Positions 1 to 37,651 of a stretch of 37,651 nucleotides of DNA are shown here, piece after piece. The stretch is taken from the NCBI GenBank assembly GCA_023475565.1, contig JAMCVT010000025.1, positions 1 to 37,651 on the forward strand. The letters are read 5' to 3'. The stretch's first letter is position 1. Each line of letters begins with the position of its first letter. Both the position numbers and the translations under genes were made by a program. The stretch comes from Actinomycetota bacterium. Its GTDB lineage: Bacteria; Bacillota; Desulfotomaculia; Desulfotomaculales; Desulfocucumaceae. Below the pieces are notes generated by a model that had not been told where the DNA came from, searched no databases, and saw only the letters and a list, made by a program, of their open reading frames with translations.

Positions 1-138
1 GGATAGGCATTCCTTTCACGTATTTTGAACCTTAGTACGGTCTGTTTATTATGGGGTGGATATCCCATTGTCTGGGGAAAGGACTGAGGCCCATTGCCAA
101 GCGGGGCAGAATACCCGGAATTACACAGGCCCCCAGGC

Positions 139-168
139 TTGTCAGATTATTGTAAGGCGGATTTTAAT
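139..168 (+). promoter_or_regulatory. weak candidate promoter in the dapL leader
   Basis: TTGTCA at 139-144 is followed, after an 18-base spacer, by TTTAAT at 163-168. This is a possible sigma-A promoter for dapL. The 247 bases before dapL otherwise show no ORF and no riboswitch consensus that I recognise. A GC-rich inverted repeat (GGCCGGC around 170-176 and 195-201) lies in the leader. The assignment is inference from spacing only. Confidence 0.3.
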
Positions 169-247
169 TGGCCGGCCCGGGAAGGTAACCGGCGGCCGGC
201 TGTTGAAAATAATAAAATGCCGTGGGGCTTGAAAGGGGGAATCATCA

Positions 248-1474
248 ATGGCGTTGGTCAATGAGAATTATCTTAAACTGCCGGGAAATTATCTTTTTGC
301 CGAGATTGCGCGAAGGGTCAGCCAATTTAAAAATAACAACCCTGACGCTGATATAATAAGGCTCGGCATTGGTGATGTCACCAGGCCGCTGCCTGCGGCC
401 GTCATTGAGGCCATGAAAAAGGGCGTTGAAGAAATGTCCCGGGAGGAGACCTTTCGCGGCTATGGCCCCGAGCAGGGTTACAGCTTCCTTATCGAAAAAA
501 TAATAGAAAATGACTTCCGCCCCAGGGGTGTGGAGCTGGCCGGGGATGAGGTTTTTGTAAGTGACGGGGCCAAAAGCGACACCGCTAATTTTCAGGAGAT
601 ATTGGGGTCCGGCAATGTGGTGGCGGTGACCGACCCGGTATACCCGGTTTACGTGGACAGCAATGTAATGGCCGGCAGGACCGGAAGCACTGACGGCGGC
701 CGCTTTGAGGGTATAGTATACCTTCCCTGCACCGAGGAAAACGGCATGAAGCCTTCCCTTCCGGATAAAAGGGTGGATATGCTTTATCTGTGTTTTCCTA
801 ATAACCCCACCGGAATGACTCTTTCCAAAGAAGAGCTGAAAAAGTGGGTGGACTACGCCAGGGAGAACAGAACGGTCATATTATATGACGCCGCCTATGA
901 GGCCTACATCCGTGAAGACGGGGTTCCTCACAGCATATACGAGGTGGAGGGCGCCAAAGAGGTGGCGGTGGAGTTTAGAAGCTTTTCAAAAACCGCCGGA
1001 TTCACCGGGACAAGGTGCGCCTACACGGTGGTGCCCAGGGATGTAAAGGTTTATGACTCCACCGGCAAGGCCCACAGCCTGAACCCCCTGTGGCTCAGAA
1101 GGCAGACCACCAAGTTCAACGGGGTATCCTACCCGGTCCAGGCGGCTGCCGCCGGGGTTTTCACCGAAGAAGGGAAAAGGCAGGTAAGGGAACTGGTGGA
1201 CTACTACATGGAAAACGCCGGGATTATCCGTGAGGGGCTGACGGCAGCCGGATACAGGTTGTACGGAGGGGTAAACGCACCTTATATATGGATGAAAACT
1301 CCGGGTAGCATGGGGTCCTGGGAATTTTTCGACAAACTGATGAAAGAGGCTCATGTGATAGGAACCCCCGGGGCCGGATTCGGAGCCAGCGGGGAAGGCT
1401 ACTTCAGGCTGACCGCCTTTGGCAGCAGGGAAAACACCCTGAGGGCAGTGGAAAGAATAAAAAGCAGGATGTAG
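248..1474 (+). CDS. dapL: LL-diaminopimelate aminotransferase
   Basis: This PLP-dependent, fold-type I cytosolic aminotransferase converts tetrahydrodipicolinate directly to LL-diaminopimelate with glutamate, in lysine and peptidoglycan synthesis. The 408 residues match the family length, and the N-terminus ([16 protein letters not shown], then [13 protein letters not shown]) is typical of DapL. NNPTG is at residues 185-189, the PLP-ring Asp is about D214 (ILYDAAY), and the Schiff-base lysine is K248 in [12 protein letters not shown]. An AAGGGGG-type ribosome site about 8 bases before the ATG supports the start. A methyltransferase gene follows after 16 bases on the same strand and a terminator follows that, so the two are probably cotranscribed. 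Presence of DapL suggests the succinylase/acetylase branches are not needed. Confidence 0.96.
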
Positions 1475-1490
1475 TCATACCTTCGGACCC

Positions 1491-2117
1491 TTGTCATTGG
1501 ACAGTGTTTTGCAAAATAGTTTTAACGGGGCAGTGAGTATGTGCAGTTTTATTCAGTCATTGGTTAACCGCCTACCCATGGTTAAGATTGTCAGGCGGGA
1601 ACTGGCCAATTATCCACGGCGGGGAAGAATTATCGACCTGGGGTGCGGAACAGGGGGTAATACAGCCCTTCTGGTCTCCACAGCCGGCGAGGTTGTGGGT
1701 ATAGATATTGACCGGGCCAGGATAAAAAAGGCCTCAGAACGCTATCCAGGTATTGATTTTCGCCCTATGGACGCCGCCCGGACAGAGTTTGCCGACGGTT
1801 ATTTTGATACCGCCTTCATGGTTATGTCACTGCACGAGGCCGCCTGTACCGGTGATGTGATCAGGGAAGCCTGCCGGATAGCCGGGGAAGTGGTCATTAT
1901 AGACTATTCCCGGATTCAGTACGGCTGCCGCAGAAAGCTGGTGGAGTTTATTGAAAAAGAAAAGTATGAAAGGTTCGCAGATATAAACCTGCCCACCGTA
2001 TTTGCCGGCTGCGGCTTTTCCCTGAGGGAAAGCAGACGAATACACCCAGCCCTGTATATCTATTTTTTTGTCAGAGGCAAGGCCGACCGCCTAAAGAACG
2101 CTTTAAATATGAAGTGA
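1491..2117 (+). CDS. class I SAM-dependent methyltransferase
   Basis: The product is a small Rossmann-fold methyltransferase of unknown substrate. Motif I is IDLGCGTGG at residues 48-56 (numbered from the TTG at 1491). The acidic residue that binds the ribose of SAM is in VVGIDID (D72 or D74), and motif II/III-like segments follow (MDAARTEFADGYFDTAFMVMSLHEA). The TTG at 1491 has no clear ribosome site. The in-frame GTG at 1533 or ATG at 1539, just after a GGGG stretch, may be the real start and would trim 14-16 residues. The family covers many small-molecule and protein substrates, so no function is assigned. It lies 16 bases after dapL and ends before a clear terminator. Confidence 0.8.
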   Translation: MSLDSVLQNSFNGAVSMCSFIQSLVNRLPMVKIVRRELANYPRRGRIIDLGCGTGGNTALLVSTAGEVVGIDIDRARIKKASERYPGIDFRPMDAARTEFADGYFDTAFMVMSLHEAACTGDVIREACRIAGEVVIIDYSRIQYGCRRKLVEFIEKEKYERFADINLPTVFAGCGFSLRESRRIHPALYIYFFVRGKADRLKNALNMK

Positions 2118-2140
2118 TTTTATAACCAGTGGTAAAAACA

Positions 2141-2165
2141 AAAACGGCCTCAAGCCGTTTTTTTG
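2141..2165 (+). terminator. intrinsic terminator after the dapL-methyltransferase pair
   Basis: An 8-bp stem (AAAACGGC / GCCGTTTT) with a CTCAA loop runs into a T tract, 23 bases after the methyltransferase stop. Confidence 0.9.
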
Positions 2166-2204
2166 TCTAGAGAAAGCTACAGTAGTATTCTGTCTTCTGA
2201 ATTC

Positions 2205-2305
2205 TGGATTCCGCCATCGGGGACATTCCTGTCAGTTAAGGAATACCCCATCTTCAGCAGGTGTGTCCCCCTTCCTCTAAAGACGGCACCGCCGGAAAAC
2301 GGCGG
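2205..2305. repeat. structured 89-bp repeat, copy 1, plus terminal hairpin
   Basis: Positions 2205-2293 are identical, base for base, to 6908-6996. Inside, GGGG-AC-ATTCC (from 2219) can pair with GGAAT-A-CCCC (to 2249). GGGGACA can alternatively pair with a downstream TGTCCCC. Right after the identical part the sequence forms CCGCCG-GAAAA-CGGCGG. The element begins 5 bases downstream of the rpmB stop on the minus strand. To its left (about 2188-2210) is a short arm of the CAGAAT-type repeat family. The palindromic GGGGACATTCC core resembles REP-like sequences associated with IS200-type tyrosine transposases. That relationship is inference. Confidence 0.85.
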
Positions 2306-2309
2306 CTTA

Positions 2310-2501
2310 TTATATTGCCCTCTGAACCTTGCCGCTTCTAAGGCAGCGGGTGCATACCAGTATTCTGCTGGGTGTGCCTCCAACCAGTGCCTTGACTCGC
2401 TGCAGGTTGGGGGACCATGTTTTTTTGGTGCGAATGTGGGAGTGGCTTACCTGCATTCCAACCTGAATGCCTTTGCCGCAAACAGCACATTTCCTGGCCA
2501 T
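2310..2501 (-). CDS. rpmB: 50S ribosomal protein L28
   Basis: This is a 63-residue large-subunit ribosomal protein. It is the zinc-binding (C+) form, with two CxxC pairs at C5/C8 and C50/C53 (KCAVCGK and VCTRCLR). The family signature VSHSHIRTKKTW lies between them. The start is set by AGGAGGTG eight bases before the ATG. It is transcribed away from recG and its small upstream gene, and a TTGCAC-17-TAAAAT promoter precedes it. The structured 89-bp repeat begins directly after its stop codon. The rpmB-recG neighbourhood is common in Firmicutes. Confidence 0.97.
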   Translation of the reverse strand: MARKCAVCGKGIQVGMQVSHSHIRTKKTWSPNLQRVKALVGGTPSRILVCTRCLRSGKVQRAI

Positions 2502-2535
2502 CTGTAAACACCTCCTTTAGCAGACCACATTTGTC

Positions 2536-2564
2536 ATTTTACCAAAAAATAATCAGCGGTGCAA
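2536..2564 (-). promoter_or_regulatory. sigma-A promoter of rpmB
   Basis: On the minus strand TTGCAC (2564-2559), a 17-base spacer and TAAAAT (2541-2536) give a good housekeeping promoter. It would leave a leader of about 28 bases before the rpmB start. Confidence 0.7.
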
Positions 2565-2634
2565 GCGGTTTTATTTAAGGAAGCTTTAGAACCAATGGGG
2601 AGGTATAGTTTTACAGCATGCCGCCGCTGCCGGA

Positions 2635-2664
2635 TTGACATATTCTGATAGACGACTATATAAT
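2635..2664 (+). promoter_or_regulatory. sigma-A promoter for the small ORF and recG
   Basis: A perfect TTGACA (2635-2640) and a perfect TATAAT (2659-2664) are separated by 18 bases. Transcription should begin near 2671, about 23 bases before the ATG at 2694. It is divergent from the rpmB promoter about 70 bases away. Confidence 0.85.
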
Positions 2665-2693
2665 TAAAAATTATAGAAAAGGGGGTGTGGCAC

Positions 2694-2927
2694 ATGTCCG
2701 TGATAAAAGTTGAGGGGCCTGTGAATGCCGGGGACCACAGTGAAAAGAAGGTCATTCTTGATAACACTCCTGATTTAAATGACAGGACTGGTGAAGTTTT
2801 TCTGAATCATCTGGAGGAAGCCATCAGAGAGTGCCGCAGTATAATCACCGAGGGCTACCGCCTGGTGGACTTCTGGAGCGACGCGGACCTGGGCATTCAT
2901 TTTACCCTTAAAAAAAGAAGGAAGTAA
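2694..2927 (+). CDS. small conserved-position hypothetical protein
   Basis: The 77-residue product begins MSVIKVEGPVNAGDH and ends in a basic tail (LKKRRK). The middle is acidic and probably helical (NHLEEAIRECRSII). I do not recognise the family. The ATG at 2694 is preferred over the GTG at 2685 because AAAAGGGGG then sits at proper spacing and the TTGACA/TATAAT promoter lies just upstream. It is followed after 33 bases by recG on the same strand and is probably in the same transcript. In many Firmicutes this slot holds an Asp23-family gene and a DAK-type kinase, and neither is present here. Confidence 0.6.
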   Translation: MSVIKVEGPVNAGDHSEKKVILDNTPDLNDRTGEVFLNHLEEAIRECRSIITEGYRLVDFWSDADLGIHFTLKKRRK

Positions 2928-2960
2928 TAAACCTTTTACGCGGGGGGGCTCCCGGCGTGG

Positions 2961-5045
2961 GTGGGGTCTTTTAAGTTGGTAAGCAGCAGCTTGTGGGACA
3001 GGGATGTCCAATATTTAAAAAATGTAGGACCCAGAAGGGTCTATCTCCTGAAAAAAATGGGCGTCAGCACCGTGGGGGATTTACTTTACCACTTCCCCAG
3101 GGATTATGACAACCGGAGTGATTTTAAGCCGGGAGGATATGTCAGCGGTGAAAAGACCACGGTCAGGGGAGTGGTGGCCGGCCTGGAGGAAAAGAGGCCC
3201 CGCAGGGGGCTGACCATTACCAGGGCTTTCATACACAGCGGAATGGAGAGGCTGGTGGCGGTGTGGTTTAACCAGCCCTTTGTCAGGAGGCAGGTGACGG
3301 TGGGAGCCCGCATACTGGTTACCGGCAAGGTAAACAGCTTTCATAATGAGCTGCAGATCCAGGTAGCCGACTATGAGATAGAAGACGGAAAAGAAATGAT
3401 CAACTCCGGCAGGATAGTGCCCATTTATCCTCTGACCGGTGGGATAAGCCAGCGGCTTATCCGGCTTATAATTAAGTCCGCCCTGGACGAGTGGGGCCAC
3501 AGGCTGCCCGAGTTTATTCCCTCTGAAATGCTGGCCCGGTTTGTGCTTCCGGAAACCGGGCCGGCCCTGCATGCCATACATTTCCCCGACTCCTTTAATG
3601 AAATAAAGATGGCCAGAAGGCGCTTCATATTCGAAGAGTTTTTTATTCACCAGCTTATGGTGGCACTGATGAGAAAAAGGTCCAGGGTGGATAAAAAGAA
3701 CCATGTCTATCCCCCAGGTGATGATAGAGAAAGAAGGTTGCTCTCCCTGCTTCCCTTCAGTCTGACACCGGGGCAGGCAGGGGCCTGGGAAGAAATAAAA
3801 AAGGATATGGCCCGGCCTTTCCCCATGAACAGGCTGCTGCAGGGTGATGTGGGTTCCGGCAAGACAGTGGTCTGCGTATTGGCCATGTTAAGGGCGGTGA
3901 GCGGCGGTTTTCAGGCCGCCTTTATGGCTCCCACCGAGATACTTGCAGAGCAGCACTACTTAAACATAAAGGGGTATTTTGAAAGCCTCGGGGTACAGGT
4001 AGGCCTGGTAACCGGGGGAATGAAAAAGAAGGCCAGAAAGGATCTACTTATAAAGATAGCCTCCGGGGAAACAGGGGTGGTGGTGGGAACTCACGCCCTT
4101 ATTCAGGAGGATGTACAGTTTAATAAGCTGGCCCTGGCGGTAATTGATGAGCAGCACCGCTTCGGGGTGAGGCAGAGAGCCATGCTCCGGAAAAAGGGTC
4201 AGAACCCTGACGTGCTGGTTACCACGGCCACCCCCATTCCCAGAACACTGGCCATGACGGTTTACGGGGACCTGGACGTCAGCACCATAAGTGGGCTGCC
4301 CCCGGGGAGGAAGCCGGTAAAGACTTTTGTCTGCTCAAAATCCCAGTTGGGGATGGTCTACCGGGAGATTAAAAAGGAGATTTCCCTGGGCCGCCAGGGC
4401 TATATAGTCTGCCCCCTGGTGGAGGAGTCTGAAAAAGTGGACCTTCAGGCTGCCGTTGAGCTTAAGGAATACTTGTCCTCCGGGCCCCTGGCCGGGTGTG
4501 CCGTGGAAATACTGCACGGCCGTATGAAGCCTGAAGAGAAGGAAAGTGTCATGGGCCGCTTCAGGGACGGCGCGGTGGATGTGCTGGTGAGCACCACGGT
4601 AATTGAGGTGGGGGTGGATATCCCCAATGCCGCCATCATGGCGGTGGTGGATGCCGACCGTTTTGGCCTGGCCCAGCTTCACCAGCTTCGGGGAAGGGTG
4701 GGCCGGGGCGACAGCCCGGCCAGGTGCTACCTCATATCAGACTCCCGGGGAGAGGAGCCGGTGTACAGGCTTGAGGCCATGAGAACCATATCCGACGGCT
4801 TTGTGCTGGCCGAAAAGGATCTGGAGCTGAGAGGCCCCGGAGAAATGCACGGCACCCGGCAGTCGGGGGATCTGCTGTACAGGATTGCCGACCCGGTCAG
4901 GGACTTCAGAGCGCTGGAAACGGCGGCCAGGGAGGCCCGCCGGCTGGTGGACGGGGACCCGGAATTGAAAAAAGCCGAAAATGCCGCCCTGGCCCGGGAG
5001 ATAAAGGCAAGGTTCAGCGGGCTGGGCTTTTTATCCATAGGCTGA
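2961..5045 (+). CDS. recG: ATP-dependent DNA helicase RecG
   Basis: RecG is a branch-migrating superfamily 2 helicase that remodels stalled forks and Holliday junctions. The 694-residue protein has the N-terminal wedge/OB-fold region (about residues 10-230, starting YLKNVGPRRVYLLKKMG). Walker A is at about 291-301 (LQGDVGSGKT) and the RecG-type DEQH box is at D396-H399. Motif III follows as TATPIPRTLAMT, and the C-terminal lobe contains GRVGRG at 578-583. The GTG at 2961 is used; a TTG five codons later is an alternative. It is complete. A HepT/MntA module, a SASP gene and gpr separate it from rsmD, its usual neighbour. Confidence 0.97.
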   Translation: MGSFKLVSSSLWDRDVQYLKNVGPRRVYLLKKMGVSTVGDLLYHFPRDYDNRSDFKPGGYVSGEKTTVRGVVAGLEEKRPRRGLTITRAFIHSGMERLVAVWFNQPFVRRQVTVGARILVTGKVNSFHNELQIQVADYEIEDGKEMINSGRIVPIYPLTGGISQRLIRLIIKSALDEWGHRLPEFIPSEMLARFVLPETGPALHAIHFPDSFNEIKMARRRFIFEEFFIHQLMVALMRKRSRVDKKNHVYPPGDDRERRLLSLLPFSLTPGQAGAWEEIKKDMARPFPMNRLLQGDVGSGKTVVCVLAMLRAVSGGFQAAFMAPTEILAEQHYLNIKGYFESLGVQVGLVTGGMKKKARKDLLIKIASGETGVVVGTHALIQEDVQFNKLALAVIDEQHRFGVRQRAMLRKKGQNPDVLVTTATPIPRTLAMTVYGDLDVSTISGLPPGRKPVKTFVCSKSQLGMVYREIKKEISLGRQGYIVCPLVEESEKVDLQAAVELKEYLSSGPLAGCAVEILHGRMKPEEKESVMGRFRDGAVDVLVSTTVIEVGVDIPNAAIMAVVDADRFGLAQLHQLRGRVGRGDSPARCYLISDSRGEEPVYRLEAMRTISDGFVLAEKDLELRGPGEMHGTRQSGDLLYRIADPVRDFRALETAAREARRLVDGDPELKKAENAALAREIKARFSGLGFLSIG

Positions 5046-5077
5046 GGCCGGTATACCGCCTGTCCCCGCGCTCCCAT

Positions 5078-5096
5078 GACAGCTCAAAGAGCTGTC
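5078..5096 (+). other. perfect short hairpin downstream of recG
   Basis: GACAGCTC and GAGCTGTC form an 8-bp stem around an AAA loop, 33 bases after the recG stop. No T tract follows, so it is not a standard terminator. It may stabilise the 3' end of the transcript. Confidence 0.4.
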
Positions 5097-5147
5097 CCGG
5101 TTCCTCTGGGTTAAGCTGATCTCCGGTGGTATAGTTTTTAGTCTCTA

Positions 5148-5156
5148 TGCTATAAT
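5148..5156 (+). promoter_or_regulatory. extended -10 promoter for the mntA-hepT pair
   Basis: TGC-TATAAT is a perfect extended -10. No good -35 hexamer is visible at the right distance, which is tolerated with an extended -10. It would start transcription near 5163, roughly 90 bases before the MntA start. Confidence 0.55.
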
Positions 5157-5252
5157 GAAGTTGGAAAAGACAGGATACTGCCATAGGTTTGCAATAGAGA
5201 ATCAGGTGCTGTTTGTCATTTGTCAGTAATCAAAAAATGGAGTGGGGAACTC

Positions 5253-5672
5253 ATGCCGGATAGATGCAAAATGCAGGATTTAAAAAAAATCTTTGGATCA
5301 CACCCGGAAATTACAGCCGTGTATTTGTTCGGATCATATCTGAAAGACAAAAAGCATGCCCGGGATGTGGACCTGGCAGTGCTTCTGAAGCAGCCGGTAA
5401 AGAGTCAGGTAGATTTATACATGAGCCTTTATACCAGTTTGGCGCAGGCTCTGGCGCCGCTGGAACCGGACCTACTGTTTTTGCACTCGGCATCCCTGCC
5501 TGTGCGCTTTGAGGCTGTATCTACGGGAGAGATTATTTATTGCATTGATGATGATGGTCGCACCGATTTCGAGTATCTGGTTTCCGGGGAGTATATGGAT
5601 TTCAGTTATCATCTGGACAGGGCACGGCAGGAGCTGTTTGAGGCCATTAGGGAGGACGGTGCTCTTGTATAA
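5253..5672 (+). CDS. mntA: MntA-type minimal nucleotidyltransferase (type VII antitoxin)
   Basis: The 139-residue protein has the minimal nucleotidyltransferase signature. GS is at residues 27-28 in YLFGSYL, followed by the metal-binding D38-x-D40 (RDVDLAVLL), with a third acidic residue in EPDLLFL. In characterised HepT/MntA pairs the antitoxin adds AMP to a tyrosine in the HEPN toxin and so silences its RNase. The start is the ATG at 5253, preceded by GGAGTGGGG; an upstream TTG at 5220 is less likely. Its last codons overlap the hepT start, the usual arrangement for this two-gene module. A mobile or acquired origin is inferred because the pair interrupts the recG-rsmD block. Confidence 0.85.
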   Translation: MPDRCKMQDLKKIFGSHPEITAVYLFGSYLKDKKHARDVDLAVLLKQPVKSQVDLYMSLYTSLAQALAPLEPDLLFLHSASLPVRFEAVSTGEIIYCIDDDGRTDFEYLVSGEYMDFSYHLDRARQELFEAIREDGALV

Positions 5673-6084
5673 CCTCACGCTTGTTACCGAAAGACTGAAT
5701 ATAATCCGAAATGCCGTAAAGAGATTAAGAGTGCTGGCTGAAATGCCCGCAGAAGAATTCTGCCACAGTGAAGATGCTGTGGATATTGCTGAAAACAGGC
5801 TGCGTCGTGCCATAGAGGCACTGTTTGACCTGGGGCGGCACATGGTGGTAAAATCCGGCGCCGGGTTACCCCCGGATTATAGATCTGTTATCCAATTATT
5901 GAGAGAAAACAATATACTTCCGGAGAATTTCGCACGTCGTATCGAGGGCATGGCCGGGTACCGCAACCGTATTGTGCATGACTATAACAAGGTGACTCCT
6001 GAAGAATTGTATCAAATACTGAACACCCGGCTTTCGGATTTTGAGTTGTTCTGCAAGCATATAGCCGATTATCTTCAGAAATGA
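5665..6084 (+). CDS. hepT: HEPN-domain toxin, HepT-like (DUF86)
   Basis: This all-helical HEPN protein is a predicted RNase and toxin. The diagnostic RX4HXY motif is present as RNRIVHDY near residue 98-105, with the Tyr that MntA would modify. The upstream helix ENRLRRAIEALFDLGRHMV is typical of DUF86. The reading frame is open much further 5' through mntA, but that part is simply the mntA gene in another frame. TTG 5665 is preceded by GGAGG at nine bases, and GTG 5659 is an alternative. The product is 139-141 residues, the usual family length. Both catalytic Arg and His are kept, so it looks functional. Confidence 0.85.
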   Translation: MYNLTLVTERLNIIRNAVKRLRVLAEMPAEEFCHSEDAVDIAENRLRRAIEALFDLGRHMVVKSGAGLPPDYRSVIQLLRENNILPENFARRIEGMAGYRNRIVHDYNKVTPEELYQILNTRLSDFELFCKHIADYLQK

Positions 6085-6454
6085 GCAATCAAAACGAATA
6101 GCTCTTTTTTTAAATGATGGCTTTTCTTGTTTAAAACGATGGTAATTTTATATTTATTCAAGTTAAAATAAAAAACATTTGTATTGCATGTAATAAGATT
6201 GTTTCTCTGGTAAATATTAAAGTGGTCCTGTGGTTATTCCACCTTTAGCCAGTCAGAGGAAATGATGTTAAATATATTATTGTAGTTTAAGCATGCTTTA
6301 AATGTCTTATGAATGGTGAATATGTCAGGTTTAGTACCGTAATAAATGGTGTGGAATTAAATATAATTTATGTGCCGCAATCCATTTAATACTATGTATT
6401 TTTGAAATATGAGAGGACAAAATAGTATCATCAAATAAAAGGAGGGATAATTAA
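6085..6454. other. AT-rich intergenic region upstream of the SASP gene
   Basis: These 370 bases are clearly more AT-rich than the flanks and hold no credible ORF. AATACTA at 6388-6394 matches six of seven bases of the sigma-G -10 CATACTA, and a forespore promoter is expected for the SASP gene downstream. I cannot find a convincing matching -35. TGAATA at 6317-6322 fits the sigma-G -35 but is too far away for this -10. A strong ribosome site (AAAGGAGGG) ends the region. Confidence 0.5.
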
Positions 6455-6712
6455 ATGGCTCGTAACAGCAATACACATGTGGTACCTCAGGCCGGCAATG
6501 CTTTGGATGCAATGAAATTTGAAGTTGCCAATGAGCTGGGCCTTACCAATTATAATGCAGTAGACAAAGGCCAGCTTACTTCAAGGCAGAACGGCTATGT
6601 TGGGGGCAACATCACCAAGAGGCTGGTAGCCCTGGGAGAAGCCGCCCTTGCTCAGCAGGGCACTGGCGCCATCGGAGCTACGACCGGCATTGGCCTGGAA
6701 ACTGGCCGGTAA
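6455..6712 (+). CDS. alpha/beta-type small acid-soluble spore protein
   Basis: The 85-residue product is a DNA-coating SASP that protects spore DNA from UV and heat and supplies amino acids on germination. The two family blocks are present: NALDAMKFEVANELGL (residues 15-30) and GYVGGNITKRLVALGEA (about 47-63). KFEVA contains the site normally cut by the GPR protease after Glu. AAAGGAGGG sits eight bases before the ATG. A strong terminator follows at once, so it is monocistronic. Expression should be forespore-specific. The protease gene gpr lies 300 bases away in convergent orientation. Confidence 0.96.
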   Translation: MARNSNTHVVPQAGNALDAMKFEVANELGLTNYNAVDKGQLTSRQNGYVGGNITKRLVALGEAALAQQGTGAIGATTGIGLETGR

Positions 6713-6732
6713 AGTATTAAGAACATAAAAAA

Positions 6733-6766
6733 ACCGGCTGGCCCGATTGGGCCAGCCGGTTTTTTT
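6733..6766 (+). terminator. strong intrinsic terminator of the SASP gene
   Basis: A perfect 12-bp GC-rich stem (ACCGGCTGGCCC / GGGCCAGCCGGT) with a GATT loop is flanked by A and T runs. It can work in both directions. Confidence 0.95.
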
Positions 6767-6769
6767 ATG

Positions 6770-6907
6770 GCTTAAAGGCACTGCTTTCCGGTCTGAATTC
6801 AGAACTCAGAATTCAGAATCCAGAATGACGTGGGCATTTCTCAGGGCTCCAGTTTTCCATGCCGCAAGCGGCGCCATAATCTAAACCTATTCTGACTTCT
6901 GGGTTGG
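6770..6907. repeat. degraded CAGAAT inverted-repeat element
   Basis: A left arm starts GCTTA (6770) and continues through CGGTCTGAATTCAG into three 7-base units (CAGAATT, CAGAATC and related) and AATG..GGGCATT. This matches the arm order of the intact elements at 8016, 28926 and 31948. A remnant of the right arm (ATTCTGACTTCTGG) abuts the 89-bp repeat at 6908. The outer part of that right arm has been replaced by the repeat. Confidence 0.7.
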
Positions 6908-7010
6908 TGGATTCCGCCATCGGGGACATTCCTGTCAGTTAAGGAATACCCCATCTTCAGCAGGTGTGTCCCCCTTCCTCTAAAGACGGCACCGCCCTAT
7001 AAGGGCGGTT
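6908..7010. repeat. structured 89-bp repeat, copy 2, plus terminal hairpin
   Basis: Positions 6908-6996 are identical to 2205-2293. The repeat is completed by ACCGCCC-TATAA-GGGCGGT. The hairpin differs from copy 1 in loop and closing pair (C-G here, G-C there) but keeps base pairing. It begins directly beyond the gpr stop codon on the minus strand, just as copy 1 follows rpmB. On the plus strand the hairpin is followed by TTTT. Confidence 0.85.
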
Positions 7011-7994
7011 TTAGTGCAGGTAATACTCGTATTTGTCCTCCGGAAGGTTGGGGTGGAGGGCCTGGGTGATGCCTCCGGCCACAATTCTGGCAGCTCTGTC
7101 TATCAGGTCGTCTATCTCCTTGGGAGTTACCATGAGCCTGCCTCCGAAGGGCTCCAGCACACCCTGGATGACCTGCTGGCCTACATTGGGATTTAGCATT
7201 CCGTATAGTTTTTGCAATGAGGGATTGGTTTTGAGCTGCTCCATAAACTGGTCAATGGTATCCTGGGCTATAACGGCGCCGTGCACTACCGTGGGCACGC
7301 CGATGGCTATTACCGGGACGCCCAGGCTTTCCATGTTTATGGACATTCTCTGGTTGCCCACCCCGGACCCGGGATTAACACCGGTATTGGCTATCTGGAT
7401 GGTGGTGGCGATCCTGGCCACATTTTTGGCGGCCAGCGAGTCGATGGCAATGACCAGATCAGGCTTTATTCTGTCCACCACACCCTTTATTATTTCCGCC
7501 GTTTCAATTCCGGTTATCCCCAGCACTCCGGGGGCCAGGGCGCTTACAGAGCGCATTCCGGGCTGCAGCTCCTGGGGGGCGTAGTTGAACAGGTGCCGGG
7601 TCACCATGGTCTGGCCGACCACCTTGGGTCCCAGAGCATCGGGGGTGGCGTTCCAGTTGCCCAGGCCCACCACCAGTATATTGGACTTTTCAGGAAGATT
7701 GATTAGCCTTCCCAGCATATTGGCCACCACCAGGCCTATTTCGTGATGGGCCTGGGGATCTCTGCCGCCGATAGCCGGGGCCTCAATGGTAATATAGGTA
7801 CCCACCGGCTTTCCCATTACAGCTTCGGCGGATTTTTCCTCTATAATTACCACTGTTACAGTGGCGAAATTATACGTTTCCCGGTCAACTCTCACCCCTG
7901 GGATTTCCTGCCCGGTTTTGCCCTGAATTATTTCCCTGGCCTCCAGAGCCAGATCCACGTTAATGCTGAAATTCTTGAAAAGCTCAAAGTCCAT
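7011..7994 (-). CDS. gpr: spore germination protease GPR
   Basis: GPR is the sequence-specific endopeptidase that starts SASP degradation during germination. The 327-residue protein has the propeptide-type N-terminus (INVDLALEARE, where family members self-cleave). Its hallmark blocks are VVGLGNWNATPDALGP, SALAPGVLGITGIET and VIAIDSLAAKN. A G-rich ribosome site stands about 6 bases before the ATG. It is convergent with the SASP gene, its substrate. A 200-bp inverted-repeat element begins 21 bases upstream of the start and may displace or supply its promoter. Expression is expected in the forespore under sigma-F or sigma-G. I could not identify the promoter. Confidence 0.96.
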   Translation of the reverse strand: MDFELFKNFSINVDLALEAREIIQGKTGQEIPGVRVDRETYNFATVTVVIIEEKSAEAVMGKPVGTYITIEAPAIGGRDPQAHHEIGLVVANMLGRLINLPEKSNILVVGLGNWNATPDALGPKVVGQTMVTRHLFNYAPQELQPGMRSVSALAPGVLGITGIETAEIIKGVVDRIKPDLVIAIDSLAAKNVARIATTIQIANTGVNPGSGVGNQRMSINMESLGVPVIAIGVPTVVHGAVIAQDTIDQFMEQLKTNPSLQKLYGMLNPNVGQQVIQGVLEPFGGRLMVTPKEIDDLIDRAARIVAGGITQALHPNLPEDKYEYYLH

Positions 7995-8015
7995 TTACTT
8001 CCCCCCCCGTTTTTT

Positions 8016-8215
8016 CTTATACTGAAATCCTTATGTGGTTGGAATCCAGAATCCAGAATTCAGAATTTTATGTTGAGCTTTGCGGGCGAAGCCCCGGAAC
8101 GACCCTGTATCCTTCAGTATTTGCAGCATTAATCTACCTGTCAGGAATGCCCAAACCATTCTGGATTCTGGATTCTGACTCCTGTATTCCGACAGTATTA
8201 GAATGTCAGTATGAG
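8016..8215. mobile_element. CAGAAT inverted-repeat (MITE-like) element A
   Basis: The left arm begins CTTATACTGAAATC and runs through GTTGGAAT into CAGAATC/CAGAATC/CAGAATT units. The reverse complement of the right end reads CTCATACTGACATT, then GTCGGAATACAG, GTCAGAATC and AATGGTTTGGGCATTCCT. The arms are about 60-75 bases, the core is unrelated to the other copies, and no ORF is present. It occupies most of the gap between the divergent gpr and rsmD genes. No target-site duplication could be defined with certainty. Confidence 0.75.
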
Positions 8216-8278
8216 CATATTTATCTTTTCCCCCGGTAAACCCAATATATACAAACAAGCCGAATCCCTTTGCAAACT

Positions 8279-8307
8279 TTGTTTTTTTGTGTTGTTTATG
8301 CTATAAT
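8279..8307 (+). promoter_or_regulatory. promoter of the rsmD-coaD transcript
   Basis: TTGTTT (8279-8284), a 17-base spacer and TATAAT (8302-8307) with a TGC extension give a good sigma-A promoter. It is followed by a 38-base leader to the TTG start of rsmD. Confidence 0.75.
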
Positions 8308-8345
8308 AACTTCTGTATGGGCGATTAAGGAAGGGCAGGAGTATT

Positions 8346-8891
8346 TTGCGTATAATAGCCGGAACTGCAAAAAAACGGCTGTTAAAAGTGCCCTCGGGCT
8401 GGACAGGCAGGCCTACGGCCGACAGGGTAAAAGAATCGCTGTTTAATATACTGGGTAATATAATCTTAGGCTGTAGTATTCTGGATCTGTTTGCCGGTAC
8501 GGGCAATATAGGCATAGAGGCCCTTAGCCGGGGCGCGGCCAGGGCTGTTTTTGTGGAGAAGGACCGCAGGGCCTCAGCTGCTATAATGCAAAATCTTAAA
8601 AACACAGGTTTTGAAAATAGATCAAAGGTAATAATGAAAGATGTATACAGGGCAATGGCTGAGCTGGGAGATAAGGGAGAGAGGTTTGACATCGTTTTTC
8701 TGGATCCTCCCTACGGCATGGGTTATGAGGTCCCGGTAATGATGAGCCTGGCAGAGCTGCAGGTGGTGTCCGGGGGCGGCCTTATAATAGCCGAAAGCAG
8801 CAAGAGAGAGGCGCTGCCGCCTGGCGTGGAGAAATTTGCGCTCTTCAGGCAGGAAAGATACGGGGATACGATGCTCTCTTTTTACAAATAA
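8346..8891 (+). CDS. rsmD: 16S rRNA (guanine966-N2)-methyltransferase
   Basis: RsmD methylates G966 of 16S rRNA within the assembling 30S subunit. The 181 residues carry the N-terminal RIIAGTAKKRLLKVP block and RPTADRVKESLFNIL. The SAM loop LDLFAGTGNIGIEA begins at residue 46, and the catalytic DPPY is at D120-Y123. The TTG start matches the usual MRIIAG N-terminus, with GGCAGGAG just upstream. It heads the rsmD-coaD-coiled-coil operon, with 13 bases to the coaD start used here. Confidence 0.95.
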   Translation: MRIIAGTAKKRLLKVPSGWTGRPTADRVKESLFNILGNIILGCSILDLFAGTGNIGIEALSRGAARAVFVEKDRRASAAIMQNLKNTGFENRSKVIMKDVYRAMAELGDKGERFDIVFLDPPYGMGYEVPVMMSLAELQVVSGGGLIIAESSKREALPPGVEKFALFRQERYGDTMLSFYK

Positions 8892-8904
8892 AAGACATGA
8901 GAGG

Positions 8905-9411
8905 ATGTGCATATTTCCTTTGCGTATCGGAGTATACCCGGGAAGTTTCGACCCGGTGACCAACGGGCACCTTGACGTAATTGAAAGGGCGGCCAACCTA
9001 TTTGATGAGGTAATAGTATCGGTCTCCAGGAACACCGTCAAAAATCCGCTGTTTACCGTCAGGCAGAGGGAACAGATGCTCAGGGAGGTCTTGCACCCCT
9101 ACTATAATGTATTAGTTGATTCATTTGAGGGACTGACAGTTAATTTCGCCAAGCAAAAAGGAGCCCAGGCCATTATAAGAGGCCTCAGGGCCATTTCAGA
9201 TTTCGAGAATGAATTTATGATGGCGCTGACCAATAAAAAACTGGTTCCCACGGTGGATACAATTTTTCTCATGACCAGGGCCGAGTACTCTTTTATAAGT
9301 TCCAGCGCGGTAAAGGAAGTGGCTATGTTCGGCGGCTGCGTTAAGGGACTGGTTCCTCCCCTCGTGGAGGAAAAGCTTATAGGAAAATATAAAGTACAGC
9401 CTAAAATATAG
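8905..9411 (+). CDS. coaD: phosphopantetheine adenylyltransferase
   Basis: CoaD catalyses the penultimate step of coenzyme A synthesis, 4'-phosphopantetheine plus ATP to dephospho-CoA. The N-terminal YPGSFDPVTNGHLDVIERA contains the T/HxGH nucleotide-binding motif (TNGH). The C-terminal ISSSAVKEV is the family's ISSTxVR block. From the ATG at 8905 the protein is 168 residues. A TTG at 8920 would give exactly the common MRIxVYPGSFDP start. The only SD-like run (GAGAGG, 8899-8904) is too close to the ATG and too far from the TTG, so the start is uncertain. Its usual neighbour rsmD precedes it. Confidence 0.95.
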   Translation: MCIFPLRIGVYPGSFDPVTNGHLDVIERAANLFDEVIVSVSRNTVKNPLFTVRQREQMLREVLHPYYNVLVDSFEGLTVNFAKQKGAQAIIRGLRAISDFENEFMMALTNKKLVPTVDTIFLMTRAEYSFISSSAVKEVAMFGGCVKGLVPPLVEEKLIGKYKVQPKI

Positions 9412-9422
9412 CCGGGAGGTAA

Positions 9423-9881
9423 ATGCCTGTGGAGCTGTTTAACGCCCTGAACGAACTGGAAGAAATAATAGAGAGCAGTATAAAGGTTCCCATGACCAGG
9501 CGGGTTCTGGTGGACGAGGACCGTCTTCTGGACATGCTGGACAGGATCAGGACCTCCCTTCCGGAGGAAATAAGGCAGGCCAAGTGGATTATTCAGGAAC
9601 GGGAAAAGGTTTTGAACGAGACAAAAAAAGAAGCCGGGCGCATAATGGAAGATGTGCAGAAACAGATGGAAAGGCGCGTGGAAGAAAGTGAAATTGCGCG
9701 CCAGGCCAGGGATAAGGCCGGGGAAATAGTTGAAAAAGCGGAAAACGTAGCCCGGGAAATAAAACAGGGCGCCCGGGATTATGCTGACGAACTACTGAGC
9801 GAACTTGAAAAAAGAATTGAAAAGGTGGTATCGGAAATAAGGGACGGCAGGGCTGAGCTGAAGGGCCTGAAAAAGTCCTAA
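9423..9881 (+). CDS. coiled-coil protein (ATPase subunit b/E- or DivIVA-like)
   Basis: The 152-residue product is highly charged and almost wholly helical from residue 45 on (for example AGRIMEDVQKQMERRVEE), with heptad-like spacing and no membrane segment. Such proteins are often labelled ATPase because they resemble the stalk subunits of F/V-type ATPases, but no nucleotide-binding motif is present. A possible role at the cell envelope or division site would be inference. GGGAGG precedes the ATG at 9423. It follows coaD by 11 bases. In related Clostridia a protein of this kind sits between coaD and ylbJ, and ylbJ here is 25 kb away. Confidence 0.7.
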   Translation: MPVELFNALNELEEIIESSIKVPMTRRVLVDEDRLLDMLDRIRTSLPEEIRQAKWIIQEREKVLNETKKEAGRIMEDVQKQMERRVEESEIARQARDKAGEIVEKAENVAREIKQGARDYADELLSELEKRIEKVVSEIRDGRAELKGLKKS

Positions 9882-9889
9882 CCTTTCCG

Positions 9890-10942
9890 TCACTGTTCCA
9901 GAGACTGCAGTATGCCTTTCCAGTCAATGTGTCTTTCCACGTTTTCCAGGGCCAGCTCTATGCTGCGCCGGTCGGTGGGATGTATGCGCCTGGATATCTC
10001 GGTGCACTTTTCCAGGGTGGTGTAGGTGTCGTAATGCACCAGCAGCACCGGGATACCCTTTTCCGCGGCCCTGGCTGTTATTTTGACATCGGGGTAGAGG
10101 CCTCCGGTCAGAATAAGGGCCGATGTGCTTGTCTCCAGGGCTGCCAGGGCGATATCCGCCCGGTCCCCTCCGGTAATCACCGCCTTGTTGGGTGCCCTGC
10201 GAAGGTAACCCAGGGCGCTTTCAAGAGTCATCGCCCCGATAATCACATCTTCCACCAGGCGGTCCATGCTTTCTTCCCCGGACAGTATTTCTCCCCCCAG
10301 GGCCTCGAAATATTCCGCCACAGTGGGAGAGGCTATTTCCGGCCGGTGTGGTATAATTCCCAGGGAGCGGAACCCGTTTTCCTCCAGCAGGGGCTGGTAG
10401 ACCCCCTCTGTTTTGGCCTGAAAAAGTCTGGGGACATTATTGAATATACTGCCGGCCAGGGGAACACCCCTGCATTCCAGGTAGCTGTTAATAAATATGG
10501 CATAGTCCATGCTGAAGTCATTTTCCACATGTATCAGGAAAATGGCGGTGGATTTCAGCTCCCGGGCCAGGGCTATAGAGTCCAGTCCCGGGCTGCCCAG
10601 TATGTGCGGGAAGGCCGACCCCCCTACAATAACAATATCAGCCCCGGATGAAACCTTGCGGAATGACGACATTATCTCCTGCAGGGTTAAATGATGGCGG
10701 CTTCCTGAAAGATATGACGGGCCCACTTTGAAAGGGACTATATCCTCAACGGGATGCTCCATCCTAAGGACGCTTTTCATCAGCACACCGTCCTCGTCTT
10801 CCTTCCGGAAGGTCCCTTCGGCATGCCCCACCGGCTTGAAATAGGCCACCCGGTAGCCCTCCTGCTGAAATTTAAGCGCCAGGCCCACGCTGACGGCGGT
10901 TTTGCCGCTGGCCGGCGTCCCCATTATAAAAAGGCTTTTCAA
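9890..10942 (-). CDS. BioD-like P-loop protein with DRTGG domain
   Basis: The 350-residue protein begins with a P-loop of the dethiobiotin-synthetase/CobQ type (GTPASGKT, residues 8-15, then VAYFKPVGHAEG). It ends with a DRTGG-type region (about 235-340, containing VITGGDRADIAL and LILTGGLYPD). This is the layout of the N-terminal regulatory half of long phosphotransacetylases, but the catalytic PTA domain is missing. The TTG start is translationally coupled: the GAGGTG ribosome site overlaps the TGA of the acetyl-CoA synthetase gene upstream. A role in sensing or controlling acetyl-CoA/acetate flux is inferred from that pairing. It is convergent with the coaD operon, with a gap of 8 bases. 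Confidence 0.8.
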   Translation of the reverse strand: MKSLFIMGTPASGKTAVSVGLALKFQQEGYRVAYFKPVGHAEGTFRKEDEDGVLMKSVLRMEHPVEDIVPFKVGPSYLSGSRHHLTLQEIMSSFRKVSSGADIVIVGGSAFPHILGSPGLDSIALARELKSTAIFLIHVENDFSMDYAIFINSYLECRGVPLAGSIFNNVPRLFQAKTEGVYQPLLEENGFRSLGIIPHRPEIASPTVAEYFEALGGEILSGEESMDRLVEDVIIGAMTLESALGYLRRAPNKAVITGGDRADIALAALETSTSALILTGGLYPDVKITARAAEKGIPVLLVHYDTYTTLEKCTEISRRIHPTDRRSIELALENVERHIDWKGILQSLEQ

Positions 10943-10953
10943 CTAAAAGCACC

Positions 10954-13068
10954 TCACGATACCGTTATTTTTATATCCAGGGCGGAAGCTCCCTTTGAGT
11001 AAGCGAAAACAGGATTGATGTCCATTTCCGCAATGGTAGGGAAATCGGTCACCAGGGCTGCCGTTCGCAGTATTATGTCTATTATGGCCTCAATATCCGC
11101 CGGCTCCTCACCCCGGTAGCCCCTCAAGAGTGTGCTGGCCTTAGTCTCCGAGATCATGGCCAGTACCTCCCGCCGGGTAAGGCCGTCGGCCAGCCTGAAG
11201 GCCACGTCCTTTAAAAGATTTACGTAGATGCCCCCCAGTCCGAAGGCGATTAGGGGGCCGAACTGCACATCCCTGGACATGCCGATAATCAGCTCGGTGC
11301 CTCCGGGCATCATTTTCTGGACCTCTATCCCGTGTATAGCCGTCCGGGGAAAGTGGCGGTAGACATTCTCCATTATCCCCATAAAGCCCTCCCGCACCTC
11401 TTCAGCGGTCTTGATGCCTATCTTTACACCACCCACATCGGTCTTGTGCAGTATTTTGGGGGAAGCCACCTTCAGCACCAGGGGGTAGCCCATTTCCCCG
11501 GCTATAAGAGCCGCCTCATCAGGGCTGGCGGCCAGCCTCACCGGTGCGGCCGGTATGCCATAGGCCCCGGCCACCAGGGAGGACTCGCTGCCCAGCAGCA
11601 CCAGCCGGCCCTCCTCCTTGACCTTTCCGAAAATTTCTTTTACCACCCGGGGATCGACCCCGGATAATTTTTCCGCCGCCAGTGCTTCCGATTTCTGTCT
11701 GAGCCTGGAGTACCGTGTCATGCCGCTTATTACCGACACCGCTGTTTCCGGGAATGTATAAGAGGGGACTCCGGCTGCTGATAAGACCGCTGATCCCCCG
11801 GCCAGGGACTCCCCGCCCATGAGAGCGGCGAAAACAGGCTTGTCCGGCCGGGACCGGTGGGCCTCCACTATGGACCTGGCCGTTTCTTCAGCTTCGGTTA
11901 CCGCCGTTGGACATATTAGGACCACCAGGCTGTCCACATTTTCATCGGCCAGCACGCTGTTCATGGCCAGGCTGAACCGGTCCGTTTTGGCGTCTCCCAG
12001 CACGTCTACGGGGTTATAAATATTGCTCTCCACGGGGAGCCCCGACCGCAGGGCTTCAATGGTATTCTTGTTGAAGCGGGACATGGTCAGCCCGGTGTCC
12101 TCAATACTGTCCGTGGTTACTATGCCGGGCCCCCCCGCATTGGTGACTACCGCCACCCGGCTGCCCCCGGGGACCGGCTGGCTGGAAAAGGCCACGGCCA
12201 GGTCAAACAGATCGGCCATGGTGGAGGCCCTGATGATTCCCGACTGCCTGAAGGCGGTGTCATAGGCAAGGTTGCTGCCGGCCAGCGCCCCGGTGTGAGA
12301 GGAGGCGGCCTGAGCCCCTGCCTGGCTGGTGCCGCTTTTAAGTATTATGACAGGTTTTTTGACACTGGCCTCCCGGGCGATTTTGAGAAAGTGCTTTCCG
12401 TCGGCTATATCCTCTATATAGCATAGAATGACCCTGGTGTTGGGGTCGTCGGCAGCATCCCCGATAAAGTCCGATTCGGTTAAGTCGGCCTTGTTGCCCA
12501 GGCTTATTATTTTGCTGAAGCCTATGCCTGTGGATCTGCTCCAGTCCAGTATGGCCACCAGCATGGCCCCGCTCTGGGATATGAAGGCTATATTGCCCGC
12601 CGCCGGAAATCCCTCGCTGAAGGAGGCGTTGATGGGCACATGGGTATCCATAATGCCCACGCAGTTGGGCCCCAGGAGGCGCATGCCGTATTCCCGGCAT
12701 ATACGCACCAGCTCTTTTTCAAGGGCCAGACCCTCTTTGCCCACTTCCTTGAAACCGGCGCTTACCACCACCAGGCTTTTCACCCCGGCCCTGCCGCACT
12801 GGCCGGCCACCTTTACAGCACCGGCGGCGGGAACAGATATTACGGCAAGGTCCACCTTCTTTTCTATGAAAGCTATATCGGGATAGCATTTTAATCCCTC
12901 AATTTCCTTTTCTCTGGGGTTGACCGGGTATATTTCCCGGCTGTAACCGCTCCCGATTATGTTTTTAACTATGGCATGGCCTATTTTCCCGGGCGTTTTT
13001 GAGGCCCCTATAATTGCGACCGACTCAGGACTGAAGAAACTCTTAAGGACGCCCAATACCCATTCCAC
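10954..13068 (-). CDS. acetate-CoA ligase (ADP-forming), alpha-beta fusion
   Basis: This enzyme makes acetate and ATP from acetyl-CoA, ADP and phosphate, conserving energy in fermentation without Pta/AckA. The 704 residues hold the CoA-binding domain (SPESVAIIGASKTPGKIG, about 13-30) and two ligase-CoA domains. The phospho-histidine is H258 in SSHTGALAGS. A C-terminal ATP-grasp (beta) domain starts near residue 490 (LVLKVASPKILHKTDVGGVK). Alpha and beta are fused in one chain, as in many bacteria. The GTG at 13068 lies inside a possible ribosome site. The TTG at 13056 (MGVLKSFFSPESV) with AAGGTGG upstream may be the real start. Substrate preference among acyl-CoAs cannot be read from sequence alone. 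Confidence 0.93.
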   Translation of the reverse strand: MEWVLGVLKSFFSPESVAIIGASKTPGKIGHAIVKNIIGSGYSREIYPVNPREKEIEGLKCYPDIAFIEKKVDLAVISVPAAGAVKVAGQCGRAGVKSLVVVSAGFKEVGKEGLALEKELVRICREYGMRLLGPNCVGIMDTHVPINASFSEGFPAAGNIAFISQSGAMLVAILDWSRSTGIGFSKIISLGNKADLTESDFIGDAADDPNTRVILCYIEDIADGKHFLKIAREASVKKPVIILKSGTSQAGAQAASSHTGALAGSNLAYDTAFRQSGIIRASTMADLFDLAVAFSSQPVPGGSRVAVVTNAGGPGIVTTDSIEDTGLTMSRFNKNTIEALRSGLPVESNIYNPVDVLGDAKTDRFSLAMNSVLADENVDSLVVLICPTAVTEAEETARSIVEAHRSRPDKPVFAALMGGESLAGGSAVLSAAGVPSYTFPETAVSVISGMTRYSRLRQKSEALAAEKLSGVDPRVVKEIFGKVKEEGRLVLLGSESSLVAGAYGIPAAPVRLAASPDEAALIAGEMGYPLVLKVASPKILHKTDVGGVKIGIKTAEEVREGFMGIMENVYRHFPRTAIHGIEVQKMMPGGTELIIGMSRDVQFGPLIAFGLGGIYVNLLKDVAFRLADGLTRREVLAMISETKASTLLRGYRGEEPADIEAIIDIILRTAALVTDFPTIAEMDINPVFAYSKGASALDIKITVS

Positions 13069-13131
13069 CTTTTTAAACGGTGTAATCTCTTTTTATGCTT
13101 TCCAGGCCGGGGGTTATAAATACGTGCCTTT

Positions 13132-13718
13132 TTGTCACTGGTGATATACATTGAGATCGGGACCGGCGCCCAGGTTATTTCAGTTATTCCTACTATTGCA
13201 CTTGTTTTTCCAGTGGCCTGGCTTCTTTTAATGGGTAAGATGGGAGCTATAGGGGAAGGGCACAGGGATTATTTCAGAAACAGGATAAACAGATATGACG
13301 GTGAGGTGGTTATTTTTGCTGTGGCCTGCTTTTTTTCAGCCGCCCTGGCCCAAGTCTGGCTGGGCAGTCAGAATAAGCGCCTACCTGATGCACTTTTCCG
13401 GCCGGTCCATAGCGCCGGTGGCCCTGACCATATTGCTGGCAGTGATTCTGTCCAGTATAATCGGTATACACCCCATGGTTTTGGTGTCAGCCAATTGCCA
13501 CATCCCTTGATGCTGCGGCAATGGGCTTTAATTCCGTAAATCTTGCGCTGGCGCTTATTGCCGGGTGGTCTCCGGGGGCCACGGTATCTCCCATATCCGG
13601 CACCACCCTGCTGGTGGGAAGCCTTACCCGCAAGACACCCATCGAGGTGGCCTTCGGCAATCTGCCCCATGCTGTGCTGTTGACCGGCGCTATTATCTTG
13701 TTCCTGGCGCTGTGCTAG
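13132..13718 (+). pseudogene. frameshifted, N-truncated membrane transporter remnant
   Basis: Three frames in succession give one membrane protein. The first runs from TTG 13132 (VISVIPTIALVFPVAWLLL) to about 13366. The second continues ISAYLMHFSGRSIAPVA up to about 13490. The third continues IATSLDAAAMGFNSVNLAL to the stop at 13718, with a conserved-looking SPISGTTLLVGSLT. Removing a single extra A at each junction restores the frame. The N-terminal part expected for a full-length carrier is absent, since a stop lies at 13117 and there is no ribosome site. It looks like the C-terminal half of a secondary transporter, family not certain. Two base-call errors are the alternative for the frameshifts, but not for the missing N-terminus. 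Confidence 0.65.
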
Positions 13719-13744
13719 CCGGGCCGGCTTGATGTTTTACCACA

Positions 13745-13774
13745 ACAACAAAAGAGGCAGTGATACTGCCTCTT
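13745..13774 (-). terminator. terminator for the 13797-14024 gene
   Basis: AAGAGGCAGT and ACTGCCTCTT form a perfect 10-bp stem with a 3-base loop. Read on the minus strand it runs into TTTGTTGTTG. It lies 23 bases after the stop of the zinc-ribbon gene. Confidence 0.75.
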
Positions 13775-13796
13775 AATAAATCTGCAAGCCGGCTGG

Positions 13797-14024
13797 TCAT
13801 TTATTTATGGCTTTGCCCAGAGTCAGCTCCACGTTGAACATGTTGCCCATATCAATGTGGATCTTCCAGTTGGGCCTGTTCCGGCACTCTTCTATCAGCT
13901 CGCCAAGCGGCAACCTTATCTTTTCCGGCAGTCTGGTCCCGCAGCTGGGGCACACGGGGCTTTCGGTCTTTCCCTCAATGAGCTGGTATTTTCCTCCACA
14001 GTCACCGCAGCTTATAAAAATCAC
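13797..14024 (-). CDS. small zinc-ribbon protein, unknown function
   Basis: The 75-residue product has two CxxC pairs (C6/C9 and C25/C28) that would form an N-terminal zinc ribbon. A conserved-looking acidic helix (LGELIEECRNRPNWKIHIDMGNMF) follows. I do not recognise the family. The GTG start has GGGGAGGGG five bases upstream. A terminator follows the gene and another precedes it (14099-14122), so it seems to be a separate transcription unit. Confidence 0.65.
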   Translation of the reverse strand: MIFISCGDCGGKYQLIEGKTESPVCPSCGTRLPEKIRLPLGELIEECRNRPNWKIHIDMGNMFNVELTLGKAINK

Positions 14025-14098
14025 ATTTACCCCTCCCCGTAATTAGACTGTTAATTGTATTATTCGGCAGTATCTACCAAAAACCTGTACTCTTTTTG

Positions 14099-14122
14099 AA
14101 AAAAAACCGGTTTATAAACCGG
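14099..14122 (-). terminator. terminator closing the riboswitch/pseudo-receiver unit
   Basis: A perfect 16-base palindrome (CCGGTTTATAAACCGG, 14107-14122) is followed on the minus strand by eight T residues. It starts at the base next to the stop codon of the 58-codon ORF at 14123-14299. Confidence 0.85.
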
Positions 14123-14299
14123 CTAAATATTTTTGTATTTCTTTTGCGATATAGGGAGGGAGGTTTTCTTTTTATTTCCTGTTTTAACGTTTCCGCTATA
14201 CATGGCGCTGAAATACCATTTCATAAGCTCTCTCTTAAATAACTGGCTTAATCCTATCTTTTCTTCGGACTGGGTTCTGGCTCCTGTTTTTCCCGGCAA
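14123..14299 (-). CDS. candidate 58-residue basic small protein
   Basis: A TTG-started ORF (MPGKTGARTQSEEKIGLSQL ...) with GGAGAG seven bases upstream ends in TAG, abutting a strong terminator. The product is lysine-rich in its C-terminal half (GNKKKTS, SQKKYKNI) with an aromatic helix in the middle (LMKWYFSAMYSG). I recognise no family. It lies 87 bases downstream of the pseudo-receiver gene on the same strand with no terminator between, so it is probably on the same c-di-GMP-controlled transcript. Coding status rests on ribosome site and terminator placement only. Confidence 0.42.
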   Translation of the reverse strand: MPGKTGARTQSEEKIGLSQLFKRELMKWYFSAMYSGNVKTGNKKKTSLPISQKKYKNI

Positions 14300-14386
14300 A
14301 GACGGTCTCTCCTTTCATAAGCAATGCGTAAGTAATAAATGCTATTTGAAAGGGTGGAAAATTATACCGCACCGGCAAATATTTTA

Positions 14387-14905
14387 TTATCCGGCCTTCC
14401 GGTCCCACTTCATGCGGCCGCCTTCCCTGACCGGCGCTTCCTGAGAGGGGTTCCAGCCCTTGCCGTTGCTGAATTCCAATTCTTTTCTCCGGTGGCTGGA
14501 CAGGTAATATCTCCTTATTTCACCGGGGGTCAGTATGAAGTAGCGGCTCAGCCTTTCTCCCTGCTGCAGGGGCTTTAATATTATGTCATCGGCACTGGCG
14601 CTGAAGCTCTGCAGAATATCCTCCCTGGTGATGGTGTTGGCATAGATAATTATAGGGCACTTGTGGATATTTTTCAGTGTTTTAACAAATTTCATTTTGT
14701 TTTGCTTGGCAAACCCAAGGGACATAAGTATAAAGCTGGGTCTTTTGTTTACCGTCATGGTCACTGCCTTTGATTCCTCATCAGCCTCAAAAATTTCGCA
14801 GTTCTTGCCAAGCAGAAGAATTCTCATGGTAGTCCGCATGAACAGGGAGTGATCTATGATAACTACTTTTTTATGGGGATTTACATTAATAGTTTTCCTG
14901 GACAT
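14387..14905 (-). CDS. receiver-like protein lacking the phospho-acceptor Asp
   Basis: The 172-residue protein has a CheY-like receiver fold at about residues 12-115 (KVVIIDHSLFMRTTMRILL, CPIIIYANT, DDIILKPL). The conserved lysine is kept (K111) and one acidic-pocket residue is kept (D18, with H19 beside it). The normal phospho-Asp position is Ser (S62 in FILMSLGF), so canonical phosphorylation is not expected. After the receiver comes a basic, probably flexible tail of about 50 residues, with no DNA-binding or output domain that I recognise. The ATG at 14905 is chosen over an upstream frame extension because GGGAGGTC lies just before it. A class I c-di-GMP riboswitch occupies the leader. Confidence 0.82.
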   Translation of the reverse strand: MSRKTINVNPHKKVVIIDHSLFMRTTMRILLLGKNCEIFEADEESKAVTMTVNKRPSFILMSLGFAKQNKMKFVKTLKNIHKCPIIIYANTITREDILQSFSASADDIILKPLQQGERLSRYFILTPGEIRRYYLSSHRRKELEFSNGKGWNPSQEAPVREGGRMKWDRKAG

Positions 14906-14911
14906 GGAAAT

Positions 14912-14937
14912 GACCTCCCTTATAGTATGGAAAGGCC
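14912..14937 (-). promoter_or_regulatory. Shine-Dalgarno sequestering hairpin (riboswitch expression platform)
   Basis: On the minus strand GGCCTTTC (14937-14930) can pair over eight positions, G-U pairs included, with GGGAGGTC (14919-14912), which is the ribosome site of the pseudo-receiver gene. A second hairpin (CTTGAC-GGTG-GTCAAG, 14960-14945) shares its first base with the closing stem of the aptamer. Ligand-dependent translation control is inferred. Confidence 0.6.
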
Positions 14938-14959
14938 ACTGGTACTTGACCACCGTCAA

Positions 14960-15032
14960 GGCAGCTGGCTGTCATAGGCTGGAAACCTTTAGACCCTCTA
15001 GCTTTGCGTCACTGCTTTTCAGCAGTTTTGCC
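14960..15032 (-). ncRNA. cyclic-di-GMP-I (GEMM-I) riboswitch aptamer
   Basis: Read on the minus strand, the aptamer opens with GGCAAAA. Next is a CTGCT-GAAA-AGCAG hairpin with the GNRA loop that docks into the aptamer's receptor. TGACGCAAAGCTA and GGGTCTAAAG follow, and ATGACAGCCAGCTGCC ends it. These are the conserved class I c-di-GMP elements in the right order and spacing. GGCA at the start and TGCC at the end close stem P1. It lies 55 bases before the pseudo-receiver start codon, in the sense orientation. Recognition is from the established GEMM-I consensus; no covariance search was run. Confidence 0.93.
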
Positions 15033-15142
15033 AAAGTATTATCTTAATTAATATTTTAAACCACACAGGCTCTGTGCAAATAGGCCTTAGTGTCGATATT
15101 TATAGGACTATAGACCCATTTATGCCTTTTATGACTAATGGG

Positions 15143-15424
15143 TTAAACATATGCTTCCTTTTCGTTGAAGCTTACCGGAATCCATCCCCCGTTGAGGGAC
15201 ATGTAGGCAGAACCGTTTATCACTATTATGTCCCCGGGCTTTAGGGGGTGCATGTGCTTGGTTAGATAATCCCGGGATATGGTGTTTAACTCCGTATATA
15301 CATTTTGAAGGCTGTTGGCTTTAACGGTTCCGGAAAGGAAATAATCACCCGGCAGGGGCTTTTTTGTCGAGCAGTGCTTTAAACCTGTGTATTTGTCCTT
15401 CACCCGGTAAAGTTTGGCTATCAT
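15143..15424 (-). CDS. hypothetical protein, possible YodL-like domain
   Basis: The 93-residue product starts MIAKLYRVKDKYTGLKHC and ends LKPGDIIVINGSAYMSLNGGWIPV. A short 'GD/DVI-v-ng-aYyv...gw' ending of this kind is reminiscent of the YodL-like domain, but I would not assign it on this alone. The ATG at 15424 is preferred over the upstream frame extension because GGGGTGAT precedes it. It stands alone on the minus strand, upstream of and in the same orientation as the riboswitch unit. No signal peptide or membrane segment is seen. Confidence 0.6.
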   Translation of the reverse strand: MIAKLYRVKDKYTGLKHCSTKKPLPGDYFLSGTVKANSLQNVYTELNTISRDYLTKHMHPLKPGDIIVINGSAYMSLNGGWIPVSFNEKEAYV

Positions 15425-15544
15425 AGAGATCACCCCGATTGTATACTTTACCATATATTTTAATGCGGCAGTATATATGTTTAATCAAACCAGGAGCTTA
15501 TTTTGCTGGGCAAATATACTCAAAGACAGCCGGGGAAGGGCTTT

Positions 15545-15580
15545 AAAAAAAAGTGCTGCCGTACAGGCAGCACTTTTTTT
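15545..15580 (-). terminator. terminator of the sdhCAB operon
   Basis: AAGTGCTGCC and GGCAGCACTT form a 10-bp stem with a 5-base loop, flanked by A and T runs so that it can act in either direction. It stands 27 bases after the sdhB stop. Confidence 0.9.
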
Positions 15581-15606
15581 GTAGCATTCAGGGAAGGTTA
15601 TGGGTA

Positions 15607-16332
15607 TTATTTGGCGGATAGTCCGAAGGACACCATCTTTCTGCGCACGAAGGAGAGCTGCATCTGCAGCGGCAGCTGCATCGGGCAGTTGTCGTCACAG
15701 GCCATCAGGCCCATGCAGCCGAAAGCTCCCTCGTCCGATCCTATAACCTCAAAGTATTCTTTTTTGGACCTTTCGTCTCTGGGGTCCACCATAAAGCGGG
15801 CAACCCTGTTTATTCCGGCCGCCCCGAGGAAGTCCTCCCTTATATTGGCCGTAACGCAGCCGGCTATACAGCACCCGCACTCTATACACCGCTCGGCCTC
15901 GTATATCTCCAGGGCGGTTTCGTTGTCCATGCGGTCCTCTATGGCGTTGGGGTCGAACTCCTTGCTGCTGTGAATCCAGGACTTGGTTTTGACGGAAAGG
16001 TGTCTGAACCATGTTCCGGTGTCTACTGAAAGATCCCCGATAAGCTTGAAAACAGGGAGCGGCATAAGTGTTACCGTGCCCTTCAGGTCACCTGTAAGAG
16101 TCTTGCAGGCCAGCCGGGGCTTGCCGTTTATGACCATGGCGCAGGAACCGCAGATGGCGGCCCGGCAAACGAAATCAAACATGAGGGTGGGGTCCAGCTC
16201 CTCGCGGATTTTATTCAGCGCTACGAAAATGGTCATCCCCGGCGGCTCTTCTATGGTGTATTCCTGCATGAAGGGCTTGACTTCCGGAGTATTTGGATTA
16301 TATCTAAAAATGCTGAACTTTCTGGTGCTCAT
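15607..16332 (-). CDS. sdhB: succinate dehydrogenase/fumarate reductase iron-sulfur subunit
   Basis: The 241-residue subunit relays electrons between the flavoprotein and the membrane cytochrome. The [2Fe-2S] ligands are C56, C61, C64 and C76 (VCRAAICGSCAM ... LAC). The remaining clusters use C149/C152/C155/C159 (CIECGCCIAGC) and C206/C212/C216 (CMGLMACDDNC). The ATG at 16332 with AAGGAGGGT upstream is the start. A longer frame into sdhA is not supported. The gap to sdhA is 13 bases, and the order on the transcript is sdhC-sdhA-sdhB. It is last in the operon and followed by a terminator. Confidence 0.95.
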   Translation of the reverse strand: MSTRKFSIFRYNPNTPEVKPFMQEYTIEEPPGMTIFVALNKIREELDPTLMFDFVCRAAICGSCAMVINGKPRLACKTLTGDLKGTVTLMPLPVFKLIGDLSVDTGTWFRHLSVKTKSWIHSSKEFDPNAIEDRMDNETALEIYEAERCIECGCCIAGCVTANIREDFLGAAGINRVARFMVDPRDERSKKEYFEVIGSDEGAFGCMGLMACDDNCPMQLPLQMQLSFVRRKMVSFGLSAK

Positions 16333-16345
16333 TTTACCCTCCTTG

Positions 16346-18181
16346 TCAGTTTTGTTTTTTCCCTTCCGCCGATGAGGCGGAGGCTTCACCGTATCCGCGG
16401 TCTCCCGGAGGCAGCTCGGTTATCTTGACGGGCTCGTACTGGAGGTCCGGAAGGTCGCTTCCTTCCTTCCAGTAGGCCAGGGTGCGCTTCAGCCAGTTGA
16501 CGTCATCACGTTTGGGGAAATCCTCCCTGGCATGACTGCCCCGGCTTTCGGTCCTAGTCAGCGCCCCGTAAGAAATGCACAGGGCCAGGCGAAGCATTCC
16601 GGGCATGCGCAGGCAGGTGCTCAATTCCGGGTTAGCCCCTTTGCCGTTGCTGATAAGACCTATCTTAAGAGACCTGTGGTAGAGCTCTCTTAAGTTGTCC
16701 ACCGCCTTTTGCAGGTCGGGACCGTTTCTGAAAATGCCCACATAGTCCATAAGGGTTTGCTCCATCTCTTTTCTCAGGCTGTAGACATTTTCTTTTCCCT
16801 GTTTCCCCGCAATAAGGTTGTTGATTCTTTCCTGCTGCACCTTGGCGAACCCCTGTATAAGCCCGTATGAGTGGTTCAGTTCCGGGGCGCCCAGGGTGTA
16901 TTCAGCCACTTTTTTACCTACTATCCAGCCGCTCACTATTGTTTCAGCCAGAGAGTTGCCACCCAGCCGGTTAAAGCCGTGCAGGTCCCAGCAGGCAGCC
17001 TCGCCCACCGCGAAGAGTCCCTTCAGGCCGTATACGTACCCGTCTATATTGGTCCTTACCCCGCCCATGCTGTAGTGCTGGGTGGGCCGCACCGGGATGA
17101 GGGCATTGACAGGGTCTATGCCGTTAAAGTTCTTGCATATATTGGCTATTTCCCTTAAGTTTGTATTGATGTGCTTGGCCCCCAGGTGCCTTATATCCAG
17201 CCAGAGGTGAGGTCCGTAAGGGCTGTCCACTCCATGGCCCTTGCGAATGTGCTGGATCATGCGGCGGGATACTACGTCCCTGGAGGCAAGCTCCTTTTTC
17301 TTGGGCTCATAGTCGGGCATGAAGCGGTGGTGGTTCTTGTCAAGCAGGTATCCGCCGTCTCCCCGGGCCCCTTCTGTAATCAATATCCATACCGGGACCA
17401 TCCCGGTGGGGTGGAACTGCACGGCCTCCATGTTGCCCAGGGGAACAATGCCGGTGTTCAGGGCGATGGCCATTCCGTTGCCCTCGTTAATTACGGCGTT
17501 TGTGGAGGCCCCGTAAAGTCTTCCGTATCCGCCCGTGGCAATTACAGTGGATTTGGCCAGATAAATCCTCAGCTCACCGGTTTTAAGGCACCTGGCCACA
17601 ACACCCAGGCAGTTTTCCCCGTCATGTATTAAGGAGATGGCCTCAGTGCGGTCATGCACCGTTATGCCGAGTTTTATCACCACGCTGTCCACGGCGTACT
17701 GCAGGGTGTGCCCGGCGCCGTCGGAGGTGTAGCAGGTACGCCACTTGGCGGTTCCTCCAAAGTCCCTGGCGGTGATAAGGCCTTCCTTTTCTTTGGGGTC
17801 TTCAGCTTCCCGTCCGTCCGGGAGAACTTTTTTGCCTGCCACCACACGGTTCCAGGGTACGCCCCACATAGACATCTGCCGGACCGCCTTGGGTGCGGTT
17901 TCCACGAAGAGGCGGGCCACTTCCTGGTCGCATCCCCAGTCTGACCCCTTCACGGTGTCCGCAAAGTGGACATCTGTGTTGTCTCCGCTGCCCATGGCGC
18001 AGTTCCCTAAAGAGGCCTGGCAGCCGCCCTGGGCTGCCGTGCTGTGTGACCTCCGGGGCGGCACAAGGCTCAGAATAATTACATCAAGGCCCTGGGAGGC
18101 TGCTTCTATGGCTGCTCTTTCTCCCGCCAGCCCTGCCCCGACGACCAGTACATCGCTGACAATAGTAGTATAGTTGCTCAT
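16346..18181 (-). CDS. sdhA: succinate dehydrogenase/fumarate reductase flavoprotein subunit
   Basis: The 611-residue catalytic subunit interconverts succinate and fumarate. The FAD dinucleotide-binding loop is VVGAGLAGERAAIEA (about 13-27). The histidine that carries covalent FAD is H46 in SHSTAAQGG. The active-site and capping blocks AVQFHPTG, GGVRTNIDG and GLFAVGEAACWDLHG ... GGNSLAE are present. The ATG at 18181 shares its A with the TGA stop of sdhC (TGATG), with AGGAGGTG upstream, so translation is coupled. In syntrophic propionate oxidisers of this group such an enzyme serves the methylmalonyl-CoA route. Direction in this organism is inference. Confidence 0.95.
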   Translation of the reverse strand: MSNYTTIVSDVLVVGAGLAGERAAIEAASQGLDVIILSLVPPRRSHSTAAQGGCQASLGNCAMGSGDNTDVHFADTVKGSDWGCDQEVARLFVETAPKAVRQMSMWGVPWNRVVAGKKVLPDGREAEDPKEKEGLITARDFGGTAKWRTCYTSDGAGHTLQYAVDSVVIKLGITVHDRTEAISLIHDGENCLGVVARCLKTGELRIYLAKSTVIATGGYGRLYGASTNAVINEGNGMAIALNTGIVPLGNMEAVQFHPTGMVPVWILITEGARGDGGYLLDKNHHRFMPDYEPKKKELASRDVVSRRMIQHIRKGHGVDSPYGPHLWLDIRHLGAKHINTNLREIANICKNFNGIDPVNALIPVRPTQHYSMGGVRTNIDGYVYGLKGLFAVGEAACWDLHGFNRLGGNSLAETIVSGWIVGKKVAEYTLGAPELNHSYGLIQGFAKVQQERINNLIAGKQGKENVYSLRKEMEQTLMDYVGIFRNGPDLQKAVDNLRELYHRSLKIGLISNGKGANPELSTCLRMPGMLRLALCISYGALTRTESRGSHAREDFPKRDDVNWLKRTLAYWKEGSDLPDLQYEPVKITELPPGDRGYGEASASSAEGKKQN

Positions 18182-18813
18182 CAGGCACCTCCTAGCTGAA
18201 GAAATACCCACAGGGCGGCCAGGCCCAGTGTAAGTATGATTACGGTAATAACCTTGGAAACGTAGCCCAGAGGCTTTCTCGGGAACCAGCCCCACTTAAC
18301 GAACTGCCGGTAGATTCCGAACCCGGCGTGGTATTCTCCCAGCAGCAACAGTACGAGGTAGAACCACCAGAAGGCCTCTATGCGTCCGGCGCTGGTGGTG
18401 GCCGTGATGGGCCAGCCGGTAAGAACGACAAACATGTGAATGCTGGCCAGGGCAAATATGGCGGCCCCGGTGATTGTCTGGAACACCCAGACCCAGGTGT
18501 CGGTTCCTTTGAGCATTTTAGCATGCCGCCAGATTATCTTCTGCTCCTGGTAGCGGGTAGGCAGCCTGCGGCCGGCGGAAAGAATGTGCATAAGAAATAT
18601 TAATACAATAATAGGAATGCCTACGTAGGATAGATAATAATCGTCCAGGGACTTTGACAAAGTATTAAAAAGGTCCGATCCCAGGAGGATTGTGGCGACG
18701 AACACCATGTGCGTCCACAGGAAACCCACCAGTGCGATCCCGGTAAAAAGTTCAACCAGGTCATAATACAGTTCAGCCTTGGGGTTTCTGGTAAGGATTT
18801 TTTGTACCAGCAT
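18181..18813 (-). CDS. sdhC: diheme cytochrome b membrane subunit of SDH/fumarate reductase
   Basis: The 210-residue protein has five hydrophobic segments and anchors the enzyme, exchanging electrons with menaquinone. Candidate heme ligands H35, H76, H126 and H162 have nearly the spacing of the four ligands in Wolinella FrdC (H44, H93, H143, H182). E160 lies two residues before H162, in the same relation as the functionally essential Glu180 to His182 in Wolinella. That supports a type B diheme anchor. A GGAG ribosome site precedes the ATG. It is the first gene of the operon, 48 bases from a sigma-54-like element. Confidence 0.93.
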   Translation of the reverse strand: MLVQKILTRNPKAELYYDLVELFTGIALVGFLWTHMVFVATILLGSDLFNTLSKSLDDYYLSYVGIPIIVLIFLMHILSAGRRLPTRYQEQKIIWRHAKMLKGTDTWVWVFQTITGAAIFALASIHMFVVLTGWPITATTSAGRIEAFWWFYLVLLLLGEYHAGFGIYRQFVKWGWFPRKPLGYVSKVITVIILTLGLAALWVFLQLGGA

Positions 18814-18860
18814 TTTTAACTCCTTTCGTTTTCCTCTTTTTCCGGCCAGCGATAGTAAAT

Positions 18861-18878
18861 AAGCAAATATTATGCCAG
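18861..18878 (-). promoter_or_regulatory. sigma-54-type (-24/-12) promoter candidate for sdhCAB
   Basis: CTGGCATAATATTTGCTT on the minus strand has TGGCA at -24 and TTGCT at -12, with exactly ten bases between the invariant GG and GC. Transcription would begin near 18852 and leave a leader of about 40 bases. No competing sigma-A pair with a good -35 is visible here. If right, an enhancer-binding activator encoded elsewhere must control the operon. Confidence 0.55.
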
Positions 18879-19198
18879 GAAAGACAGGGGGGGGAAAATA
18901 CAGAAAATATAGTGTTTTTGAATTTTTAGGACGGGTCTATCTGACACTATCTGGTAAATCAGCAGGCTAATTAATAATTATTAGAATTTATGCGTTTATA
19001 GAGGCTTACAATTTGATATACGTGCTACGGGAGTCCTTGTCGGCCGTGGAGTTGAGGATGCATATTGTTTCTAATAATTAAAAAAGCCCACAGGTTAATT
19101 ATATCAGAACCAGCCATCCGGAGAAACCCGGAAAGAACTGCTAGATATAAAACTATATTAGCAGATTCTGAGAGCCACCAAAAAGTCAGGTATTTATG
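18879..19198. other. AT-rich intergenic region between divergent sdhC and a small ORF
   Basis: No credible ORF was found. A hairpin at 19138-19164 (CTGCTA and ATATA arms, one bulged G, 4-base loop) is the only clear structure. The region is where activator sites for the sdh promoter would be expected, but I cannot point to a symmetric site. Confidence 0.4.
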
Positions 19199-19227
19199 TT
19201 GTCATCAATTTTCAGGAAATGTATAAT
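19199..19227 (+). promoter_or_regulatory. sigma-A promoter of the 48-residue membrane protein gene
   Basis: TTGTCA (19199-19204) and TATAAT (19222-19227) are separated by 17 bases. Transcription would begin near 19234, about 27 bases before the GTG start. Confidence 0.8.
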
Positions 19228-19260
19228 ATATAACAATAGTAAAGGCTGGGGGTGCGGAGC

Positions 19261-19407
19261 GTGAGTGAGTTAACAAATAGTCACCACAATCAGAAATCCG
19301 GGCTGGCAGCGCAGGATATAGGCCTCATGGCGGTGGACATCATTGGCTACCCGGCGGTTGCGGTCCTTGTCGGAATACTGATGGGCAATATTTTGGGTCC
19401 GATCTAA
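19261..19407 (+). CDS. 48-residue membrane miniprotein
   Basis: The product starts MSELTNSHHNQKSGLAAQD and has one hydrophobic segment at the C-terminus (about residues 30-48, ending ILMGNILGPI). The GTG start is preceded by a G-rich GGGGTGCGGAG. A strong promoter lies upstream and a hairpin terminator 17 bases downstream, so it is a self-contained gene although very short. I do not recognise a family. A role as a subunit or regulator of a membrane protein is possible but unsupported. It is divergent from sdhCAB. Confidence 0.65.
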   Translation: MSELTNSHHNQKSGLAAQDIGLMAVDIIGYPAVAVLVGILMGNILGPI

Positions 19408-19424
19408 TAACTTTAATATTAAGA

Positions 19425-19455
19425 AGCCCTTGTTATTCAGCAAGGGCTCTGTGTT
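19425..19455 (+). terminator. terminator of the miniprotein gene
   Basis: AGCCCTTG and CAAGGGCT form an 8-bp stem with an 8-base loop, followed by the T-rich CTGTGTTTTG. Confidence 0.7.
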
Positions 19456-19513
19456 TTGATTAGCCGGGCGGTGGTGGCAAATACCCCCTATAATATGGGC
19501 TTGATAGCTTTTT

Positions 19514-19563
19514 TATCACAATAGTTAGGGCGCCTTTACTGTAAGGCGCCCTACTATGTGATA
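19514..19563. repeat. long inverted repeat between convergent genes
   Basis: AGGGCGCCTT (19527-19536) pairs perfectly with AAGGCGCCCT (19543-19552). The pairing continues with few interruptions into TATCACAATAGT / ACTATGTGATA. There is no T tract on either side. It may still act as a transcription barrier or 3'-end stabiliser for the exported protein gene whose stop lies 11 bases away. Confidence 0.7.
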
Positions 19564-19574
19564 CTGACCGCCGG

Positions 19575-20504
19575 TCAGTTGGTTATGCTTACCAGGTTGC
19601 TCTGGCCGTAGAAGTTTACCTTGCACTTGAAGCCTTCACTGATAAACCTCAAAGGGACCATGGTCCTGCCGTTTTCAATTTCTGCCGGCACATCCAGCTC
19701 CACCTGCTGCCCGTTTACCAGGGCTATCCGGCTGTTTATTTTCATACTGATATTGGCCTGACCCTGGATAGTCACGGTTCCGGCGTTTTCGTCGTAGGTC
19801 ACGTTGGCGTTAAGCGCCTCGGCGATAAACCGCACCGGAACCAGTGTTCTTCCCTCAACAATCCGGGGGGCCACGTCAAATACCGGGTTTTGTCCGTTGA
19901 CATACACCTTTACTTTGTTATCCATTTTTTTAGCATAGAGGCTGTTCAGTTCTCTGAATGTCTCCTCGTCCCGGCTGTTGTCCCGGGCGGAGAGGTTCAT
20001 AAATTTGAGGGCGTCGTTCATCTTCCCGGCCTTAACATGTATCTGGGCCATGTACCTGTATGTAAGGGCCCGGGTGCTGCTGTCCATGGTGTCATCATCG
20101 GCCAGCCGGCTTACCTCTTCTGATACTATTTCCAGTTCCCCGGTATCTATGTCTTCTTCATCTTCAATCCCATTCCTGTATTTGTACACCTCGTCGCAAA
20201 CACTTTTTCCGTCCAGTATGGACTGGAGTACCGCCCGGGCGAGGGGGTTCTTGACATGGGTGAGGGCGTTGGGTATGCCCTTGTGTCTGCCCTGGTTTCC
20301 TTCATACACCTCTTCCACGACAGTTTCTTCGGCTTCAGCCGGTCCTACACGCAATTTTTCCCGGACTTTATCCTGGCTTTGGTCTTGGTTTTGGATTTTT
20401 TCGGGATTATTTAGCTTTTTCTCATTGCCGGCAAAGGCAGCCGGGGCCAGCGCAAAAACAAGCAGACTTACCGTCAGCAGCAGGGAAATAAATTTTTTTG
20501 TCAT
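19575..20504 (-). CDS. exported protein with two copper-amine-oxidase N-terminal-type repeats
   Basis: The 309-residue protein has a signal peptide (MTKKFISLLLTVSLLVFALA, cleavage probably after AFA at 25) and a low-complexity Gln/Asp/Lys segment. A helical TPR-like stretch follows (about 135-190, including RYMAQIHVKAGKMNDALKFM). Two tandem stalk repeats end the protein at about 198-249 and 252-309 (EGRTLVPVRFIAEAL and ENGRTMVPLRFISEG). These repeats occur on many secreted Clostridial proteins and probably mediate wall or surface association. No enzyme domain is present. AAAGGAGGT precedes the ATG. The gene is monocistronic as far as can be seen. Confidence 0.85.
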   Translation of the reverse strand: MTKKFISLLLTVSLLVFALAPAAFAGNEKKLNNPEKIQNQDQSQDKVREKLRVGPAEAEETVVEEVYEGNQGRHKGIPNALTHVKNPLARAVLQSILDGKSVCDEVYKYRNGIEDEEDIDTGELEIVSEEVSRLADDDTMDSSTRALTYRYMAQIHVKAGKMNDALKFMNLSARDNSRDEETFRELNSLYAKKMDNKVKVYVNGQNPVFDVAPRIVEGRTLVPVRFIAEALNANVTYDENAGTVTIQGQANISMKINSRIALVNGQQVELDVPAEIENGRTMVPLRFISEGFKCKVNFYGQSNLVSITN

Positions 20505-20593
20505 ATTGAATACCTCCTTTTGCTTTTTTATATACGGCAGCAGTTTGTCTTTAAAGGGGGTATGAAGTGGTAAAATTTTCTCAAAATGTTGTA

Positions 20594-20629
20594 AGCAAAA
20601 AGCCCCATCCGAATAGCGGATGGGGCTTT
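20594..20629 (-). terminator. terminator of the 20646-20816 gene
   Basis: AAAGCCCCATCCG and CGGATGGGGCTTT form a 13-bp stem with a 5-base loop. Read on the minus strand it continues into TT-GC after the AAA/TTT arms. It lies 17 bases after the small gene's stop codon. Confidence 0.85.
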
Positions 20630-20645
20630 CACCTTCTTAGCCTGT

Positions 20646-20816
20646 TTATTTTGACCAGGTTTTAAGAGTGCAGTAATTATGGCTTAAGGCTCCGGCTAGC
20701 GAGGCAATCATACCTGTGCCGGAATCTTCTTTAAGCATTTTAGCCCTGCTTAGCTCGGCCTGGTAAAAAGGTTCCTCAAGAAATCTCTCAAACCAGTTTC
20801 TTACTGCTACCATCAT
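20646..20816 (-). CDS. small hypothetical protein
   Basis: The 56-residue product begins MMVAVRNWFERFLEEPFYQA and is mostly amphipathic helix with no membrane segment. I do not recognise it. The ATG at 20816 has AAAGGAG nine bases upstream; a TTG at 20843 would place the ribosome site inside the gene. A clear terminator follows, which supports the assignment. It is divergent from the Beta_propel gene. Confidence 0.6.
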   Translation of the reverse strand: MMVAVRNWFERFLEEPFYQAELSRAKMLKEDSGTGMIASLAGALSHNYCTLKTWSK

Positions 20817-21065
20817 ACGAAACATCTCCTTTGGGGTGGTCAATTCTTTTCTAAACTTAGCGTACTACTCCCCACTAAAAAAATAAATTAATTTGCCTTT
20901 AAATGTTCAAAGTGGTCGTCTACTGTTTCACAATCGGTGTTATCTTCATTTCAGCAAGGCGAAAATTTCACATGCCCGGATGTAAAAAAATGTTTTGCAA
21001 ACAGAACCCTGACCCCTGTCTGGTCGTCAATAGGGTATAGGATGGTATATGAAAGGAGAATAAAA

Positions 21066-23198
21066 GTGAGGAAATACTGTTTTTTCCCGATTATTTTCGT
21101 TATTGCCGCCATAACAGCGGCGGTGCAGCTGGCTTTCCCCGCCCCGTCGGATGCCGGGCAGCTCAATAGATTTACCAGCATGCAGCAGCTGGTGGAGTAC
21201 ATAAAGTCCAACCGGGCACTGGTCCAGTACGGATACGGCCTGGGCGGATTTGCCTCCGGAGCGGTAATGGATGCGGCTTTCGGAAACATCCGCAGTACTG
21301 CGGTCAATAAATCAGAATCAACGGCTGCCGCTCCTGCCCTTGTGGGAAAAAAAGCAAATTCATCGGACTCCTTTTCCACCACCAATATACAGGTGGAGGG
21401 TGTTGACGAGGCTGACATATTGAAGAATGACGGCAGGTACCTGTACGTGGCCTCAGGCGGGCTGGTGCACATAATTGACGCCTATCCCGCCGGGAGCTCG
21501 AAAGTCCTTTCTTCAATAAAATGTGACGGCTATCCCCGGGAGATTTTCCTTAACGGAGACAGGCTGTTGGTGTTGAGCCGCAGGACCATGGGGCAGGGCA
21601 TGATAGCGGCAGTTTACGATATCACTGACAGGTCCAAACCGGTTTCGCTAAGGACACTGGCCTGGGAGGGGGATTATGTCAGCTCCCGGATGATCGGGAA
21701 CTATGCCTACCTGGTGATCAACCTGCCGGTGAACATGGCGGGCGGTGTACAGGGAGTTGCTGAAACCGCGGTTATGCCCAAAATCACCGAGAACGGGAAG
21801 GACAGGTTAATACTGCCTGATCAGATCTATTACTTCAACTATCCTGATTTTGATTACAGGTATACCGTAATTGTTTCGGTAGATATAATGGACGCCGGAA
21901 AGGATGCTCTCTGCAGAACCTTCCTGACCGGCATGTCCCAGAATATATATTCCTCAATGGAGAACCTTTATCTTACCGGGCCTAAGACTCCCGATACAGT
22001 GCAGTTTACCAACAGGTTCATAAACGAGCTGGCCTCCCTGGCGGCGGGAGAGGCCTCTGCAAAAATAAAGAGCCTTGCTGCCTCGAACATTCCTCCCGGC
22101 CAGAAGATGCTGGAAGTGGAAAGCATTCTGGAGAGTTACCTGGGAGGGCTGGGTTACAGTGATGCGGCGGTGCTTGAGGAGAGACTGTACAGCCTGCGGG
22201 AGAAAATGAACCGGGACATGGAAAGGGAAAGGAACAAAACTGTTATTCACAGGCTGGCTGTTAAGGACGGGGATATAGAGTACAGGTGCCGGGGTGAGGT
22301 TAATGGAAGGCTTCTCAATCAGTTTTCCATGGATGAGTACGGCGGTTATTTCAGGGTGGCCACCACGTCCGAGGGACGTATATTCTTTGACAGCCCGGTC
22401 AGCCGGAACAATATATATGTTCTGGACGGGGACCTCAATGTGGTGGGCAGGCTGGAGGGGCTGGCCCCCCGGGAGAGGATTTACTCGGCCAGGTTTATGG
22501 GCAATCGGGTCTACCTGGTCACCTTCAGAAATATAGATCCCCTGTTTGTGATAGATGTTAAGAACCCCAAAGAGCCTAAAGTTCTGGGTGAGCTGAAAAT
22601 ACCGGGCTATTCCGACTACCTGCACCCGTATGATGAAAATCACCTGATAGGTGTCGGAAAAGAGGTGGTCCCTGTCCCCGAGCCCCAGCCAATACCCATG
22701 ACTCCGCAAATAATGCCTCCGCTGCCCCCAAGGCAGCAGGGTGTCAAGATTGCCCTTTTTGATGTAACCAACCCGGAAAAGCCTGTTGAGCTTGCCAAAT
22801 ACGAAGTGGATCAGCCGGGATCCGACTCGGAGGCATCCCGGGACCATAAGGCTTTCCTTTTCAGCCGGTCCCAAAATATTATGGCCCTGCCCGTCTCATA
22901 CAGCCTGCCGACACCTTTTGATATGAAAGGGGGCGCCATTAGGTATTACAGCCAGTGGCAGGGGATGTATGTTTTCAATATCTCCACTGCAGACGGGATA
23001 AAGCTGAAAGGCAGGGTTGAGCACCCTGCCGTAAATAATAACGGGTATGAAGTCACTGAAGCCATAAGGAGATCCGCTTATATAAACGATGTTTTTTACA
23101 CTGTGTCGGAAGGGGCGGTCAGACTGAGCAGTATGGCAGACCTGAAAGAAATAAAAACCATAAAACTCCCCCGGGATACTGAAGATGTGTATAGGTAG
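21066..23198 (+). CDS. secreted beta-propeller domain protein (Beta_propel family)
   Basis: The 710-residue product has an N-terminal signal or anchor sequence (residues 1-30, hydrophobic 6-24). The family hallmark TTNIQVEGVDEADILKNDG is at about 105-123, with the rest given over to repeated blade-like beta segments. A helical insert of about 100 residues interrupts the propeller near 340-410. A proline-rich linker (about 537-560, PVPEPQPIPMTPQ) sits between late blades. The function of this family is unknown; extracytoplasmic location is clear. The GTG at 21066 with GAAAGGAG upstream is the start, and the reading frame extending further 5' lacks a ribosome site. The convergent EamA gene ends 14 bases after it. 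Confidence 0.85.
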   Translation: MRKYCFFPIIFVIAAITAAVQLAFPAPSDAGQLNRFTSMQQLVEYIKSNRALVQYGYGLGGFASGAVMDAAFGNIRSTAVNKSESTAAAPALVGKKANSSDSFSTTNIQVEGVDEADILKNDGRYLYVASGGLVHIIDAYPAGSSKVLSSIKCDGYPREIFLNGDRLLVLSRRTMGQGMIAAVYDITDRSKPVSLRTLAWEGDYVSSRMIGNYAYLVINLPVNMAGGVQGVAETAVMPKITENGKDRLILPDQIYYFNYPDFDYRYTVIVSVDIMDAGKDALCRTFLTGMSQNIYSSMENLYLTGPKTPDTVQFTNRFINELASLAAGEASAKIKSLAASNIPPGQKMLEVESILESYLGGLGYSDAAVLEERLYSLREKMNRDMERERNKTVIHRLAVKDGDIEYRCRGEVNGRLLNQFSMDEYGGYFRVATTSEGRIFFDSPVSRNNIYVLDGDLNVVGRLEGLAPRERIYSARFMGNRVYLVTFRNIDPLFVIDVKNPKEPKVLGELKIPGYSDYLHPYDENHLIGVGKEVVPVPEPQPIPMTPQIMPPLPPRQQGVKIALFDVTNPEKPVELAKYEVDQPGSDSEASRDHKAFLFSRSQNIMALPVSYSLPTPFDMKGGAIRYYSQWQGMYVFNISTADGIKLKGRVEHPAVNNNGYEVTEAIRRSAYINDVFYTVSEGAVRLSSMADLKEIKTIKLPRDTEDVYR

Positions 23199-23212
23199 CC
23201 AAGGCTGATTGA

Positions 23213-24178
23213 TTAGCTGACAGTTTTGCTGCTGTCAGCCGGGGATAGGGCGGCCCTTTCGGGGCCGTCCTTATTTTCGCCGGGCAATATCTGCTCAAAT
23301 CTGGCTGTCTGCACCATAACCACCCCGGCCAGTATGACAATGGCCCCGGCTATGTCGCGTATGGTCACGCTTTCGTTCAGTACCAGCCAGCCCAGGAAAA
23401 TTGCCACTACCGGGTTGACATAGGAATAGGTGGAAGCCTTTGCCGGGGGCAGGGCCTTGATTATGTAGACAAAGCAGCTGAAGCCTATTATTGATCCGGC
23501 AAAAATAAGATAGGTAAGAGCTCCCGCTCCCTTCACAGTAAGGTGAAAATGTGAGGCCTCGCCGGCTGCCAGGCCGGTAAGGCAAAGGGCTGTTCCCGCC
23601 GCCAGCATCTCCAGCGCAGAAATGGAAAGCATTGAGCCGGAAACGGAGTTTCTGGAAGAGTACAGTGACCCCGATGCCCATAAAAAGGCTCCGGCCATAA
23701 CCCCCAGCACTCCCCTTAAATCCACCGCCTGCAGGCCGGCGCCCGGCAAAACCAGCACTCCAACCCCTGCAAAACCAATAAGCAGACCGGTCCAGCCCTT
23801 CCTGCCCATCCGGGCCCCACCGGGAAAAAACAGGTCCAGCAGGGCGACGAAAAGAGGAACGATGGAAACAATGAGGGCGGTAAGCCCGGAGGGTATGTAC
23901 TGCTCGGACCAGACCACCAGTCCGTTGCCTCCGAAAAGAAGAAAGAGCCCCACCGTTGCTATAATCCTTATATCTCTCAGGGAGCGGGGCATCTCCAGCT
24001 TTCTTAGCTTAACGTAGGCCATCATGAGGCCTCCGGCAATTAAAAAGCGCACTCCGGCAAAAAGCGCAGGGGGGAGGTCGCTGACCCCTATACGTATGGC
24101 CAGATAAGTTGATCCCCAGACTATACAGACAACGGCATAGGCTATATAAGCCCGGGTGTCCAAAACGCCGCTTGGCAA
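23213..24178 (-). CDS. EamA-family (drug/metabolite) transporter
   Basis: The 321-residue integral membrane protein has about ten transmembrane segments in two EamA repeats (CIVWGSTYLAIRIG in the first; YLIFAGSIIGFSCFVY, then SYVNPVVAIFLGWLVL in the second). Such carriers export or import metabolites such as amino acids. The substrate is not predictable. The start is taken as the TTG at 24178, preceded at seven bases by GGAGGAG; a longer frame overlapping the nucleotidase gene is unlikely. It lies 23 bases downstream of the nucleotidase gene on the same strand and is probably cotranscribed. Confidence 0.87.
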   Translation of the reverse strand: MPSGVLDTRAYIAYAVVCIVWGSTYLAIRIGVSDLPPALFAGVRFLIAGGLMMAYVKLRKLEMPRSLRDIRIIATVGLFLLFGGNGLVVWSEQYIPSGLTALIVSIVPLFVALLDLFFPGGARMGRKGWTGLLIGFAGVGVLVLPGAGLQAVDLRGVLGVMAGAFLWASGSLYSSRNSVSGSMLSISALEMLAAGTALCLTGLAAGEASHFHLTVKGAGALTYLIFAGSIIGFSCFVYIIKALPPAKASTYSYVNPVVAIFLGWLVLNESVTIRDIAGAIVILAGVVMVQTARFEQILPGENKDGPERAALSPADSSKTVS

Positions 24179-24201
24179 GTATAAACTCCTCCACTCCTGT
24201 A

Positions 24202-24765
24202 CTATAGAATACCGGTAATATAATCCCATATTTCCTGCCAGCTGAAGACCCTGGTAACCATAGCCGGGAGGCTGCCCCGGTTGTACGTGGCATCCATAAG
24301 AAGAACGGGGATTCCGCAGGAACTTACCTGGGAGGCGTTTTTAAGGCTGTCCTCTATAAATAAGTCCACGCACAGGCCGGTGCAGGTGGCCCGCTTATCA
24401 TGCTGCCCCAGCAGGACCAGGCCGTGGCGGGATATTTTAAACCTGTCCAGCCAGGCCTCGGTTCGCCTGGTGTGGATAGGGGTTCGCGCCGATACCAGGT
24501 AAACCCCGTAGCTTTGCACAAGGTCATTGATTATTTTTACAGCGCCGGGAATGGGCAGAGCCTCTTCAATTATCTCCAGCTCCCTTTCCATAATAAAGCT
24601 GTCCAGCTGTTTGCGGTCCATCCCGTACATTTTTACAGGGTCAAAATTTACAAAGTCTTCAAGGGTGCACTGGCTGCCGAAGTGATGGTTGAGCTTTTTT
24701 ATAATCACCGGCTGGGAATCGGCTATAACGCCGTCAATGTCTATGCCAATCCTTTTCAATGTCAT
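24202..24765 (-). CDS. NT5C-type 5'(3')-deoxyribonucleotidase-like HAD hydrolase
   Basis: This HAD phosphatase of about 187 residues carries the nucleophile motif GIDIDGVIADS (DxDG) near the N-terminus. A cap region begins with NFDPVKMYGM, motif II is VSARTP, and the acidic motif IV is CVDLFIEDS. The pattern fits the 5'-nucleotidase C (NT5C) family that dephosphorylates (deoxy)nucleotides. The physiological substrate is not certain. ATG 24765 and TTG 24759 both follow AAGGAG, and the TTG has better spacing and gives the usual MKRIGIDIDG start. An 8-bp GC-rich hairpin (GGCAGCCC / GGGCTGCC, 24787-24815) lies in its leader. Confidence 0.82.
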   Translation of the reverse strand: MTLKRIGIDIDGVIADSQPVIIKKLNHHFGSQCTLEDFVNFDPVKMYGMDRKQLDSFIMERELEIIEEALPIPGAVKIINDLVQSYGVYLVSARTPIHTRRTEAWLDRFKISRHGLVLLGQHDKRATCTGLCVDLFIEDSLKNASQVSSCGIPVLLMDATYNRGSLPAMVTRVFSWQEIWDYITGIL

Positions 24766-24840
24766 TTCTCCTTGCTTCATAGATAAGGCAGCCCTGCTGA
24801 CGGGTACGGGCTGCCCGAGATTGCTTACAGGCACTTGATA

Positions 24841-24861
24841 CGGAATACAGAATTCAGGATT
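24841..24861. repeat. solo arm fragment of the CAGAAT element
   Basis: CGGAATACAGAATTCAGGATT matches the middle of the arms of the inverted-repeat elements (GGTCGGAATACAGAATTCAG). No partner arm is found nearby, so it is a decayed copy. Confidence 0.6.
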
Positions 24862-24933
24862 ATTTGTTGCGTTCTATAAATATTTCAACAGGCCAATCTA
24901 ATCTCCTTCCGGACGGGGGCCGGGTAATGCCCC

Positions 24934-24968
24934 AAAAAAGAGCCGCTTCCCATATTGACAGGAAGCGG
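24934..24968 (-). terminator. terminator of the YeiH-small membrane protein pair
   Basis: CCGCTTCC (24943-24950) pairs with GGAAGCGG (24961-24968) around a 10-base loop. On the minus strand it is followed by CTCTTTTTTGG. It lies 27 bases after the stop of the 62-residue gene. Confidence 0.75.
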
Positions 24969-24995
24969 GCTGTACTTTACCTTGAAGATTCTATT

Positions 24996-25184
24996 TTACG
25001 CGTGCGCAGCCGGGAAAAGGAATACAAACACTACTATAAACACTACCAGCAGAGACACTCCCAGGCCCAGTGACCACCCGATGAGCTTTTTTTCTATGGG
25101 AAGCAAATCGTACCACTCTTCGTTTTGCAGCATTTCAGAAACCTGCAGGTTTTGGTCGGCAATTTTTGGCACGCTTTCAGACAT
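24996..25184 (-). CDS. 62-residue single-span membrane protein linked to YeiH transporter
   Basis: The product begins MSESVPKIADQNLQVSEM and has one strong hydrophobic segment at the C-terminus (about 36-58, LGLGVSLLVVFIVVFVFLF). A KKLIGW basic-aromatic junction precedes it. The ribosome site AAGGAGGTG is excellent. It lies 27 bases downstream of the YeiH-family gene and before their shared terminator, so the pair is an operon. It may be a small subunit or stabiliser of the transporter. That is inference from position; I recognise no family. Confidence 0.78.
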   Translation of the reverse strand: MSESVPKIADQNLQVSEMLQNEEWYDLLPIEKKLIGWSLGLGVSLLVVFIVVFVFLFPAAHA

Positions 25185-25211
25185 GTCTACACCTCCTTGA
25201 TATGGCCGCTG

Positions 25212-26690
25212 TTATGCAAGCGGCGGCATAATACCATGGTAGAATACCCATGAAATAAACAGGCCTACCCAGAGGATAAAGCCGAACAGGCAAACAGCGT
25301 ATACCACCACTATTTTGCCCATTCCCTCTGCCCACAGCCTGCGAACGTTGGTTATAAGGCCAATGGAGAAGAAGCAGAGGGCGAAGAAAATGCTCCTGAG
25401 GGCATTTGCATGATCCATCCCGGTCTTGGCCGGCTTTACGATATCATGGTTGATAAGGCCGGCAAAGAACATAATCAGCAGGGTTACCACAAAACCTATA
25501 ATGAACTTGGGGAAGCGGTCCCATATTTCCATGGGCGAAACCTTCTGCCCCTTTTCCTGTGCCCCGGCTCTTTTGTCAATACGGAATACCGACCATATTA
25601 CGGCAAGGATGAAGGCCCACACACCGATGAAAATGTCTATAAATATTTTGGTGGTGGTGGTGACCATGAGAACCCAGTCTTTGGCGTACGTGATTCCATG
25701 GGCGGCAGCTGCCCTGGCGTAGATAAGAGATTCGGTCAGGGTGCCGCTGGCGATGGCGCCCCCGTCACTCTTTACTGCCAGGCCCATCCAGGCGCCGGCC
25801 ACCATTGGCTCGTTGTACAGGGTTGCAGCGGCCAGGAACGGAAGGAAAAGAAGTTCAACGGCCACGAATACGATGATAACCGCCGAGAGAACAACAGGGA
25901 CAACGGGTCTTGATCTGATGGCGGCTCCGGTGGCGATTGCTGCAGAGACACCGCAGATGGATATGCCGGAGGCCAGGGGTGCCGACCATTCCGGTGTGAA
26001 CTTGAAGTATCTCCTGGAAACAAAGTAGACCACCGGCCAATAAATAAGGTAAGCCTCTACAACGGCGCAGAGGCCCCGGATTATAATGGTGCTGGCGAGG
26101 GATGCGGCCTCTATGGTTTTAATGCCGAGGGCAGCCCCCAGAATAACAATACCGGTTTTGATAAACCACTCGGGCTTGGCGGCCTCCTCCAGGAATTTGG
26201 CCAGCCCTGTAAAAAAGTTGCCAATTATAAGACCCAACAGCATTGCAAAGACTAGACCCATTTCGCCAAGTCCCAGTGACCAGGAGACCCCCGCCTTGAC
26301 CTGTTTCGCAGGGTCCGGCGGTGTTGCGATATGGGCGTTTTCACCAAGTATAATGCATCCGTAAGTTAACCAGAAGATAATTGTAAAACCGGCCATGAAC
26401 TTTTTCACATTGGATCCCATGGCAGCGGCCCCGACAGTTGTTACTGCCAGAAGGAAGAGGTAGGTCAGTATTAATGAGGTGAAACCTGACATGCCCGAGT
26501 ATGATTTGGAGATTGGCGCCACAGCCTTGGTGATGTCGGTGTAAGCGCTTGTTTTTACCACCCAGCCCAGCAGGTCGGCGCCGAAGACCTGTCCCAGACC
26601 CAGAAGAAAGACAAAAAGGCCAATCCATACCGCCCACCAGTCTTCAAGCTTCAACAGCTTGGAACCTCCAGCATTTGCTGGTGAAGACAT
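25212..26690 (-). CDS. YeiH-family putative sulfate exporter
   Basis: The 492-residue, multi-span protein belongs to the YeiH family (conserved hypothetical 698). It shows the characteristic blocks KTGIVILGAALGIKTIEA and SGISICGVSAAIATGAAIR, and GSDGG-like VKSDGGAIASGTLTES. It is longer than the usual E. coli-type protein (about 350 residues), with an extra N-terminal region of several helices and an insert of about 60 residues after the core helix. The family is annotated as sulfate or sulfite exporters, but substrate evidence is thin. GGAGGG precedes the ATG. It is followed by a 62-residue membrane protein in the same operon. Confidence 0.87.
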   Translation of the reverse strand: MSSPANAGGSKLLKLEDWWAVWIGLFVFLLGLGQVFGADLLGWVVKTSAYTDITKAVAPISKSYSGMSGFTSLILTYLFLLAVTTVGAAAMGSNVKKFMAGFTIIFWLTYGCIILGENAHIATPPDPAKQVKAGVSWSLGLGEMGLVFAMLLGLIIGNFFTGLAKFLEEAAKPEWFIKTGIVILGAALGIKTIEAASLASTIIIRGLCAVVEAYLIYWPVVYFVSRRYFKFTPEWSAPLASGISICGVSAAIATGAAIRSRPVVPVVLSAVIIVFVAVELLFLPFLAAATLYNEPMVAGAWMGLAVKSDGGAIASGTLTESLIYARAAAAHGITYAKDWVLMVTTTTKIFIDIFIGVWAFILAVIWSVFRIDKRAGAQEKGQKVSPMEIWDRFPKFIIGFVVTLLIMFFAGLINHDIVKPAKTGMDHANALRSIFFALCFFSIGLITNVRRLWAEGMGKIVVVYAVCLFGFILWVGLFISWVFYHGIMPPLA

Positions 26691-27256
26691 TGTTTTTCCC
26701 TCCTCATTAAAAAATTAACAAGTTAGTTAAAGTGCGCGATAGTTTTCGTGCATCACCCCTTTCCCTGCGGATACCTGTTGCTGATTATCACCTCCCTGTT
26801 AAAATATGTTTGCAGAGGAAAAGCCACACATATAACCCATGCAAGAGTTGTCCTTAAAATACATGGCAGCAGCTTTTAATATTAAATATTCATGGATGCA
26901 TTTCTTTATCCTTAAAAGAATAATTCTTCGAAGACATCTTCTCTTTGCATGCGTATTAATTTAACATCGCTCTCATGTACTATTATATAAAAATTAAATT
27001 AAAATTGGAATAATAAAAAATTACTTGCACGAACTATGTAATGTAAAATCGTAATTTCAGAATACCTCTGAAGACACCCAAATGGAGGCAGGGATAATGG
27101 GGGGGTAGTATTAATGTTTTTAACAGGGCCACTCAGGCACATAGAAATCGACAGTCAAGGTGAAAAAATGCATTAATTCCCGAAATACGTGGCTTAATTT
27201 CACCAGCTACCCCCTATTTCCGGGGCAGATAAAAGGAACAGGTTATCGAACCCGGC
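26691..27256. other. long AT-rich intergenic region upstream of the YeiH operon
   Basis: No credible gene is found in these 566 bases. At 26811-26826 the minus strand reads TGGCTTTTCCTCTGCA, which keeps the GG-N10-GC spacing of a sigma-54 promoter but with imperfect flanks. A GGGAGGTG at about 26788-26795 has no start codon at useful distance. An 8-codon ORF near the end of the leader (MHENYRAL) has a fair ribosome site but is probably chance. A short hairpin sits at 27058-27074. Confidence 0.35.
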
Positions 27257-27385
27257 CTAGTTGCCGATGGTCTCGTAATGCCTGGGGTCGTTTACCTGGT
27301 GCCGGTAGGTTTTGTATTCCATATGGGCTGTGGCCAGCAGTATGGCAACAAGTACGGCCAAAACAACAATCTTCCAGAAATTCAT
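27257..27385 (-). CDS. 42-residue membrane miniprotein
   Basis: The product starts MNFWKIVVLAVLVAILLATA, a single transmembrane helix. A soluble, charged tail follows (HMEYKTYRHQVNDPRHY ...). A GGGGGT ribosome site lies about nine bases before the ATG. It is downstream of, and in the same orientation as, the cyclic-nucleotide-binding DUF2225 gene, 78 bases after its stop. Short length and lack of homology call keep confidence moderate, but the helix with inside-positive topology and the ribosome site argue for a real gene. Confidence 0.55.
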   Translation of the reverse strand: MNFWKIVVLAVLVAILLATAHMEYKTYRHQVNDPRHYETIGN

Positions 27386-27432
27386 TTGAGGACAACCCCC
27401 GCTATACAATAGTTTCATACAAATACAAATAA

Positions 27433-27448
27433 GAATTTCAGTATAAGC
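27433..27448. repeat. end remnant of the CAGAAT inverted-repeat element
   Basis: GAATTTCAGTATAAGC equals the outer right end of the intact elements (ATTTCAGTATAAGC at 32174-32187). The following AGCGTATTTTC also occurs just outside element B at 29150. Only the tip survives. Confidence 0.55.
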
Positions 27449-27463
27449 GTGACAAGCGTATTT

Positions 27464-28645
27464 TCAGGATAGATTCTTTTCCTTTTGCTTTATTTCCTGA
27501 TAAAGACAGCCTGCCTTTTCAGCCAGTTGAGTGACCTGATCCTTCATGTCGTGCCGGGTCAAGGCGTAAAGCCATTTTTGGGCCTCTCCGGGGATCCCCA
27601 TATTCAGGTAGGTAAGCCCGATCATATACATTATATATACGTCTTTTTGAGGGTTTGCGTATTCACCCTCTTCTTCAAAAGAGGTTTTGAACTTTTGCAG
27701 GGCACTGTCCAGGAATTTTTTTTCATTCTCCCGGTCTTTTTTGTACCGGTACAGCCAGGCCAGCCTTAGATACAGCTCGGCCCGGTCAAAATTGCTGATC
27801 TCTCTGTCACCATGAATATAACAGGCCCGCCGGTAGGCGTCTATAGCCTGCTGCAAACTTCTCCGGCCTGTATAGTTGGGTGTTTTGCCCATCCCGTTAA
27901 TTTTATTCCGGATAGCTTCTTTTTCCTGGCTATCTGTTTTTCTGTACAGGCTGTCGGTGAATGCATAGCCGCAGACGGGACAAACCACTACCTCATAATA
28001 AAGGGGGTTTATGTCCTTATAATGAGGGCAGAAATCATCGTCTGACCTCAGTACTTCAGCCAATTCCCCTTTAACCTTCAATGTCTGAATCAGCCAGTCA
28101 CAGTGGGGGCAAAGGTATTCTTCCTTGAAAAAGCCGTCGCCCGGTCCGGGCTGCCCCTGCCCGCCCATTTTTATTTTTTCGTTTTCATCTATTATTTCTT
28201 TCATCCTCATGTTGGTGTCTCTGAGCCGCCGGCTGACGGTTTCCACCAGCTTTATCGACACCTCGGGATTCTTTATCAGGAACAGGTTGAAGTCGGTCCT
28301 GTTTATATAAAAGAGTATGGCCTTGCTTTCGCATACCTTTACGGTTGCCGATCTGGGCAGTCCGTCCAGCAGCGCCATCTCTCCGAAAACCTCTCCGGGA
28401 TTCAGGGTTCTCAGCTTTAGTTCTTTCCCCCCGGCCCTTACCGCCAGTATGTCAACCTTACCCGAGGCAATAACGAAAAGACAGTCTCCGGGGTCTCCCT
28501 CCCTGAATATTGTGGCCCCCGGATCATAATGTTTAAGTTTGGCCAGCTGCGCCAGTTTTACAATGGATTCCGGGGAGATGTCTTTAAAAATGGGGACACT
28601 GGTCAGAACCTTTATTATTATTTCACTGTACAATGGTCCCAGCAC
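27464..28645 (-). CDS. cyclic-nucleotide-binding domain protein with DUF2225 region
   Basis: The 393-residue cytosolic protein starts with a cNMP-binding beta-barrel (about 15-135) containing a canonical phosphate-binding cassette, FGEMALLDGLPRSAT at 87-101 with R98. A helical linker follows. A DUF2225-type region (about 173-390) has Cys pairs C179/C182 and C222/C225 plus C206, likely a zinc site, and TPR-like helices to the end. There is no HTH or enzyme domain, so it would act through protein contacts. The GTG at 28645 is part of an AAAGGTG ribosome site, and TTG 28633 is the likelier start. A 26-bp AT palindrome lies just upstream. Confidence 0.85.
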   Translation of the reverse strand: MLGPLYSEIIIKVLTSVPIFKDISPESIVKLAQLAKLKHYDPGATIFREGDPGDCLFVIASGKVDILAVRAGGKELKLRTLNPGEVFGEMALLDGLPRSATVKVCESKAILFYINRTDFNLFLIKNPEVSIKLVETVSRRLRDTNMRMKEIIDENEKIKMGGQGQPGPGDGFFKEEYLCPHCDWLIQTLKVKGELAEVLRSDDDFCPHYKDINPLYYEVVVCPVCGYAFTDSLYRKTDSQEKEAIRNKINGMGKTPNYTGRRSLQQAIDAYRRACYIHGDREISNFDRAELYLRLAWLYRYKKDRENEKKFLDSALQKFKTSFEEEGEYANPQKDVYIMYMIGLTYLNMGIPGEAQKWLYALTRHDMKDQVTQLAEKAGCLYQEIKQKEKNLS

Positions 28646-28658
28646 CTTTCAATATTTT

Positions 28659-28684
28659 AAATAATATTTTATAAAATATTATTT
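28659..28684. repeat. perfect 26-bp AT-only palindrome
   Basis: The sequence from 28659 to 28684 is its own reverse complement and has no G or C. It lies between the stop of the Cys-rich gene (28686) and the start of the cNMP-binding gene, in the same transcript direction. It could be an operator, a cruciform or a weak hairpin. Confidence 0.7.
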
Positions 28685-28685
28685 T

Positions 28686-28904
28686 TTACATATCTTCGAG
28701 ATTAACTGCTATTCTCCTGTCATATCCGCAGGCAGGACATGAAAAAAGATGCACGCAGAGGCCGGACTCGAAGTGAAGGTTGAAATATGGGCTGTACGGG
28801 CCAAAATAATCGGTTACCGGGCCGGAATCGACCATCTCTTCACCGCATCCGCATACCGGCCCCCTGGTGAGAATTCCGCTGCAGGCCGGGCACATGGTGC
28901 TCAT
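28686..28904 (-). CDS. Cys-rich zinc-ribbon small protein
   Basis: The 72-residue product has CPAC near the start, CGCGEE in the middle and CPACGYD near the end, so it probably folds around one or two zinc ions. No further function can be assigned. GGAGGGG precedes the ATG. It lies immediately upstream of the cNMP-binding/DUF2225 gene on the same strand, about 40 bases apart with the AT palindrome between, and may be cotranscribed with it. Both proteins carry CPxC zinc motifs. Confidence 0.65.
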   Translation of the reverse strand: MSTMCPACSGILTRGPVCGCGEEMVDSGPVTDYFGPYSPYFNLHFESGLCVHLFSCPACGYDRRIAVNLEDM

Positions 28905-28925
28905 GGGTATTCCCCTCCTGTAAAA

Positions 28926-29152
28926 GCTAATACTGAAATGGACTTATTGTCGGAATTCAGAATCCAGAATGGTTTGGGTATTCCTTTACAACGGAATACG
29001 GGTTGTTTATTAAGCTGCAGGAGCAACTATGGAGTTTTGTGTGTCCGGCCTAAGGTCGGTTTAATACCGGAAGACGGAAAAGAAATGCATGCTTATTCTG
29101 GCTTCTGACTTCTGACTCCTGTATTCCGACCGTAAAGGATTTCAGAATAAGC
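28926..29152. mobile_element. CAGAAT inverted-repeat (MITE-like) element B
   Basis: The left arm begins GCTAATACTGAAAT and passes through GTCGGAATTCAGAATCCAG to AATGGTTTGGGTATTCCT. The reverse complement of the right end reads GCTTATTCTGAAATCC, GGTCGGAATACAG, then GTCAGAAGTCAGAAGCC. There is no ORF in the core. The element fills most of the leader between the Cys-rich gene and adhE, so it may affect adhE expression. Confidence 0.75.
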
Positions 29153-29223
29153 GTATTTTCGGCATAACTATTCCCGGGTCGCGGAATAATTGTTTTATAT
29201 TATGCCGCTGGAGGTGTCTTAAA

Positions 29224-31941
29224 ATGTCTGAGGAAACAGGATTTTCCGAAATAGATGAGCTGGTGTCGGCTGCCCGGTCTGCCGCTGAAAAATTTTTAAC
29301 TTACGGCCAGGAGAAAATAGACAGAATAGTGCATGCCATGGCTCTGGCCGGACTTGAAAAGCACATGGGCCTGGCCAAAATGGCCATTGAGGAGACCCGC
29401 CGAGGGGTGTACGAGGACAAGATAACAAAGAATATTTTTGCCACAGAGTCGGTTTACCACAGCATAAAATACAAAAAGACAGTCGGCGTAATAAGGGAAA
29501 GTGAAGAGGAAGACTACCTGGAGGTTGCCGAGCCGGTAGGCGTGGTGGCGGCTGTGGTGCCGGTTACCAATCCCACCTCCACCACCATGTTCAAATCCTT
29601 AATATGCATAAAAACAAGGAACCCGGTAATATTCAGCTTTCACCCCGGGGCCGTCCGGTCCAGCTCGGAATCCGCCCGGGTAATGCTGGAGGCGGCCCTT
29701 TCGGCCGGTGCGCCTCCCGGCTGCATTTCCTGGATGGACAGCCCTTCCATAGAGGGCACGGGATACCTGATGAGACATCCGGGTGTTTCGATGATTGTGG
29801 CCACCGGGGGGTCAGGGCTGGTCAGGGCGGCGTACAGCACGGGGAAGCCGGCCCTGGGGGTGGGCCCCGGCAATGTGCCCTGTTATATTGAAAAGACCGC
29901 CAGCATCAGGCGGGCTGTAACTGACCTGGTGATGAGCAAAACCTTCGATAACGGACTCATCTGCGCTTCGGAGCAGTCACTTATAGTGGACCGGGAAATA
30001 TCCGGCCGGGTATTTGAAATAATGAAAGAATACCGCTGTTATTTCGTGCACCCGGAGGAGAAGAAAATGCTTGAACGTATTGTCCTAAAGGACGGGAGCT
30101 GTTCGCTGAACCCTGAGGTGGCCGGGCAGCCTGCTTCGGTAATTGCGGAGATGGCCGGCTTTGCTGTGCCGCCGGACACAAAAATACTGGTGGTCCCCCT
30201 GGAGGGAGTAGGGCCTGACTTTCCCCTGTCCATGGAGAAGCTGAGCCCCATACTGTCTCTTTACACGGTGGAGGGCAGCAGGGAGGGGATAGACATGTCC
30301 GAGCAGGTGATTGAATACGGTGGCCTGGGCCATTCTGCGGTTATTCACTCCGAGGACGGCGGGGTGATCGAGGAATTCTCCCGCCGCCTGAGGGCGGGCA
30401 GAATTATTGTAAACTCTCCCTCCACCCATGGGGCCATAGGGGATCTGTACAATATAAATGTTCCTTCCTTTACCCTGGGGTGCGGGTCTATGGGAAGCAA
30501 CAGCACCACTTCCAATGTCAGTGTGGATAATTTGATAAACATAAAGAGGGTGGCCAAAAGGCGCGAAAAAATACAGTGGTTCAGAGTGCCTGAAAGGATA
30601 TATTTTGAGCACGGCTCTGTAAGTTACCTCAGTAAGCTGCCAGGCGCCCAGAGGGTTTTCATAGTGACCGACCCGGCCATATTGAAGCTCGGCATGGTGG
30701 ACCGGATCCTTTACCACCTCAAAAAGCGCAGCGATCCGGTAACAGTTGATATATTCAGCGATGTGGAGCCCGATCCCTCACTGGACACGGTGAAAAAGGG
30801 GTGCGAGGCCATGAAGAGCTTTAGGCCTGACACAATTATAGCCCTGGGCGGGGGTTCGCCGATAGATGCAGCCAAGGCCATGTGGCTTTTTTACGAGCAT
30901 CCGGAGGTGGAGTTTGAATACCTCAGGCTGAGGTTCTTGGATATAAGGAAGAGGACCTACAAGTTTCCCAAGCTGGGCCGCAAAACAGTATTTGTGGCCA
31001 TTCCCACCACCAGCGGCACCGGGTCCGAGGTGACTGCCTTTACCGTGATCAGTGACCGGGGCAAACACATCAAGTATCCCCTGGCGGATTATGAGCTGAC
31101 ACCGGATGTGGCCATAATTGATCCCCATCTGGCCATGTCCATGCCCCCCCGGGTTGCCGCCGACACCGGCCTGGATGTGCTTACCCATGCCCTGGAGGCC
31201 TATGTTTCGGTGATGGCTTCCGACTACACCGACGCCCTGGCCTTGAAGGCGGTGGAAATGGTATTCCGTTATCTCCCCCGCTCATACCGGAACCCGGGCG
31301 ACAGGGAGGCCCGGGAAAAGATGCATAATGCCTCATGTATAGCCGGGATGGCTTTTACCAACGCCTTTTTGGGAGTAAATCACAGTCTGGCGCACAAGCT
31401 GGGGGCCGAATTCGGCGTATCTCACGGCCGGGCCAATGCCGTTTTGCTTCCCTACGTAATTGCCTATAACGCCAGCCCGCCGGTTAAATTTGCCCCCTTT
31501 CCCCAGTACGAATTTTTCCGGGCCCCTGAAAAATACCGGGAAGTGGCGGCATACCTGGGGCTCCCCTCTTCATCCACCGAAGAGGGGGTGTTATCACTGA
31601 TTGCTGCGGTAAAGAAACTTGCTGCCGGTGTAGAGATGCCGCTTAATATAGCCGGTCTGGGAGTCAGTCCGGAGAAATTTTCGGAGAGGGCTGATTCCAT
31701 GGCCGAGGAGGCCTTTGACGATCAGGTCACCGGAACCAACCCCAGAAGTCCCCTGATTTCAGAGCTGTCGGGACTGTACCGGCTGGCGTACGGCCCACCG
31801 CTGAATGATGGGGTGGAGGACGGCCTGGTGGCCCGGGAGTACCTGCCCCTGTTAAATGTGTTTACTGAAGAACAAACTCATACCCTTGACCACCAAAGGG
31901 ATACCAGTGATGCCATGGGGGGGGAAAAGTGGCTGCAATAG
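29224..31941 (+). CDS. adhE: bifunctional acetaldehyde/alcohol dehydrogenase
   Basis: AdhE reduces acetyl-CoA to acetaldehyde and on to ethanol (or the reverse) with NAD(H). It forms large spirosome filaments in characterised species. The 905-residue protein has an N-terminal CoA-acylating aldehyde dehydrogenase (about 1-440) with catalytic C247 in NGLICASEQS. The C-terminal iron-dependent alcohol dehydrogenase (about 455-870) has GGGSPIDAAK at 542 and predicted metal ligands D651, H655, H720 and H734, with spacing as in FucO. GGAGGTG precedes the ATG. No Rex-type operator was recognised in the leader. Elements B and C flank the gene on both sides. Confidence 0.96.
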   Translation: MSEETGFSEIDELVSAARSAAEKFLTYGQEKIDRIVHAMALAGLEKHMGLAKMAIEETRRGVYEDKITKNIFATESVYHSIKYKKTVGVIRESEEEDYLEVAEPVGVVAAVVPVTNPTSTTMFKSLICIKTRNPVIFSFHPGAVRSSSESARVMLEAALSAGAPPGCISWMDSPSIEGTGYLMRHPGVSMIVATGGSGLVRAAYSTGKPALGVGPGNVPCYIEKTASIRRAVTDLVMSKTFDNGLICASEQSLIVDREISGRVFEIMKEYRCYFVHPEEKKMLERIVLKDGSCSLNPEVAGQPASVIAEMAGFAVPPDTKILVVPLEGVGPDFPLSMEKLSPILSLYTVEGSREGIDMSEQVIEYGGLGHSAVIHSEDGGVIEEFSRRLRAGRIIVNSPSTHGAIGDLYNINVPSFTLGCGSMGSNSTTSNVSVDNLINIKRVAKRREKIQWFRVPERIYFEHGSVSYLSKLPGAQRVFIVTDPAILKLGMVDRILYHLKKRSDPVTVDIFSDVEPDPSLDTVKKGCEAMKSFRPDTIIALGGGSPIDAAKAMWLFYEHPEVEFEYLRLRFLDIRKRTYKFPKLGRKTVFVAIPTTSGTGSEVTAFTVISDRGKHIKYPLADYELTPDVAIIDPHLAMSMPPRVAADTGLDVLTHALEAYVSVMASDYTDALALKAVEMVFRYLPRSYRNPGDREAREKMHNASCIAGMAFTNAFLGVNHSLAHKLGAEFGVSHGRANAVLLPYVIAYNASPPVKFAPFPQYEFFRAPEKYREVAAYLGLPSSSTEEGVLSLIAAVKKLAAGVEMPLNIAGLGVSPEKFSERADSMAEEAFDDQVTGTNPRSPLISELSGLYRLAYGPPLNDGVEDGLVAREYLPLLNVFTEEQTHTLDHQRDTSDAMGGEKWLQ

Positions 31942-31947
31942 TAAAAT

Positions 31948-32187
31948 GCTTATACTGAAATACTTTATGGTCGGAATACAGAACCCAGAATTCAGAATTC
32001 AGAATGTTTGAGCATTCCGCTTGGGTCTTTATGAAAGAGGTCATCGCAAAATAAATCCCCTCTAGAGGGGATTTGCTTTTGGATATCCGGTAACGAGGTT
32101 TTTTCTCGTCAGGGCATCCTGCCCGAACCATTCTGGCTTCTGGCTTCTGAATTCTGTATTCCGACCGCAAAGTATTTCAGTATAAGC
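31948..32187. mobile_element. CAGAAT inverted-repeat (MITE-like) element C
   Basis: This is the best preserved copy, with arms that match over about 60 bases. The left arm reads GCTTATACTGAAATACTTTA, GGTCGGAATACAGAA, then CAGAATT units. The right arm mirrors it with CAGAAGC units. The element occupies all of the gap between the convergent adhE and spoVT genes. Its core holds a perfect 22-bp palindrome (32053-32074, arms AAATCCCCTCT) followed by GCTTTT, which may serve as a terminator for adhE. Confidence 0.85.
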
Positions 32188-32191
32188 CGAT

Positions 32192-32728
32192 TTACTGTTC
32201 CATCTGCCGGGCCAGGAACCCCGCGGCTGTTTCAGCCAGTTTGGCCTCCAGGCTGCTCATCTGTACCTTTTCTTTGGAGGCTATGATCACCGAGCCTATT
32301 GCTGCGCCCTCAGAAATGATCGGAGCTATTACCGCCGATTCGAAGGTTGACTTCTGATCTTCCGTTACTGACAGAGGAGAAGCAAAAATCTCAACTTTTT
32401 TATTTTCCATTATTTCTTCCATGTTGGCGCTTATGGTCTGGTTCAGTAAATCTTTTATGTTTTTACCTGCAAGAGCCACAACGCTGTCCTTGTCCGTAAT
32501 GATGGCCATGTGGCCCAGAGCCTCATTAAGTGATTCGGCATACTCCTGGGCAAATTGCCCCAGCTCGTTTATGGGAGAGTATTTTTTCAGCATTATCTGC
32601 CCTGTTCTGTCGACGTATATTTCCAGCGGGTCTCCATTACGGATCTTCAAGGTCCTGCGGAGTTCTTTGGGAATAACCACCCTGCCCAGGTCATCGATCC
32701 TCCGCACTATACCTGTTGCCTTTGCCAA
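32192..32728 (-). CDS. spoVT: stage V sporulation protein T
   Basis: SpoVT is a forespore transcription regulator that tunes sigma-G genes, including SASP genes. The 178-residue protein has an N-terminal AbrB-like swapped-hairpin DNA-binding domain (TGIVRRIDDLGRVVIPKELR). A GAF-like sensor domain forms the C-terminal two thirds. The GTG at 32737 falls inside the ribosome site GGAGGTG. The TTG at 32728, six bases after it, gives the usual MxKATGIVRRID start and is used here. The gene is convergent with adhE. Confidence 0.95.
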   Translation of the reverse strand: MAKATGIVRRIDDLGRVVIPKELRRTLKIRNGDPLEIYVDRTGQIMLKKYSPINELGQFAQEYAESLNEALGHMAIITDKDSVVALAGKNIKDLLNQTISANMEEIMENKKVEIFASPLSVTEDQKSTFESAVIAPIISEGAAIGSVIIASKEKVQMSSLEAKLAETAAGFLARQMEQ

Positions 32729-32737
32729 CAGACTCAC

Positions 32738-33143
32738 CTCCTTTTTTATTGTAGTTTTTATAGTTTCTTATTTTTTATAAAAAAATATGCCATAGAAGGT
32801 ATAAACAGAATAAGTAAAATATGTTAGGGACAAGGGTTCCAAAAATACTGTCACAATGATTAACACTCAGTTTTCTTGCGGATTATTTTAAGCATGCGGC
32901 TAAAGGTAAAAATCAAATCAAACTAAAAAATCCAGACTTTTTTACCATGTTTATGGTTAATGACATAATTTTGACGTTTTCACTATTTTTTGTCCATCAA
33001 CAAAAGGAAAAAGAGGATAGCTACCGAAAGAATAATTTATATATATAAACAATGAACCTTTGGTCTTTGATATTGCTGATGATACCTTTGATACCCGTCC
33101 GTGGCTGGTGGTAAAAGGTTTAGAGGGTGAGGGGGCAGGTAAT
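32738..33143. other. AT-rich intergenic region between divergent spoVT and LysR genes
   Basis: No credible ORF was found. The 406 bases are markedly AT-rich (for example the TATATATATA run near 33038) and should hold both the spoVT and the LysR promoters. I could not define a sigma-G pair or an LTTR T-N11-A box with confidence. Confidence 0.4.
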
Positions 33144-34040
33144 ATGAATTTGAGACAATTAGAGACATTTTTGCTGGTGGCCGACCTGCAGAGTTTCACC
33201 GCAGCCGCCCGTAAGCTTTTTATGAGCCAGCCGGCGGTAAGCTTCCAGATAAAATCTCTGGAGGAGGACCTGCAGGTGACATTGTTTCAGCGTGGGGATA
33301 AGAGGCTCAGCCTTACACCAGCCGGCAGGCTTATATACCCTGAAGCAAAGAAAATGGTGGCCAGATACCAGAAAATAAGGTCTGGTATAGAAGACATGAA
33401 AGGACTTAAAACAGGCCACCTGGTGGTGGGGGCCAGCACCACTCCGGGTGAGTACCTGATGCCCCTGATCGTCGGTGAGTTCTGTAAAGTATACCCGGGC
33501 ATAACCATCAGCCTTCAGGTGGCCGGAAGCGGACAGGTTTTCAGGTGGATAAAGGATAATGAAATTGATATAGGGGTAACGGGTTCACCCGCCACCGGAA
33601 GCGGGATCTGGTGTGAGCCGTGGGTCAGTGATAATCTTGTGTTGATAGTGCCGCCGGGTCACCGGTGGGCCGGCCGGGGTGACCTGGCGGCTGATGAACT
33701 GCTGGAGGAGCCATTTGTATTGAGGGAGCCGGGCTCCGGAACAAGGAGGTCCTTTGAAAAGAAGTTAGCCGAAAAAGATATTGATGCCGACAGGATAAAA
33801 GTATCCATGGAAATTAGCAGCACCAGAGCGGTAATCACCGCTGTCCAGGCCGGTCTGGGGGTCGCCGTGGTTTCAAGTCTGGCTGCCGGGGATGCCCTGG
33901 AACTGGGGAGGATAAAAAGCGTACCGCCGCCTTTTGATTCCGCAAGGATGCTATATCTGGCCGGGAATAAGCAGAGCCATGAAAGTCCGGTGACCAATGA
34001 GTTCCTTGAGTATGCCGGGAAGATCAGACATGGGGGCTGA
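33144..34040 (+). CDS. LysR-family transcriptional regulator
   Basis: The 298-residue regulator starts with the winged HTH (MNLRQLETFLLVADLQSFTA ... SQPAVSFQIKSLEEDL). A linker helix and a periplasmic-binding-like effector domain follow (about 88-298, HLVVGASTTPGEYLMP onward). It resembles the CysL/CysB-like subgroup in that domain. The effector is unknown. The ATG at 33144 is preceded by GGGGGCAGGT, and the frame further 5' is not supported. LysR proteins often act on an adjacent divergent gene, but spoVT is not an obvious target. The histidine kinase gene follows 65 bases later. Confidence 0.9.
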   Translation: MNLRQLETFLLVADLQSFTAAARKLFMSQPAVSFQIKSLEEDLQVTLFQRGDKRLSLTPAGRLIYPEAKKMVARYQKIRSGIEDMKGLKTGHLVVGASTTPGEYLMPLIVGEFCKVYPGITISLQVAGSGQVFRWIKDNEIDIGVTGSPATGSGIWCEPWVSDNLVLIVPPGHRWAGRGDLAADELLEEPFVLREPGSGTRRSFEKKLAEKDIDADRIKVSMEISSTRAVITAVQAGLGVAVVSSLAAGDALELGRIKSVPPPFDSARMLYLAGNKQSHESPVTNEFLEYAGKIRHGG

Positions 34041-34105
34041 TGTTTTAAAAATAGGCTGGGTGAGAACAGCGAAGAGGTATTTGGTGATTAGTGCGAGGTG
34101 AATTC

Positions 34106-35245
34106 ATGGATAACCCTGCCAGTGCAATCTTAAAAGTTCTAAATTCTATGCCATTGCCTTTTATTGTTATTTCCTACCCTGATTTCCGCTACATTATATC
34201 CAATGCCGCCAGCAACAGGAATTTTATTTTTCCTTTGCTGGGCGGGGAGATTGATGAAAGGGAAATTGCCGGTAAAAGACTGGAGGAAATTTGTCCGGAG
34301 CCGGAACTGTCAGCCTTCAAAGACATTCTGCACAGGGCCGTCAAAGGCGGGATGATTACCAGGTTTTACACTAACTTCCGGGGTCCTGCGGGAAGGTATG
34401 AGGCAATTATTGCTCCGGTTGTTACGGAAGAAGGCAGTGCCGGCTATATAGCGGTACTGATGCTGGAAGCCTCTGAAGACAGCCGCTTCCCGGAATTTAA
34501 CAGCGGTGGGGGCCCATTCCTTCCGGGCCGCCAGGAACAGGCCGTGGAAAATGAGCGCCTGGCCCTGATTGGGCAGCTGATCCTGGGCATTACCCATGAG
34601 ATAAAAAACCCACTCACCGTTATATCCGGCTTTGCCGAGGTCACTAAAAACAAATTGTCCAGGATGGCCGGGAATGAGGTGCTGAAGGAGTCTATAGCAA
34701 ACTACCAGCAGGAAATAATAGATAACTGCCGCAGCATGAACAGGCTTATAGTGGACCTTCTCCAGGTGGCCAGGCCGGGAAAAATAGAAAAAGTGCGGGT
34801 GAATATGGCCGGCATACTGGAAAGAATATGCAGCATTATAGCCCCTTTCGCGCTGCAGAGAAATGTAATATTGATCAAGGACCTTATAGACGCTGATGTT
34901 GAGATGCTTACAGAACCTATTAAAATAAGGCAGGTTCTTCTCAACCTGTGCAACAACGCCGTGCAGTCCATGGCCGGGGGAGGAATACTCAGAATCAGAG
35001 CTAAACGGTGCGATGAGCACCTTGTCATCAGTGTGACCGACACGGGATGCGGAATCAGGCCGGAAGACATAGACAAGCTGGGGACCCCCTTTTATACCAC
35101 CAAGGCTGAGGGAACCGGGCTGGGACTAACTGTTTCCTACAGCATTATACGGGACCTGGGAGGAAGGATTGAGGTTCACAGCCTGCTTGGCAAGGGAACA
35201 ACCTTCAGTGTATATCTCCTGCTGAACGGAAGTCCGGACGGATAG
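34106..35245 (+). CDS. orphan cytosolic PAS-histidine kinase
   Basis: The 379-residue kinase has no membrane segment. An N-terminal PAS-like domain (about 5-120) precedes a HisKA domain with the phospho-acceptor H164 in GITHEIKNPL. The ATPase domain has the N box NLCNNAVQSM, G1 DTGCGI, an F box in TPFYTTKAEGTG and G2 GTGLGL. There is no response regulator gene nearby, as for sporulation sensor kinases that feed Spo0A. Such a role is plausible but unproven. The ATG at 34106 has GAGGTG five bases upstream. The gene is convergent with ylbJ, with 8 bases between. Confidence 0.9.
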   Translation: MDNPASAILKVLNSMPLPFIVISYPDFRYIISNAASNRNFIFPLLGGEIDEREIAGKRLEEICPEPELSAFKDILHRAVKGGMITRFYTNFRGPAGRYEAIIAPVVTEEGSAGYIAVLMLEASEDSRFPEFNSGGGPFLPGRQEQAVENERLALIGQLILGITHEIKNPLTVISGFAEVTKNKLSRMAGNEVLKESIANYQQEIIDNCRSMNRLIVDLLQVARPGKIEKVRVNMAGILERICSIIAPFALQRNVILIKDLIDADVEMLTEPIKIRQVLLNLCNNAVQSMAGGGILRIRAKRCDEHLVISVTDTGCGIRPEDIDKLGTPFYTTKAEGTGLGLTVSYSIIRDLGGRIEVHSLLGKGTTFSVYLLLNGSPDG

Positions 35246-35253
35246 AAGGCCCC

Positions 35254-36558
35254 TTACAGGTAGATCCTGACTTTCCTGAAGGCCAGGTAAAGGGTGGAAA
35301 TAATAATGAGTGAAATTATGGCCAGCAGCAGCAGCACCCCAGAAACAGCCAGATTGGCCAGGAGCGGCGGTGATCCTCCCATTTTTTCCAGGGCCGCCGT
35401 GGCCGGAACCATTAGGCCTTGGGCCTGTGGAAGGGCCGGGCCGAACAGAAAAACTGCATAAAGGGCTGCCAGAGCAGTATGGGCCAGCCTTGCCAATACA
35501 AATGGAAGCATACGGATATCGGTTTCGCTTATCATTCCGGCCACCTGGGCAATTACCGACAGCCCGCTCCAGGCCAGCAGCATTTCTACCGCAGCTACCT
35601 GCTGGATGAGTGGGGCCGAAGCTTCACTTACCATCTTTGACCCTATGGTCATTTCAAAAAAACCGCTGGCCAGGGCGGGCATTATTTCAGGGGAAAAGCC
35701 CAGCGGACACAATAAAGTGCCCAGCGCGGCGGCTGCCCGGTCTATAAAGCCGGCCACGGTAACCAGCTTGATGATTACCGCGAATAGTATTATAAAACCG
35801 CCTATGGCCAGGAGGCTGTTTACGGCATTCTTCACCGAATCGCTGATGATTCTCCCCAGGGGGCGGTTTTCTTTTTCCCAGGCTGCCCCCAGCTCACTGA
35901 TGGCCCGCCGGAGTACACTTCCGAAGGGGTATCCCCGGACGGGCATTGTTTCACTGTCATGGCGACCGTAGAAGCGCATTAAAAACCCCAGGGTAAGGTT
36001 GGAAAGATAGTGGGACCCGGCAATGACCACCGCCAGTTCCGGGCGGCCGAACATTCCCACCGATACAGCAACGATCATAAAAAGAGGGCTGGAATTGTTG
36101 GTAAAGGAAATCAACCGCTCGGCCTCTATCCTGGTGCAGAGCTTTTGTGACCGCAGGCGGGCGGTGACCATGGCCCCGATGGGGTAGCCGCTGGTATAGC
36201 CAATACACATAACAAAGGACCCGCAGCCCGGCACATTAAAAAGGGGCCGCATCAGGGGCTCCATGAGGGCTCCTGTAAAACTGACCAGGCCGAAGTTCAT
36301 TAACAGCTCAGATACTATAAAGAATGGCAGGAGAGAAGGAAATACTATGTTCCACCACGTTTTCAGGCCCATGGTGGCCCCCGCGTACACCTCTGCCGGA
36401 TGGGACACCATACCGGCGGCAAAGGCCACGGCGCAGGTTGTCCAGAACAGTCCGGAGATCGTCCCGGAGGCCTTTTTAGGGCCTGATCGTCGTACCGACA
36501 GCAGTATGAACAGGGCCGCAAAAAAAGATAATATGATGATAATTGAAGGAAAAGACAA
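35254..36558 (-). CDS. ylbJ: sporulation integral membrane protein YlbJ
   Basis: YlbJ is a polytopic membrane protein of the nucleoside-recognition (Gate) type needed for spore cortex formation in Bacillus and expressed in the mother cell. The product is 434-437 residues and shows the typical blocks WWNIVFPSLLPFFIVSELLM, GYTSGYPIGAMVTARL and FEMTIGSKMVSEA. The GTG at 36567 lies in the ribosome site GGGGTG, and the TTG at 36558 six bases later is preferred. In related genomes ylbJ sits beside coaD and yceD. Here it keeps yceD-rpmF next door but is 25 kb from coaD. Confidence 0.93.
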   Translation of the reverse strand: MSFPSIIIILSFFAALFILLSVRRSGPKKASGTISGLFWTTCAVAFAAGMVSHPAEVYAGATMGLKTWWNIVFPSLLPFFIVSELLMNFGLVSFTGALMEPLMRPLFNVPGCGSFVMCIGYTSGYPIGAMVTARLRSQKLCTRIEAERLISFTNNSSPLFMIVAVSVGMFGRPELAVVIAGSHYLSNLTLGFLMRFYGRHDSETMPVRGYPFGSVLRRAISELGAAWEKENRPLGRIISDSVKNAVNSLLAIGGFIILFAVIIKLVTVAGFIDRAAAALGTLLCPLGFSPEIMPALASGFFEMTIGSKMVSEASAPLIQQVAAVEMLLAWSGLSVIAQVAGMISETDIRMLPFVLARLAHTALAALYAVFLFGPALPQAQGLMVPATAALEKMGGSPPLLANLAVSGVLLLLAIISLIIISTLYLAFRKVRIYL

Positions 36559-36674
36559 TGAGCACACCCCGTTTTTATATATATCTGGAAAACTTTTTTA
36601 AAATGATTTATACTATGTAATGTGCATATTTAGAATCTGCGGGGGAAATAAAGGAATTAAGAAGAGCATAATCC

Positions 36675-36704
36675 TTGACAAAATAAACCCGGCTTTTATA
36701 TAAT
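36675..36704 (+). promoter_or_regulatory. sigma-A promoter of yceD-rpmF
   Basis: A perfect TTGACA and a perfect TATAAT are 18 bases apart. The expected transcription start (about 36711) leaves only a 6-base leader for the ATG at 36717. This favours the ATG at 36732 as the yceD start. Confidence 0.85.
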
Positions 36705-36731
36705 TCTTTTTGTGGCATGGTGAAAAGTATA

Positions 36732-37256
36732 ATGATCGAGCTTGACATCTCAAAGATAAAAAACAGTCCCGGAACTAAATATCATCTGGTAAAAGAATTT
36801 AAGATGCAGCCTATTCAGGCCGGACTGGAAGAAGTAATCTTCAATACTCCTGTAAGGCTTGATGTATCAATAGCCAACAACGGCAGATCCATCGCCGTTG
36901 CAGGATCTTTTGAGACAAAAATAAAACTGGCCTGCGGACGGTGTCTGGAAATTTTTGACATGCCTGTCAGGGAAGAGATAAACGAGTTTTATTACAACAC
37001 CGGTAAGCAGGAAATAAATCCGGACGAAGGCGGAGAGGACTGGATACCGTTCAGGGGAGACTCCATTGATGTAGCTCCGGAGGTTGCCAGGACCATACTG
37101 GCCTCCCTCCCCATGAAGCTTCTCTGCCGGGATGACTGCCGGGGGCTGTGCCAGAGCTGCGGCAAAAACCTGAATGTGGAGAAATGTGACTGCAATAAGG
37201 ATGACATAGACATCAGGCTGGTAAAACTGAAACAGCTTTTGGAAAAAGACGAATAA
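36732..37256 (+). CDS. DUF177 (YceD-family) protein
   Basis: The 174-residue product belongs to the DUF177/YceD family almost always encoded just before rpmF and implicated in 23S rRNA/large-subunit maturation. It has CxxC at C68/C71 (LACGRCLEIF) and a C-terminal Cys cluster (LLCRDDCRGLCQSCG, then KCDC), probably zinc-binding. The start at 36732 is chosen over 36717 because of the promoter position. It is followed by rpmF after 33 bases, in one operon. Confidence 0.92.
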   Translation: MIELDISKIKNSPGTKYHLVKEFKMQPIQAGLEEVIFNTPVRLDVSIANNGRSIAVAGSFETKIKLACGRCLEIFDMPVREEINEFYYNTGKQEINPDEGGEDWIPFRGDSIDVAPEVARTILASLPMKLLCRDDCRGLCQSCGKNLNVEKCDCNKDDIDIRLVKLKQLLEKDE

Positions 37257-37289
37257 ACATAAAGACCGGGTTGAAGGGGGTGGCGATAA

Positions 37290-37469
37290 ATGGGAGTACC
37301 AAAGAGGAGATCATCGAAAACTAGAGGCAGGCAGCGCCGGGCGGCTAATGTTAACCTGGAGGCCCCTAACCTGGTAGAATGCCCTCAGTGTCACGTGCTG
37401 ATTGTATCTCACAGGGTCTGTCCCGAGTGCGGTTATTACAAGAACAAGGAAGTTGTCGCAAAAAAGTAA
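37290..37469 (+). CDS. rpmF: 50S ribosomal protein L32
   Basis: This 59-residue ribosomal protein starts MGVPKRRSSKTRGRQRRA, the family's basic N-terminus. It is the zinc-binding form with CPQC and CPECGYY. GGGGG lies six bases or so before the ATG. It directly follows yceD, the standard arrangement, and a strong terminator ends the operon. Confidence 0.97.
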   Translation: MGVPKRRSSKTRGRQRRAANVNLEAPNLVECPQCHVLIVSHRVCPECGYYKNKEVVAKK

Positions 37470-37482
37470 TGGTGAATAAAGG

Positions 37483-37508
37483 CCTGCAGCAAGAGCTGCA
37501 GGTTTTTT
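37483..37508 (+). terminator. terminator of yceD-rpmF
   Basis: CCTGCAGC and GCTGCAGG form an 8-bp stem with an AAGA loop and are followed by six T residues. Confidence 0.93.
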
Positions 37509-37522
37509 GCTTTTAGTCCCGG

Positions 37523-37651
37523 GATGCATTTCCGGATGGTCGGAGGAGACAAGATGTATTTCCGACTTGTCGGAGGGACTGGGTGCATTCCCGATGATCA
37601 CTGACCAGGGATGCTGCTCTTTAGCACCTCCGACCAATTGAGAATGCCCAT
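37523..37651. repeat. 30-bp tandem repeats with an inverted copy
   Basis: Two 30-base units (37523-37552 and 37553-37582) share GATGYATTTCCG, GTCGGAGGRGAC-like sequence. A third unit (from 37583, GTGCATTCCCGATG) is degenerate. The minus strand of 37651-37624 reads GGGCATTCTCAATTGGTCGG, an inverted relative. The second unit contains the perfect hairpin TCCGAC-TT-GTCGGA. The window ends inside this region. No gene is visible in it. Confidence 0.65.

Follow-up and report, generated by a model that had tools for sequence, protein, structure and literature searches.

A probable translational c-di-GMP-I OFF switch upstream of a stand-alone aspartate-less receiver gene

The locus and its receiver family

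The window, meaning the whole stretch of 37,651 nucleotides that was analysed, corresponds to contig 82 in the draft genome (2.72 Mb) of a poorly studied bacterium of the Peptococcaceae type. The only Rfam match above the gathering score in the window is a c-di-GMP-I aptamer, which lies upstream of a small receiver gene. The features of the locus are listed below, where SD denotes the Shine-Dalgarno sequence.

15053–15080, minus strand: promoter-like site, TTTGCA and TAAAAT separated by 16 nt (9/12 in a consensus scan)
14957–15042, minus strand: c-di-GMP-I aptamer (RF01051), full length, 73.6 bits, E 9e-13
14992–14998, minus strand: GAGGGUC, SD-like; forms the 5′ side of helix P3 in the aptamer and is an alternative partner for the anti-SD strand
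14945–14960, minus strand: linker hairpin CUUGAC-GGUG-GUCAAG, not kept across the wider family
14930–14939, minus strand: anti-SD strand GUGGCCUUUC
14910–14919, minus strand: SD arm GGGAGGUCAU, including the SD GGGAGG (14919–14914), 8 nt 5′ of the ATG
14387–14905, minus strand: coding region, with its stop codon, of a stand-alone aspartate-less receiver of 172 aa (PF00072, E 1.2e-10)
14123–14299, minus strand: 58-aa open reading frame (ORF), probably cotranscribed with the receiver gene
14105–14124, minus strand: terminator-like hairpin with a T run, the probable end of the transcript

The predicted transcription start lies near 15046 in the consensus scan, and the promoter region can be aligned with those of the orthologues in genomes G002, G005 and G007. 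An upstream motif of the AGTCCTA type was rejected as a shared operator: with one mismatch allowed, the palindrome gave 3 sites per strand in its own genome, against 15 for the reversed control.

The 172-aa product carries a receiver domain (PF00072, E 1.2e-10), and its AlphaFold model shows a receiver fold with core pLDDT above 90, followed at the C-terminus by a single helix and a low-confidence tail. The fold matches of the model in the PDB were receivers. No second Pfam domain was found above the cut-off, so that the protein has no DNA-binding output domain of the kind found in the CmrT-like OmpR family. Serine replaces the phospho-acceptor aspartate (ILMSLGF), and only the first aspartate of the metal-binding acid pair is retained. 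An earlier note on this DNA had described the product as a signal receiver; the fold agrees with that description, and the loss of the phospho-acceptor and of one of the two metal-binding acids means that it cannot function as an ordinary phosphorylated receiver. The product is therefore a stand-alone aspartate-less receiver (ALR) without an output domain.

A search profile built from 12 members revealed 15 members of this receiver family in nine of the 113 genomes of the order, with scores of 94–197 bits; below them the profile scores drop to CheY-like proteins at 58 bits. The class-level search covered the same 113 genomes. In a sample of 398 genomes of the phylum, no protein from outside the order exceeded 59 bits, a score at which ordinary CheY-like proteins are found; this rules out a wider spread of the family in that sample. 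The acceptor position is serine or alanine in every member (15/15), and nine of the 15 genes have the riboswitch directly upstream. The scan of genome contigs gave a single relative, at 83% identity, and the nearest named relative found was Peptococcaceae bacterium BICA1-7. The orthologues in G005 and G007 have kept the promoter, while the aptamer is reduced to about its first 30 nt; the alignment of this stub scores 71 in G005 (shuffled maximum 37) and, more weakly, 55 in G007 (shuffled maximum 47). In G001, which belongs to the same genus, sdhA, sdhB, the 58-aa ORF and a zinc-ribbon-like gene follow one another without an intervening riboswitch or receiver, and the two are thus absent there as a unit. 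The distribution of the riboswitch requires three changes on the family tree, which is poorly resolved.

Several observations concern the surroundings of these genes. The 58-aa ORF, present in five of the 113 genomes, adjoins the receiver gene in G002, G005 and G007, and occupies the same locus in the receiver-less G001 (L186, 2660–2830, plus strand); a further stretch of L186 (4266–4423, plus strand) matches the TwoAYGGAY RNA at 41.7 bits, slightly under the gathering score of 43. A 103-aa protein at 15143–15454 on the minus strand of the window (GDIIVINGSAYMSLNGGWIPV) has no Pfam or NCBIfam match and resembles a small ORF downstream of the receiver gene in G003 (L039). Two distant, riboswitch-free family members (L045, G000:C159; L046, G002:C25) have a tuf (EF-Tu) gene directly downstream, and in G055 a purine riboswitch (L052, 1387–1488, minus strand; 96 bits) lies just 3′ of the receiver gene, before a gene resembling a purine permease. 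Function could not be read from the neighbours, which share no common theme: sdh genes at the window, G002 and G003, a chemoreceptor-like gene 3′ of the G051 member, and tuf 3′ of the two riboswitch-free paralogues.

The aptamer and the pairings of the leader

The RF01051 match covers model positions 1–87 of 87, and its 73.6 bits compare with a gathering score of 35. The earlier note had recognised the aptamer from its conserved pieces and had proposed the Rfam model as a check; that search confirms it, and the pieces lie on the minus strand as described: GGCAAAA from 15032, a GAAA-capped P2 hairpin at 15026–15011 (tetraloop at 15020–15017), GACGCAAAGC, GGTCTAA, and a closing strand whose GCTGCC ends at 14960. 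Positions 15032, 15005 and 14961, which we take to correspond to the ligand-contact positions of Vc2, retain the bases G15032, A15005 and C14961 in the Rfam alignment, equivalent to G20, A47 and C92 in Vc2 numbering. Judged by these identities, the contact bases are of the c-di-GMP type and not of the cGAMP type, and the window aptamer presumably binds c-di-GMP. The mapping to Vc2 numbering drew in part on PMC11218506 and PMC9262584.

Two other aptamers, at G003:C52 (L039, 3788–3876, minus strand) and G001:C36 (L145, 115–200, plus strand), carry A at the G20 equivalent, where G is usual in c-di-GMP-I; in Geobacter, such a change is associated with a preference for cGAMP. The G003:C52 copy is one of those belonging to the aspartate-less receiver family.

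The genome of the window contains five c-di-GMP-I riboswitches, along with 12 GGDEF and 7 PilZ matches, which makes it very likely that the host produces c-di-GMP. Other c-di-GMP-I riboswitches were noted during the survey. At L047 (G000:C45, 672–5135) one that belongs to the same genome is followed by a clear terminator and then by a gene for a very large, secreted YD-repeat (RHS-like) protein that extends past the stretch read. Several in the order, at L048 (G000:C40, again of the same genome), L151, L157, L159, L162 and L164, precede genes that resemble HD-GYP phosphodiesterases by eye, a possible feedback on c-di-GMP. A 132-nt example with a long P3 insert stands before a gene resembling a Y1-type (REP-associated) transposase at L049 (G000:C143, about 1190–1480).

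The flanks of the window aptamer (5′ CUUU, 3′ CUUG) do not allow the P1 helix to form. The linker hairpin postulated earlier exists and shares C14960 with the 3′ end of the aptamer; its supposed overlap with P1 is only nominal, given that P1 is unable to form. This hairpin (14960–14945) was ruled out as a part of the switch, as it is not conserved and the G051 leader is too short to contain it. The proposed ribosome-site trap fared better. The segment GGCCTTTC (14937–14930) is complementary to GGGAGGTC (14919–14912), as had been claimed, and the helix can be extended to 10 bp, four of them G-U (GTGGCCTTTC/GGGAGGTCAT). A terminator scan of the leader found no terminator-like site between the aptamer and the ATG; control of the gene at 14905 is therefore probably translational.

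The trap is present with compensatory changes in all nine relatives that bear the riboswitch: the anti-SD strand pairs with the SD in 9/9 leaders, and four of the eight pairs have changed on both sides. In total 87.5% of the cells are paired, compared with 50–64% for slid partners, a fraction biased upward by the hand alignment of the segments around the SD. The compensatory pair types (UA, CG and GC at one position) are the stronger point in favour of the hairpin.

A second complementarity links the anti-SD strand to the aptamer. In six of the nine leaders the anti-SD strand is exactly complementary, over 7 nt, to the aptamer strand GAGGGUC; among about 60 further c-di-GMP-I sites in the order (some listed twice) a single exact complement was found, in a different segment. 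Across the nine leaders this aptamer:anti-SD helix shows no covariation, being conserved and complementary only. In five leaders, which come from four taxonomic families, the anti-SD strand has GAC at its 5′ side (UGACCCUCCU). These bases find partners in the aptamer strand but none in the SD arm, an argument that selection acts on the aptamer:anti-SD helix. Shared ancestry alone could also have preserved it.

Folding, proposed mechanism and alternatives

The accessibility of the SD was calculated with an energy model of secondary structure, in which tertiary contacts, ligand and co-transcriptional folding do not enter. When the aptamer pairs were enforced, the unpaired fraction of the SD fell to at most 0.004 in eight of the nine leaders, the window included (0.004), and to 0.17 in G003. 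Enforcing the alternative helix left the SD 0.25–0.62 unpaired. Shuffled linkers closed the SD as fully in only 1–5% of cases in eight leaders (3.3% in the window), and in G003 closure was no better than with shuffled linkers. In seven leaders the alternative fold is predicted to be more stable than the secondary structure of the bare aptamer; in the window and G002:C24 copies it is 2–4 kcal/mol less stable than the aptamer. The alternative helix of the window is weak, with three G-U among its seven pairs, as it is in the 83%-identical orthologue.

Since the SD is predicted to be closed once the aptamer has folded, c-di-GMP would most likely turn translation off. As a model, this OFF direction is well supported for the family and no more than plausible for the window copy itself. 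Our computations support the aptamer, the SD hairpin, their coupling to the receiver family and the loss of the active site. From these we infer ligand binding, the OFF direction, the alternative pairing and control by dosage, and we consider it reasonably likely that the leader acts as a c-di-GMP-I OFF switch on the translation of a stand-alone aspartate-less receiver. At high c-di-GMP the aptamer would retain its P3 strand GAGGGUC, and the anti-SD strand (14939–14930) would be free to capture the SD arm (14919–14910), so that translation stops. At low c-di-GMP the anti-SD strand may instead take the SD-like GAGGGUC, which would open the aptamer, expose the SD and allow the receiver to be made. 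As the usual phosphorylation is impossible, the activity of the receiver would depend on its amount, that is, it would be controlled by dosage. A fuller proposal, which we regard as tentative, is that the P3 strand GAGGGUC serves as a decoy SD that c-di-GMP locks into the aptamer, and that, in several families of a single order, this leader has been retained alongside receivers incapable of phosphorylation, dosage taking the place of phosphorylation.

The opposite direction was also considered. In that case the hairpin would trap the SD by default, and c-di-GMP would release it by way of tertiary contacts or co-transcriptional folding that secondary-structure models miss. In its favour, the SD of the unconstrained window RNA is already closed (0.02 unpaired), which leaves a closing ligand little to do. 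Against it stand the further closure of the SD in every leader once the aptamer is enforced and the fact that the anti-SD strand has, as its conserved second partner, a strand of the aptamer that ligand binding would occupy; a translational ON switch is thus unlikely. The closed SD, predicted with and without the aptamer, would equally suit a window copy that no longer switches, the aptamer persisting while the SD stays closed or yields to other factors only. Loss of control does occur in the lineage, as two sister-genus orthologues have lost most of the aptamer and kept the gene. Two points speak against such decay. The aptamer has kept all key bases and reaches 73.6 bits, and the leader, taken from the aptamer through to the SD, hardly differs from that of the orthologue although the proteins are 83% identical, a pattern suggestive of selection along its full length. 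We judge a non-switching copy to be rather improbable.

Control by transcription termination or RNA decay, with an incidental SD hairpin, appears very unlikely. A terminator follows at least one further c-di-GMP-I switch of the genome, and Bc1 of B. thuringiensis combines transcriptional and translational control (PMC11218506); here, however, no terminator-like site lies between the aptamer and the ATG, and covarying, conserved complementarity is centred on the SD in 9/9 leaders.

Relation to known systems and significance

The closest mechanistic parallel is Vc2 of Vibrio cholerae, a translational OFF switch of the c-di-GMP-I class that acts by masking the SD (Inuzuka et al. 2018, as described in PMC9262584). 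Going by that description, the two share the aptamer class and a ligand-bound state that masks, or here is proposed to mask, the ribosome site. They differ in that Vc2 switches through P1, its key switching element (PMC9262584), whereas the present leader has no P1 and its proposed competitor is the P3 strand GAGGGUC; the target genes are not the same. Cd1 of Clostridioides difficile is a transcriptional OFF switch with a terminator before flagellar genes (PMC9262584). It has the same aptamer class, binds its ligand without NMR signs of P1, and can enter the ON state only by giving up its binding-competent fold (PMC9262584); unlike the window leader, in which no terminator was found, it acts through one. 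In the cmrRST system of C. difficile, a c-di-GMP riboswitch activates transcription, and CmrT is an OmpR-family protein with glutamate in place of aspartate (PMC12548384). An aspartate-less receiver protein under a c-di-GMP riboswitch is thus common to both systems (PMC12548384), while in the present case the residue is serine, the output domain is missing and the control is probably translational repression.

Aspartate-less receiver and pseudo-receiver domains, which have the receiver fold and no phosphorylation site, are known (PMC4395418, PMC12632262). The proteins described here form a stand-alone family, found in one order in our survey, with a riboswitch upstream of 9/15 members. The combination described here, a probable translational OFF switch and receivers without an output domain, is assembled from known parts, and our searches of the open literature gave no published report of it.

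A 2025 review noted that evidence on how active ALRs are neutralised is sparse and named regulated synthesis among the few possibilities (PMC12632262). In the present family, receivers that cannot be phosphorylated are coupled directly to a second-messenger riboswitch. Relatives without the aptamer, or without the whole riboswitch-receiver unit, provide natural controls, and the leaders offer a concrete and testable design of a translational c-di-GMP-I switch that would operate independently of P1.
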